Source: Spirochaetaceae bacterium (lineage in GTDB: Bacteria > Spirochaetota > Spirochaetia > SZUA-6 > Bin103). From it: 49,867 nucleotides of DNA. Made by a program: the position numbers and the translations under genes. The stretch lies in NCBI GenBank assembly GCA_028820215.1, contig JAPPKD010000059.1:1-49867 (forward strand), given 5' to 3'. This document shows positions 1 through 49,867 of the stretch, in pieces (position 1 is the first letter of the stretch; each line of letters begins with the position of its first letter). The notes under the pieces are model-generated. The model was not told where the DNA came from and did not search any database. It saw only the letters and a program-made list of their open reading frames with translations.

Positions 1-785
1 TCCGCGTTCTCGTGCAGGATCGCGTGGCGCGCCGCATCGGAGATCCTGGAGAAGAGCACGCAGCCGATGCCGTAATGGGGGTTGAACCACGGCAGGTCGT
101 CGCCATACAGGATCTTGTCCTGCACGCCCGCGTTCACCATCCGGGTGACACTTCCGGTCACGTGGTAGGCGGCGCACAGCTCCAGGTACACGTTGGGGAA
201 GCGCCGGGCCAGCTCGATGCCGGCGTCCCAGTCGCCGTACTGGGCGTGCCCCATGACGATCCTCGCCTGTCCATAGGTCTGCGCGATCTTCTCGACATGC
301 GGGCAATCGCCGTAGCCGTCATGTCCCCAGGTATGGATCAGCACCGGGAGGTGCTCGTCATGCGCCCGCTCCCACACCGGCCTGCATCGCGGATCGGTGA
401 TGGCGACCCGGTAGTAGGCCGCCAGGATCTTGAAGCCGGCGAATCCGGGATGCCGGTCCAGCTCTGCGGCTTCCTTGCGTACGCGCTCAGGATACAGGGG
501 AGTGACCGCCCAGTAGCCGGCGAACCGGTCAGGGAACCTTGCGATCGCCTCCTCCGCGTCCCGGTTGCCGAGCTCGCTGTCGCGCAGGGCGCGGTGATGG
601 GCGAAGAAGGTCTTGCGAATGCCGCAGCGGTCCATGGTGGCAAGCATGTCTTCCGTACGATTCCGGGGCATGTAGATCCTGCTGTACGGCCCCATGTGGG
701 CGTGCGTGTTGATGACCGGACAGGATGCGCTGCGGCCCGTTTCGACGAACTCGGCGACGATGCGCGAAGCGGAACGGGGCTTCAT
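1..785 (-). CDS. Amidohydrolase family protein (3' end cut by window edge)
   Basis: This is a TIM-barrel amidohydrolase of the Amidohydrolase_2 type; the family contains metal-dependent hydrolases and decarboxylases acting on small carboxylic or cyclic substrates. The start codon at 785 overlaps the stop of the upstream gene as ATGA, so the two are translationally coupled. About 261 residues are visible and the C-terminus lies outside the window. The N-terminal metal motif NTHAH is intact (H28, H30). Further on there are LIHTWGH and MGHAQ, which are candidate metal-ligand or catalytic His positions, and YGDDLPW, which carries the C-terminal Asp. It is the last visible gene of a run with an aminotransferase and a second, degenerate amidohydrolase. 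The fold is clear; the substrate cannot be told. Confidence 0.8.
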   Translation of the reverse strand, partial: MKPRSASRIVAEFVETGRSASCPVINTHAHMGPYSRIYMPRNRTEDMLATMDRCGIRKTFFAHHRALRDSELGNRDAEEAIARFPDRFAGYWAVTPLYPERVRKEAAELDRHPGFAGFKILAAYYRVAITDPRCRPVWERAHDEHLPVLIHTWGHDGYGDCPHVEKIAQTYGQARIVMGHAQYGDWDAGIELARRFPNVYLELCAAYHVTGSVTRMVNAGVQDKILYGDDLPWFNPHYGIGCVLFSRISDAARHAILHENA

Positions 786-1537
786 AGTCGCACCTCATCA
801 AGGATCGCCTGCAGATTTCCGGACGCGATCGCGGCGCGGTCGTCCTCGTCTATCTCCGCATGCCGCACGAGCAGCGACGATCCTCCCATCGGGACGTGGT
901 GGTAGGAGCTCCCGAAGAGCAGCCGCCGCGAGCCATAGGCATTCAGCACGTCCTCGAGCCCGCCATCGAGCTCGTAGCGGGAGGTGTCGATGTGGAAGTG
1001 GCGGTAGCGCTCGAGCAGCGGGCGGAAGAAGCGGTCATCGCCCCAGCAGCCGTGATCGGTCGCGATCAGCACCAGCTCGGGCCAGGAGGCGAGCACTTCG
1101 TGCAGAAGCTGCCACCCCTCCTCGACATTCACGAACAGCGGTATGCGCCGCTCCACCAGCTCGCCGAGCACCGTCCCCATCGTCACCTCGTTGAGGAGAT
1201 AGCGATGGGCGTCCGGCCGCGCGCGCAGTGCCGAAACGCTATGGTCCCGCATGCCACCGAGCAGATCGTCCACCGGCATCTCGGTCTGCGGCGGCAGGAT
1301 GTTCCAGACCGGCAGCAGGCGCTCGCTTGCCTGGCAGAACGCCGCGATCTCCGGGTTCGATTCCAGCGGGTTGGAGAAGTCACCGCCGTCGTGGTTGACG
1401 AGCGCGCGGTCGACGCCACAGTTGTCCATTTCCTCCAGCAGTGCCCCGGGGTCAAGGGCCGGCTCGAGCGGGGGAAACTGACCCACTCCGGCGTAGGCGT
1501 TGCAGTCGAAGAACTCGATGCCCTCGCCGGGCGTCAT
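782..1537 (-). CDS. Amidohydrolase-fold protein lacking metal ligands
   Basis: The 251-residue product has the length and barrel-like pattern of Amidohydrolase_2 proteins, with LLFGSS near the C-terminus where the family has LLFGSD. The hallmark HxH after strand 1 is replaced by DCNAY (N13, Y15), and the C-terminal Asp is replaced by Ser in FGSSYHH. So it is either a catalytically dead partner or uses different chemistry. Its ATG overlaps the stop of the aminotransferase (1534-1537), and its own stop overlaps the start of an intact amidohydrolase (782-785). That arrangement suggests the two amidohydrolases are made in equal amounts and may form a complex. The family call is moderate and the loss of ligands is seen directly. 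Confidence 0.65.
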   Translation of the reverse strand: MTPGEGIEFFDCNAYAGVGQFPPLEPALDPGALLEEMDNCGVDRALVNHDGGDFSNPLESNPEIAAFCQASERLLPVWNILPPQTEMPVDDLLGGMRDHSVSALRARPDAHRYLLNEVTMGTVLGELVERRIPLFVNVEEGWQLLHEVLASWPELVLIATDHGCWGDDRFFRPLLERYRHFHIDTSRYELDGGLEDVLNAYGSRRLLFGSSYHHVPMGGSSLLVRHAEIDEDDRAAIASGNLQAILDEVRL

Positions 1538-2715
1538 GCGGCGTCGCCGGTCGCCAGGGCAGCGGCGGCATGGTTGATCCGCCCGATGATCCGCGTCACT
1601 TCAGCGTCCGTGTGGTCGGGATGGGTCTCGACGCACACCGTCCTGCCGAGGATGTCGATCGACTGACGGCACATCTCCTTCGAATAGTCCATGCGGCAGC
1701 CCTTGTTCTGGGGAAGCTCGAACGGGTTCAGCGCAGGGTGGTGGGCGCCCCGGTGCTGCAGGACGGGATCCCACTCCGTGTACACGTGCCGTCCCGTCTT
1801 GAGCGCGACCCAGCCACCGCTCCCTTCCGCGAGCGCATCGGCGGCCGCCGTAGACGGGAGCAGGTAGGTGACGTGGGTTCCGCACTCCCAGCCCGGACTG
1901 TTGTTGGGACTGGCTGCCAGGCCGGAGGGTTCCGTCGCCCTGATGATGCGGGCCTTCTGCCCGCGCATGGCATCCACCATCCCGTCGATCCGGTCGAGCT
2001 GGCAGTTCATGATCGCTCCCTCGACCTCCGAGGCACGCGCGCCGTTGGACATGTAGCCGGCGAAGCTGTCCTTCCTTCCGTCCCAGTAGAACCGGCAGGG
2101 ATCGATCGCGCACTCGATGCGTTCCGCGAGGGCGTCGTCGCCGGTCACGACCGCGCCTCCCTCGCCGCAGGTCATGTTCTTGTAGTGGTTGAAGCTGAAG
2201 GCGCCGATGTGGCCGATCGACCCGAGCATCCGTCCCTCGTAGGCGCCGCCCACGCCCTGGCAGGCGTCCTCGATCACCAGCACGCCCGCGTTGCGGGCGA
2301 TGTCCATGATCGAGTTCATGTCGCACGCCAGGCCCCACATGTGCACGGGCATCACGGCGCGGGTGCGGGGTCCGATGGCATCCCGCAGCGCCGCGGGACT
2401 CAATCCGAGGCTCTCGTCGATGTCGACGATGACCGGAATGGCACCCGCGGCCAGCACCGAGCCGGGGGTGGCCATGTACGTACAGGCGGGGACGATCACC
2501 TCGTCACCGGGCCCGATTCCCGCGCCCATGAGCGCCGCCGTCAGCGAGTTGGTGCCGCTGGCCGTCAGGAAGCAGTGGGCCACGCCCAATCGGCGGGCAT
2601 ACCGCTTCTCGAAGCGCAGGCACTCGCCCTCCGCGTCCTCCATGTAGCGAAACAGCCGCTTGCTCCTGAAGACCTCGGCCAGCCTGTCGAGCTCGGCTTG
2701 CCCGATCCTGTACAT
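1534..2715 (-). CDS. DegT/DnrJ/EryC1/StrS-type PLP aminotransferase
   Basis: The 393-residue product is a fold-type I PLP enzyme of the sugar-aminotransferase (DegT) family, which normally transfers an amino group to a keto-sugar nucleotide or a similar ketone. Visible signatures are TASGTNSL (phosphate-binding loop, about residue 51), IEDACQ with D150 for the pyridine nitrogen, and FNHYKN with K179 as the Schiff-base lysine followed by GEGG. The start is supported by GGAGGAA about seven bases upstream. It is first in an operon with two amidohydrolases and diverges from the sulfatase gene across a 125-base gap that must hold both promoters. No NDP-sugar genes lie nearby, so the substrate may not be a nucleotide sugar. 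Confidence 0.85.
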   Translation of the reverse strand: MYRIGQAELDRLAEVFRSKRLFRYMEDAEGECLRFEKRYARRLGVAHCFLTASGTNSLTAALMGAGIGPGDEVIVPACTYMATPGSVLAAGAIPVIVDIDESLGLSPAALRDAIGPRTRAVMPVHMWGLACDMNSIMDIARNAGVLVIEDACQGVGGAYEGRMLGSIGHIGAFSFNHYKNMTCGEGGAVVTGDDALAERIECAIDPCRFYWDGRKDSFAGYMSNGARASEVEGAIMNCQLDRIDGMVDAMRGQKARIIRATEPSGLAASPNNSPGWECGTHVTYLLPSTAAADALAEGSGGWVALKTGRHVYTEWDPVLQHRGAHHPALNPFELPQNKGCRMDYSKEMCRQSIDILGRTVCVETHPDHTDAEVTRIIGRINHAAAALATGDAA

Positions 2716-2840
2716 ACGCGTTCCTCCACTTCTTCGGACGCCGGCTGAGCCACGATAGCCGGTGCGGCTGCGTGATCCAACCAGGGAACGTTACCCTCGG
2801 GATTGGCGTTGATGCTGTCCATGAGCGGTAGAATGTGCGG

Positions 2841-4277
2841 ATGAGCGGCCCGAACGTCCTTCTCATCTGTGTCGATCACTGGCCGGGTGCGCTGCTGCGC
2901 GCCGCGGGCCACGAGCACGTCTTCACGCCCACGCTGGATCAGCTCTGCCGCAACGGCGTGCGGTTCGAGCAGGCGTACACCACCACGCCCACCTGCATCC
3001 CGGCGCGGCGCGCGCTGATGACGGGCACCAGCGCGCGCACCCACGGCGACCGCACCTTTCGCGAGCACGAGCCGATGGACCTGGCGCTGCCGACCATGGC
3101 GCAGACCTTCCGCGACGCGGGCTATCAGGCGTACGCGGTCGGCAAGCTGCACGTCTATCCGCAGCGCGACCGCATCGGCTTCGACGACGTCATCCTCAAC
3201 GAGGAGGGCCGCCACCACCTGGGCGGCGGCAGCGACGACTACGAGCGCTACCTGCACGACCACGGCTACGGCGGCCAGGAGCTGACCCATGGCATGGGCA
3301 ACAACAGCTACACGGTGCGGCCCTGGCACCTGCCCGAGCAGTTCCACCAGACGTTCTGGACCACCCGGCAGATGTGCGAGACGATCCGCCGCCGCGACCC
3401 GGGCCGTCCGGCGTTCTGGTACTGCTCGTACACGGCGCCGCACCCACCGATCACGCCGCCGGCCGACTACCTGCGCCACTACGAGCACTTCGGCGTGGAC
3501 GAGCCGTTCGTCGGCGACTGGGCGCGCGACTTCGACGCGCTGCCGCACGCGCTGAAGCTCTACCGCGACCGGCGCAACGTCGGCCTGGACGGGGAGGAGA
3601 CGCGCCTGGCGCGCATGGGCTTCTACGCCCAGTGCACGTACATCGATCACCAGATCCGCCTGCTGATCGGCCAGTTGCGCGAGGCCGGCCTGCTCGACGA
3701 CACGATCCTGATGTTCACCTCCGACCACGGCGACATGCTCGGCAACCACCACCTGTGGGCCAAGCCGCCCATGTACGAGTACTCGGCCCGGGTACCGATG
3801 ATCCTGGTCGGCACGGCCGGGGATGCGCGGGTGGGGGCGCGCCGCACCGACGGGCGGCTGGCGGCGCTGCGCGACGTGATGCCCACCCTGCTCGACCTGT
3901 GCGGCATCGACGTGCCGCCCACGGTCGAGGGCGAGTCGCTGGTCGGCGAGCCGCGCCGCACCCACCTGTACTGCGAGCACCACGAGGGGCCGGCGGCCAT
4001 GCGCATGCTCCGGCGCGGCCGCTACAAGCTCATCTACTACCCGGCCGGCAACCGCATGCAGCTCTTCGACCTGGAGACCGACCTGCAGGAGCTGCACGAT
4101 CTGTACGGTGCGCCGGAGACTGCCGCCGTCGCCGGTGAGCTGGAGGCGCTGATGGCAGGGGAGCTCTACGGCGAGGACCGCGCGTGGGTGCGCGACGGCC
4201 GCCTGGTGGGCATGCCGGAGCCGGTCTACCAGTACCAGCCGGACCGCGGCCTGAGCGGCCAGCGGGGCTGGCGGTGA
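2841..4277 (+). CDS. Sulfatase (formylglycine-dependent, Cys type)
   Basis: This is a sulfatase of the alkaline-phosphatase superfamily, 478 residues from ATG 2841; a GTG at 2835 in the same frame would add two residues. The modification motif C-x-P-x-R is present as C52-I-P-A-R56, so the cysteine should be converted to formylglycine. Other family marks are NVLLICVD with the first metal Asp, the TSDHGDMLG metal loop near residue 295, and the WAKPPMYEYSARVPMI segment. Such enzymes release sulfate from sulfated glycans or other esters. I see no clear signal peptide, so it may be cytoplasmic. Its stop overlaps the GTG start of the DUF3604 gene, which points to joint function. Confidence 0.9.
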   Translation: MSGPNVLLICVDHWPGALLRAAGHEHVFTPTLDQLCRNGVRFEQAYTTTPTCIPARRALMTGTSARTHGDRTFREHEPMDLALPTMAQTFRDAGYQAYAVGKLHVYPQRDRIGFDDVILNEEGRHHLGGGSDDYERYLHDHGYGGQELTHGMGNNSYTVRPWHLPEQFHQTFWTTRQMCETIRRRDPGRPAFWYCSYTAPHPPITPPADYLRHYEHFGVDEPFVGDWARDFDALPHALKLYRDRRNVGLDGEETRLARMGFYAQCTYIDHQIRLLIGQLREAGLLDDTILMFTSDHGDMLGNHHLWAKPPMYEYSARVPMILVGTAGDARVGARRTDGRLAALRDVMPTLLDLCGIDVPPTVEGESLVGEPRRTHLYCEHHEGPAAMRMLRRGRYKLIYYPAGNRMQLFDLETDLQELHDLYGAPETAAVAGELEALMAGELYGEDRAWVRDGRLVGMPEPVYQYQPDRGLSGQRGWR

Positions 4278-6439
4278 GCGCCCGCGACCTGCACGGCTGG
4301 GCGGAGATCTCGCCCGCGGGGCCGATCGAGGCCGGCTCCACCGGTACCTGGCGGATCACCTACCACGCGGGCGAGCGCGGCATCGACGACGGCGGCTCGA
4401 TCAAGTTCGCCTGGCGCGACACCAGCGACTGGGGAACGCCGCAGCTCACGGAGCCGGCCGCCGCCGACTTCGCCAGCGTCGCTACCACCGGCGGCGCCTC
4501 CTTGCGCGCGGCCTACGAGCGGCAGCGCTACATCCGGCCCTGGCGCCGTTGCGTCACGGTGGAAGTGTTCGACGGCTGGCTGCGTCAGGGCGATACGGTG
4601 ACCTTGACGCTCGGCGACACGTCCGGCGGCAGCCCGGGAAGCCGCGCCCAGACCTTCATCAACGACACGTTCGAGTTCCGGGTGGCCGTGGACTGGGCGG
4701 GCGCCTGGCAGTACACGGTGGTGCCGTCGCCGGTGGTCCAGGTGACGGGTGGGCGGCCGCACCGCCTGGTGGCCGTGGGGCCATCGGTGACCACGCCCGG
4801 CTCGCCCGGCTGGCTCGGGGTGCGGGTGGAGGACCGCTGGGGAAACGTGTGCCGTGATTTCGCCGGCTGCATCGAGATCGACGCCGCAGGCCTGAGCGGG
4901 CTTCCCGAGCGGTACACTCTCGAGCCCGGCGACGGAGGCGCGCACCGCTTCCAGGACGTGTGCGCCGCGGGGTCCGGCATCCACCGTGTGACCGTGAGCG
5001 CCGAGGGACTGGAGCCTGCCACGGCCAACCCGCTGGTGTGCCGAGCCGGGCAGGGCGGCCCGCAACCGTACTGGGGTGACCTCCATGGCCAGAGCAATGA
5101 GACGGTCGGCACCGGACCGGCCTCCGCCCACTTCGCCTACGCCCGCGACGTCGCCTTCGCGGACTTTGCCGGCCACCAGGGAAACGACCTGCAGATCACC
5201 GACGCGATCTGGGCCGAGATCAAGCGGCAGGCGAACGGCCACGACGAGCCCGGCCGGTACGTCGCGTTCGTCGGCTGGGAGTGGTCGGGCAACACGCCGT
5301 CCGGAGGCGACCGCAACGTCTACTACGCGCAGGCCGACGGCCCGCTGCACCGCTCCAGCCGGATCCTGGTGGGCGACCCGCCGCGGGCCGACGGCGCCGA
5401 TGCCGACGCCCCGCACGTGCGCGACCTGTACGCGGCCCTGCGCGGTCATGCGGCCGGGCCGCTGATCATTCCGCACATGGGCGGCCGCCGCGCCGACCTC
5501 CGCTTTCACGATCCCGAGCTGGAGCCGGTCATCGAGGTGCTGTCCGAGTGGGGGGAGTTCGAGTGGTTTCTGCGGGAGGGGCTGGAGCGCGGGTACGAGA
5601 TCGGCTTCGTCTGCGGCTCCGACGACCACAAGGGGCGTCCCGGCACCGCCAACCCGGGGCGCAGCACGTTCGGCGTCAACGGCGGGCTGGCATGCGTATT
5701 CGCTGACGAGCTCAGCCGCGAGGGCATCCTCTCCGCGCTGCGCGCGCGCCGCTGCTACGGCACCTCCGGCGCCCGCATCCACGTCGAGGCGAGCGCCGAC
5801 GGCCATCCGGTCGGCGCCGTGTTCGAGGCCGCCACCGCACCCCGCATCAGCGTCAGCGTGGCCGGCACGGCGCCCGTGGAGCGCATCGACTGCTTCCGCG
5901 GGACGGAGCTGATCGCCACCTTCCCCGAGCGGCTGCCGCGTGCCGCCGACCGCGTACGGGTGAGCTGGGCCGGCGCCCGCAACCGCGATCGCCAACGCAT
6001 GCTGCGCTGGGACGGATCGCTGTCCATCGCCGGCGGCACGTTCGGCGCCGCCGAAGGCTGGGCCTTCGACTCGGCCGCCGAGGGCCTGGAAGAGATGGGC
6101 CGCGACCGCATCACCTGGCGCTCGGTCACCACCGGCGACGCCGACGGCCTGCTCGCTGGCGTGGACGGCCCCGACACGGCGACGCTCAGCTTCCAGAGCG
6201 GCGTGCTGCAGCATCGCGCCAGCCTCGGCGAGGTGCGCCGGCAGCCGGTGACGGTGCCCGGCCCCGGCATCGACACCCGCCTGGTGATGGAGATGGCGCC
6301 GACCGGCAGCGGCCTGGACATCGCGACGACCTTCCGCGACGGCGCCGCACCGCCGGGCCGCCACGCCTACTGGCTGCGCATCACCCAGATCGACGGCGCC
6401 AAGGCTTGGCTGAGCCCTTGGTACGTGACCATCGAGTGA
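4274..6439 (+). CDS. DUF3604 family protein
   Basis: This is a large protein (721 residues from GTG 4274) of the DUF3604 family, whose central region resembles PHP-type metal-dependent hydrolases. The start is chosen because GTGA overlaps the stop of the sulfatase gene; the open frame extends upstream only inside that gene. Residues about 1-260 look like beta-sandwich domains. The core begins with WGDLHGQS (a DxH metal pair), then FAGHQGND, VGWEWSG, IIPHMGG and FVCGSDDH with HKGRPG, all likely metal or active-site positions. The C-terminal third is again beta-rich. The biochemical role of the family is not established to my knowledge. Coupling to a sulfatase suggests a hydrolytic step on the same sulfated or carbohydrate substrate. 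Confidence 0.8.
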   Translation: MSARDLHGWAEISPAGPIEAGSTGTWRITYHAGERGIDDGGSIKFAWRDTSDWGTPQLTEPAAADFASVATTGGASLRAAYERQRYIRPWRRCVTVEVFDGWLRQGDTVTLTLGDTSGGSPGSRAQTFINDTFEFRVAVDWAGAWQYTVVPSPVVQVTGGRPHRLVAVGPSVTTPGSPGWLGVRVEDRWGNVCRDFAGCIEIDAAGLSGLPERYTLEPGDGGAHRFQDVCAAGSGIHRVTVSAEGLEPATANPLVCRAGQGGPQPYWGDLHGQSNETVGTGPASAHFAYARDVAFADFAGHQGNDLQITDAIWAEIKRQANGHDEPGRYVAFVGWEWSGNTPSGGDRNVYYAQADGPLHRSSRILVGDPPRADGADADAPHVRDLYAALRGHAAGPLIIPHMGGRRADLRFHDPELEPVIEVLSEWGEFEWFLREGLERGYEIGFVCGSDDHKGRPGTANPGRSTFGVNGGLACVFADELSREGILSALRARRCYGTSGARIHVEASADGHPVGAVFEAATAPRISVSVAGTAPVERIDCFRGTELIATFPERLPRAADRVRVSWAGARNRDRQRMLRWDGSLSIAGGTFGAAEGWAFDSAAEGLEEMGRDRITWRSVTTGDADGLLAGVDGPDTATLSFQSGVLQHRASLGEVRRQPVTVPGPGIDTRLVMEMAPTGSGLDIATTFRDGAAPPGRHAYWLRITQIDGAKAWLSPWYVTIE

Positions 6440-6469
6440 GGAGTGACACGCGGAGACGGCGAATCAGCA

Positions 6470-6528
6470 GAAATGCGCGGCCACTCCGTTGAATCATGCC
6501 GAAAATCAGCGGAGTGGCCGTTGATTTC
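6470..6528. repeat. Long imperfect palindrome after the DUF3604 gene
   Basis: The arms GGCCACTCCGTTGA (6479-6492) and TCAGCGGAGTGGCC (6506-6519) pair over 14 positions with a single G-T wobble and a 13-base loop. Five more pairs (GAAAT at 6470-6474 with ATTTC at 6524-6528) extend the stem after an internal bubble. It could terminate the sulfatase-DUF3604 transcript, although no T-run follows. It could also be a palindromic repeat element left at the deletion junction of the truncated gene that begins just after it. Confidence 0.6.
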
Positions 6529-6544
6529 AAGGATTTGACTGATC

Positions 6545-7519
6545 GTGGCGGAGGGCCGGGTCGACGCCTCGACCGAGCCTCCGGTCGTCGTCATCGACGA
6601 GATCCAGAAGCTGCCGCCGCTCCTCGACGAGGTGCACGACCTGATCGAGACGGAGCGGATTCACTTCGTCCTCTCGGGCTCCAGCGGCCGCAAGCTCAAG
6701 CGGGGCGGGGTCAATCTCCTGGGCGGCCGCGCATGGCAGGCGAACCTGTTTCCGCTGACGAGCGCGGAGGTGCCGGAGATCGACTTGGGGCGGTACCTCC
6801 TGCACGGGGGGCTGCCGCAGGTCTATGACGCCGAGTACCCCGAGGAGGAGCTCGACGTCTACGTGAACACGTACCTCGCCGAAGAGATCCGGGGTGAGGC
6901 GCTGGTCCAGAACTTCACGCACTTCGCGCGCTTCCTGAACGTCGCGGCTGCTTGCAACGGCCAGCAGCTCAACTTCGCGAACGTGTCGCGCGACACGGGG
7001 GTACCCGTCACGTCGGTGCGCTCCTACTTCGACATCCTCAAGGACACGTTCATCGGGTTCCTGCTGCAACCCTGGCGAGAGTCGCGGCGACGCAAGGCCG
7101 TGGCGACGGCCAAGTTCTACTTCTTCGACGTGGGAGTAGCCAACTTCCTGCGCGGCATCCGCACGCTGAACAGGAACAGCACGGAGTACGGGATCGCGTT
7201 CGAGCACTTCATCGCCATGGAGCTTCGCAGCTATCTCTCCTATCGCCGTATTCGGAGCGAGCTGGCCTATTGGCGCACGCAGAGCGGATTCGAGGTGGAC
7301 TTCCTGATCGGATCTTCGGCGGCGATCGAGGTCAAGGCATCCAGTCGTGTGTCCGACCGCGACCTGCGAGGTCTGCGCGCCCTGGCCGAAGAGGACGGAT
7401 TGGACTCGCTGGTCCTCGTCTCCTTCGACGAGCTCGACCGGCGGACCGACGACGGCATCCGGCTCCTGCATTGGCGCACGTTCCTCGAAGAACTGTGGAG
7501 CGACGCCTTTGCCTGGTAG
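6545..7519 (+). pseudogene. DUF4143-type AAA ATPase, N-terminus missing
   Basis: The 324 residues match the family of ATP-binding proteins with an AAA_14 ATPase domain and a C-terminal DUF4143 nuclease-like domain, normally about 380-420 residues. The reading starts just before Walker B (VVVIDEIQKLP), followed by the sensor-like LSGSSGRKL, the VNTYLAEEI stretch and the C-terminal restriction-nuclease-like segment FEVDFLIG...AIEVKAS. The P-loop (Walker A) that should lie about 60-70 residues upstream is absent, and an in-frame TGA stands at 6536-6538. None of the three frames in the 105 bases upstream encodes a P-loop. It is therefore probably a 5' deletion remnant. A GTG at 6545 could still allow translation of the tail. 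Confidence 0.7.
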
Positions 7520-7578
7520 CATACGATATTCCCTTGGGCGCCCACGAGATCGCCCATGCACCGGTAGCGGTGCGGCCG

Positions 7579-8805
7579 TCATGCGATTTGGGCGAAATAC
7601 CACTCGATGAACTGTTCCACGCCTTGCTCGGCCTCGGAGTAGGGGCCTGGCCGGTACATCCGTGAGTTGACGCCGGACTGGTTGTTTTCGCAGATCTTCC
7701 AGTCCTCCCCGTTGGTGACCTCCCAGAGCCAGCTCACCTCGGCCGGATCGTAGTCGCGGCCCTCCACCGCGTCGCCGTCGACCAGCCAGGTGAGCTCGGC
7801 ACGCGTCTCGAGCTCGCTCATCGGCGCAAAGCTGAACAGCATGGCGTGGTCGTTGGACGCGACGATCCAGTTGAGCGGAAACATCTGCATGGCCGAGATG
7901 GCGCCGTCGTACTGCGTGAACTGTCCCATGAGGGGAGCGACCGGCCGCCCGTCACGCGTTTGAGTGAGAAACCCGGGGCGGATCGGGGTGCGGACCAACT
8001 GGTAGAGCTTCGACTCCGACAACTCGACCTGCACCGGCAACCGCCCTTCCCGTTGCGCCCGCTGGCGCCAATCGGACACGAACCGTTCGTACTCTGCCCG
8101 TCGCCGCGGCGATTCGGCGGCGGCTGGATAGGACATGACCTGACAGAACTCCGGGTGGGCGTGCGTGCAGTGGTAGCACTCCCAGAAGTTCTCGGCGAAC
8201 ACCTTCCAGTTGGCGCGGATGCGATGAATGGTGCGGCGGGCGACCTTGGCCTGGCGAAAACCATGGGGCGCGAACAGAGCCCGCATCTGGTCCCAGAAGC
8301 TGCCGAGGTCGGGACCGGGCGGCTCCGGGCACAGGAAGATCAGGCCCTCGACCACGCGCACCGCGCACCGGTGGAGGCCCATGTCGGCGCGGTCGAAATG
8401 CGCGCCCATGTGGCGCGCGGAAGCCAGCTCGCCCTCGAGCGTATAGGACCACGCGTGGTAGGGGCACACGAGCCGCGACGTCGCGTGTCCTTCCGCTTCG
8501 AGGCAGATCCGCGAGCCGCGATGGCGACAGACGTTGAAGAACGCGCTCACGGCAGTGTCCCCGCCGCCGCTGCGCATCACGACGATCGACTCATCCCCGA
8601 TCTCGTGGAGGAAGTAGTCGCCGACAGCGGGGATGCGGGCGATGTGGCCGACGAACGACCAGCCGCGCATGAACACGCGCGCCATGTCGCGCTCGAACGC
8701 CTGGGTCGAGAGGTACAGTTGCCGGGGCAGCGACCAGCCGGGCCGGCGCTCGGCCACCCACGCCTCTACCTCGCCGCCGCCAGCCATGCTATGGGTTCTC
8801 GCCAT
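7579..8805 (-). CDS. Rieske-type aromatic-ring-hydroxylating oxygenase, large subunit
   Basis: The 408-residue product is the catalytic subunit of a Rieske non-haem iron oxygenase. The [2Fe-2S] ligands are C93-x-H95 and C114-x2-H117. The mononuclear iron site follows with NWKVFAENF and YHCTHAH (H212 and H217). Length and architecture fit ring-hydroxylating dioxygenases and the related demethylases acting on quaternary amines. No ferredoxin or reductase gene lies next to it, so electrons must come from elsewhere. Its start overlaps the stop of the upstream amidohydrolase gene by one base (TGATG), making a two-gene unit. Its 3' end faces the truncated DUF4143 gene across 59 bases. Confidence 0.9.
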   Translation of the reverse strand: MARTHSMAGGGEVEAWVAERRPGWSLPRQLYLSTQAFERDMARVFMRGWSFVGHIARIPAVGDYFLHEIGDESIVVMRSGGGDTAVSAFFNVCRHRGSRICLEAEGHATSRLVCPYHAWSYTLEGELASARHMGAHFDRADMGLHRCAVRVVEGLIFLCPEPPGPDLGSFWDQMRALFAPHGFRQAKVARRTIHRIRANWKVFAENFWECYHCTHAHPEFCQVMSYPAAAESPRRRAEYERFVSDWRQRAQREGRLPVQVELSESKLYQLVRTPIRPGFLTQTRDGRPVAPLMGQFTQYDGAISAMQMFPLNWIVASNDHAMLFSFAPMSELETRAELTWLVDGDAVEGRDYDPAEVSWLWEVTNGEDWKICENNQSGVNSRMYRPGPYSEAEQGVEQFIEWYFAQIA

Positions 8806-9920
8806 CAGAGGCCGAGGACGCGGGCAGCGGTCCCCCCCATGATCAGGTCCATCTCCTCCTGGCTTAGGAAGTCACAGTACTTGACGATGTGGTCTATGGA
8901 CTGCCGGTAGGTACAGTGGCGGTTCTGGAAGGGCATGTCCGTGCCCCACATCAGGCGGTCGGCTCCGATGTGCTCCACCATGCTCTGGAAGGTCGGTATC
9001 GCCTCTCGATAGGGGAAGTCCCACAGGTCGCCTATTCTCACGGGAAAGCAGACCTCGATGGTGAGATTCGGGTTCTGGAAGGGCTCGTAGACCGCGTCGG
9101 GCAGGACGATCCGGTCGCCTTCAATGAAGGAGCGGTACGGAAATCCGTGGGTTATGCTGACGATCGTGTCTGGGTAGCGCTCCATCCATCGCATGAGAAT
9201 CCCCAGCTCGTTCACGTAGCCGTCCCGGGCTTGAGTGGTGGGTTCCCAGCTCCCGGCTTCCGGCCCCGTGCTCAAGGAGAAGAAGATCGGCACGGAGAGG
9301 GAGGTTGCAGCCTCCCAGAAGGATCGGTAGAAGCCGTCGTCCCAGGGCTCCGCACTGACCTTGTATCCGTCGGCGTTGAACTTGATCGCATGGAGTCCGT
9401 GCTTCGTGATCGAGTCCTCAAGCTCCCGGATCACGGCATCGGTATCGTCGCGGATACGCCATTCGTCGACGGGCGCCATCGAGACGATCCTGCCGGGGAA
9501 CCTGCGTACGCACTCGGCCTGGTAGGCGCTGCTGCGGCCGAGCATCGGGTTCGTGTGCAGGAGCGCCATGTCGACGCCGGCGTAGTCCATCTCGCTGATG
9601 AGGCTGTCCGGCCCAAAGGCGCAACCCTGCAAGTTCGGCGGGTAGTAATGCTTGGTGTAGTCCTCACCATCGACGGTCCATACTACTCTGCCGGCGGCGT
9701 GGTCGATACGGAAGTCGACGTCGGGCAGTCCGGTCAGGACACCCGACTCGCCAGGAGCCAGAACCTCGGATGAGCCCCGGGACCTGTCACTGAGGCTGAA
9801 GGCCGGCTGATAGTGGCTGGCCTGTCCGGCCTGCACCCATCGGAGATGCTCGTCCACGCTGTCGTAGCCCATCAGGCTGTCTGCGGCCTCGAACGTGTAG
9901 GCGTGTGAGTCTATGATCAT
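8805..9920 (-). CDS. Amidohydrolase family protein
   Basis: The 371-residue protein is of the Amidohydrolase_2 family (metal-dependent hydrolase or decarboxylase of the ACMSD group). The first metal motif is altered: DSHAYTF places H6 but has Tyr at the second His position. Later elements look normal: HAIKFNADGY (a Lys/Asp region), ISITHGFPYRSF-like His, and MWGTDMPFQ with the catalytic Asp, followed by the usual GGTAARVLGL C-terminal helix. It is the first gene of a pair with the Rieske oxygenase, so a ring-opening or decarboxylation product of that enzyme is a reasonable substrate guess. A perfect palindrome, GGGGTACCCC (9921-9930), abuts the start codon and may be an operator or mask the start. 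Confidence 0.75.
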   Translation of the reverse strand: MIIDSHAYTFEAADSLMGYDSVDEHLRWVQAGQASHYQPAFSLSDRSRGSSEVLAPGESGVLTGLPDVDFRIDHAAGRVVWTVDGEDYTKHYYPPNLQGCAFGPDSLISEMDYAGVDMALLHTNPMLGRSSAYQAECVRRFPGRIVSMAPVDEWRIRDDTDAVIRELEDSITKHGLHAIKFNADGYKVSAEPWDDGFYRSFWEAATSLSVPIFFSLSTGPEAGSWEPTTQARDGYVNELGILMRWMERYPDTIVSITHGFPYRSFIEGDRIVLPDAVYEPFQNPNLTIEVCFPVRIGDLWDFPYREAIPTFQSMVEHIGADRLMWGTDMPFQNRHCTYRQSIDHIVKYCDFLSQEEMDLIMGGTAARVLGL

Positions 9921-10289
9921 GGGGTACCCCGGAGGTCAGGCGCGCTCCACGCGCACCATCCAGCCCAGCGTATCCAAGCACCCGAAGTCGTGCACCCCGT
10001 CTCCGAAGAGCCTCTTAGCGGTGCGTTTTCCTGGTAGCATCCGGCATCTGGAGGCGCACGATTGCAAACACTCGCCGAATGCTTGAAGAGTCCTGCTCGG
10101 AGGTGATCAAGAGCGCCGTGCGCCCGCCTGACGCACGAACGGCGGCGGCCTTGCTGGCGGCGATCAGACGTATGCCGGTCATGCCGGACGCCGATCTCGA
10201 CCTCCTCGATTCGGCGCAGCGCGCGGACCCGCCACCGCCGGATCGATGGCGGGCCAAATGACCTGCCGTTGACCTCTGGCCGCTCATGG
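9921..10289. other. Gene-poor gap of 369 bases
   Basis: This gap separates the start of the amidohydrolase gene from the 3' end of the GNAT-VOC gene. Apart from the short frame at 10079-10261 and the palindrome at 9921-9930, I see no recognisable gene, terminator or repeat. Confidence 0.5.
10079..10261 (+). CDS. Small hypothetical ORF
   Basis: A 60-codon frame begins at ATG 10079. An internal GTG at 10118 (47 codons) sits behind GGAGGTGATC (10099-10108), a perfect match to the anti-Shine-Dalgarno end of 16S rRNA, though the spacing is long. The predicted peptide is Ala/Arg/Pro-rich, with a helix-like stretch (TAAALLAAIRR) and an acidic DADLDLLD segment. It looks a little like the C-terminal part of a type II antitoxin, but I cannot assign a family and no toxin gene adjoins it. 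It could also be non-coding. Confidence 0.25.
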   Translation: MLEESCSEVIKSAVRPPDARTAAALLAAIRRMPVMPDADLDLLDSAQRADPPPPDRWRAK

Positions 10290-11180
10290 TCAGAGCCCCG
10301 GGTGCCTGGAGCCTCGTAGCCGGATGCGGTGGCCGTCGCCGATGTCGACTTCGTAACAGCGGTACCAATGCACCTTCGTGGGCGGACCGACCTGCATGCC
10401 CTGCGTCTTGCACTTGGCTGCGTGCTCGTCCACCTTGCCGCCCACGTCGAGCTCGACCGTGGCGGGCGGGATCGACTCGCCCGCGGACGCCGGACGGATC
10501 GCGATGGCCGGCGCCCCGGCGAACGCGGAGATCGCTACCCGCTTCTCATCCTGGGAGGTGCCGGGTGTCCGTGTGTCCACGTGCATGCCCAGGCCGTCGA
10601 CGAGAAGGCGCGTCGTGTGCTCCACGTCGCGCACGACAAGCTGCGGGCGCAGGCCGAGCAGGGCCGGTTCCGGGTCACCGGCTGCGCGCGCCATCACGAC
10701 ATTGTGGACGATCCGTTCCTGCAAGTCCGAGTAGTAGGCCATGCGGCCGTGCTCGGTCATCCCGGCGTTGCGTGCGACGCCGATCGAACGGCGGTTGGTG
10801 TGGTCGATCCACGCGTCCAGGCGGGCGAAGCCTGCCGTTCCGAGCAGGTGATCGACGGCCGCGGCGACCGCCTCGCTCGCCAGTCCGTTGCCCCAGTGGT
10901 CGGGGTGCAGGTACCAGGTCAGCGACCGCCACACCTCGTCACCCGGGAACAGGGACACCGAGCCGATGATCTGCTGATCGACGGCCGCCCGGATGGTCCA
11001 GCTCCATCCGCCGTTTTCCGCCATGCGTGTGACAACTGAATCGGCGGCAGGGGGTTCCGAGTCGCCCATGGTGGACCAGCCCCGTCGGTCACAGCGGATG
11101 GCGTGGAGGGCGGGGGTGTCGCGCTCGGCATCCAGCGGGTGAAGCTCCAGTCGAGCGGTCGTCAGTTTCGTCGCGCTCAT
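10290..11180 (-). CDS. GNAT acetyltransferase fused to a glyoxalase/VOC domain
   Basis: The start is set at ATG 11180 because ATGA overlaps the stop of the upstream methyltransferase gene; the frame is open further upstream only inside that gene. The product is 296 residues. Residues 1 to about 150 form a RimJ/RimL-type N-acetyltransferase domain: TTARLELHPL at the start, WYLHPDHWGNGLASEAV for acetyl-CoA binding, then NRRSIGVARNAGM. Residues from about 160 to the end are a VOC (glyoxalase/bleomycin-resistance) half-domain beginning LRPQLVVRDVEHT and ending GDGHRIRLRG. Acetylation of a small molecule or protein combined with a VOC binding domain suggests detoxification or modification of a specific metabolite. 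The fusion is clear; the substrate is unknown. Confidence 0.8.
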   Translation of the reverse strand: MSATKLTTARLELHPLDAERDTPALHAIRCDRRGWSTMGDSEPPAADSVVTRMAENGGWSWTIRAAVDQQIIGSVSLFPGDEVWRSLTWYLHPDHWGNGLASEAVAAAVDHLLGTAGFARLDAWIDHTNRRSIGVARNAGMTEHGRMAYYSDLQERIVHNVVMARAAGDPEPALLGLRPQLVVRDVEHTTRLLVDGLGMHVDTRTPGTSQDEKRVAISAFAGAPAIAIRPASAGESIPPATVELDVGGKVDEHAAKCKTQGMQVGPPTKVHWYRCYEVDIGDGHRIRLRGSRHPGL

Positions 11181-12898
11181 CCGGGTCTTTTCACGGGATG
11201 CCGTTGCCAGCCATCGGAGATCGTGTCCCGCCGGACCAAGTGTGCTGTGACTTCCTGTCGATTGTGGAAGAGGTGTCGCACGTCCACGACGCGATAGGCG
11301 TGTTGCAGAGCCCTGGTGGCATCGCGGAGGTGCCCGTGGACGCGCAGCGATGGCAGCTTGATGGTCATCACCGCGTGGCCGCCCGATTCCAGGCTGCACG
11401 CGGCCCGGCACATCAGCGCCGCCGACTCGGTTGGATCGAGGGACATGTCGTTCACGATCAGTCCGAACGGGCGGCAAATCAAGGAGGCTTCCTCGATCCG
11501 GCATCGCAGGTGCGAGACGCGGGGGTGGGCCGCGACGGCCGGAGAGAGGGCACCCGGATCCACCGCGATCACCGTGGCTCCAGCCTCCATGAGAAAGGCC
11601 GTCCAGCCGCCGGGAGCCGCGCCCAGGTCCAGGACGCGGGTCGACGGGCCGACAGGGATACGGAACGTGTCGATGGCTTCCTCAAGCTTGTGTCGCGCTC
11701 GGGACACGACTCGCGATCGTGTGCTCCGACGCCGGTGTTCGTCGGCGTGCACCGCGAGGTTCTCTTCCACCTTCGACGCGCCCACGAAGGCATGTGGCCC
11801 CGAGAGAAGCACGGAAAGGACCTGATCAGGACAATCGCGATCGACGGTGAGTCCGGTTCCCTCCAGGTGGGAACCAACCCGCACCTCCACGTCTCGCGCG
11901 CCATACGGCGCCTCGCCATGCGGGCCGGCGATCGTGCAATCAGTCTTGCGGCACTGCACCGCGAACGTAAGACTTCTGTCCAGTGGTTGGATTCTGTCGA
12001 CCGCCGAACTGATCCGTGCGAGGTCACCGGCGTGCCCGTCCAGCCGCACGCGAGCGCGGACGGGCGCAAGGTGCTGGACGAACGTGGGGTGTTGTGCCTG
12101 GAACGCCTCTGCAACGCCACATCCCGGCGTCGCTCCGGAGACGATCGTTCGTGCGGAGTCGGCGTTCATGACTTCCGCACGCGGATCCACCCGCTGAACC
12201 TCAGAGAGCGCGGGCTTTCGGAAGCGAGGATAGTGGGTCACGACGTATCGAGGCCTCCGAAAGACCACCGGGCCGTCAGGATCGAGGCGCTGCTCATCAG
12301 GCCCGATCCACCGGTGCATCATGAACAGCGAACCGTTGCAGGCGGTGTAATCGCGCTCGCAGTCCGCGAGCAGATGCCGATCGACATGCTCCAGACGGAA
12401 GACGGCCTGGGACACGTCCCGCCCATGGGTACGCACCTCCAGAAGACGGAAATCATGGAGTTGATCGATTGCCTGCTGCCGCCAGTACCGGTTGCGGGCT
12501 CCGTCGAATTGCAGGAAGAGTGTGGGCGCGAAGCCGATCTCCTCATACGTCTCGGCCAACTGAGACCCTGCCGGGACCGCCATGCGGGTGGCGTTCATCG
12601 ACACCGCCGCCGCCGAGATCGCATTCGCGATGATTGCCCGCACGCCGGGAGAGTCGGCGCTCGGCGCGACGAACTCGGTGTCGAGCACCACCACGTCCTT
12701 GTCCACCGTCGGGAGCGCGACGCCGATCGTCCCGGCCGCGTCTTCCAGGGTGAAGTAGAGGGACCTGTCGGACGGGAATCTTCGCGCGAAATAGTGGAAG
12801 TCCCGACCAGTCCGCTCGGACCAACACGGAAACGCTGCCTCGATCATGGTGACCGCATCGCGAAGCCGGTCAATGCCGCTGATGAGCCGTGTGCGCAT
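11177..12898 (-). CDS. GNAT-like / THUMP-like / FtsJ methyltransferase fusion
   Basis: The 573-residue product has a C-terminal FtsJ-type 2'-O-methyltransferase domain. The SAM motif is VLDLGAAPGGW (about 422-432). The K-D-K-E catalytic tetrad is traceable as K404 (SRARHKL), D484 (NDMS), K514 (TIKLP) and E549 (RQEVT). Before it, about 255-375, lies a stretch with the look of a THUMP RNA-binding domain, as in RlmM-type rRNA methylases. The first roughly 130 residues resemble a GNAT acetyltransferase core, ending ETYEEIGFAPTLFL. The natural reading is an RNA-modifying enzyme with an added acyltransferase-like domain. It is translationally coupled to the GNAT-VOC gene downstream. I assign the methyltransferase part firmly and the N-terminal part tentatively. 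Confidence 0.75.
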   Translation of the reverse strand: MRTRLISGIDRLRDAVTMIEAAFPCWSERTGRDFHYFARRFPSDRSLYFTLEDAAGTIGVALPTVDKDVVVLDTEFVAPSADSPGVRAIIANAISAAAVSMNATRMAVPAGSQLAETYEEIGFAPTLFLQFDGARNRYWRQQAIDQLHDFRLLEVRTHGRDVSQAVFRLEHVDRHLLADCERDYTACNGSLFMMHRWIGPDEQRLDPDGPVVFRRPRYVVTHYPRFRKPALSEVQRVDPRAEVMNADSARTIVSGATPGCGVAEAFQAQHPTFVQHLAPVRARVRLDGHAGDLARISSAVDRIQPLDRSLTFAVQCRKTDCTIAGPHGEAPYGARDVEVRVGSHLEGTGLTVDRDCPDQVLSVLLSGPHAFVGASKVEENLAVHADEHRRRSTRSRVVSRARHKLEEAIDTFRIPVGPSTRVLDLGAAPGGWTAFLMEAGATVIAVDPGALSPAVAAHPRVSHLRCRIEEASLICRPFGLIVNDMSLDPTESAALMCRAACSLESGGHAVMTIKLPSLRVHGHLRDATRALQHAYRVVDVRHLFHNRQEVTAHLVRRDTISDGWQRHPVKRPG

Positions 12899-12950
12899 GT
12901 TCAGTTGTCCGTCTGGCTCTACCCACAGCCGGCAAGACGGGGGCGACTGG

Positions 12951-13895
12951 CTATCGTCGCTGCGCCACCAGCCTTAGAAAGTCCGCCTCGTCTCGGCATT
13001 CCAAGGCCGCTTGCACCAGCGTTTCGGTGGAGTTGGCCGGCAACTGGCCCAGACGCCGCGGCAGCGCAGCCGATACGGGCAGGCCCCGCGTCCTGAACAC
13101 CTGCAACACCGCTGTGCGCTGTGTCTCCAGCCGGCCCTCGAGGCGCTCTGCGCGCAGGAACGGATCGTCATCAGGTCCGGTGCCTTCAGCAGTACCCAGC
13201 GCCCGGCCCACCCGGCGCAGCGCTGCCGTGGTTGCGTCCGACAACTCCGGCTCGTTCAGCGCCAAGTGGATCTCTTCCGCCGTCCAGCCCGGGAATGCCC
13301 GGCTGCTCGGCACCGTGCGAAAGCTTCCGCCTTCCAACACGTACATCGTCAAGCCGGCCCGCAGCCCCGCCGGACGGCTTGGCGACGGCGTGTCAGGTAC
13401 CTCCACCCACACTTCCGGAAATCCCCACGACTCGTAGAGTGCGAGCTTGCCACGGCGCACGTCGGTGGTGTTGTCCACCTCCAGCACCACGTCCGGAAGC
13501 GTGTCGCTGCCCACCTCGATCGCGGGACCCGAGGGCCGTGTCGCGCGCGGGTCCAGATACACCGTCTGATCGGCCTGCATGATGCGCTGCCACGCGCCAC
13601 GCGCGTCGCGGACCAGGAGATCGGCGGCGCCGAACGTGTCGATCGGCGAGCCGCGCGTTCGGGCCATCATCGTGGTGAGCGCTCCGAGGCGCTGACCGCC
13701 CTGTTCGTGGTAGATGCCGGCCGGATCGCACACCATGGCTATTTCCGTGGCGGCATCCCAATACTCGATGCGGCCTTCGTGGTCGGAGATCGCCTCTCGC
13801 GGTATGCGAACCGGCCGGCATCCGGGAAACTCCAACGCCTCCGGCTCGTTATGCCGTGCCGGCCGCGGAATTGCGGCGACACGGTACTCAGCCAT
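12951..13895 (-). CDS. Uma2 family endonuclease-like protein
   Basis: The 314-residue product contains a Uma2 (DUF820) domain of the PD-(D/E)xK nuclease fold. Visible marks are LPDVVLEVD with the metal Asp and Glu, followed by RRGKLALYESWGFPEVWV, the family's conserved tail. The C-terminal 110 residues (ERLEGRLETQ, then a repeated Leu pattern) look helical and are typical of longer Uma2 proteins. ATG 13895 is preferred over GTG 13901 because AAGGT lies seven bases before it. These genes are abundant in cyanobacteria and some symbionts, often next to mobile or toxin genes, and their real activity is unsettled. It lies directly downstream of the rearranged darT patch, in the same direction as the inverted fragments. 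Confidence 0.8.
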   Translation of the reverse strand: MAEYRVAAIPRPARHNEPEALEFPGCRPVRIPREAISDHEGRIEYWDAATEIAMVCDPAGIYHEQGGQRLGALTTMMARTRGSPIDTFGAADLLVRDARGAWQRIMQADQTVYLDPRATRPSGPAIEVGSDTLPDVVLEVDNTTDVRRGKLALYESWGFPEVWVEVPDTPSPSRPAGLRAGLTMYVLEGGSFRTVPSSRAFPGWTAEEIHLALNEPELSDATTAALRRVGRALGTAEGTGPDDDPFLRAERLEGRLETQRTAVLQVFRTRGLPVSAALPRRLGQLPANSTETLVQAALECRDEADFLRLVAQRR

Positions 13896-13905
13896 GGGCA
13901 CGACC

Positions 13906-14239
13906 TTAGCACGCGGTGGATTTGACGTAGCAGAGAAGCGTGCCGGTCGCCGATGGGCGTATTCCCATGTTCAGACGCCCGTCGCCGGCCGTGGCGGATC
14001 GGTCTGCCGCATGCGTATTGTCGTGCGCCGAGCCGGTCCAGAGCCATCGGTGCAGCCAGGCCTCGGTTTCGCGAGCGGCGGCGGTGCCATAGGCATGCGG
14101 ACCGTCCGCCCACACCGCGGCAAACCGGTCGGCGTGCCCGAGGGTGGCATACAGGGCTGCGATCTGCTGCAGCGCCGCCTGCTGCTCGGCGACGTTGGGG
14201 AAGGTGCCGTCCTCACGAGCGCTCAGGTTCAGGAACGGA
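13906..14239 (-). pseudogene. C-terminal fragment of an alpha/beta-hydrolase (esterase-like)
   Basis: Read on the minus strand, about 110 codons resemble the end of a dienelactone-hydrolase or acetyl-esterase: PFLNLSARED, an acid-loop region, then a helix (QQAALQQIAALY), GHADRFAAVW and DGPHAYG with the catalytic-His position, and EAWLHRWL. There is no start and no nucleophile elbow. The frame begins abruptly where an inverted darT fragment ends (about 14239) and closes at TAA 13906. It is a remnant brought in by rearrangement. The hydrolase identity rests on pattern recognition alone. Confidence 0.5.
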
Positions 14240-14380
14240 GTTCACGTCGCCCAGATCGGCAAGCCGACAACGGTACTCCGCATGGGTCTCCGCCGCGTTC
14301 GACAGCGTGAACGCCCACGGCACGCGTTGGCGATCCGCCCAATCCACGACGGTGTACAGGTCAGCTTCCAGGTGCACGAC
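14240..14380 (-). pseudogene. darT: Internal fragment of darT, inverted
   Basis: Forty-seven minus-strand codons match the middle of DarT, the DNA ADP-ribosyltransferase toxin. VVHLEADL is followed by VPWAFTLSNA and CRLADLGDVN, the part where DarT proteins usually read VHLEADL, WAFT and DLAxLDxIN. The fragment ends within two bases of where the remaining DarT C-terminus starts on the opposite strand (14382). The order and orientation are exactly those expected if this segment was flipped in place. An in-frame TGA lies just upstream on the minus strand (14396-14398). The first roughly 85-90 residues of DarT are not found on either strand. Confidence 0.6.
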
Positions 14381-14381
14381 T

Positions 14382-14576
14382 GCGGTAGCCGCGCGTCAAT
14401 GGAGCGGCGACTTGAAGGCGCCCAAACAGGCGGAGTGTCTGGTGCACCGCCACGTCCCGTGGTCGCTGATCGAGCGGGTCGGCGTCGTGAGTCAGTGCGT
14501 GGCAAATCGGGTGTCCGAGATCGTTGGCGGTACGGCCGGCGTTCGTGTGGAAGTATGCCGTAGGTGGTACTATTAG
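14382..14576 (+). pseudogene. darT: C-terminal end of darT
   Basis: Sixty-four codons encode the typical DarT tail: ARQWSGDLKAPKQAE with the conserved KQAE motif, then HVPWSLIERVGV and a final RVEVCRRWYY before TAG. It sits 16 bases before darG, the normal darT-darG order and spacing. Upstream of 14382 the frame no longer matches DarT on this strand, since the preceding segment is inverted. The toxin is therefore not expected to be made. Confidence 0.65.
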
Positions 14577-14592
14577 GTATCGATCGGGAGCG

Positions 14593-15629
14593 ATGGTCGA
14601 GTATCTGAAGGGCGATCTGGTGACAGCGGAGCGGGAGGCTCTGGTCAACACCGTGAACTGCGTCGGCGTCATGGGTCGTGGCGTCGCACTGGCGTACAAG
14701 CGCAGGTTTCCCGCCAACTTCAAGGCGTACAAGGCTGCATGCGAGTGGGGCGAGGTCGAGTTGGGCCGGATGTTCGTGTTCGAGACCGGCGAACTGATGC
14801 CGCGGTTCATCATCAATTTCCCGACCAAGCAGCATTGGCGCGGCCGGAGCCGTCTCGCGGACATCGACAGAGGTCTGTCAGCGCTGTAACGGAGATAGAG
14901 CGCCGAGGCATTCGCTCAATCGCGCTGCCGCCCCTCGGATGCGGACTCGGTGGTCTCGACTGGAACGACGTGAAGCCTCGCATACATGGGACGCTCTCCC
15001 GACTCCGTGACATCGACGCGATCGTCTTCGAGCCGTACGATTCCAGCTCGCCGACGGTCCCGTTCCGTGAGGAGAGACAGCCAGACATAACGCCGGGACG
15101 GGCGGCGCTGCTTGGTCTGATGCACCGTTACCTGATCGGTCTGGCCGAACCCTACGTCACGTTGCTTGAGGTGCACAAGCTGCTCTACTTCATGCAGGAG
15201 GCCGGAGAGCCCCTCCGATTGCGGTTTGTCAAGGCGCCTCACGGACCCTACGCGGAGAACCTGCGTCACGTTCTGCGGGCTCTCGACGGCCATTACCTGG
15301 AGGGTGGCGGCTCCGGAGGAGGCCGGGCGGATGAGCCGCTGAACCTGATCCCGGGGGCGATCCGGGAGGCAGAGGCGTTCCTTGGCCAGCATCCCGAAAC
15401 CCGCAGTCGCTTCGATCGAGTGGTCGAACTGGTGGACGGTTTCGAGTCACCGTTCGGCCTCGAGTTGATGGCCACGGTCTACTGGGTGATAAACGAGATC
15501 GGCACCGACACGATAGAGGATGTCATCCGGGCTGTGTACAGATGGAACAGTAGCAAGCGGAAGTTTGCCGAGCGCCAGATCGAGCTGGCGTGCGAGACCC
15601 TGCGCGTCCGGGGATGGATCGGGAGCTGA
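14593..15629 (+). pseudogene. darG: DarG macrodomain antitoxin, frameshifted
   Basis: DarG is the macrodomain ADP-ribosyl-glycohydrolase that reverses DarT modification of thymidine in DNA and also binds the toxin. The start ATG 14593 has GGGAG upstream. The macrodomain begins VEYLKGDLVTAE, with NTVNCVGVMGRGVA in the ADP-ribose loop and, later, LPPLGCGLGGLDW. The frame stops at TAA 14887-14889 after GLSAL and resumes one frame over as TEIERRGIR. Restoring one base near 14887 would give a continuous protein of about 345 residues. The C-terminal half (LLEVHKLLYFMQEAG, KAPHGPYAENLRH, ESPFGLELMATVYW) is the usual DarG toxin-binding domain. With darT broken, selection on darG is expected to be relaxed. 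A sequencing error remains possible. Confidence 0.8.
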
Positions 15630-15634
15630 AGCCG

Positions 15635-15883
15635 TCAGGTGAGGTCGCGCAGGCGGAAGCGGCACACGGCCACGTCTTCCTTCTCGATCGAGTGGATGGC
15701 GTACGCGCTGTCGCCGTCCAGGTGCAGCACCGGGTAGCCGTAGCGGTCGCCCTTGTGATGCCCCGGCAGGCGTGAACCGGCCGACTCGTCACCGCCGAGC
15801 AGGTAGTGGCGGTCGAACACCACGCCGTCGCCGCGGCTCTCGGTGACCGCGAGCCGCTCCACCTCCCGGTCGGCGATGTGCAC
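15635..15883 (-). pseudogene. Short C-terminal remnant, possibly sialidase-like
   Basis: An 82-codon frame begins just after the stop of the permease gene. The peptide (VVFDRHYLLGG, KGDRYGYPVLHLDGD, EKEDVAVCRFRL) looks like the final blade and tail of a BNR/sialidase-type beta-propeller, the same kind of protein encoded twice upstream in this operon. It has no domain of its own and no clear ribosome site, so it is probably the end of a gene whose 5' part was deleted when it was joined to the permease. A small independent protein is not excluded. Confidence 0.4.
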
Positions 15884-15889
15884 ATATCC

Positions 15890-16864
15890 TCAGCCCTTCA
15901 GCGAGCCGAGGAAGATGCCCTTGATGAAGTACCGCTGCAGGAACGGGTACACCAGGATGATCGGGCCGATGGTGATCAGCGTGGTGGCGGCCTTCACCGC
16001 CTCGGAGGGGAGCCGGTCCTCCGCGTCGGCCGGTCCGCCGAACTCCCGGATGCGGTCGAGCGTGGCCTGCTCGGCAAGGAGCAGGCGGCGCAGCAGGAGC
16101 TGCAGGACGACCTTGGATTCGTCGCGAAGGTAGATCAGGGCATCGAACCAACTGTTCCAGTGCAGCACCATCGTCCACAGGACGATCGTGGCCAGCACGG
16201 GCTTGCAGAGCGGGGCGACGATGCGCGCCATGATCTGCAGGTAGTTGGCGCCGTCCATGAACGCTGACTCCTCGAAGGCCGGGTCCACGGTCATCAGGTA
16301 GTTGCGCATGATGATGATGTAGAAGCCGTTGGCGAGCAGCGGCAGGATCAGCACCCAGCGCGAGTCGATCAGGCCGAGCTTGCGGATCACCAGGTAGGTC
16401 GGAATCAGGCCGCCGGCGAAGAACATGGTCACCAGGATGTAGGCGGTCACCAGCCCCCGTCCCGGCAGGCTGCGCTTCGCCAGGGGATAGGCGGTCAGGA
16501 AGGTGACGAGGAGGGTCAGCGTCGTGCCGGCCACGGCGCGGAAGATGGAGTTGGCATAGCCGACGAGCGTCGACGGGTCGCTGAGGATGTAGTCGTACGC
16601 GCCGGTCTGCCACCTTCCCAGCCAGATGTGCAGCCCCAGCGTGCGCACGTCCAGGATCCCGGAAAACGACAGGATGACGGTGTGCCAGAACGGATAGAGG
16701 AACGTCAGGGTCAGGACGACGAAGAACAGGCCGTTGCACGCGTCGAACGCCAGTCCGCCGACGGTCTTCCGGCGCAACAGCCGGGGGCGTTCGGCCGATG
16801 CGCGTACCAGTCGCTGCGTTTCGTCCAGCGTCGAGTGGAGCAGCGCCTTGCCGGCCATCGCCAT
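15890..16864 (-). CDS. Carbohydrate ABC transporter permease, LplC/YtcP type
   Basis: The 324-residue inner-membrane permease is of the MalG-like half of the polysaccharide-type importer family. It has six likely membrane spans, starting with GLFFVVLTLTFLYPFW after a long polar N-terminus. The EAA loop is recognisable as ESAFMDGANYLQIMARIVAPLCKP, where the ATPase docks. The C-terminus FLQRYFIKGIFLGSLKG is characteristic of the LplC/YtcP group. It starts three bases after the LplB-type permease gene ends, so the two are co-made and should pair as a heterodimer. No ATP-binding subunit gene is in the cluster; such systems commonly use a shared MsmK-type ATPase. Confidence 0.9.
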   Translation of the reverse strand: MAMAGKALLHSTLDETQRLVRASAERPRLLRRKTVGGLAFDACNGLFFVVLTLTFLYPFWHTVILSFSGILDVRTLGLHIWLGRWQTGAYDYILSDPSTLVGYANSIFRAVAGTTLTLLVTFLTAYPLAKRSLPGRGLVTAYILVTMFFAGGLIPTYLVIRKLGLIDSRWVLILPLLANGFYIIIMRNYLMTVDPAFEESAFMDGANYLQIMARIVAPLCKPVLATIVLWTMVLHWNSWFDALIYLRDESKVVLQLLLRRLLLAEQATLDRIREFGGPADAEDRLPSEAVKAATTLITIGPIILVYPFLQRYFIKGIFLGSLKG

Positions 16865-16867
16865 CCG

Positions 16868-17815
16868 CTACCAGAGTCCGTATTCGCTGTAGCGCTTGAT
16901 CACGCTGTTCGAGCCGACGATCAGGGCGACCCCGATCGCGTTCTTGAACAGCCCGACCGCCGTCGTGAACCCGTATTGGCGCTCGATGATGCCTTGGCGG
17001 TAGACATAGGTGTCGATGATGTCCGCCACCTCGTACACCAGCGGGCTGTACAGGTTGAAGATCTGGTCGAAGCCGGCGTTCAGCACGTTGCCCAGCCTCA
17101 GGATGAACAGGATCGTGACCACCGGCAGGAGCGACGGCAACGTGATGTGCACGGCCTGCTGCAGACGGTCGGCGCCGTCGATCCGGCCGGTCTCGTACAG
17201 CTCCGGGTCGATGGCCGCCATCGCCGCCAGGTAGATGACCGATCCCCAGCCGACTTCCTGCCAGATCCCGGTCGCGACCAGCATCGGTCGAAACAGGCCG
17301 GGATCGGTCAGCAGCAGCGGCGCGGGCTGACCGACGAGCCCGTAGAGGTAGCCCACGATACCGCGCTGGGGCGAGAGTATCTCGACCAGGATGCCGGCAA
17401 GGACGACCCACGAGAAGAAGTGCGGCAGGTAGCTCACCGACTGCACGACGCGCTTGAACTTCTGGTTGGCGAGCTCGTTGATCAGCAGTGCCAGAACGAT
17501 CGGAGCGGGAAAGCCGAAGGCGATCCGCTGGACGCTGATGATGACGGTGTTGCGAAAGATCCGCCAGAAGAACGGGTGGCCGAACAGGATCTTGAAGTGG
17601 TGGAAGTCGTTCCACTCGCTCCCCCAGAGGCCCAGGCCGAAGCGATAGTCCTTGAAGGCGGCGATGATCCCGTAGATCGGCAGATAGTTGAACACGAACA
17701 GGAGCGCGACGCCGGGGAGCAACGCAAGGTACAGGAGGCGCATCCGCTTGGCTCTGCGCCATCGTTCGCCCCGCTGCAGGGCGGCGCTCGCGGTCCGTGC
17801 GCTGGCGGACCTCAT
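16868..17815 (-). CDS. Carbohydrate ABC transporter permease, LplB/YtcQ-associated type
   Basis: The 315-residue permease is of the MalF-like half. After a short basic N-terminus comes LLYLALLPGVALLFVFNYLPIYG, the first span typical of LplB, then five more. The EAA-like docking loop reads GRIDGADRLQQAVHITLPSL. The end TAVGLFKNAIGVALIVGSN and RYSEYGLW is the normal LplB tail. It lies between the solute-binding protein gene (92 bases upstream, with two inverted repeats in the gap) and the second permease gene. The likely cargo is an oligosaccharide released by the hydrolases of the operon. Confidence 0.9.
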   Translation of the reverse strand: MRSASARTASAALQRGERWRRAKRMRLLYLALLPGVALLFVFNYLPIYGIIAAFKDYRFGLGLWGSEWNDFHHFKILFGHPFFWRIFRNTVIISVQRIAFGFPAPIVLALLINELANQKFKRVVQSVSYLPHFFSWVVLAGILVEILSPQRGIVGYLYGLVGQPAPLLLTDPGLFRPMLVATGIWQEVGWGSVIYLAAMAAIDPELYETGRIDGADRLQQAVHITLPSLLPVVTILFILRLGNVLNAGFDQIFNLYSPLVYEVADIIDTYVYRQGIIERQYGFTTAVGLFKNAIGVALIVGSNSVIKRYSEYGLW

Positions 17816-17852
17816 CTACAGGATGGATCTACGGCGGGAGGGTATTGGCGAA

Positions 17853-17903
17853 GGGGAGCGGCACCTGCACCGCTCCCCTGCGAAGGATCGTTCGGCCGAA
17901 CGA
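17853..17903 (-). promoter_or_regulatory. Stem-loop and palindrome between binding-protein and permease genes
   Basis: After the stop of the binding-protein gene comes a perfect 16-base palindrome centred on TTCGGCCGAA (17888-17903). Next is a perfect 9-base-pair stem, CCGCTCCCC/GGGGAGCGG (17870-17878 with 17853-17861), with an 8-base loop. In ABC importer operons such structures often protect the upstream binding-protein mRNA or cause partial termination, giving more binding protein than permease. The structures are seen; the role is inferred. Confidence 0.6.
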
Positions 17904-17907
17904 CCGC

Positions 17908-19590
17908 TCAATAGACGCGTTGTCCGGCGAACAGCTCCCGACCACGGGGGGCCTTGGCGAGCTCCGCCAGCAGCTCCGCGCCGCCGATGCTCATCCACCG
18001 CTCCACGTGCGCGTCCCACTCGGCGTCGACGTCGACCTTGCCGGTGATCGCCTGCAGGTAGAACTCGTCGCGGAGCGTGTTGAGCGCATCACCGTACTGG
18101 ACCTTCCTGTCGTTGTATTCGGTCTCGTTGAACAGGTCGTAGCGGGCGGGATAGATGAGCATGTCGTAGCCCTTGCCGCTGTACACGTTGTCCTTCGCCC
18201 AGTCGTGGAGAATGGAGTAGTACAGGAACTTGAGCCGGTCGATCGTGTACATCGGCGGGTAGGTGTAGAACCGCCCGTCCTTCACGCGCTCGGCGTCGAA
18301 GGTGAGCCTGGAGCTCCACGGCTCTCCTTCCCAGTCGAAGTGCACGCCTTCCTGGCCGCGCGCGTTCAGGGCATACCCCTCGTCGGTCATCATCATCCAG
18401 TCGTAGATCTGCAGGATGCGCTCCAGCTTCTCGTCGCTGACGTCCGCGTTGATGTAGGCGTGATAGCTGCCGAGCGCGAAGGGTACGTGGCGGGCCATGC
18501 CGCGCTCCTCGACGCCGCCAGGCCCGACCGGCGGCCAGGTCATGATGACGTCCACGTCCTCGTCGAGCTTCGCGAACGATCCCGGAGCGGCGATGCCCTC
18601 GCCCGCCGGCACGTTGTAGTTCCAGTAGGTCGTGGACATCGCGTACGTGCGGAGCGTCTCCTTTTCCCACTTCTTCCTGCGCGTGAGGGTCGGGAACTCG
18701 GTGTCGATGAGGCCTTCGGAATACCAGCCGGCCAGCAGCCTCAGGAAGTCCCGGTACCGCGGATTCGTGTTGTAGAAGTGCAGCTCGCCGCCGACCTCCC
18801 AGGTGTAGTCCGGCTTGGAGGTCAGCCCATACATGTTCAGGAACGGCTCGAAGCTCCAGTCGATCTTCTCGCTGGCGCCCAGCGGGATCGTGTCCTGCTT
18901 GCCGTTGCCGTCCAGGTCGTCGTCGCGCGCGGCGACGAGGAAGTTCTCGATGTCCGCGATGGAAAGGTCGTGGTCGTAGAAGTAGGTGAGGCCGACCGGG
19001 TCCATCACCTCCTTGATGTCCTCGTAGCCGGGCATCGGCAGACCGGCCTTCGTCGCCCAGTCGTGGCGGAATACGACGAAGCCGTTGAACGGGGCTTGCG
19101 CCACGTTCTCCGCCGCTCCCATCAGCGAGAGCACCTCGTCGGCATCGTCGGGATTGGCATTCACCATCCACCCGTAGCCGGAGTCGTCGAGCAGCTTGGC
19201 GTACATGGGTGCGTGCTCGCGGATCATCGCCATCGGGATGCTGCGCGTGACGCCCTCGCGATGGATCTCGAAGGTGTTGGCGTGACTGCCTGACAGGTAG
19301 CCGAAGTCCGGAAACTGACCGTTGGCCAGCATCAACTCGACCCGTTCCTTCTCCTGGAAGTAGTTGATGCCGTCAACCTGGATGTCGACGTCGAACATCT
19401 CCTCGATCTGGTCGATGCCCCAGGTGTCCAGGTCTTCCCGGTCGTCGTTGCCTTCCCAATGCCAAGTGATCGTCAGGGGCCCGGCGGCCGCGGCCTGGTC
19501 AGCCTGCGCCGCCCCGTAGGCGATGAGCGGCGTGAGTCCCAGTGCGATCGCGACGATTCCGGCGTGCGCTCTCGTGCGGTACCTCGTCAT
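17908..19590 (-). CDS. Extracellular solute-binding protein (LipO/YtcQ type)
   Basis: This is a periplasmic or surface sugar-binding protein of the large (560-residue) type that works with LplB/LplC permeases. The N-terminus has a basic start and a hydrophobic core (IVAIALGLTPLIAYG) with a likely signal-peptidase I site near AAQA-DQ. No lipobox cysteine is visible, unlike the lipoprotein versions. The mature start TITWHWEGND and later motifs FPDFGYLSG, NPDDADEVLSLM and ILQIYDWMMMTDEG fit the family. A strong ribosome site, AAGGAGG, lies at 19595-19601. Its position downstream of glycan-active genes suggests it captures their product. Confidence 0.88.
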   Translation of the reverse strand: MTRYRTRAHAGIVAIALGLTPLIAYGAAQADQAAAAGPLTITWHWEGNDDREDLDTWGIDQIEEMFDVDIQVDGINYFQEKERVELMLANGQFPDFGYLSGSHANTFEIHREGVTRSIPMAMIREHAPMYAKLLDDSGYGWMVNANPDDADEVLSLMGAAENVAQAPFNGFVVFRHDWATKAGLPMPGYEDIKEVMDPVGLTYFYDHDLSIADIENFLVAARDDDLDGNGKQDTIPLGASEKIDWSFEPFLNMYGLTSKPDYTWEVGGELHFYNTNPRYRDFLRLLAGWYSEGLIDTEFPTLTRRKKWEKETLRTYAMSTTYWNYNVPAGEGIAAPGSFAKLDEDVDVIMTWPPVGPGGVEERGMARHVPFALGSYHAYINADVSDEKLERILQIYDWMMMTDEGYALNARGQEGVHFDWEGEPWSSRLTFDAERVKDGRFYTYPPMYTIDRLKFLYYSILHDWAKDNVYSGKGYDMLIYPARYDLFNETEYNDRKVQYGDALNTLRDEFYLQAITGKVDVDAEWDAHVERWMSIGGAELLAELAKAPRGRELFAGQRVY

Positions 19591-19689
19591 GTGCCCTCCT
19601 TGCGGCGTGAAGCCGTCATCAAGGCGAGGTTGATCGCCCCGATGGTGGCGACCGCCGCAGTCTGTCCGTGAAGCCTACCCTGCGGGGCG

Positions 19690-21345
19690 CTAGTAACTCC
19701 AGCTACTCTTGTAGCGGTCCATGACGAAGTCGCCAAGCTGGGTCAACGGGAAGGTCGCCGGCTCCGCCGGGGGTCCTGCCGCCGCTCCTGTGAGCTGATC
19801 CACGTGGGCGATGGCGCGGTAGAGCTGCCACGTCACCGGCTGCGTGGGGTTGCCGTCCCAGATGGAGAAGCCGTCCACGCCTTCCCGGTGGTAGCGGTGC
19901 GCGGTCGACAGGAACTCCGCGTTGCCGATCTCGTTCGGATGCAGGTTGACGATCAGCCGGCAGTTGCCGGCGCGGCACGGCTCGACCAGGTAGTCGGCCT
20001 CCGGAACGACGCGCCAGCGGCGGTAGTCCCACACGGTCGGGTGGATCTCGTCCAGCAGGCCCTCGCGGGCCCAGCGCACCACGTCCAGTCCGTGCAGCTC
20101 GTTGGAACGGCGGTCGGACAGCACCAGCGCCGACAGCTCGGCGCCCTGCTTCCGCGTCCGGCTGCGCGCCTCGGCCATGAGCTCGCTCATAATGGCGGCC
20201 CGCAACCCGAGCACGTCCGCGTCGTCTTCCGGCAGCTCGCGCGGGTCGGCGCCGTGGAGGGAGCGAAAGCGCTGCAGGAACGGTTCCTCGTAGAGGACGA
20301 ACGGCTGCGCGCGCGGAAAGATGAAGTTGATGCCGTCCGGGCGGTAGGCGAGGAGCTCGTCGACGATGTCCAGCACGTGCCGCTGCACCTCCGGGAAGGC
20401 GTAGCTGAGCCGCGAGATCACACGGCCGTCGTGGTCGACGCAGCGCAACTCCGGATGGCGGCGGTAGAAGCGCGACATGAACACGCCGTCGTAGGGGGGC
20501 TCCATCGCGAACGCGCCCATCCTGATCGAGAGATGGAACTCCAGCCCGATGGACCGGCACATGTCGCGCACGGTAGCGATCGGGTCGATGCCGCGGCGCA
20601 TCAGACCCGCGAGGCTCTCCGTGTAGCGCCGGTAGCCGGCGGTCGGGAAATCGTCGAGCCCCTCGCCCTCCAGCGAGCCGACCACGGTGGGGTAGTTGCA
20701 GTGGTCGGCGCCCGAGATGCAGAAGAGCATCGAGCGGTAGCCGCTGTCGCGGTACGGCAGGATGAAGTACCAGAGTTCTTCCGGCTCGCTCACGCCCATG
20801 TAGAAGATGCCGTGGCCGTCGTTCATCGCAACCAACCGCTTGTCGCCGCGGCTGCGGACGCGTTCCAGGTGAGCGTGGCTGGTCGGCATCGCGCGCAGGT
20901 AGGCGAGCATTGCGCCCTCCGGCCGATCACCCCACTCGACCTGCGCGAGCTGGACCGTGCGGCCGGTCATGTCGGCAACGCGGAAGGGGCAATCCTGGAC
21001 GGACTGGCGGGTGTGATGGGCGTTCGCGGCGTCGTCGAACGGATCGTTGCGCAGGATGACCCAGCCGGGGTCGTCGTCCAGGCGCATCATGATCGAGCTC
21101 GGCCCCATCGACCCGAACTGCGCCAATCCCAGGGAGAGCTCGTGCGGGCCGTCGAGTTGCGGGTCAAGCGTGATCGGCCGCGGCCGGGTCTCCTGGCCGA
21201 CGATCAGCATTGTCCCGGACAGCCGCTGGTGCTGGTGAACCCCCTCCCACGGCACGGTCCGCCAGAAACCCTTGCGCGGCACGGGTGAAAGCAGCGACCG
21301 CGGCGTGCACCGGGACAGATCGAAAAAGCTCCCTTCCAGGGCCAT
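19690..21345 (-). CDS. Glycoside-hydrolase-like protein (TIM-barrel, GHL type)
   Basis: The start is set at ATG 21345 (MALEGSFF), with AAGGTGA upstream overlapping the end of the preceding gene; the frame extends upstream only inside that gene. The product has 551 residues. Residues about 1-170 are beta-rich. The rest looks like a TIM barrel of the glycosyl-hydrolase-like groups: RRGIDPIATVRDMCRSIG, EFHLSIRMG, YRPDGINFIFPR, DEIHPTVWDYR and GFSIWDGN, each at the end of a predicted strand. No signal peptide is evident. It probably cleaves or rearranges the glycan handled by the neighbouring sialidase-like proteins, but I cannot name the linkage. Confidence 0.65.
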   Translation of the reverse strand: MALEGSFFDLSRCTPRSLLSPVPRKGFWRTVPWEGVHQHQRLSGTMLIVGQETRPRPITLDPQLDGPHELSLGLAQFGSMGPSSIMMRLDDDPGWVILRNDPFDDAANAHHTRQSVQDCPFRVADMTGRTVQLAQVEWGDRPEGAMLAYLRAMPTSHAHLERVRSRGDKRLVAMNDGHGIFYMGVSEPEELWYFILPYRDSGYRSMLFCISGADHCNYPTVVGSLEGEGLDDFPTAGYRRYTESLAGLMRRGIDPIATVRDMCRSIGLEFHLSIRMGAFAMEPPYDGVFMSRFYRRHPELRCVDHDGRVISRLSYAFPEVQRHVLDIVDELLAYRPDGINFIFPRAQPFVLYEEPFLQRFRSLHGADPRELPEDDADVLGLRAAIMSELMAEARSRTRKQGAELSALVLSDRRSNELHGLDVVRWAREGLLDEIHPTVWDYRRWRVVPEADYLVEPCRAGNCRLIVNLHPNEIGNAEFLSTAHRYHREGVDGFSIWDGNPTQPVTWQLYRAIAHVDQLTGAAAGPPAEPATFPLTQLGDFVMDRYKSSWSY

Positions 21346-21350
21346 GGCGC

Positions 21351-22454
21351 TCACCTTGCGGGAACGAAGTCCCGCTCCCGCACGGTCACAGCCAGGGGAG
21401 TTCCCGGCGGCCTGGGCCGGTTGTGAGTCGTGACCACCCAGATCTCGCCCGGACGGCGCTCGATCATGTAAGGGTAGCAGAGCCGGCCGTAGGGGTAGGT
21501 TATCCGGTCCGCGCGCATGCGGCCGATGACCACCGGCTCCGACCACGAGCGGCCGTCGTCGTCCGAGAAGGCCAGGGAGAGCTCCTCGCGGTGCACGCTC
21601 ATCGGGCGCTCGGCCCAGGGGAGCGCCACGCGGATGTAGCTGTCCTCTCGTGCCGGGTGGAGCCGGTTCCACGCCAGCGCCAGGCGCCCGCTCTCAAGGC
21701 CCAGCAGGTAGCCCGGCGCGCTGCTGGCGTCGATCGGGCTGGGCCGGATCTCCCGCCACGACAGGCCGCCGTCGTCGGAGTACGCCTCCCAGAAGCGGTC
21801 CAGGCTGGTGCGCAGCAGCATGAGCAGCCGTCCGTCGGAGAGCTCGGCGACCGTGCCCTCGCAGACGCCGTCGTGGTGGCCGTGGCCGCCCAGGTCGATG
21901 ATGCTGCTCTGCCGCCAGCTCCGGCCGCCGTCCGTGGAGACGCAGGTGAACTGGACGTGGCGGGCCGGGTCGCGCCAGAGGTGCTGCACGGGCGTGACAA
22001 GGTTGCCGGCGCTCGTCTCGATGATGTCGGTCACCGCACCGCAGAAGCCCAGGAAGATGGGCTGGCGGTCGGTCCAGGTCCTGCCCTCGTCCGCGCTGCG
22101 GATCGACCACACGTCGCAGCGCACGTCGGGATCGGGCTCGTTGGTGGTCTCGTCCCACCCCCACCGGTAGGTGGTGGAGTCACCGTAGGTCAGGACGATG
22201 TCGCCGTTCCTGGTCCGCACCATGGCCCCCTGTTGGGGTACGCCGGGCTCGGAGCCGTCGGTCATGGGCACCGGCGCCGACCAGGTGACGCCGTCGTCGG
22301 CGCTGGTGCGGCAGGCGTTGCCGGTCACCTGCAGCAGGCGGTCGTCGCCTGTCACCACCATCGGCTCGGGGAAGTCCCGTGTCCCGTAGTCCGTGATCGG
22401 CAACGGCCGGCAGCGTGGTTCGATCCACAACGTGGCGTTCTCGTCTTCACTCAT
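21351..22454 (-). CDS. Sialidase/BNR-repeat beta-propeller protein
   Basis: The 367-residue six-bladed propeller is of the sialidase superfamily. Five Asp-box motifs are visible (S-x-D-x-G-x-T/S-W): ADDGVTW, ADEGRTW, TDGGRSW, DDGGLSW and DDDGRSW. The N-terminal FPEPMVV and later RMRADRITYPYGR could supply the arginine triad, but I cannot confirm it. There is no signal peptide, so it probably acts in the cytoplasm on an imported glycan, or is not a true sialidase. It ends five bases before the GHL-type gene start and begins 27 bases after a second propeller gene. Confidence 0.78.
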   Translation of the reverse strand: MSEDENATLWIEPRCRPLPITDYGTRDFPEPMVVTGDDRLLQVTGNACRTSADDGVTWSAPVPMTDGSEPGVPQQGAMVRTRNGDIVLTYGDSTTYRWGWDETTNEPDPDVRCDVWSIRSADEGRTWTDRQPIFLGFCGAVTDIIETSAGNLVTPVQHLWRDPARHVQFTCVSTDGGRSWRQSSIIDLGGHGHHDGVCEGTVAELSDGRLLMLLRTSLDRFWEAYSDDGGLSWREIRPSPIDASSAPGYLLGLESGRLALAWNRLHPAREDSYIRVALPWAERPMSVHREELSLAFSDDDGRSWSEPVVIGRMRADRITYPYGRLCYPYMIERRPGEIWVVTTHNRPRPPGTPLAVTVRERDFVPAR

Positions 22455-22481
22455 GATGCGCCTCCATGGCGTCGCTCCCGG

Positions 22482-23678
22482 TTACAGTTCGATCCGGTAG
22501 AGGTAGGCGTGTCCGCGGTAGGCGCGCTCCCCCTGATGCTCGACCCACAGCCGGGTCGAGCGCACGATCAGATGGCCGGTGCCGCGCTCCTCGTATACCT
22601 GGAAGTTGCCCAGCAGCGGCGGCACTTCGTCGCCCCGCCGGGTGTCCACGACCATCACGGTATCGCGTCTGAGCAGGAGACTGTCCGGGTCGATCAGGCC
22701 GGCCACCAGCGGGTGGCGGGGCAGGTTGCCCTCCGGGTTGTGCGGGCTGATGTTGCCGAACCAGTAGTAGCCTCCTGATGAGTGCCGGGCGATGGTCGAA
22801 TAGCTGGCGGGTGAGAAGAACAGGCTGCCGTCGGTGTAGCCCCACGGGCGCGGCGTGTCCCAGGTCTCGCCCCCGTCGTGGGAGACGCAGTACCACTTGT
22901 GCCCCGGCAGCTCCAGGTTGCCGGCGTTGCTCGTGCGCATGACCATGAGGAAGCGGCCGTCGGGCATCTCCGTCACCGCTCCCTCGGTGACCCCGCGGGT
23001 GGAGATTTCCGGCGGCAACGTTACCGGCTGCCCGGCGGTCCACCTGATGCGGCCGTCGTCCTGCCAGGACCCGATCAACATGATCAGGTCGTGGTAGGAG
23101 AGCGCGCCGGGCGGGCAGAACAGCGTGTCGTCGTCCTGCAGACAGGTGCGCTGCAGCGGCAGGACAAGGCGGCCGTCGGAGGAGAAGACCATTTCGTTGG
23201 CGACGTGAGCCACGTTCTTTCCCGTCCACACGCCGTCGATGGGGTACTCGGCGGAGTAGGCGTCGCCGTGCTGGACGACCTGCTCGTCGAACAGCCAGCT
23301 CTTGCCGCCATCCTCGGAGACGCGGTAGGTCAGAGTGGAGTGGGTGAGGGCTTCGAGCATCTGGTCCGTGGGCAGAAACGTCTGGCTGGCGGTCACCAGG
23401 AGACGCCCGTTGACCGGATCGACGAAGGTGTTGCCGAAGGACTTTCGATGCACGCCTTCCGGCGTCTCCCGCCGCACGGGATAGGGCTGGGACTCGGACC
23501 AGGTCTGGCCGTTGTCGACCGAGAAGCTGATCGTGCAGTGGTCGTAGATGTCGCTGCGCACCTCGATCGTCCGCACGCGGATCATGTCGAGCGTGTCGGC
23601 GGTCAGGTAACCGGCGAGCTCGTAGGCGGCACCCTCCAGACCCTCGGGGCAGGTGATCGTGCGGTCTATGAGCCTCAT
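22482..23678 (-). CDS. Sialidase/BNR-repeat beta-propeller protein, second copy
   Basis: The 398-residue product is a second sialidase-fold propeller, not closely similar to its neighbour. Three Asp boxes are seen: VDNGQTW, EDGGKSW and HDGGETW. Other family-like patches are EGAVTEMPDGRFLMVMRTS and SPASYSTIARHSSGGYYWFG. The C-terminus, EERGTGHLIVRSTRLWVEH, closes the propeller. No export signal is visible. Two adjacent propellers with different Asp-box numbers suggest distinct substrates or steps rather than simple duplication. Confidence 0.75.
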   Translation of the reverse strand: MRLIDRTITCPEGLEGAAYELAGYLTADTLDMIRVRTIEVRSDIYDHCTISFSVDNGQTWSESQPYPVRRETPEGVHRKSFGNTFVDPVNGRLLVTASQTFLPTDQMLEALTHSTLTYRVSEDGGKSWLFDEQVVQHGDAYSAEYPIDGVWTGKNVAHVANEMVFSSDGRLVLPLQRTCLQDDDTLFCPPGALSYHDLIMLIGSWQDDGRIRWTAGQPVTLPPEISTRGVTEGAVTEMPDGRFLMVMRTSNAGNLELPGHKWYCVSHDGGETWDTPRPWGYTDGSLFFSPASYSTIARHSSGGYYWFGNISPHNPEGNLPRHPLVAGLIDPDSLLLRRDTVMVVDTRRGDEVPPLLGNFQVYEERGTGHLIVRSTRLWVEHQGERAYRGHAYLYRIEL

Positions 23679-23706
23679 GGGCGTGACCCTCCTGAGCCCG
23701 CTCGTG

Positions 23707-24504
23707 TCAGGCTTCCGGCAGCTCGTTGCGGAAGTTGTCCTCCGGTCCGAACGCCTCCCACGGCGAGTTGAAGAAGGCGCGCTGCGTGTCGGTCAGCCGC
23801 GCCATGGTGTCGGGGCCGGGGATGCGGCCGCCGGTGTGCTGGTAGTGGTAGCTGGCCGCCCGGTCGTTGTACTTGTAGAACAGCCCGTAGCGCGGCTCGT
23901 CGCCCTGCCAGCGGTTGGCGCCGTGGGCCAGCGTCTCGGTGAAGATGATCGCCGACCCCTTGGGCGCGCCGATGTTGCGCACCAGCGGGCCGTCGACCGC
24001 GAACAGCCGCTCGTGGTCCTCGGGCACCGGGAAGTCGCACTTGTGGGAACCGGGGATGCAGGCGAATCCGCCGTCCTCGGCGGCGATGTCCTGCAGCGTG
24101 AACGACACCACGGTGAGGCCGGTGAAGATCCGGTCGCCCTGCACATGGTAGCGGAAGTTGACCCGCCCGCCGCGATGGCCGCCGTGCATCTCGAATTGCG
24201 GGCAGCCCTTGGAGCGGACGAAGCTGTAGGTGATCTCCAGGCGCAGCTTGGGGCCGATGATCTCGGTCAGCACCTCCGTCAGCCTGGGGTGGTCGATCAG
24301 CGAAGTGAACGGTTCACCCGCGTCCAGGAGCCCCCAGGCGGCGTGCCAGGTGCCGTTGGCGTCGTAGCCGTTCGGGGTCTTCTCGAGCGGCTGCATGCGC
24401 TCGGCGATCTGGTGCTTGGCGGTCTCGCATTCCTGGTCGGTGAGCACGTCCTCGACCACCAGGAAGCCCTGCAGGTCGAACAGGTACTTCTGGGTCGCGG
24501 TCAT
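23707..24504 (-). CDS. PhyH-family Fe(II)/2-oxoglutarate oxygenase with HxG motif
   Basis: The 265-residue protein is of the phytanoyl-CoA dioxygenase family (cupin fold). The usual iron-binding HxD appears as H107-G-G in EMHGGHRGG, so the carboxylate ligand is missing. The distal His is H194 (TLAHGANRW), with R205 likely binding 2-oxoglutarate. DGGFACIPGSHK is a family hallmark. I recall a broad PhyH subgroup from marine bacteria with the same HGG. In SyrB2-like halogenases, loss of this Asp makes room for chloride, so chemistry other than hydroxylation is conceivable. It lies 28 bases upstream of the sialidase-like gene and looks like the first gene of that operon. Confidence 0.82.
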   Translation of the reverse strand: MTATQKYLFDLQGFLVVEDVLTDQECETAKHQIAERMQPLEKTPNGYDANGTWHAAWGLLDAGEPFTSLIDHPRLTEVLTEIIGPKLRLEITYSFVRSKGCPQFEMHGGHRGGRVNFRYHVQGDRIFTGLTVVSFTLQDIAAEDGGFACIPGSHKCDFPVPEDHERLFAVDGPLVRNIGAPKGSAIIFTETLAHGANRWQGDEPRYGLFYKYNDRAASYHYQHTGGRIPGPDTMARLTDTQRAFFNSPWEAFGPEDNFRNELPEA

Positions 24505-24589
24505 CGCCCGAGCCTACGAGCTTGCCGGGGTGCCGACAAGCTCGCGGAGGATCAGCTCAGGACCAGGGCGAGCAGCGTCGTGAGTCGCA

Positions 24590-24940
24590 TCACGACCCTG
24601 GCCAATCGGCACCGGCACCGGGTCCCAGAACGTGCCAGTGCATGTGCGGCGTCACACCGGGAGCCGCGGCGTTGGCACGCACGTAGAACCCCTCGCCGTC
24701 CAGGAGGCCGAGCGACGTCGCGGTCGCCTGAATCGCCCGCACCATCGACGTCAGCAGGTCACCGTCGAGGGCGGACTCGTCGAGCAGGGACGGGACGTGA
24801 CGCTTGGGCACCACGACCACGTGAATCCTGGCCGCGGGCCTGGGATGGTGGAAGGCGAGGACCCACTCGTCCTCGTACACGCGCTGCACGTCGAGCCTGC
24901 CCGAAAGGACATCCTCGCAGTACCAGTCACGCCGAGCCAT
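24590..24940 (-). CDS. HIT family protein
   Basis: The 116-residue histidine-triad nucleotide-binding protein shows PHMHWHVLG as the H-x-H-x-H active site near residue 100. IHVVVVPKRHVPSLLD is the conserved mid-section. HIT proteins hydrolyse nucleoside phosphoramidates, AMP-lysine or dinucleoside polyphosphates. Length is normal for a Hint-type protein. The flanking genes are not clearly related and the 85-base gap downstream suggests its own transcription unit. Confidence 0.9.
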   Translation of the reverse strand: MARRDWYCEDVLSGRLDVQRVYEDEWVLAFHHPRPAARIHVVVVPKRHVPSLLDESALDGDLLTSMVRAIQATATSLGLLDGEGFYVRANAAAPGVTPHMHWHVLGPGAGADWPGS

Positions 24941-24975
24941 CGGGCCTCATCCTCTCGTGAAGCGCGAGGCTCGGC

Positions 24976-25329
24976 TCAGGAAAGCAGGGCGAACAATGTG
25001 GTCAGCGAGGTCACGACCACGAACCCGACGCCGATCATCCAGGTGAGCGTCTTGAAGCGGGCGTTGGTGTCCTCGAAGCGCGTGTTCATGTACTCGAACA
25101 TGTCTTCGAAGCGGCGCGCCACGAAGCCGAAGCGCTCGTCCATCAGCGTGCGCTGCGCCTTCAACTCTTCCTCGACCCGGACCATCCGTTCGAGGAGTTG
25201 AGTGCCGGCACCGCCCGGCTCCTGGCGGTGCACCGTCTCGTCGACCAGTTCGCGCAGCCACGGCTTGACGTACTCTCCGATACGGCCGACGTCCTCGTCT
25301 CTCAGGGTCATGGGCTCTGCCATCGCCAT
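24976..25329 (-). CDS. Small coiled-coil membrane protein
   Basis: The 117-residue protein has charged helices (residues about 45-90) with heptad-like patterning, including ERMVRVEEELKAQRTLMDERF and EDMFEYMNTRFEDTNARF, followed by one C-terminal membrane span (MIGVGFVVVTSLTTLFALL). This is a tail-anchored coiled-coil layout seen in many small bacterial proteins of unknown role, some of them DUF1640-like. The ATG codes MAMAEPM, so the start could be one of several Met codons. I cannot assign a function. Confidence 0.6.
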   Translation of the reverse strand: MAMAEPMTLRDEDVGRIGEYVKPWLRELVDETVHRQEPGGAGTQLLERMVRVEEELKAQRTLMDERFGFVARRFEDMFEYMNTRFEDTNARFKTLTWMIGVGFVVVTSLTTLFALLS

Positions 25330-25406
25330 CTCCTACCATATACCCGTAACGGGCTCGGCGGCGGCACCGCTTCAGGCGGGAGCCTGGACGAGGGCAGTTC
25401 AGCGAG

Positions 25407-26693
25407 TCACTTGCGGAGCACGCGGTCGATCGCGGCTCGCAGGATCGCCTCCGAGGCGCCGGACACGAAGGCGTCGGTCGGCTCGTAGCCGCCCTCGGCG
25501 AACGACCGCTCCAGGGTGATGTAGCCCGGTCCCAGGTCGCCGTAGCCGGCGACGGCCACGAACGCAGTGGGCCGCGCGGCATGGGCATGGAGCTGGTACT
25601 CGATGAAGGTCTCGCCCGGCAGGTGCAGGATCGCCGCTTCGGCGCCGAAGTGGAGGCAGGTCACCGGGATCGGGCGCTCGTGGCGGCGCAGGTAGGTGAG
25701 CATCAGCGCCGCCCGGCTGAGCTGCTTGCTCTCGACCACACCCGGTGCGCGAATGCGCTCCAGCAGCGCCTCCTCGTCCAGGTCGGGCCGCGGCGGCAGC
25801 AGCACCGGCTCCACGACCCAGCGCAGCTCGGTGAGCGGCTGGCGCTCCGCCGCCTGCTCGGCGGCGATCATGGCGTCGTGGATGCGGCCGGCGAACAGCT
25901 CGCGGTTGTCGGCGCTACCGTCGTTGTACTTGCCGGCGGCCACGTTGCCGGCGCAGCCGGTGAAGTAGAGGTGCGGCACCCCGGACGCGGCGGTGCGCCG
26001 GTCTCGCGCCAGGCCCACGAACTCCGGGTTCACCACGCCGGTGCCGTCCAGGCTGGTGGGGTGCGTGGCGTAGTAGTGAGCGACGGCCAGCGGCTCGTCC
26101 CCGTTCCAGAAGCCGATGGTCTTGAGCCTCGGGTCGATCACCCCCTCCGGCGCGGCGCGCACCGCGGGATCGCTGGTCTTGGTCCAGCGCATCGCCCACA
26201 GCTTTCCGTCCTTGCCGATCAGGCGCCGGTTGGAGGCGATGCGGTCCACCCGCGCCTCGCCGGTGCTGACGTGGGTGCAGGGCCGCGGATCGGCCATCGC
26301 CGCCGCGGCGGCTTCCGCGGCCGCCGCGCGCGCCCGTTCCGCCCAGTCGCCGGCCATGATCACGTCAGGCCGGCCGTGGGCGTCCAGGATGTCCTGCGCG
26401 TCGCGGTCCGGCCACGGCGTGTCGTGCGCGTGGGTGCAGTGGACGGCGACCCGCGCGGGATCGGTGTCCACCGCACGGGCCAAGTCCCCGCGCCAGCGGT
26501 CGTAGTCGCCGTTGCTCAGCTCGGCCCAGTCGAGCGCACAGAGCACGATCGGCGCCTCGCCGTCCGCGATGAGGACCAGGCCCAGGGCCTGCAGCGGGCC
26601 GCCGATCTCGGCCGCCGGGGGATACCAGCCCGCGCACAGGGGATGGCCGACCGGCGGCGTGACGTCGCTGGCGAACGTGCAGAGCCGGATCAT
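25407..26693 (-). CDS. Neutral/alkaline ceramidase-like protein
   Basis: The start is ATG 26693, overlapping the stop of the dipeptidase-like gene as ATGA; the open frame extends upstream through that gene only by chance. The 428-residue product resembles the N-terminal catalytic domain of neutral/alkaline non-lysosomal ceramidases. FASDVTPPVG is the usual opening, and AVHCTHAHDTPW holds the zinc-type histidines. YFTGCAGNVAAGKYND and LHLPGETFIEYQ also match family patterns. No signal peptide is visible, although classical members are secreted. Together with a coupled M19-type protein it suggests hydrolysis of an amide-linked compound. A true ceramide substrate is not shown. Confidence 0.75.
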   Translation of the reverse strand: MIRLCTFASDVTPPVGHPLCAGWYPPAAEIGGPLQALGLVLIADGEAPIVLCALDWAELSNGDYDRWRGDLARAVDTDPARVAVHCTHAHDTPWPDRDAQDILDAHGRPDVIMAGDWAERARAAAAEAAAAAMADPRPCTHVSTGEARVDRIASNRRLIGKDGKLWAMRWTKTSDPAVRAAPEGVIDPRLKTIGFWNGDEPLAVAHYYATHPTSLDGTGVVNPEFVGLARDRRTAASGVPHLYFTGCAGNVAAGKYNDGSADNRELFAGRIHDAMIAAEQAAERQPLTELRWVVEPVLLPPRPDLDEEALLERIRAPGVVESKQLSRAALMLTYLRRHERPIPVTCLHFGAEAAILHLPGETFIEYQLHAHAARPTAFVAVAGYGDLGPGYITLERSFAEGGYEPTDAFVSGASEAILRAAIDRVLRK

Positions 26694-27895
26694 CCGCACA
26701 CCTCCTTCAGCACGCGCAGGTAGTTGCCGCCGATCATGGCGGCGATCTCCTCGTCGGTGTAGCCGCGGGTAGCAAGCGCAACGGTGAAGTAGGGGGCGGC
26801 GACCCAGGCGAAGCTGCCGTCGAGTTGGCCGTCCATGGGTTCCGGAGCGTCCGCGAACAGGTGCGGCCGGATGTCGTCCGGGATCGATCCGCGGTAGGAG
26901 AGGTCGGAGCCGCGTCCGCCGACGTGCGCGATGCCCGCCACCTCGGCGACGTGCTCGACGTGGCGGAGCCAGTCGTCGAACCCGCCGAGCGGCTCGGCCA
27001 GAAAGCGGCGGCCGGGGCCGCCGAGAATCGATACGACCCCTCCGGTGGCGGCGATGGCGCGGATAGTCTCGTCGTCCAGGTTGCGCGGGTGCTCCCGGAT
27101 CGCCGTGCAGCCGGTGTGGCTGTCGATCACGGGCGCCGTGGAGGCGGCCGCCGCGTCCAGGTGGGCACGGCGGCCGCAGTGGGCCAGGTCGACGACGATG
27201 CCCAGCCGGTTGAGCCGCCGCACGTAGTCCACGCCCGCGTCGGTGAGGCCGCGGTCGCGGCGGTCGTAGCACTGCGTTCCGAGCCGGTTGGTGTAGTAGA
27301 GGATCTGCGCCTGCCGGAAGCCGAGCCGGTGGTAGATCTCCAGGTTGCCCAGGTCGTGCTCGATCCAGGGCGGCGGCCCGCCGGTGCTCCACATGATGCA
27401 GGGCTTGCCGGCGCGCTTGGCTTCCACCACGTCGTCCGCGCACCGGAACTTGACCAGGTGGTCCCGCAATGCGTCGAGCACCGCGGTGGTGCGCGCTACC
27501 GAGCGCAGCGTGATCATCGCGTCGTTGACCAGCCCGCCGTACCCCTCGGTCCGCCAGGAACAGAACATGTGGCCGTAGTCGTTGGCCAGCGTGACGCCCG
27601 AGCGGCGCCACGCTTCCAGGTACTCGGAGCGCACGTCGGCGTCGTGCACGACGTCGCGGTCGGCCACCTCCTGGAGCTGTAGCTCCATGTCCTGCGGGTC
27701 CGTGCCTTGGCGGATCAGGTCGCGGGCGAGCGCGCTCATCGCGTGCGTCCACGGCCGGGCGCCCCCGGATACCGGATCGCAGACGATGGCATCGCGGTGG
27801 ATGCGAAGGCCGCGCTCGATGTCGGCGTCGCCGGCGCCCAGCTCGTCGAGCGCGGTCTTCCAGGCGCGGTCGATCGCTTCACCCATCGCGGACAC
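26690..27895 (-). CDS. Membrane-dipeptidase (M19) family protein, atypical metal site
   Basis: The 401-residue protein has the M19 renal-dipeptidase fold. Downstream metal motifs are recognisable: VDLAHCGRRAHLDAA with a zinc His, and PVIDSHTGC with the second. The N-terminal motif, normally DGHxD after HRDAIVI, reads CDPVSGG (D40), so one His of the binuclear site is missing. Otherwise the family features GIAHVGGRGSD and MIGGNYLRVLKEV at the C-terminus are kept. It may be a single-metal enzyme or act on a non-peptide amide or lactone. It is the first gene of a pair with the ceramidase-like gene. Confidence 0.75.
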   Translation of the reverse strand: MSAMGEAIDRAWKTALDELGAGDADIERGLRIHRDAIVCDPVSGGARPWTHAMSALARDLIRQGTDPQDMELQLQEVADRDVVHDADVRSEYLEAWRRSGVTLANDYGHMFCSWRTEGYGGLVNDAMITLRSVARTTAVLDALRDHLVKFRCADDVVEAKRAGKPCIMWSTGGPPPWIEHDLGNLEIYHRLGFRQAQILYYTNRLGTQCYDRRDRGLTDAGVDYVRRLNRLGIVVDLAHCGRRAHLDAAAASTAPVIDSHTGCTAIREHPRNLDDETIRAIAATGGVVSILGGPGRRFLAEPLGGFDDWLRHVEHVAEVAGIAHVGGRGSDLSYRGSIPDDIRPHLFADAPEPMDGQLDGSFAWVAAPYFTVALATRGYTDEEIAAMIGGNYLRVLKEVCG

Positions 27896-28084
27896 TGTGC
27901 ACGCGCGCCATGTGGCTGAACAGGCCGGCCATGCGGTGCCGCCTCTTGACGCGGCGATGGCTCCAGCGAGTCAGTCCCGGCCAGGGAGGGCTTGGCTCCA
28001 TGCTCCTCGATGCTGACAGTCGAGGAGGACTACGAAGACAGGCGGACCCCATGTCGTTGACTTGACCGGTTCTCACCAGGCTCA

Positions 28085-28099
28085 GTACCACTCTGGTAC
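28085..28099. promoter_or_regulatory. Inverted repeat upstream of HicB-like gene
   Basis: GTACC-actct-GGTAC is a perfect 5-base-pair inverted repeat 49 bases before the start of the HicB-like gene. Such proteins often bind their own promoter, so this could be an operator. I do not see a convincing -35/-10 pair at normal spacing. Confidence 0.4.
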
Positions 28100-28148
28100 A
28101 CTCGATTGCACGCATATCCGGTGCTTGCTACGGAAGAGGAGTAATACG

Positions 28149-28673
28149 ATGAAGGACGTGGTCCGCGCCGAATGGGACCCCCCCGGAGAAGAGTGGCCGC
28201 TGCTGTTCAGACACTTCGAGGAGGTGCGCGGCACGGACTTCAAGGTCTGCGTGATGATGATGGGCCGACTACTGGCCACCATCGACCCTGAGACAGGCTC
28301 TTGCACGATCGACGGGGTCTACCCCGGGTCCCTGTTCGCCGAAGGCGCCAGCCTCTCCGAAGCGAATGACAACGTTCGCGCGGACATCTCGAAGATCCTG
28401 GAGGACGTCATGGTGTCCAGCAAGAACGTGACGGATTTCAGGGCTCACATCGAGGACTTCATGCAGACGACGGACGAGGTTGCCGTGGCGTCGTGGAAGA
28501 AGGCCCTCGACAGGGTGAGGTCGGGGCAGGAGGAGGGGGCGCCGGACCTGCGGAAGTACGATGCTTCGGACTGGTCGGACTTCGCGGTCGTGGAGGACGT
28601 CCGGGAGACGCAAGACCACAAGCCCCTCATGGCGATCCCTGCTCCGCCAGAAGCGAGCCTGCTTGCAGCCTGA
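28149..28673 (+). CDS. HicB-like protein
   Basis: ATG 28149 follows the ribosome site GAGGAG. The 174-residue product has a HicB-type partial RNase-H-like core: a strand (FKVCVMMMGRLLATID), then VYPGSLFAEGASLSEANDNVRADI, which matches the conserved G-x-S-x-x-E-A-x-x-N segment of HicB antitoxins. The rest is helical, charged and longer than a standard antitoxin. No HicA-type toxin gene (about 60 residues, dsRBD-like) adjoins on either side, so it is an orphan or a free-standing regulator. The 253 bases before it contain no other gene I can support. Confidence 0.55.
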   Translation: MKDVVRAEWDPPGEEWPLLFRHFEEVRGTDFKVCVMMMGRLLATIDPETGSCTIDGVYPGSLFAEGASLSEANDNVRADISKILEDVMVSSKNVTDFRAHIEDFMQTTDEVAVASWKKALDRVRSGQEEGAPDLRKYDASDWSDFAVVEDVRETQDHKPLMAIPAPPEASLLAA

Positions 28674-28722
28674 TCTTTGATCAAGATCGCATGAAGACCC
28701 GCGGCTCGGGGCGGACGGGGCC

Positions 28723-29874
28723 ATGCCGGCTCGCCTGATCGGATTCCACGCCGGCGGACGCCTGGGGGTCGTGGCCGAGGACGGCAGCGGCGAGCGGTAC
28801 CTCGACCTGCACGTGCCCGGCCAGCAGCGCTGGCAGTTCGGGCCGTTGCTGCCGGACGGCCGGATCATCCTGCACAGCTTCGAGGACACCACGATGGCGC
28901 GGATGGTGATGGGCGACGTGCAGGTCAACCTCTGGTTCTACGATCTGCAGAGCGGCGGGCTCGAACCCCTGGAAGTCGCCGACCGTCCGAGCCGCTTCTT
29001 CACCTGCGGCGCGGCCTTCGCCGACGGGCGCAGGCTGCTGGCCAGCGCCATGGTCGACGGCGCGCAGCAACTCCATGTCATGGACGTCGACGGCAGCGCC
29101 TGCCGCGCGCTCACCCAACCGGGCCAGGGCTTCCACTACGGGGCCGAGATCAGTCCCGATCAGACGCGCGTCGCCTGTCATGTCACCGGCGACAAGTCGA
29201 GCCGGTACCCGCGGGTCTATCCCTACAGCATCGAGGTGATCGAGATCGACAGCGGCGACCGCACGATGGTGGCGGCGCGCACCGGGCACCTGTACTTCGC
29301 GCCGGTGTGGTCGGCCTCAGGCGACCGGCTGGCGTACCTGGACTGCCACTCCGCCACCGATGCCGCTCACTTCGCCGCCGATCTGTGCATCGGCCATCCC
29401 GACGGCACCTCGCACCGGGTGGTGACCGCGGGCCAGTCACACTGGTTCGGCACCTCCTACGGCGCCGACGGCCATCGGGGCGGCGGCTCCAACATGACCA
29501 CCTGGATCCCGGGGCGGGATCGCATCACCTGGACCCGCCTGCTGCCCGACTCGCACGCGGACGCCCACTTCGACGCCTCCCTCCCCGATCACGAGGAGCT
29601 GGTCTACGCACCCGAACTGGCGCGCGGCGGCACGCAGCTCTGCGCCCTGGATCCCGACTCGGGGGAGGTGGAGGAGATCACTCCCGCCGAGGAGGGCAGG
29701 TGGGACTATCACGCCTCCTGGTCTGCGGACGGCGACGCGGTGGTCTTCTCACGGGCGCGGGTCACCGAGCCGCCCGAGCTTTGGACGGCCGCGGTCGACG
29801 GCTCGGGCGCGAGAAGGCTCAGCGCCGGCCACGACCGCTGGGGCGCCGGCTTCGGGCGCTGGCTCACCGCCTGA
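28723..29874 (+). CDS. TolB-like / oligogalacturonate-lyase-type beta-propeller
   Basis: The 383-residue protein is built of WD40/PD40-like repeats, with periodic ISPDQTRVACHV, VWSASGDRLAYLD and SWSADGDAVVFSR segments. HWFGTSYGADGHRGG and the His-rich stretch before it are reminiscent of oligogalacturonate lyase propellers, where histidines bind Mn. No signal peptide is visible. The neighbouring acid-sugar dehydratase gene runs toward it, with stops 15 bases apart, so a role in uronate breakdown is plausible. TolB-type protein binding is the alternative. Confidence 0.65.
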   Translation: MPARLIGFHAGGRLGVVAEDGSGERYLDLHVPGQQRWQFGPLLPDGRIILHSFEDTTMARMVMGDVQVNLWFYDLQSGGLEPLEVADRPSRFFTCGAAFADGRRLLASAMVDGAQQLHVMDVDGSACRALTQPGQGFHYGAEISPDQTRVACHVTGDKSSRYPRVYPYSIEVIEIDSGDRTMVAARTGHLYFAPVWSASGDRLAYLDCHSATDAAHFAADLCIGHPDGTSHRVVTAGQSHWFGTSYGADGHRGGGSNMTTWIPGRDRITWTRLLPDSHADAHFDASLPDHEELVYAPELARGGTQLCALDPDSGEVEEITPAEEGRWDYHASWSADGDAVVFSRARVTEPPELWTAAVDGSGARRLSAGHDRWGAGFGRWLTA

Positions 29875-29889
29875 GGTCGTCTCGCCGCC

Positions 29890-31026
29890 TTATTGGAGAA
29901 ACCGGGCACGTCGGCGGCGGGGCGCCACGTAGAGGTGGTCGTCCTCCTCGGCGAGCGCGCTCACGTTGCCGGTCGACGGATACTTCGCGATGGCGTCCTC
30001 GACGATGTCGACACCGAGTCCGGGAGCGTCGCTCAGGACGATGCTGCCGTCCACGATGTTCGGCTGCGGCTCCATCACCTCGTAGCGGGCGGGCACGTCG
30101 TCGGCCAGGTGCTCGAGCAGGAGGAAGTTCGGAACCGTCGCCAGCACGTGCGCGGCGGCCATCTCCGCGATCGGACCGAGCGAGCCGTCGTGCGGGGCGA
30201 TGACGGCGTAGTGCGCTTCGGCCAGCGCCGCGATCTTCTTGAGCTGGAGCAGGCCGCCGGCGCGTCCGGTATCCGGCTGGATGACGTCGGCGATCTCCTC
30301 TTCCAGGACCTGCCGGACGCCCCAGAGGTAGGAGTGGCGCTCGCCGACCGCGATCGGGATGTTGACCGACGCCGCCACGCGGCGGATGCCCTCGATGTTC
30401 TCCGGTGCGACCGGGTCCTCGTAGAACAGCAGGTCGTACTCCTCGAGCCGCTTGCCCAGGGCGATGGCGTCGCGGGTGGTGAGCCACGGCGGCCCGTGCA
30501 CGTCCACCATGAGGTCGACGTCCGGCCCCAGGGCATCGCGCAGGGCGGCGACCTTCGTGGGCAGGCCGTCGAAGCCGCCGGTCTTGAGCGCGCCGTAGCC
30601 CAGCGCGACCAGCTCCTGGTTCCGTTCCGGCGTCCCCGCATGGGCGTAGAGGGCCACCTCGTCGCGGATCCTGCCGCCGAACAGCTCGTAGACCGGCACG
30701 CCCAGCGCCTTGCCCTTCAGGTCCCAGAGCGCCATCTCGATGCCGGTCATGGCGCCTGAGCCGACCACGCCGGTCATGCCGTGGCCCATCATCGCGGTCA
30801 TGATCTTCTGGCAGATGCGCTCGATCCGGAACGGATCGTCGCCGATGAGGATGGCGCTCAGGTCGCGGATCGCGGTCTCGACGACGCGCGGCCAGCCGCT
30901 CGCCTCGCCGACGCCGTAGATCCCTTCGTCTGTGAGCACCTTCACGAACAGCCAGTTCCGCCGTGACCAGGAATCCTTGCCCTTGGCCGCGCTCATCAGG
31001 TAGGTCTCGATCTCCGTGATCTTCAT
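29890..31026 (-). CDS. Enolase-superfamily acid-sugar dehydratase (mandelate racemase group)
   Basis: ATG 31026 (MKITEIET) is the start, with GAGGGACGAG before it; the longer frame upstream lacks family homology. The 378-residue product has the capping domain and barrel of the mandelate-racemase subgroup. Metal and catalytic residues are visible: DVHG (Asp plus His), FYEDPV (Glu), VGERHS (Glu) and APHDGSLGPI (His). The D-x-H plus H-x-x-x-LGP pattern fits the galactonate/gluconate dehydratase type rather than a racemase. It would convert a sugar acid to its 2-keto-3-deoxy form. The exact sugar acid cannot be read from sequence. Confidence 0.85.
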   Translation of the reverse strand: MKITEIETYLMSAAKGKDSWSRRNWLFVKVLTDEGIYGVGEASGWPRVVETAIRDLSAILIGDDPFRIERICQKIMTAMMGHGMTGVVGSGAMTGIEMALWDLKGKALGVPVYELFGGRIRDEVALYAHAGTPERNQELVALGYGALKTGGFDGLPTKVAALRDALGPDVDLMVDVHGPPWLTTRDAIALGKRLEEYDLLFYEDPVAPENIEGIRRVAASVNIPIAVGERHSYLWGVRQVLEEEIADVIQPDTGRAGGLLQLKKIAALAEAHYAVIAPHDGSLGPIAEMAAAHVLATVPNFLLLEHLADDVPARYEVMEPQPNIVDGSIVLSDAPGLGVDIVEDAIAKYPSTGNVSALAEEDDHLYVAPRRRRARFLQ

Positions 31027-31156
31027 CTCGTCCCTCGCTTGTGATCTGCGGAACGCTACAACGGTAATGCCCATTCTGCTCTGACCCGTTACCATCCGGG
31101 TGCAGCCGCCGGCGGCGTGTCGTGCACGGGCCGGATGGCGCCGGGAGGGAGACCGC

Positions 31157-32908
31157 ATGCAGAACGAGAGAGCCGCAGGCCGCGCCAGCGTTCGCTTCGA
31201 GCCCGACGACAAGCCGCCGAAGCTGCTGACCTTCGGCCTTGGCCTGCAACTCGCCATCCTCTGCCTGGGCGGGATCGTGCTCACGCCGGCCATCGTCGTC
31301 CGGGCCGCCGGCGGCGGCGATCCGTACCTCTCCTGGGCCGTGTTCGGGGCGGTCGCGGTCAGTGGCGTCACCACCGTGCTGCAGGCGGTGCGAGTGGGCA
31401 GGATCGGCGCCGGCTACGTGCTGCTGATGGGCACGTCGGGAGCCTTCATCGCCGTCTCCGTAGCGGCGCTCGCCAAGGGTGGGCCGGCGATGCTCGCCAC
31501 CCTGGTGGTGATCTCGGCGCTGTTTCAGTTCGTGCTCGCCGCGCGGCTGTCGCTGTTGCGGCGCATTCTGACCCCGACGGTGGCGGGGACGGTGATCATG
31601 CTGATCGCGGTCACGGTGATGCCCATCGTCTTCGATACGCTGGCGGACGTGCCGGAGAGCGCTCCGCCCCTGGCCGCGCCGCTGAGCGCCCTCGTTACCG
31701 TGCTGGTGATCACCGGACTCGCGTTGAAGGCCACGGGATCGCTCCGCCTCTGGGCACCCGTCATCGGCGTGGTCGTCGGCTCGGTGGTCGCCGGCCTGTT
31801 CGGCCTCTACGACATGGCATCGGTGGCCGGCGCCGGGTGGATCGGCGTTCCGGCAGGCGGCTGGCCGGGCTTCGACCTGAGCTTCGGGCCGGTCTTCTGG
31901 TCCCTTCTGCCGGCCTTCGTGTTCGTGACGCTGGTCGGCGCGATCGAGACGATCGGCGACGGCGCCGCCATCCAGCGCGTGTCGTGGCGGCGGCCGCGGG
32001 CGGTGGACTTCCGCGCCGTGCAGGGCGCGGTGTCCGCCGACGGCGCGGGCAACCTGTTGTCAGGCCTGGTTGGTACGGTGCCGAACACGACGTATTCGAC
32101 CAGCATCGCGGTGACCGAGCTCACCGGCGTGGGGGCGCGCGGCGTCGGGGTCGCGATCGGGGCGATCTTCGTCGCGCTGGCGTTCCTGCCCAAGGCGCTG
32201 GCGGTGGTGCTGGCGATTCCGGGGCCGGTGGCCGCGGCGTACATCACCGTGCTGCTGGCGATGCTGTTCGTCACCGGCATGAAGATGGTCATCCAGGACG
32301 GGATCGACTACCGCAAGGGACTGGTGGTCGGCGTCTCGTTCTGGGCCGGCGTCGGCTTCCAGAGCGGCGTGATCTTCCCCGAGTACTTCGCACAGATGGC
32401 CGGCGGGCTGCTGCAGAACGGCATGACGGCCGGCGGCCTGGTGGCCATCCTGATGACCCTGTTCATGGAGCTGACCTCGCCCCGGCGCCGCCGGATCGAG
32501 GTGCGGACCGATCTCGCCGACCTGCCGAAGATCAGGGAGTTCCTGAGCTCGTTCGCGTCCCGCAACGGATGGGATGAGGCGACGGCCGGGCGGCTCGACG
32601 CCGCCGGCGAGGAGACGCTGCTGTCGCTGATCGGGGACGAGGAAGACGGCGAGCGCGAGGCGCGGCGGCTGCTGCTGGTCGCCCACAAGCAGGATGGAGG
32701 GGCGGTGCTGGAGTTCGTCGCCACCACCGGCCACGAGAACCTGCAGGACCGGATCGCGCTGCTCGACCCGCGCTCGGCGGAGGTCCCGGACGAGCGCGAG
32801 ACGTCGCTGCGGCTCCTGCGCCACATCGCCTCGTCGGTGCGCCACGAGCAGTACCACGGCACCGAGATCGTGACCGTGCGCGTGGACGGACCGCAGCGGG
32901 CGCGGTAG
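31157..32908 (+). CDS. NCS2-type purine/uracil permease with C-terminal extension
   Basis: ATG 31157 follows GGGAGGGAGA. The 583-residue product starts with a cytosolic stretch and PPKLLTFGLGLQLAILCLGGIV, the first span of nucleobase-ascorbate (NCS2, SLC23) transporters. Residues to about 440 hold the usual set of spans, with NTTYSTSIAVTELTGVGARG as a substrate-site segment. The last roughly 140 residues are soluble: DLADLPKIREFLSSFASRNGWDEATAGRLDAAGEETLLSLI resembles the N-box helix of RsbW-like histidine-kinase-type ATPase domains. Plain NCS2 permeases end after the membrane part. An 8-oxoguanine deaminase gene 3.6 kb away supports purine import. Confidence 0.82.
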   Translation: MQNERAAGRASVRFEPDDKPPKLLTFGLGLQLAILCLGGIVLTPAIVVRAAGGGDPYLSWAVFGAVAVSGVTTVLQAVRVGRIGAGYVLLMGTSGAFIAVSVAALAKGGPAMLATLVVISALFQFVLAARLSLLRRILTPTVAGTVIMLIAVTVMPIVFDTLADVPESAPPLAAPLSALVTVLVITGLALKATGSLRLWAPVIGVVVGSVVAGLFGLYDMASVAGAGWIGVPAGGWPGFDLSFGPVFWSLLPAFVFVTLVGAIETIGDGAAIQRVSWRRPRAVDFRAVQGAVSADGAGNLLSGLVGTVPNTTYSTSIAVTELTGVGARGVGVAIGAIFVALAFLPKALAVVLAIPGPVAAAYITVLLAMLFVTGMKMVIQDGIDYRKGLVVGVSFWAGVGFQSGVIFPEYFAQMAGGLLQNGMTAGGLVAILMTLFMELTSPRRRRIEVRTDLADLPKIREFLSSFASRNGWDEATAGRLDAAGEETLLSLIGDEEDGEREARRLLLVAHKQDGGAVLEFVATTGHENLQDRIALLDPRSAEVPDERETSLRLLRHIASSVRHEQYHGTEIVTVRVDGPQRAR

Positions 32909-33002
32909 AAGCACCTCGATCGGCGGCGGGCGCGAAACGGTCGGGTTGACCGCCAGACCGCTGCACGTGATCAATAGAGGGTGACGTTACCGGGGTGCCG
33001 AG

Positions 33003-34187
33003 ATGCTGACCACTGACCAGTTGCAAGCCTTGATGGCGAACCTGGAATCTGATCGGGTGGAGCGCACGACTTCCACGAACAAGACCGACAAGTTCGGCGA
33101 GGCGATCTGTGCCTTTGCGAACGACTTCCCCCTTCATCGACAACCCGGATACCTATTGGTGGGGGTGGACGACAAGGGAGACGCAGCCGGCCTCCAGGTC
33201 ACCGATGAGATTCTTCTCAAGCTCGGTGGGCTGCGTTCGAACGTCAATTTTGAGCCGCTTCCCGCTATGACGGTGCAAAGGCGATCACTCCCCGCCGGCG
33301 ATGTGGCTGTGGTAGAGGTGCTGCCAGCCGATCTACCTCCGGTGCGATATAAGGGCCGGGTGTGGATTCGCGTCGGGCCATCCCGTCGGAGCGCCAGCCA
33401 GCAGGAAGAGAGAATCCTGACTGAGAGGCGAACCGCCCATCAGACAACCTTCGACGCGCGTCCCTGTCGCGGGTGCACGATGCACGATCTTGTCTCCGAT
33501 CTGTTCCTGGTGAGCTACCTCCCTGCCGCGGTGGATCGGGATGTTCTGGATGAGAATAGACGCAGCCCAGATGAGCAAATGGCTTCTCTTCGGTTCTATG
33601 ATCTGGCGGAAGATTGTCCGACAAATGCGGGGTCGCTGCTGTTCGCGAAGGATCCGTTGCGCTGGATTCCCGGATCCTATGTTCAGTTTGTCCGCTGGGC
33701 GGGGACCACAATGGCAGCCGACGCGGTGGCCGAGAGACGATTCAGCGGCGATCTGCTCACGGTCCTGCGCGAGATCGAGTCCTTCGTATCGCTACCGGCG
33801 CAGTCGCACCCGGTGGCTGAATCGGCGTTCCGCGAGCGAGCCGAAAGCGATTACCCCCCTGTCGCGGTTCGCGAGCTACTGCTGAACGCGATAATGCACC
33901 GCTCCTATGAATCCAACGCGCCGGTACGCTTCAACTGGTTCGACGACCGGATCGAGATCCAGAATCCCGGCGGATTGTATGGCATGGCATCCCCCGAGAA
34001 CTTCCCAAGGCAGACCGACTACCGCAATCCGGTTGTCGCCTCAGCCATGGCGACGCTCGGTTATGTCAATACGTTTGGTCGCGGCGTAATCCGCACACAA
34101 GAGGCGTTGCGCAAGAACGGCAATCCCGAGGCTGGATTCACGTTCGAGCCCTCGCACGTATTGGCGACCATCTGGAGGAAGCGATGA
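33003..34187 (+). CDS. AlbA_2 (Schlafen-type) domain protein with HATPase_c_4 region
   Basis: The 394-residue product has an N-terminal AlbA_2/Schlafen-type domain (residues about 5-135: ESDRVERTTS, GEAICAFANDF, GYLLVGVDDKG, YKGRVWIRVG, then SRRSASQQEER). Its C-terminal half belongs to the HATPase_c_4 group usually found behind AlbA_2: VRELLLNAIMHRSYE, FDDRIEIQNPGGLYG and TFGRGVIRTQEALR. Such proteins are annotated as ATP-dependent regulators or helicase-related; the AlbA_2 fold is shared with Schlafen RNases. Its stop overlaps the start of the ParA gene (ATGA). Base composition is visibly less GC-rich than the flanks, which points to acquisition. Confidence 0.82.
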   Translation: MLTTDQLQALMANLESDRVERTTSTNKTDKFGEAICAFANDFPLHRQPGYLLVGVDDKGDAAGLQVTDEILLKLGGLRSNVNFEPLPAMTVQRRSLPAGDVAVVEVLPADLPPVRYKGRVWIRVGPSRRSASQQEERILTERRTAHQTTFDARPCRGCTMHDLVSDLFLVSYLPAAVDRDVLDENRRSPDEQMASLRFYDLAEDCPTNAGSLLFAKDPLRWIPGSYVQFVRWAGTTMAADAVAERRFSGDLLTVLREIESFVSLPAQSHPVAESAFRERAESDYPPVAVRELLLNAIMHRSYESNAPVRFNWFDDRIEIQNPGGLYGMASPENFPRQTDYRNPVVASAMATLGYVNTFGRGVIRTQEALRKNGNPEAGFTFEPSHVLATIWRKR

Positions 34188-35170
34188 TAACGATCGCTTT
34201 TTTCAACAACAAGGGCGGCGTTGGCAAGACCACGCTGGTGTACCACCTCGCCTGGATGTACGCCGATCTCGGCGTTTCCGTGGTCGCCGCCGATCTCGAT
34301 CCTCAGGCGAATCTGACGGCCATGTTCCTGGATGAGGATCGGCTTGAGGAGTTGTGGCCCGACGGGGACCATCCCCAGAGCATTCTTGGATCGATCTCGC
34401 CGATCCTGCGGGGGCTCGGGGACATCAAAGAGCCTCACGTGGAAGACATCAGCACCGATCTCGGCTTGGTGGTAGGCGACCTGGGATTGTCCCGCTTCGA
34501 GGCGAAGCTCTCGGCCGCATGGAACGAGTGTATGAACCGAGACGAGGCAGCCTTTCGCACGGAATCTGCATTCCATCGCACGATGCTGCAAGCCGCAGAG
34601 GTTCGGGACGCCAAGCTGATCCTGGTCGATGTCGGCCCCAATTTCGGTGCGATCAACCGTGCCGCCTTGATTGCTGCGAACTTCGTTGCCGTGCCGTTGG
34701 CTCCCGACCTGTTCTCGCTCCAGGGGCTTCGCAACCTGGGTCCTACACTCCGGGATTGGCGCGGGGAGTGGGGTGACCGGTTAGATCGCCGGCCGGCTGA
34801 CTCGGACCTGTCGCTACCGTCGGCGGAGATCCGTCCGGCCGGCTATATCGTGATGCAGCATGCTGTACGGGTGGGACGTCCCGTGCAGGCGTACCAGAAG
34901 TGGATCACCCGGATTCCCGGTGTCTACCGTACCGAAGCCCTTGGCGATGGCGCGTCGAGCGACCCATCGGCGGAGGACGAGCATTGTCTTGCTACGCTGA
35001 AGCACTACCGCAGTCTGATGCCGATGGCGCAGGAAGCGCGCAAGCCGATGTTTCAGTTGAAGGCAGCCGATGGTGCCCTGGGCGCCCACACCTACGCGGT
35101 GCAAGAGTGCTACGAGGACTTCGAGGGGCTGGCCAGGGCCATCGCTGCAAAATGCGGAGTAGAGTTGTAG
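34184..35170 (+). CDS. ParA/MinD-type ATPase
   Basis: The 328-residue protein is of the ParA (AAA_31) family. The deviant Walker A is FFNNKGGVGKTTLVYHLA (residues about 6-23), followed by VVAADLDPQANLTAMFL, and LILVDVGPNFGAINRAAL is the switch II/Walker B region. It has a longer C-terminal half than plasmid ParA, including YIVMQHAVRVGRPVQAYQKW and a final helix EDFEGLARAIAAKCG. There is no ParB gene, no parS-like repeat and no replication gene nearby, so plasmid partition is unlikely. Coupling to the AlbA_2 gene suggests a dedicated two-protein system. Confidence 0.85.
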   Translation: MITIAFFNNKGGVGKTTLVYHLAWMYADLGVSVVAADLDPQANLTAMFLDEDRLEELWPDGDHPQSILGSISPILRGLGDIKEPHVEDISTDLGLVVGDLGLSRFEAKLSAAWNECMNRDEAAFRTESAFHRTMLQAAEVRDAKLILVDVGPNFGAINRAALIAANFVAVPLAPDLFSLQGLRNLGPTLRDWRGEWGDRLDRRPADSDLSLPSAEIRPAGYIVMQHAVRVGRPVQAYQKWITRIPGVYRTEALGDGASSDPSAEDEHCLATLKHYRSLMPMAQEARKPMFQLKAADGALGAHTYAVQECYEDFEGLARAIAAKCGVEL

Positions 35171-35209
35171 CTTCGTATCTCATGTTTCCCATCAGTCGCG
35201 GATCTCCGT

Positions 35210-36373
35210 TTACCAGTTGGTAAAGGCGCCGTCCTCGCGGGACAGGCGGGGCGGCCAGTCGGCGGACGTGACCGGCGACCCGGCGGCGACCTCCAGGTCC
35301 ATGTCCACCCCGAGTCCGGGGGTGTCGGGGGCGAAGGCGAAGCCGTCCTGCCAGCCGATCTGCTGCGGGAAGAGCGCGCGGGCGAAGCTGCCGGGGCGTT
35401 GCGGCATCTCCAGGACGCCGACGTTGGTGGAGGCCATGCACAGCGCCGTGCAGGCGGCGGCGCTGACCGGCCCCAGGGGATTGTGCGGCGCGATGTCGAT
35501 GTAGTGGGTCTCCGCCCAGTGCGTGATCTTGAGCGCCTCGGTCAGGCCGCCGACGATGCACAGGTCGATGCGCGCGTAGCTGATCAGCTCCTCCTCGATC
35601 ACCTCCCGGAACGGCCACTTGGACGCCCACTGCTCGCCCGCCGCGATCGGCAGCGAGACGTGGCGCGCCAGCGTCCGGTAGGTGGCCGGGTTCTCGGACC
35701 TGATCGGGTCCTCGATGAAGAACGGGTGGAACTCCTCCAGCCACCGGCACATGCGGATCACGTGAGGCGGGTCGAGCCGGGTGTGCACGTCGAAGCAGAG
35801 CTCGATCGCAGGGCCCACCGCCTCACGTATCGCGCGCATCTGCTCGACGGCGATCGCCACCGACTTGTGCGGGTCGAGCACGGCGCTGCGCGGTGCCTCG
35901 AGCACACCCGAGGTCTCCGGCTGTCCCCAGCGTACGAAGCGCCAGCCCTCATCCACCTGCCGGCGGGCGTTGTCGACCAGCGCCTGCGTCGACCTTCCCT
36001 GCGAGTGGGGGTAGCACACGACCTTGTCGCGCACCGGTCCGCCAAGCAGGCGGTAGACGGGCATCCCGGCCGCCTTGCCCTTGATGTCCCACAAGGCGAT
36101 GTCGATGGCGCTGATGGCGCAGGCGTACACCTTGTCCGCCGGAAAGAACCCGCCGCGGAACATCAGTTGCCACAGGCGCTCGGTCTGCCAGGGGTCGGCG
36201 CCGACGACCAGCTCGCTCAGGTGCTCGACGGCACGGGCGATGGACCCGCCCCAGTTGCGGATGCCCGCCTCTCCCAGGCCGTGGATGCCGGCGTCGGTTT
36301 CGATCCTGACGATGAAGTAGCGGCGTCCGTCGTCGTCTTGTACCGGGAAGCTCCTGACCTCCGTAACCTTCAC
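35210..36373 (-). CDS. Enolase-superfamily acid-sugar dehydratase, second copy
   Basis: The start is GTG 36373 (VKVTEVRS), with GGAGGATCGGTT directly before it; the longer frame has no family similarity there. The 387-residue product carries FDVHTRLDP (Asp plus His), FFIEDPI (Glu), IAAGEQWASKW (Glu) and IAPHNPLGPVS (His), the set of galactonate-dehydratase-like enzymes. The usual KxK after strand 2 is replaced by FVRWGQPE, as in D-mannonate/galactonate-type members. It differs clearly from the enzyme at 29890-31026, so it should use another sugar acid or configuration. It converges on the ParA gene with 39 bases between. Confidence 0.85.
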   Translation of the reverse strand: MKVTEVRSFPVQDDDGRRYFIVRIETDAGIHGLGEAGIRNWGGSIARAVEHLSELVVGADPWQTERLWQLMFRGGFFPADKVYACAISAIDIALWDIKGKAAGMPVYRLLGGPVRDKVVCYPHSQGRSTQALVDNARRQVDEGWRFVRWGQPETSGVLEAPRSAVLDPHKSVAIAVEQMRAIREAVGPAIELCFDVHTRLDPPHVIRMCRWLEEFHPFFIEDPIRSENPATYRTLARHVSLPIAAGEQWASKWPFREVIEEELISYARIDLCIVGGLTEALKITHWAETHYIDIAPHNPLGPVSAAACTALCMASTNVGVLEMPQRPGSFARALFPQQIGWQDGFAFAPDTPGLGVDMDLEVAAGSPVTSADWPPRLSREDGAFTNW

Positions 36374-36498
36374 AACCGATCCTCCTGTGCGCGCCCGCAA
36401 GCGGCGGACCGGATAGTAGCTCAGCGTGACTGCGCTGGCGCGGCGAGTGGCGGGCACTTTGACAACGTCCCGCGGGCGGGGGAACCGTAGCGGCGGAT

Positions 36499-37902
36499 AT
36501 GGCGGGAACGATACGTGACGCGCGAGCGGACGGGCTGGTGGACCTGTGCGTCCGCGATGCCGATCTGCTGGTGACGATGGATGCCGAGCGCCGCGAGATC
36601 CGCGGCGGCTGGGTGGCGATCGACGGCGGCATGGTCAGCGCGGTCGGCGAGCCGGGCGGGGAACCGCCGGCCGAGCGAGTGATCGACGCCACCGGCTGCC
36701 TGGTCACGCCGGGGTTGGTCAACACCCACCATCACCTCTTCCAGAACCTGACCCGCGCCTTCGCGCAGGCTTTGGCCGGCGACCTGTTCGAGTGGCTGCG
36801 CACCCTGTATCCGGTGTGGAGCCGCCTGGACGAGGAAGCCGCCTACGTGTCCGCCTGGATCGGGCTGGCCGAGCTGGCGCTGGGCGGCTGCACCACAAGC
36901 ACCGACCACCTGTACCTGCATCCGCGCGGCGCCGGTGACCTGATCGGCGCCGAGATCACGGCGGCGCGCGAGCTGGGCTTCCGCTTCCATCCCACGCGCG
37001 GGTCGATGAGCCTTTCGGTCAAGGACGGCGGCCTGCCGCCGGACGACGTGGTGCAGGACGACGACGAGATCCTGGCCGACAGCGAGCGGCTGGTCGCCGT
37101 CCACCACGACCCGGCGCCGGGCGCCATGGTGCGCATCGCCCTGGCGCCGTGCTCGCCGTTCTCTGTCACGCCCGAGCTGATGGCGCGCACCGCGGAGCTG
37201 GCCGAGCGGCTGGAGGTGCGGCTGCACACCCACCTGGCCGAGGACGTGGGCGAGAACGCCTACTGCCGGGAAGCGTTCGGCTGCCGCCCGGTCGAGCACT
37301 TCGAGCGGGTCGGCTGGGGTTCGGACCGCGCCTGGGTCGCGCATTGCGTGCACCCGGATCAGGCGGAGATCGAGCGGCTGGGGCGCTGGGGTACCGGCGT
37401 CGCCCACTGTCCGAGCTCGAACCAGATCCTGGGCGCCGGCCTGGCCCCGGTCCGGGAGCTCCGTGACGCGGGCGTGCCGGTGGGCGTCGGCTGCGACGGC
37501 TCCGCGTCGGCGGACTGCGCGTCGCTGTGGCTGGAAACGCGCGGCGCGCTGCTGCTGGCGCGGCTGCGCGGCGGAGCGCGGGCGATGCAGGCGCGCGAGG
37601 CGCTGGAGATGGCGACGCTGGGCGGCGCCGCCTGCCTGGGGCGCGACGACATCGGCTGCCTGGCGCCGGGACGCGCGGGCGACCTGGTGGCCTGGCCGCT
37701 CGGCGGCATCCCGTTCGCCGGCGCGCTGTCGGACCCGGTGGAGGCGTTGCTGCGCTGCGGCCCGGCGCACCCGCGCCACACGGTCGTCGCCGGCCGCTCC
37801 CTGGTGACCGACGGCGCGCTCACCGCAGCGGGCGTCGAGGAGATGCTGGAGCGGCACCGTCACATCGCCCGCGCGTGGCTCCTGGCGGCGACGGAAAGCT
37901 GA
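36499..37902 (+). CDS. 8-oxoguanine deaminase-like amidohydrolase
   Basis: The 467-residue metal-dependent deaminase is of the TrzN/ATZ group. The opening PGLVNTHHHLFQNLTRAF (HHH at 77-79), FHPTRGSMSLS, HTHLAEDVGENAYC and AHCVHP match the subgroup annotated as 8-oxoguanine deaminase, which turns 8-oxoguanine into urate. GVGCDGSASAD carries the last metal Asp. It is probably cytosolic. The NCS2 permease at 31157-32908 could feed it, with the ParA cassette and a dehydratase gene lying between. Hydroxyatrazine-type hydrolysis is the alternative reading. Confidence 0.82.
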   Translation: MAGTIRDARADGLVDLCVRDADLLVTMDAERREIRGGWVAIDGGMVSAVGEPGGEPPAERVIDATGCLVTPGLVNTHHHLFQNLTRAFAQALAGDLFEWLRTLYPVWSRLDEEAAYVSAWIGLAELALGGCTTSTDHLYLHPRGAGDLIGAEITAARELGFRFHPTRGSMSLSVKDGGLPPDDVVQDDDEILADSERLVAVHHDPAPGAMVRIALAPCSPFSVTPELMARTAELAERLEVRLHTHLAEDVGENAYCREAFGCRPVEHFERVGWGSDRAWVAHCVHPDQAEIERLGRWGTGVAHCPSSNQILGAGLAPVRELRDAGVPVGVGCDGSASADCASLWLETRGALLLARLRGGARAMQAREALEMATLGGAACLGRDDIGCLAPGRAGDLVAWPLGGIPFAGALSDPVEALLRCGPAHPRHTVVAGRSLVTDGALTAAGVEEMLERHRHIARAWLLAATES

Positions 37903-37971
37903 ACAGTATCGTCGTTCTTTCTTGACGGTACGGGCGCGTCCGCAGAGGATGGAGGCGAGGGTTCATTCCAG

Positions 37972-40161
<2,190 letters not shown>

Positions 40162-40515
40162 GTGCCGATGCTGTGTCAACCCGGCGACGTGGCAATCAAC
40201 AACCGCCAGGTCGTGCACGGCTCGTTCGCCAACGTGTCCGAGTCCCTGCGGGTGACGTTGGTGTTCGGCTTCTACCCGCGCGCATCCGTGCTCGGGGTGG
40301 TCCGGGGGAATCCGCCCAGACCGTACGATGCCGCGCGCATCCATGACCGTTCCCGCATCATCCCGCTTGCCGTCGATGCGCGGCGGCAGCGATATCCGCA
40401 GGAACGCCCGTACCGGTACGGGCCGCTGGCCGGAGAGTTGGACGACAACCGCTGGAGCGATTCCACCCGCGAGTCGATTCTGAAGAACTACGACACGCGG
40501 ACGATGTTCATCTGA
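40162..40515 (+). pseudogene. C-terminal fragment of a PhyH-type oxygenase
   Basis: The 117 codons from GTG 40162 read PMLCQPGDVAINNRQVVHGS and SLRVTLVFGFYPR, the second half of a PhyH/ectoine-hydroxylase-like cupin with the distal iron His and the 2-oxoglutarate Arg. The N-terminal half with the HxD motif is absent. It starts exactly where the polyketide synthase text ends, so the two pieces were joined by a deletion or recombination. Its 3' end overlaps the convergent intact oxygenase gene by eight bases. Confidence 0.7.
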
Positions 40516-41242
40516 AGGGCGCTTCGCGGGCCGGGAAGTGGTGGTAACGGTCCCGGCCGCGCACCAGGACCGGTTCGTGCAGCCCGCCGTAGGAGTCCGG
40601 GCTCACCTGCCTGACCGCGGGTGAGATGTAGCGGGCCACCAGCCCGCAGCGCCGCCGCGTCGAGTGGTTGGGGTTGCTGGCGTGCACGAGCCGGCCATGG
40701 TGTACGGACATCTGGCCGGCGCGCAGCTCCAGGTCGACCGCGCCGGTCGTGTCGAGCTGGTCGTCCGGGATCTCCTGGTTGATCGACAGCAGGTTGCCGG
40801 CCCGTTCGGCGGTGCCGTGCGCCTTGACGCCCTCGCGGTGGGAGCGCGGCAGCACGCGCATGCAGCCGTTGGCGGAGTCGCTGTCGTCGATCGCGATCCA
40901 GGCGCTGTGCGCCTCGGCCGGCTCCAGGCCCCAGTAGGTGACGTCCTGGTGCCACGCGACGTAGGAGTCGGCGTCCGGGTCGGGCTGCTTGTTGAAGAAA
41001 TGGGTGCCGAGCAGCATGACGTCCGGGCCCACCACGTGCTCCATGACGTCCAGCACGCGCGGGTCGGTGGCCAGCCGCCACACGAACTCGTCCTGGAAGT
41101 GGCGGGCATGCAGGCCGATCTGGCGCTGTTCGGCCGGGACCGAGCGCTCGATCTCGTCGAAGGCACGCCGGGCGGCGGCAACCTCGTCCCCGTCCAGCAC
41201 GTCGATCCCGGTCAGGAAGCCGGCGTCCTCGTAGCGGGTCAT
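40508..41242 (-). CDS. PhyH-family Fe(II)/2-oxoglutarate dioxygenase
   Basis: The start is ATG 41242, which overlaps the stop of the aminotransferase gene (ATGA). The 244-residue product has the canonical iron site: H98-x-D100 in AWHQDVTYWG and a distal His in HHGRLVHAS, with RRRCGLVARY supplying the 2-oxoglutarate Arg. ANGCMRVLPRSHREG is the typical PhyH mid-loop. These enzymes hydroxylate aliphatic carbons of small acids, amino acids or natural products. Coupling with an aminotransferase suggests hydroxylation of an amino acid or of the matching keto acid. Confidence 0.9.
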   Translation of the reverse strand: MTRYEDAGFLTGIDVLDGDEVAAARRAFDEIERSVPAEQRQIGLHARHFQDEFVWRLATDPRVLDVMEHVVGPDVMLLGTHFFNKQPDPDADSYVAWHQDVTYWGLEPAEAHSAWIAIDDSDSANGCMRVLPRSHREGVKAHGTAERAGNLLSINQEIPDDQLDTTGAVDLELRAGQMSVHHGRLVHASNPNHSTRRRCGLVARYISPAVRQVSPDSYGGLHEPVLVRGRDRYHHFPAREAPFR

Positions 41243-42420
41243 ACGATCCGCCGCAGGCCGTCGGCGAGCCGGTCCAGCGCCTCCGCAAGGGTCGCGTCGT
41301 CCGGCGCGGCGTAGGCGATGCGCAGGTAGCAGCCCTCGGTCAGCCCGAACGCCGCTCCCGGCACGGCCGCGACCCCGTGCTCGGTGATCAGCCGCGAGGC
41401 GACCTCCACCGAGTCGGCGTCGGTGGCCACGCGCGCCAGCGCATAGAACGCGCCGCGGGTGGCGGGCACCTCCACCAGAGGCGCCAGCTTTCCCAGCGTC
41501 TGCAGGACCGCCGATCGCCGTGCGGCGATCCCGGCAAGATATCCGCGGCAGTAGTCGACGCCCGCGTCCAGCGCCGCGCACGCCGCGTACTGGCTGACGA
41601 TGGGCGGGCAGATGGCGATGGTGTCCTGGATCTTGGCGGCCGCGTCGCTCAGGTGCGCGGGCAGGCACAGGTAGCCGACCCGCCAGCTCGCGAACCCGTA
41701 CGCCTTGGACAGCGAGAACAGGGAGATCGTGTGCTCGCCGGCATCCGGCAGCGACCCCGGCGAGAAGTGCTCGGCGCCGTCATGGAGGAAATACTCGTAC
41801 GCCTCGTCGTGGACGTGGTAGACGCCGCGCTCGGCGCACAGGCGGTTCAGCTCGCGCAGGTCCGCCTCCGGATAGACGGCGCCGGACGGGTTGTTCGGGG
41901 AGATCGTCACGACCGCGCGCGTGCGGTCCGTGATCGCGCCGGCCGCGGCGTCCAGATCGAGCTGGAAGTCGGCGTCGGTCGCGACCAGCACCGGCCGGCA
42001 GCCGGCCATGGTCACCGCCATCTCGTGGTTGAAGTAGTACGGGGACATCAGCACCACCTCGTCCCCCTCGTCGCAGGTCGCCAGCAGCGCGTTGACGAAC
42101 GCCATGTTGCCGCCGGCCGACACCATCAGCTCGTGCTCGTCGCCGATGGGAATGCCGTTCTCGCGCGCGAGCTTGGCGGCGATGCGCTCGCGCAGCGCGG
42201 GGATGCCGTACACCGAGGCGTACTTGTGGTTGGCCGGGTCGGCCATGAAGCGGTCCAGCGCCTCCGCCACGCCCGGCGGCGGCGGGTAGCCGACCACGCC
42301 CTGCCCCAGGGAGATGGTGCCGGGGTTGTCGGCGATCAATCGGTGGATGCGCGGGATGATCGGCGGCTGCACCCGCCGCATGCGCTCGGATTGGCCGAAT
42401 GTCGTCTGAAGGGTCTGCAC
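41239..42420 (-). CDS. Class I/II PLP aminotransferase
   Basis: The 393-residue fold-type I aminotransferase is of the aspartate/aromatic group. It has SAGGNMAF as the phosphate loop, SPNNPSG around N177, HDEAYEYF with the PLP Asp and Tyr, SLSKAYGFASWRVGY with K239 as Schiff-base lysine, and a C-terminal LRIAYA with the carboxylate-binding Arg. The amino donor and acceptor cannot be told. It is first in a two-gene unit with a PhyH oxygenase and diverges from the dehydrogenase gene across 41 bases. Confidence 0.9.
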   Translation of the reverse strand: MQTLQTTFGQSERMRRVQPPIIPRIHRLIADNPGTISLGQGVVGYPPPPGVAEALDRFMADPANHKYASVYGIPALRERIAAKLARENGIPIGDEHELMVSAGGNMAFVNALLATCDEGDEVVLMSPYYFNHEMAVTMAGCRPVLVATDADFQLDLDAAAGAITDRTRAVVTISPNNPSGAVYPEADLRELNRLCAERGVYHVHDEAYEYFLHDGAEHFSPGSLPDAGEHTISLFSLSKAYGFASWRVGYLCLPAHLSDAAAKIQDTIAICPPIVSQYAACAALDAGVDYCRGYLAGIAARRSAVLQTLGKLAPLVEVPATRGAFYALARVATDADSVEVASRLITEHGVAAVPGAAFGLTEGCYLRIAYAAPDDATLAEALDRLADGLRRIV

Positions 42421-42461
42421 CGCCTTAGTATACTGACGGCGAAAGGGGGAACGGAGAACGA

Positions 42462-43337
42462 ATGGCAGGAAAGATCGGCTGGATCGGCACCGGGGTGATG
42501 GGGCGCTCGATGTGCCTGCATCTGCGCAAGGCCGGCTACGAGGTGGCGGTCTACAACCGCTCGAAGGACAAGGCGCAGGACGTGCTCGACGCCGGCGCCG
42601 TCTGGTGCGACACGCCGGCCGGCGTGGCCGACGGCAGCGAGGCGGTGTTCAGCATCGTCGGCTACCCGCGCGACGTGGAAGAGGTGTTCCTGGGCTCGGG
42701 CGGCGTGCTTGCCGCGACCGCGAGCGGCAGCATGGTGATCGACATGACCACCTCGGAGCCGGCACTGGCCAAGCGGCTGCACGAACAGGCGGCAGAGCGC
42801 GGCGTGGCCTCCCTGGACGCTCCGGTGTCCGGCGGTGACCTGGGCGCGCGCGCCGGCACGCTGGCGATCATGGTCGGCGGCGACCGCGCCGACTACGACC
42901 GCGCCATGCCGTACTTCGAGATCATGGGCGAGAACATCGCCTACATGGGCTCGGCCGGCGCGGGACAGCACACCAAGATGAGCAACCAGATCCTGATCGC
43001 CTCCACCATGGTGGGCGTGGTCGAGTCGTTGCTGTACGGGCACAAGGCGGGGCTGGACCGCGACGAGATCATCGCCGTGATCGGCAAGGGCGCGGCGAGC
43101 TGCTTCGCCATCAACAACCTGGCCCCGCGCATCGTCAAGGGCGACTTCGAGCCCGGCTTCTACATCAAGCACTTCGTCAAGGACATGGGCATCGCCCTGG
43201 CCGAGGCGCAGGCGATGCGGCTGGCGCTGCCGGGACTGTCGCTGGCCAACCAGTTCTACACGGCGGCGATGGCCGAAGGTCTGGAGGACCGCGGCACCCA
43301 GGCGCTGTACAAGGTGCTGGAGCGCCTGAGCAGCTGA
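42462..43337 (+). CDS. 3-hydroxyisobutyrate dehydrogenase-family oxidoreductase
   Basis: The 291-residue beta-hydroxyacid dehydrogenase opens with the Rossmann motif GWIGTGVMGRSM (residues 6-17) and YNRSKDKA. The substrate loop DAPVSGGDLGA and the catalytic lysine K172 in GQHTKMSNQ are intact. It oxidises a 2-methyl- or 3-hydroxy-acid to the semialdehyde with NAD(P), or reduces a tartronate-type semialdehyde. GGAGAACGA gives a good ribosome site. It is followed 32 bases later by murB and may share its transcript. Confidence 0.9.
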   Translation: MAGKIGWIGTGVMGRSMCLHLRKAGYEVAVYNRSKDKAQDVLDAGAVWCDTPAGVADGSEAVFSIVGYPRDVEEVFLGSGGVLAATASGSMVIDMTTSEPALAKRLHEQAAERGVASLDAPVSGGDLGARAGTLAIMVGGDRADYDRAMPYFEIMGENIAYMGSAGAGQHTKMSNQILIASTMVGVVESLLYGHKAGLDRDEIIAVIGKGAASCFAINNLAPRIVKGDFEPGFYIKHFVKDMGIALAEAQAMRLALPGLSLANQFYTAAMAEGLEDRGTQALYKVLERLSS

Positions 43338-43369
43338 CCGCGGCGCCGCCGCAGGCAGGAGAGGGTGCG

Positions 43370-44419
43370 GTGCGGGTCGAGACGGACGCTCCGTTGGCCG
43401 GCCGCAACACGCTGCGCGTGGCGGCCACGGCACGCTACGTGGTGCGCGTCGGCGGCGGCCCGCCCGACCGCGTGGCGCGGGAGCTTGCCGAGCTGCTCGA
43501 CGATCCGCGCTTCGACCGCCTGCCGCGCATGGTGCTCGGCGGCGGCAGCAACGTCCTGTTCGCCGGCGACTACCCCGGCGTCGTGGTCATGCCGCGCTCG
43601 GGCGGCATCGCGGTGCAGGAGGCCTCGGAGTCGGCGATCGTGACGGCCGCCGCCGGTCACGACTGGCACCGGCTGGTGGGTTACACGGTGGCGCGCGGCT
43701 GGGGAGGACTCGAGAACCTCAGCCTGATTCCGGGGGCGGTGGGCGCGGCCCCGATCCAGAACATCGGCGCCTACGGCGCGCAATTCTCCGACGTGTTCGT
43801 CGACCTGCAGGCGGTGCCGCTGGACGGCGGCGAGCCGCGTACCATGGACGGCGCCGCGTGCGCGTTCGGCTACCGGGACAGCGTCTTCAAGCACGGCCTG
43901 CGCGACCGGATGCTGATCACGCAGGTGCGTCTGCGTCTGCGCACGCGGCCGCGGCTGAACCTGGAGTATGCCGGGTTGCGCGAGGAGCTGGCGGGTATGG
44001 GGATCGCGGCACCCTCGGTCGCCGACGTGAGCCGGGCGGTCGTCCGCCTGCGCCGCCGCAAGCTGCCCGACCCGGAGCTCGAGCCCAACGCCGGCTCGTT
44101 CTTCAAGAATCCCGTGCTCGCGCCCGAACGCTACGAACGGGCGCGGCGGCGCTGTCCGCGGCTCGCCGGCGTGCCGGCCGACGGGGGTTACAAGGTGCCG
44201 GCCGCGCAGTTGATCGAGGCTTGCGGTCTGCGCGGCCGCCGCTTCGGGCGCGCCGGCGTGGCGGAGCGCCATGCGCTGGTGCTGGTCAACCACGGTGGCG
44301 CCACCGGCGCCGAGCTGCTGGCGGCGGCGGAGGCGGTCGAGGCGGCGGTGATGGAGCGGTTCGAGGTGCGACTGGAACGCGAAGTGCGGGTGATCGGCGG
44401 CGAGGGAGGAGATGCATGA
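43370..44419 (+). CDS. murB: UDP-N-acetylenolpyruvoylglucosamine reductase
   Basis: MurB reduces UDP-GlcNAc-enolpyruvate to UDP-MurNAc, the second committed step of peptidoglycan synthesis, using FAD and NADPH. The 349-residue type I form starts at GTG 43370 with AGGAG upstream. FAD motifs are NTLRVAATARYVV, LGGGSNVLF and GWGGLENLSLIPGAVGAAPIQNIGAYG. The catalytic serine is S243 in NAGSFFKNP, and a C-terminal Glu is in LEREVRVIGG. It is unusual only in being coupled by ATGA to a glycogen debranching enzyme gene. Confidence 0.95.
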   Translation: MRVETDAPLAGRNTLRVAATARYVVRVGGGPPDRVARELAELLDDPRFDRLPRMVLGGGSNVLFAGDYPGVVVMPRSGGIAVQEASESAIVTAAAGHDWHRLVGYTVARGWGGLENLSLIPGAVGAAPIQNIGAYGAQFSDVFVDLQAVPLDGGEPRTMDGAACAFGYRDSVFKHGLRDRMLITQVRLRLRTRPRLNLEYAGLREELAGMGIAAPSVADVSRAVVRLRRRKLPDPELEPNAGSFFKNPVLAPERYERARRRCPRLAGVPADGGYKVPAAQLIEACGLRGRRFGRAGVAERHALVLVNHGGATGAELLAAAEAVEAAVMERFEVRLEREVRVIGGEGGDA

Positions 44420-46503
44420 GCTCCACGGCCACGGACACCGGCGACCCGGCACAGACCGTGAGGCTGGGCCGGGGTGAGTGCGGCCGCTTCGAGAGCGCCG
44501 TTCGCAAGGAGTGGCTGGTAACGAACGGCCTGGGCGGATTCGCCTCCGGAACCGTGGCGGGACTCAATACGCGCCGCTATCACGGCCTGCTCGTGGCGGC
44601 GCTGCGCCCACCGCAGCAGCGCACCCTCGCCGTGGCCAAGATCGATACCCGGGCCTGCTACGACGGGACTCGCCATCCCCTCTTCACCAACGAGTTCGGC
44701 GCCGGCACCGTCGACCCGCACGGCTACCGCTGCATCGAGTCGTTCCATCTCGACCACCTGATACCGGTGTGGACCTGGGCGTTGGCCGACGCGCGCCTGG
44801 AGCAGCGCATCTGGATGGACCACGGGCACAACACCGTCCGCCTGAGCTTCACGCTCGCGCGCGCCGCCGGCACCGTCACGCTGACCGCCACTCCGCTCGT
44901 CGCCTGGCGCGACTTTCACGGCCACACGCGTGGTGGTGGTGAGGTCGCCGCGGATCCGATCGCCGGCGGGGTCGCCGTGTGTGCGGACGCCGGTGCGCCG
45001 CCCTGCAGGATCGTCGCCGACCGGGGGACGTTCCGCGCGCATCCGGAGTGGTACTGGGAATTCAGACACCGCATGGAGGCCGAGCGCGGCCTGGATGCAG
45101 CCGAGGATCTGTTCTCGCCGGGATCGTTTGCCTGCACGCTTGCGCCGGGGGAGACGGTAACGTTCTCCTGCTCACTGGAGGATGTCGCCGCGGACGGCGG
45201 CCGGGAGTCGCTGGCGCGGGAACGCGCGCGGCAGGCCGGCGTGCTGCGCGCGCTCCCGGCCGAGGAACCGGCGTGGGTCCGCCACCTGGCGCTGGCCGCC
45301 GACCAGTTCGTGGTGCGGCGCTCGCTCGCGGACCGGAACGGCCCGACCGGAACGGCGGCGGGAAGCACGATCATCGCCGGCTATCCCTGGTTCGGCGATT
45401 GGGGCCGCGACACCATGATCGCCCTGCCGGGACTGACCCTGGCCACCGGCCGCGCCGCGATTGCGGCCGACATTCTGCGCACCTTTCGGCGCTACCTCGA
45501 CCGGGGCATGCTCCCCAACCGGTTTCCCGACGAAGTCGATCCCGGCGCGGCGGCGGAGTACAACACCGTGGACGCCACACTCTGGTACTTCCATGCCGTT
45601 TACCAGTACCTGCAGCACACCGCCGACCTGGCGCTCATCGAAGAGCTGTTTCCCTCGCTGGCACAGATCGTCGACCGGCACCGGCGGGGGACGCGCCACG
45701 CCATTCGCGTGGACGCGGACGACGGCCTGCTGTACGCCGGCGAGCCGGGAGTCCAACTCACCTGGATGGACGCCAGGGTAGGCGACTGGGTGGTCACGCC
45801 GCGCATCGGCAAGCCGGTCGAGGTCAACGCCCTGTGGCACAACGCCCTGCGCGTCATGGCCGACCTGGCCGATCGGCTGGGCGCGACGGAAGACGGATCG
45901 CGTTACCGCGCCGCGGCCGCGCAGGCCGCAGACAACTTCCGGCGGCGGTTCTGGTACGCTGCCGGCGGCTACCTCCACGACGTGATCGACGGCCCGGAGG
46001 GCGAGCCCGCGGCCGACGGCCGCCGTTGCGACCATCGGCTCCGGCCCAATCAGATCTTCGCGGTGTCATTGCCGTTCCCCCTGCTGGAGGAGGCCCAGGC
46101 CAAATCCGTGGTCGACGTGTGCGCCCGCCGGCTCTGGGCGTCGTACGGCCTGCGCAGCCTGGCGCCTGACGATCCGGACTACGTCGGCCGCTACGGCGGC
46201 GGTCCGGCCGAGCGCGACGCGGGTTACCATCGCGGCACCGTGTGGGGCTGGCTGCTCGGGCCCTTCGCCACCGCCCACTTCCGCGTGTACCGGGACCCGG
46301 CGGCGACCCGCGGGATCCTCGCTCCGCTGAAGGATCACCTGGCCGACGCCGGCCTGGGATCCGTCAGCGAAATCTTCGACGGCGACCCGCCGCACCTTCC
46401 GGGCGGCTGTGTCGCGCAGGCATGGAGCGTGGCCGAGGTGCTGTGCGCCTGGAGACAACTCCCGCCGGCCGGACCGGCACCCGCGGTGCGGGCAGCGACG
46501 TGA
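44416..46503 (+). CDS. Glycogen debranching enzyme (amylo-alpha-1,6-glucosidase type)
   Basis: The start is ATG 44416, overlapping the murB stop; the frame is open upstream inside murB only by chance. The 695-residue product has the N-terminal domain of bacterial/archaeal debranching enzymes (EWLVTNGLGGFASGTVAGLNTRRYHGLLVAA) and an (alpha/alpha)6 catalytic domain with IAGYPWFGDWGRDTMIALPGL, where the Asp is the likely acid, then NTVDATLWYF, TWMDARVGDWVVTPR and HRGTVWGWLLGPFA. It removes alpha-1,6 branches from glycogen or maltodextrin in the cytosol. It is translationally coupled to the flavoprotein gene that follows, an unexpected partner. Confidence 0.9.
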   Translation: MSSTATDTGDPAQTVRLGRGECGRFESAVRKEWLVTNGLGGFASGTVAGLNTRRYHGLLVAALRPPQQRTLAVAKIDTRACYDGTRHPLFTNEFGAGTVDPHGYRCIESFHLDHLIPVWTWALADARLEQRIWMDHGHNTVRLSFTLARAAGTVTLTATPLVAWRDFHGHTRGGGEVAADPIAGGVAVCADAGAPPCRIVADRGTFRAHPEWYWEFRHRMEAERGLDAAEDLFSPGSFACTLAPGETVTFSCSLEDVAADGGRESLARERARQAGVLRALPAEEPAWVRHLALAADQFVVRRSLADRNGPTGTAAGSTIIAGYPWFGDWGRDTMIALPGLTLATGRAAIAADILRTFRRYLDRGMLPNRFPDEVDPGAAAEYNTVDATLWYFHAVYQYLQHTADLALIEELFPSLAQIVDRHRRGTRHAIRVDADDGLLYAGEPGVQLTWMDARVGDWVVTPRIGKPVEVNALWHNALRVMADLADRLGATEDGSRYRAAAAQAADNFRRRFWYAAGGYLHDVIDGPEGEPAADGRRCDHRLRPNQIFAVSLPFPLLEEAQAKSVVDVCARRLWASYGLRSLAPDDPDYVGRYGGGPAERDAGYHRGTVWGWLLGPFATAHFRVYRDPAATRGILAPLKDHLADAGLGSVSEIFDGDPPHLPGGCVAQAWSVAEVLCAWRQLPPAGPAPAVRAAT

Positions 46504-48221
46504 CGCGCCGTTTCATCGCCGGCCTGCTGATCGGCCTGGCCGTCGCCGGGTTGGAAGTGATTCTGACGACACTCCCGGCCGCGGCGCCCGGCGGGATTGT
46601 CAGGAACGCCGGAGGAGCGATTCGGCTGCTCGCGGCAGGTGCGTCGCTGGGCGTCGCCTTCGCGCTGCTGTTCCGTCCCACGCCCGGGAGTCACCCGGAA
46701 AACGTCATGGGCGGTGTCGTGATGGGGGTGGTGACGTGGGTGGTCTGTGCCCTCAGCCTCTTCCCCGTCCTCGACGCGGGCGCCCCGATGTGGCACGCGG
46801 ACACGGCGGCCCGCATCGTCCCGGAACTGGTCGCCTACGTGCTGCACGGCAGTCTGACCGGGTTCCTCTACGGCTTGGCATGCGAACGCCTGCGTCTGGC
46901 GCCGGCCGAAATGCCCTCGCCGGAACCGGCCGTGAAGACGAACGTCGTCATCGTCGGCGGTGGCTACGCCGGCGTAAGCGCAGCCACGTCGCTCGACAAG
47001 GCGTTCGCCGACGACCCTCGCGTGGACGTATGGCTGGTCAGCAAGACCAACTATCTCGTGCATACGCCCATGCTGTCGGAGGTGTCGTCGAGCGCCGTCA
47101 ATCCGCAGAACATCAGTCCGCCCTTGCGCTCCTTCTTTCGACGGGTGCACGTGGTACAGGGCGAGGTCGCGAGCATCGATTGGGCACGCGGTCGCGTCGA
47201 TCTGAGTCCCGGCGTACGTTCGCCGGACTCCAGCCTGGCATTCGACCATCTTTTGATCACGACCGGATGCGTTCCCAGCTTCTTCGGCAACCGGGACATC
47301 GAGGCCAACACGCTCACCTTCAAGTCGTTGCAGGACAGCGTTCGACTCCGCAATCAGATCATCGACCGGTTCGAGCGGGCCGACTTCGAGCAGGAGCCTG
47401 GGACGAAGCGCCGGTTGCTGACGTTCGTGGTCGTCGGGGGCGGCTTTGCCGGCGTCGAGCTGATCGGCGGCCTCAACGACTTCGGCCGGGGCATGTTGCC
47501 CTACTATCCCAACATCGCGCCGGACGACGTGCGGTTCGTACTGGTCCATCCCCGCGACGTCATATTGCCCGAGTTGAGTGAGTCGCTGGGGCGGTTCGCG
47601 CAGGAAAAGATGGCCGCGCGAGGCGTCGAGTTCATCGCCAACACCAGGGTCACCGGAGCCGCGCCGGGGATGATCCTCATCGGCGACGAGAGACTCGCTG
47701 CCGACACCGTGGTGTGGACGGCGGGCAATCAGCCAAATCCGATCGTGCATGCACTCGGCGTCGAGCTGACGCGGCGGGGTCAGATTCCTGTCTCGTCCGA
47801 CCTGCGATCGGTCGAAAACCCGGCCTTGTGGGCGGCGGGCGACTGTGCCCGGATACCCATCCCCAACGACCCGGGCTCCTTCTACCCGCCGACGGCCCAG
47901 CACGCCTTTCGCGAAGGGAGGCTCGCGGGCCACAACGTAGCGGCCGCGATCCGTGGCACGCCGCTGCAACCGTTCGACTTCAAGACACTGGGCAGCTTGG
48001 CCGCGCTGGGGCACCAGTTGGCGGTGGCTGAAGTGCTGGGTCGTCGCTTCTCCGGGTTTCTGGCATGGATCATGTGGCGGGCCATCTACCTGTCGAAGCT
48101 CCCCAACCTGGAGAAGCGATTGCGCGTCCTGCTGGACTGGGTTCTGGATGTGTTCTTCCCGCCTGACATCGTGCAGACCATCAGCTTCGACGCCGAATCG
48201 GAGCGGGACGTGCGGTCATGA
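46500..48221 (+). CDS. NDH-2-like NAD(P)/FAD oxidoreductase with N-terminal membrane module
   Basis: The start is GTG 46500, overlapping the debranching-enzyme stop (GTGA). The product has 573 residues. The first roughly 140 form a membrane module with about four spans (RRFIAGLLIGLAVAGLEVIL, LAAGASLGVAFALLF, NVMGGVVMGVVTWVVCALSLFPV, ELVAYVLHGSLTGFLYGLA). From about 145 on it is a type II NADH dehydrogenase: NVVIVGGGYAGVSAATSL for FAD, LLTFVVVGGGFAGVELIGGL for NAD(P), LWAAGDCARIP and PTAQHAFREG. NDH-2 enzymes pass electrons to quinone and are normally monotopic, so the N-terminal module is an addition. The module resembles the repeats of the next protein. Confidence 0.85.
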   Translation: MTRRFIAGLLIGLAVAGLEVILTTLPAAAPGGIVRNAGGAIRLLAAGASLGVAFALLFRPTPGSHPENVMGGVVMGVVTWVVCALSLFPVLDAGAPMWHADTAARIVPELVAYVLHGSLTGFLYGLACERLRLAPAEMPSPEPAVKTNVVIVGGGYAGVSAATSLDKAFADDPRVDVWLVSKTNYLVHTPMLSEVSSSAVNPQNISPPLRSFFRRVHVVQGEVASIDWARGRVDLSPGVRSPDSSLAFDHLLITTGCVPSFFGNRDIEANTLTFKSLQDSVRLRNQIIDRFERADFEQEPGTKRRLLTFVVVGGGFAGVELIGGLNDFGRGMLPYYPNIAPDDVRFVLVHPRDVILPELSESLGRFAQEKMAARGVEFIANTRVTGAAPGMILIGDERLAADTVVWTAGNQPNPIVHALGVELTRRGQIPVSSDLRSVENPALWAAGDCARIPIPNDPGSFYPPTAQHAFREGRLAGHNVAAAIRGTPLQPFDFKTLGSLAALGHQLAVAEVLGRRFSGFLAWIMWRAIYLSKLPNLEKRLRVLLDWVLDVFFPPDIVQTISFDAESERDVRS

Positions 48222-49651
48222 CGCGCAATCGTCTTCTGGCCGGGGCGATCGCCGGGGTGTTGGGCGGCAGCGTGTCCGGGCTGTTGGCAGTGCCTGCCAT
48301 CCCCTGGCCGGTGCACCTGCCGATGAGCGGCGTCCTGGGCGTGCTCTTCGGTCTCGGGTTCGGCGTGCGGGTGCGGACCGCCGGATCGTCGCTCATGTGG
48401 GGTCAGGCGTACGGCATCCTGTGGTGGCTGGTGGGTCCGCTGACGCTGTTACCGCTCGTGGATGGACGCGGTCTGCAGTGGACGGTGCCGGCGATACAGG
48501 ACGGTTTTCCGCACCTCCTGGCGCACATGGTCGGCTTCGGGGCGGTGCTGGGCCTGGCGATGCACGGCCTCGGCCGTCTGTTCCCGTTCGTTACCGCCGC
48601 CTGCAAGCCGCCGGCGGAGCCGAGAGTTCCCGAGCTGGTGCCGCCGCTGGTGCAGGCGCTCGTCGTGGGCGGAGTGGGCGGACTGCTCGGCGCATGGGTG
48701 TTCCTGTGGGGCATCGAGACAGCGGGTTTCTTTCCCGTCGTCGCCGGCATGGTCGGCATGGGCTCGCCCACGGCGGGCGGCCTGTTGCACTATCTCATCG
48801 GCTTGGTCATCGCCATGACCTTCGCCCTCCTGTTCCACCGCAACGTAGGCGGCGCCGGCTCCGCTCTCATCTGGGGCATGGGTTACGGCGTGCTCTGGTG
48901 GATTCTCGGTCCGCTGACGCTGCTTCCGCTGTTCACCCACAGTCCGGTTCAGTGGACCGTGGAAGCGGCGCGGGCGAACTACTCGTCGCTGGTGGCGCAC
49001 CTCCTCTATGGAGCTGTCGTCGGTTGGGTCTATGCCGTCGTCAATCGCCTGTGGGTGATCCTGTTCGTGGACTCGGATCCGCTCAGCCGCACGCGTGAAG
49101 GTGCCGGCACGCGCAGCGTCCGCGGCCTCCTGATGGGGCAGGCCGGTGGCATTCTGGGCGGGATCCTCTTCACCGTCGTGATGTACGGCGTCGGCGCGCT
49201 GCCCAACGTCGCCAGCTTGGTCGGTTCGCGCTCGCCCCTTGTCGGCGTTCTGGTGCACTTTGCCATCTCGATCCTCATCGGCAGCAGCTTCGGCTTGCTG
49301 TTCCAGCGCCATGCACACAGCCCCGGAGCGGGGATGAGCTGGGGACTGTCGTATGGCGTGCTGTGGTGGCTGCTCGGGGCGCTGACGCTGTTCCCGGCAC
49401 TGTTGCGGCAACCGGTCGACTGGTCACTGGCGGCGGCGTCGGCCAATTACGCCTCGCTGATCGGGCATCTGTTCTACGGCGTGGGCCTGGGGCTGCTGCT
49501 CCAGCACCTGGTCTCCCGCTACGACTCGGCATGGCAACCGGGCCGACAGCGCGATACCGGTACGCCGGAAGCGCTGTGGGCCGGCACCGTGCTGGTGACG
49601 GTCATCCTGCCGCTCGTACTACACACGGCCGCCGCCGCGCCAAGACCTTGA
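48218..49651 (+). CDS. Polytopic membrane protein with three similar modules
   Basis: The start overlaps the flavoprotein stop (ATGA). The 477-residue product is almost entirely membrane-embedded. It contains roughly three copies of a 140-residue module: a Gly-rich span, a loop, a span of the type GSSFGLLF or AMTFALLF, then GxxYGxLWWxLGxLTLxP, a Pro/Trp-rich loop (QWTV, DWSL) and a final HLxYGxxxG span. The motif YGILWWLVGPLTLLP occurs near residue 65, with YGVLWWILGPLTLLP and YGVLWWLLGALTLFP in the later copies. The flavoprotein's N-terminus matches one such module loosely. I know no named family for it. A membrane partner or electron-transfer subunit of the flavoprotein is the obvious guess. 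Confidence 0.75.
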   Translation: MTRNRLLAGAIAGVLGGSVSGLLAVPAIPWPVHLPMSGVLGVLFGLGFGVRVRTAGSSLMWGQAYGILWWLVGPLTLLPLVDGRGLQWTVPAIQDGFPHLLAHMVGFGAVLGLAMHGLGRLFPFVTAACKPPAEPRVPELVPPLVQALVVGGVGGLLGAWVFLWGIETAGFFPVVAGMVGMGSPTAGGLLHYLIGLVIAMTFALLFHRNVGGAGSALIWGMGYGVLWWILGPLTLLPLFTHSPVQWTVEAARANYSSLVAHLLYGAVVGWVYAVVNRLWVILFVDSDPLSRTREGAGTRSVRGLLMGQAGGILGGILFTVVMYGVGALPNVASLVGSRSPLVGVLVHFAISILIGSSFGLLFQRHAHSPGAGMSWGLSYGVLWWLLGALTLFPALLRQPVDWSLAAASANYASLIGHLFYGVGLGLLLQHLVSRYDSAWQPGRQRDTGTPEALWAGTVLVTVILPLVLHTAAAAPRP

Positions 49652-49770
49652 CGTGGACAGCGATGTTGGCGATAGTGGCAGGGCCGTCAGAGGTACGCAG
49701 CGGCTTCGGTTCGTCGGTCCACTGTTCGCCGTCGCTGCGTACGGCGCGCCGGTCGATGCTATGGACACCC
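49603..49770 (-). pseudogene. Possible transposase C-terminal scrap
   Basis: On the minus strand, up to a TGA near 49603, a short frame reads SDGEQWTDEPKPLRTSDGPATIANIA. This weakly resembles the DDE-transposase tail 'ED-x-x-x-VRTG-x-x-P-x-x-LA-x-LRN-x-A' of ISAs1-like elements. There is no start, no DDE triad and no confirmed terminal repeat. The frame overlaps the end of the membrane-protein gene and is interrupted by a G/C run on its 5' side. Confidence 0.25.
49693..49742. repeat. Inverted repeat with 10-base arms
   Basis: GTACGCAGCG (49693-49702) and CGCTGCGTAC (49733-49742) are perfect inverted copies around a 30-base spacer, just beyond the membrane-protein gene. They could form a hairpin downstream of the operon or be part of a mobile-element remnant. 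Confidence 0.6.
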
Positions 49771-49783
49771 GGGGGGGGGGGGG
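49771..49783 (+). repeat. Run of 13 G
   Basis: A homopolymer of thirteen G follows ACACCC, by far the longest single-base run I noticed in the window. It is a candidate slippage site or a place where read or assembly length may be wrong. Confidence 0.85.
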
Positions 49784-49822
49784 CGCCGCGTTCATCGGCT
49801 GTGTGTCGCGGGGTTGTGCATT

Positions 49823-49848
49823 CCGCCCGCGCTCGCTGTTGCGGGCGG
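49823..49848 (+). terminator. Hairpin with short T tail
   Basis: CCGCCCGC (49823-49830) pairs with GCGGGCGG (49841-49848) around a 10-base loop, followed by GTTTCG. It has the shape of a factor-independent terminator with a weak T tract, about 170 bases after the last gene of the plus-strand operon. Confidence 0.5.
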
Positions 49849-49867
49849 GTTTCGTGCTGGGGTCGAT

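Follow-up and report, generated by a model that had tools for sequence, protein, structure and literature searches.

A Spirochaetaceae gene pair for a probable two-part, membrane-embedded type II NADH dehydrogenase with one module present in four copies

In textbooks the type II NADH dehydrogenase (NDH-2) is the NADH dehydrogenase that has one subunit and does not pump, and it has been proposed as a drug target. One account describes it as a single-subunit monotopic protein with "just a flavin" as its cofactor (PMC5220320). This study was concerned with a locus in which an NDH-2-like gene (P1) is joined to a gene for a membrane protein (P2), which raises the question of what integral membrane modules do in and beside an NDH-2. 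The locus lies in a window of 49,867 nucleotides, positions 1 to 49,867 of contig JAPPKD010000059.1 of a Spirochaetaceae bacterium, and its features are collected in Table 1. The P1 start overlaps the stop of a glycogen-debranching gene upstream (GTGA, 46500-46503). The overlap of P1 with P2, which had been noticed from the sequence alone, is the ATGA at 48218-48221.

Table 1. Features of the P1-P2 gene pair, in positions of the window.
Feature	Coordinates	Strand	Basis or details
P1, module-fused NDH-2	46500..48221	+	573 aa, GTG start
Fused module X (P1 residues 1-130)	46500..46889	+	AlphaFold2; homology to A, B, C
His350, end of second strand of NAD(P)H-binding fold	47547..47549	+	sequence comparison
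Quinone-site motif AQHAFR (residues 466-471), AQxAxR variant	47895..47912	+	
NDH2_C membrane-interacting domain (residues 497-553)	47988..48158	+	Pfam PF22366, E 2.8e-11
P2, three-module membrane protein	48218..49651	+	477 aa, ATG start, 13 predicted TM helices
P2 module A (residues 2-121)	48221..48580	+	profile comparison, AlphaFold2
P2 module B (residues 143-285), His pair H191/H261	48644..49072	+	profile comparison, AlphaFold2
P2 module C (residues 296-436), His pair H347/H417	49103..49525	+	
P2 thirteenth TM helix (residues 450-473)	49565..49636	+	AlphaFold2

P1 carries the signatures of an NDH-2. It matched Pyr_redox_2 (E 2.4e-43) and NDH2_C (43.9 bits, cut-off 27.7), and NDH-2 structures matched it both by sequence and by fold. 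Like the enzymes of Caldalkalibacillus thermarum (4nwz) and mycobacteria (9mqy), it has the two-dinucleotide-binding fold with FAD and NAD(P)H motifs, the WxxG motif, the AQxAxR quinone motif and the NDH2_C domain. Both GxGxxG-like motifs are present (G153, G155, G158, G313 and G315 each in 41 of 41 sequences, G318 in 40 of 41), as is the WxxG of the second Rossmann domain (W406 and G409, 41 of 41). In the quinone motif A466 and R471 were found in all 41 sequences and Q467 and A469 in 40; R471 was kept in all 47 NDH-2s of the loci. The variants AQxAxQ, AQxAxR and APxAxQ are described for NDH-2 (PMC5299459).

P1 is unlike a typical NDH-2 in two respects. First, a His occupies the place of the acidic residue that ends strand 2 in the NADH-specific type. 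His350 was found in 47 of 47 NDH-2s of these loci, while the same position held Glu in all nine other NDH-2s from host genomes and Glu or Asp in the solved NDH-2s compared. Since His350 replaces the Glu at a position that usually selects NADH, P1 is predicted to use NADPH. Secondly, P1 has a four-TM N-terminal module and a constant three-module partner. Residues 1-130 contain four hydrophobic helices, in place of the typical (though not strictly defining) monotopy of NDH-2. The fusion of a membrane module to an NDH-2 is supported. Loop charges placed the N-terminus and the NDH-2 domain on the cytoplasmic side.

The fused module is homologous to each of the three partner modules. BLASTP without composition adjustment aligned flavoprotein residues 1-145 with all three, best with B (30% over 90 aa, E 1.4e-12), then C (E 8e-10) and A (E 1e-8). 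None of 1000 shuffles that kept the hydrophobic/polar pattern reached the observed scores (z of 7.9, 11.7 and 9.3 for A, B and C). Profile-profile comparison of the fused module (43 sequences) with A, B and C gave E-values of 3e-28, 7e-27 and 4e-29 over 120-130 columns, with probabilities of 99.7-99.8%. Reversed-profile controls gave E 1.6e-5 (46 columns, probability 79%) and 0.015 and 0.011 (57 columns, 3-4%), and the fused module against its own reversal gave E 5e-6 (117 columns, probability 86%). Thus the shared module proposed by the sequence-only reading is confirmed, and the profile and shuffle results dispose of an alignment by composition only. In AlphaFold2 models the order of elements is identical in all four modules, namely TM1, TM2, TM3, a short helix and TM4, although the fused module is partly of low confidence (pLDDT below 50 at residues 28-32). 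In module X these elements are residues 2-24, 37-57, 65-91, 100-105 and 107-130, respectively. The P2 model had a pLDDT of 91.7 and a pTM of 0.92.

Some details of the earlier description required correction. The partner does consist of three modules, but its thirteenth helix had been missed. The motif HGxxxGxxYG, assigned to the final span of every module, occurs in the fused module only and is out of register; B and C carry HLxYGxxxG instead, and the His of this motif lines up in the fused module with Tyr113, not with His116. A duplication of the module into a separate protein had also been suggested. The tree makes the modules old paralogues, the fused one included, in place of a recent copy, and gives no direction in which the module would have been duplicated.

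The P1-P2 pair is a conserved system. Among the 50 loci whose partner has several modules, an NDH-2 lay directly upstream in 46, always on the same strand and in 30 cases with an in-frame NTGA overlap. Three of the remaining four loci begin at a contig edge, and P2 was seen once without an NDH-2 upstream (L003). The refuting case named beforehand, a different partner in other genomes, thus does not hold. The source organisms include Chloroflexota, actinomycetes and one haloarchaeon. In a Chloroflexota sample, 20 of 301 genomes (five of the 20 also in the main set) had 21 loci, all with an NDH-2 upstream; in an Actinomycetota sample nine of ten loci were paired (9 genomes of 296, of which one was in the main set as well), and the tenth was at a contig edge. 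An X-like NDH-2 without P2 was seen in L110, within the 8 kb fetched. By simple hydropathy the extensions of the 46 upstream NDH-2s had four hydrophobic stretches in 35 cases, three in six and fewer in five (L010, L014, L021, L028 and L036); the last four of these were left out of the fused-module set as their N-termini were incomplete. L011 and L044 were left out of the added P2 set, and the P2s of L048 and L050, each in two frames, had been left out earlier. Genes in the loci were called by a home-made codon score, and many loci are closely related, so that the counts given here are not of independent events.

P2 scored above the cut-off for DUF1440 (PF07274; 42.5 bits, cut-off 34.7), as did the P2 of L003 (44.1), while that of the haloarchaeal L009 fell below it (31.7); DUF6789 (PF20587) stayed under its cut-off (21.6 against 27.1). 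Among solved structures P2 had no relative by sequence and no credible one by fold, and no account of the gene pair was among the open papers listed. Like the P2 modules, the DUF1440 protein YagU of E. coli has His at both positions that are discussed below (H106 and H172), in a weak alignment: its hhalign probability was 36% against the single-module profile and below 1%, not credible, against module C. Unlike P1-P2, YagU has no enzyme attached.

The modules can bear a pair of histidines, one on TM2 and one on TM4, which in B and C are kept or lost jointly. Both were present in 128 of 130 C modules and neither in two; among 130 B modules both were present in 89, neither in 39 and one in two. 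Single-module relatives had the pair in 131 of 132 cases. The H347-H417 coupling ranked 13 of 9180. The fused module was without the pair in 34 of 43 sequences, including that of the window, and module A had the TM2 His alone in 43 of 128. Exactly two full pairs were found in 32 of 40 four-module systems (33 if insertion-bearing pairs are uncounted) and one only in five; the modules that hold them vary by lineage, being B and C, A and C, or the fused module and C. In the window's module A, H33 and H103 align with the pair, but their equivalence is doubtful because a one-residue insertion follows H103; such an insertion after the TM4 position occurred in 87 of 128 A modules. These counts were taken from MAFFT alignments, and the modules are short; the TM2 column was a gap, scored as no His, in 22 of the 130 B modules, one of which has a His within six residues. 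All His sites share one depth, in the outer third of the membrane, so haems there alone could not span it.

In cytochrome b four-helix haem bundles, His residues lie on the second and fourth helices and Gly on the first and third. The modules are alike in carrying His on TM2 and TM4 and Gly on TM1 and TM3. Unlike those bundles they have one His per helix, which would give one site per module. The pair is conserved and coupled in sequence. The modules may hold bis-His sites for haem b or another redox ligand.

The best reading of the sequences is that P1-P2 is an NAD(P)H:quinone oxidoreductase, probably a membrane-embedded, two-part version of the type II NADH dehydrogenase in which one module occurs four times. 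Quite possibly, though by no means assuredly, it is a two-subunit integral-membrane enzyme with putative bis-His redox sites, perhaps haem b. P1 would be an NDH-2 tethered by its own DUF1440-type module, and P2 would add three further modules and one helix; one module of P1 and three of P2 would make a complex with four homologous modules. The flavin of P1, on the cytoplasmic side, would accept hydride, predicted to come from NADPH, and electrons would then pass to quinone beside or inside the module assembly. In most systems two of the modules would bear a bis-His site, formed by the TM2 and TM4 histidines with the conserved Gly on TM1 and TM3. Its ligand would most likely be haem b or another redox ligand, and through it electrons taken from quinol would reach the outer face. 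More speculatively, the DUF1440/YagU-type module may be an unrecognised fold for haem b or another redox ligand, and the pair a modular NADPH-to-outside conduit that needs two haem sites, placed in different modules (B and C, A and C, or X and C) in different lineages. A widespread NDH-2 form with such a constant membrane partner, an altered coenzyme residue and membrane sites of paired His would amount to a respiratory entry point of its own. It would also offer a clue to the function of DUF1440/YagU proteins and point to a little-studied route by which electrons enter or cross the cell membrane.

In flavin-based extracellular electron transfer, the Ndh2 has a membrane domain at its C-terminus. 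This Ndh2 of Listeria and lactobacilli sends electrons outward via quinone to extracytoplasmic carriers (PMC10608574, PMC8837199). P1-P2 would resemble it in such an outward route, but its partners (EetA/EetB, PplA) are others.

Several other readings were weighed. It is rather unlikely, but a serious alternative, that the modules are only a membrane anchor and a scaffold for quinone delivery, with His pairs that bind quinone or are structural and with no transit of electrons. The catalytic and quinone motifs of P1 are intact, known NDH-2s operate with FAD and quinone alone (cf. the flavin-only description cited at the outset), and the fused module mostly has no pair. However, the histidines are evolutionarily linked, and the single-module relatives keep them; around all 12 of these relatives seen in loci there was no NDH-2 in the fetched stretch, so a pure NDH-2 scaffold leaves the pair unexplained. 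An improbable reading is that the modules bind or transport a metal ion, or sense acid or redox state outside in the manner of DUF1440/YagU proteins, while the NDH-2 reduces the metal or sets their state, as in a ferric or cupric reductase. The position of the His pairs, in the outer third of the membrane, would fit a metal site, and E. coli yagU reacts to acid outside the cell and has a part in acid resistance (PMC2270276), with the YagU histidines noted above. Yet the 25 commonest of the 162 neighbour families included none for metal homeostasis, and the conserved lists contain no membrane Cys or acidic residue beyond the His pair. The ion-coupled complex once considered, an H+- or Na+-pumping dehydrogenase built on NDH-2, has many TM helices beside an NADH dehydrogenase to recommend it but is very improbable, since the only charged residues in the invariant or nearly invariant lists of 97 partner proteins, E294 and R434, sit in or next to predicted cytoplasmic linkers and not mid-membrane, and all ten host genomes examined also match the complex I subunit family NADHdh.

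For the electron-transferring oxidoreductase, the earlier suggestion of such a role gains circumstantial support from the paired His sites and from redox genes that neighbour the pair. Neighbour ORFs numbered 148, of which 122 were scanned for Pfam families and 26 dropped. DM13, a predicted redox domain, was the commonest family among those scanned (nine) and was present in 10 of 54 loci of the main set, with none near the window's own pair. In some lineages DM13 proteins or other partners on the outer side may receive the electrons next. DM13 genes lie 2-87 bases upstream of P1 in L013, L018, L022, L023 and L047, which are five of the seven loci with a His pair in the fused module, four of them closely related.

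The most economical account of the gene pair is that P1, a module-fused NDH-2 encoded beside a three-module membrane partner (P2), is an NDH-2 turned catalytic subunit of an integral-membrane complex. The fused four-helix module of P1 (module X) and the three modules of P2 (A, B and C) are homologous. The sequence-only reading had proposed a membrane module common to both proteins, and alignments, shuffles, profiles and predicted helix order agree with it. None of 1000 shuffles that preserved the hydrophobic pattern reached the score of X against A, B or C. Profile comparisons of X with A, B and C gave E values of 1e-27 to 1e-29 across nearly the whole module, with reversed-profile controls at 5e-6 or weaker; the fused-module profile was built from 42 NDH-2s with readable extensions, of the 46 described below, and the window as the 43rd. 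Single-sequence alignments support the same homology, and the predicted helix order is equal across modules. In an approximate module tree, all 43 fused modules fell in one 44-tip group (support 0.92), all 130 C modules grouped (0.998), as did all 42 single-module relatives used (stand-alone one-module proteins; 0.957), and A and B each did not form one clean group. This grouping indicates that module X is an old paralogue.

The pairing is conserved. A P2-family scan of a one-genome-per-species collection gave 54 loci, and L001-L050 carried a multi-module P2. The partner proved constant in other genomes, as the earlier reading implied: an NDH-2 gene lies directly upstream on the same strand at 46 of the 50 multi-module loci, and 30 of these 46 pairs have an in-frame NTGA overlap. 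The overlap claimed for the window's own pair (ATGA) is borne out by the gene coordinates. Three loci with no upstream NDH-2 (L017, L035, L044) start at a contig edge. At L003 (a TA06 MAG; 932-5691), the gene upstream of P2 resembles an acetyltransferase by eye and no NDH-2 lies upstream; P2 is followed by genes for 6-phosphogluconate dehydrogenase, glucose-6-phosphate dehydrogenase and 6-phosphogluconolactonase, the usual NADPH suppliers. By simple hydropathy, the 46 upstream NDH-2 extensions have four hydrophobic stretches (35), three (6) or fewer (5), some of the low counts being caused by a cut N-terminus. The sources, by record title, include Chloroflexi, Anaerolineae, actinomycetes, Natronorubrum, Planctomycetota, Armatimonadetes, a deltaproteobacterium, Eremiobacterota and Acetothermia.

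Two phylum samples gave the same picture. In Chloroflexota, 20 of 301 genomes (5 of them also in the species-collection scan) held 21 multi-module loci, all with NDH-2. In Actinomycetota, 9 of 296 genomes (one in common with that scan) held 10, with NDH-2 at nine and a contig edge at one. Single-module matches only were found in 8 more Chloroflexota and 6 more Actinomycetota genomes. A search with the fused module found an X-like NDH-2 at L110 (3454-5586, minus strand), in which only the TM3-TM4 half was readable in frame and around which no P2 occurred inside the 8 kb fetched. The same search gave a candidate for a second copy, close to the edge of a contig (G544:C9). The P2 of two Streptomyces strains (L048 8079-9424, L050 4413-5847) seemingly lies in two frames, which appears to reflect sequencing error or decay.

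The catalytic part of P1 matches NDH-2 structures in sequence and fold. Its FAD and NAD(P)H motifs, WxxG, AQxAxR and C-terminal domain are all retained. An unusual feature is His350, where strand 2 of the NAD(P)H fold ends; 47/47 NDH-2s of these loci, window included, share this His. Solved NDH-2s in the alignments shown have Glu or Asp there. Among ten host genomes (those carrying such loci), other NDH2_C matches have Glu in 9/9 cases, from seven genomes; long N-terminal frames are also seen in two of these NDH-2s (L134, L135). In Rossmann folds, the acidic residue at this position selects NADH and its loss permits NADPH. We infer that P1-type NDH-2s may use NADPH. A complex I family NADHdh was matched in 10/10 host genomes and at least one further NDH-2 in 7/10; therefore, the fused NDH-2 is usually an extra enzyme. 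NDH-2 is described as a "single-subunit monotopic membrane protein" (abstract of PMC5220320). P1 has the sequence characters of the NDH-2s of the literature but departs from this form. P2 is a DUF1440 member by the curated cut-off. Among the papers listed in searches of an open literature library, none was on the P1-P2 pair.

Loop charges fit an N-in topology, which would place the NDH-2 domain in the cytoplasm. The invariant residues of 97 P2 proteins are Gly, Trp and, in module C, His347, His417 and Tyr420; E294 and R434 are the only charged residues among invariant or nearly invariant positions. His347 (TM2) is 7 residues, and His417 (TM4) 6 residues, short of the predicted outer end of its helix. 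By mean-field coupling, these two positions rank 13th out of 9180 pairs; F318, Y379, G387 and Y420 are coupled to the same residues. Both His of the pair are present in 128 C modules and neither in 2; the counts are 89 and 39 in B (half in 2) and 7 and 34 in X (half in 2). Module A is looser (both 35, neither 43, TM2 only 43, TM4 only 7). In the pooled modules, the two His are mostly retained or lost jointly. Stand-alone single-module relatives have both in 131/132.

Among 40 systems with four modules read, 32 have two complete pairs, 5 have one and 3 have three; the sets, with counts inflated by relatedness of the systems, are A+C 18, B+C 9, X+C 5, C only 3, X+A+C 2, A only 2 and A+B+C 1 (the window). 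In the window, one inserted residue separates the module A pair (H33/H103) from its usual register with the next motif. With insertion-bearing pairs excluded, the window is B+C and 33/40 systems have exactly two pairs; the 128 P2 proteins are then B+C 87, A+C 28, C only 11 and A only 2, with A and B pairs never together. With such pairs counted, they are B+C 82, A+C 28, A+B+C 5, C 11 and A 2. Different lineages retain the same number of pairs in different modules, and the counts may stem from losses after an ancestor that had more of them. In E. coli YagU, both aligned positions are likewise His (106 and 172), in a weak alignment. Its gene, annotated DUF1440, adjoins paoABC (L126, MG1655 299000-306000), which encodes an aldehyde dehydrogenase with molybdenum cofactor.

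In the proposed complex, hydride from NAD(P)H, predicted to be NADPH, would pass to the FAD of P1, and quinone reduction would take place alongside the modules, at the AQxAxR site; this half follows known NDH-2 chemistry. In the outer leaflet, the His pairs may hold haem b or a ligand like it, through which electrons of quinol could reach the outer side, as the pairs themselves and the gene neighbours suggest. The main rival makes the modules a plain scaffold with quinone-binding His. If electrons do pass outward through a membrane complex, DM13 or molybdopterin proteins could serve as acceptors in some lineages.

DM13 (PF10517, "Electron transfer DM13"), predicted to function in redox or electron transfer (PMC4140639), accounts for 9 of the 122 neighbour ORFs, more than any other Pfam family, and is present at 10 loci. 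It lies 2-87 bases upstream of P1 at L013, L018, L022, L023 and L047, where every fused module bears the His pair and four of the five loci are close relatives; adjoins P2 on the opposite strand at L026, L027 and L050; and is 2-6 kb off at L045 and L048. At least one DM13 match occurs in 19/20 genomes tested, with a maximum of two. With DM13 this rare, chance is judged, rather than computed, to be an unlikely cause of its recurrence next to the pair in three lineages. Inspection by eye shows an N-terminal hydrophobic stretch and one common Cys in the 10 DM13 proteins. Other redox neighbours are molybdopterin oxidoreductases (L012, L030, L046, L048), a DsbD-redoxin protein 3' of P2 (L016), glucose dehydrogenase 5' of P1 (L012) and a 6-phosphogluconate dehydrogenase-like protein 3' of P2 (L007). 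The window stops 216 bases past P2, and on the visible side no DM13 or other listed redox gene adjoins its pair.

Coordinates of P1, P2 and the upstream genes in the window
Feature	Position	Strand	Description
P1	46500-48221	+	NDH-2, 573 residues, four-helix N-terminal extension
P2	48218-49651	+	membrane protein, 477 residues, three repeats and one last helix
3-hydroxyisobutyrate-dehydrogenase-like gene	42462-43337	+	upstream of P1
MurB-like gene	43370-44419	+	upstream of P1
Glycogen debranching enzyme gene	about 44416-46503	+	directly upstream of P1

Because the glycogen debranching gene overlaps both of its neighbours (its stop overlaps the P1 start as GTGA), P1 and P2 may close a single long operon. 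A run of about 13 G 3' of P2 (49771-49783) is possibly a weak spot of sequencing or assembly. Elsewhere in the window, a gene for a Schlafen/AlbA_2 and RecG-C-type domain protein (33003-35170) adjoins a ParA/MinD-like ATPase gene. Near single-module relatives, or in the stretches fetched, are DUF3179 genes (L111, L113, L118, L120) and DsbD_TM-like genes (L112, L116, L122; two of the three under the Pfam cut-off), which may hint at what these relatives themselves do.
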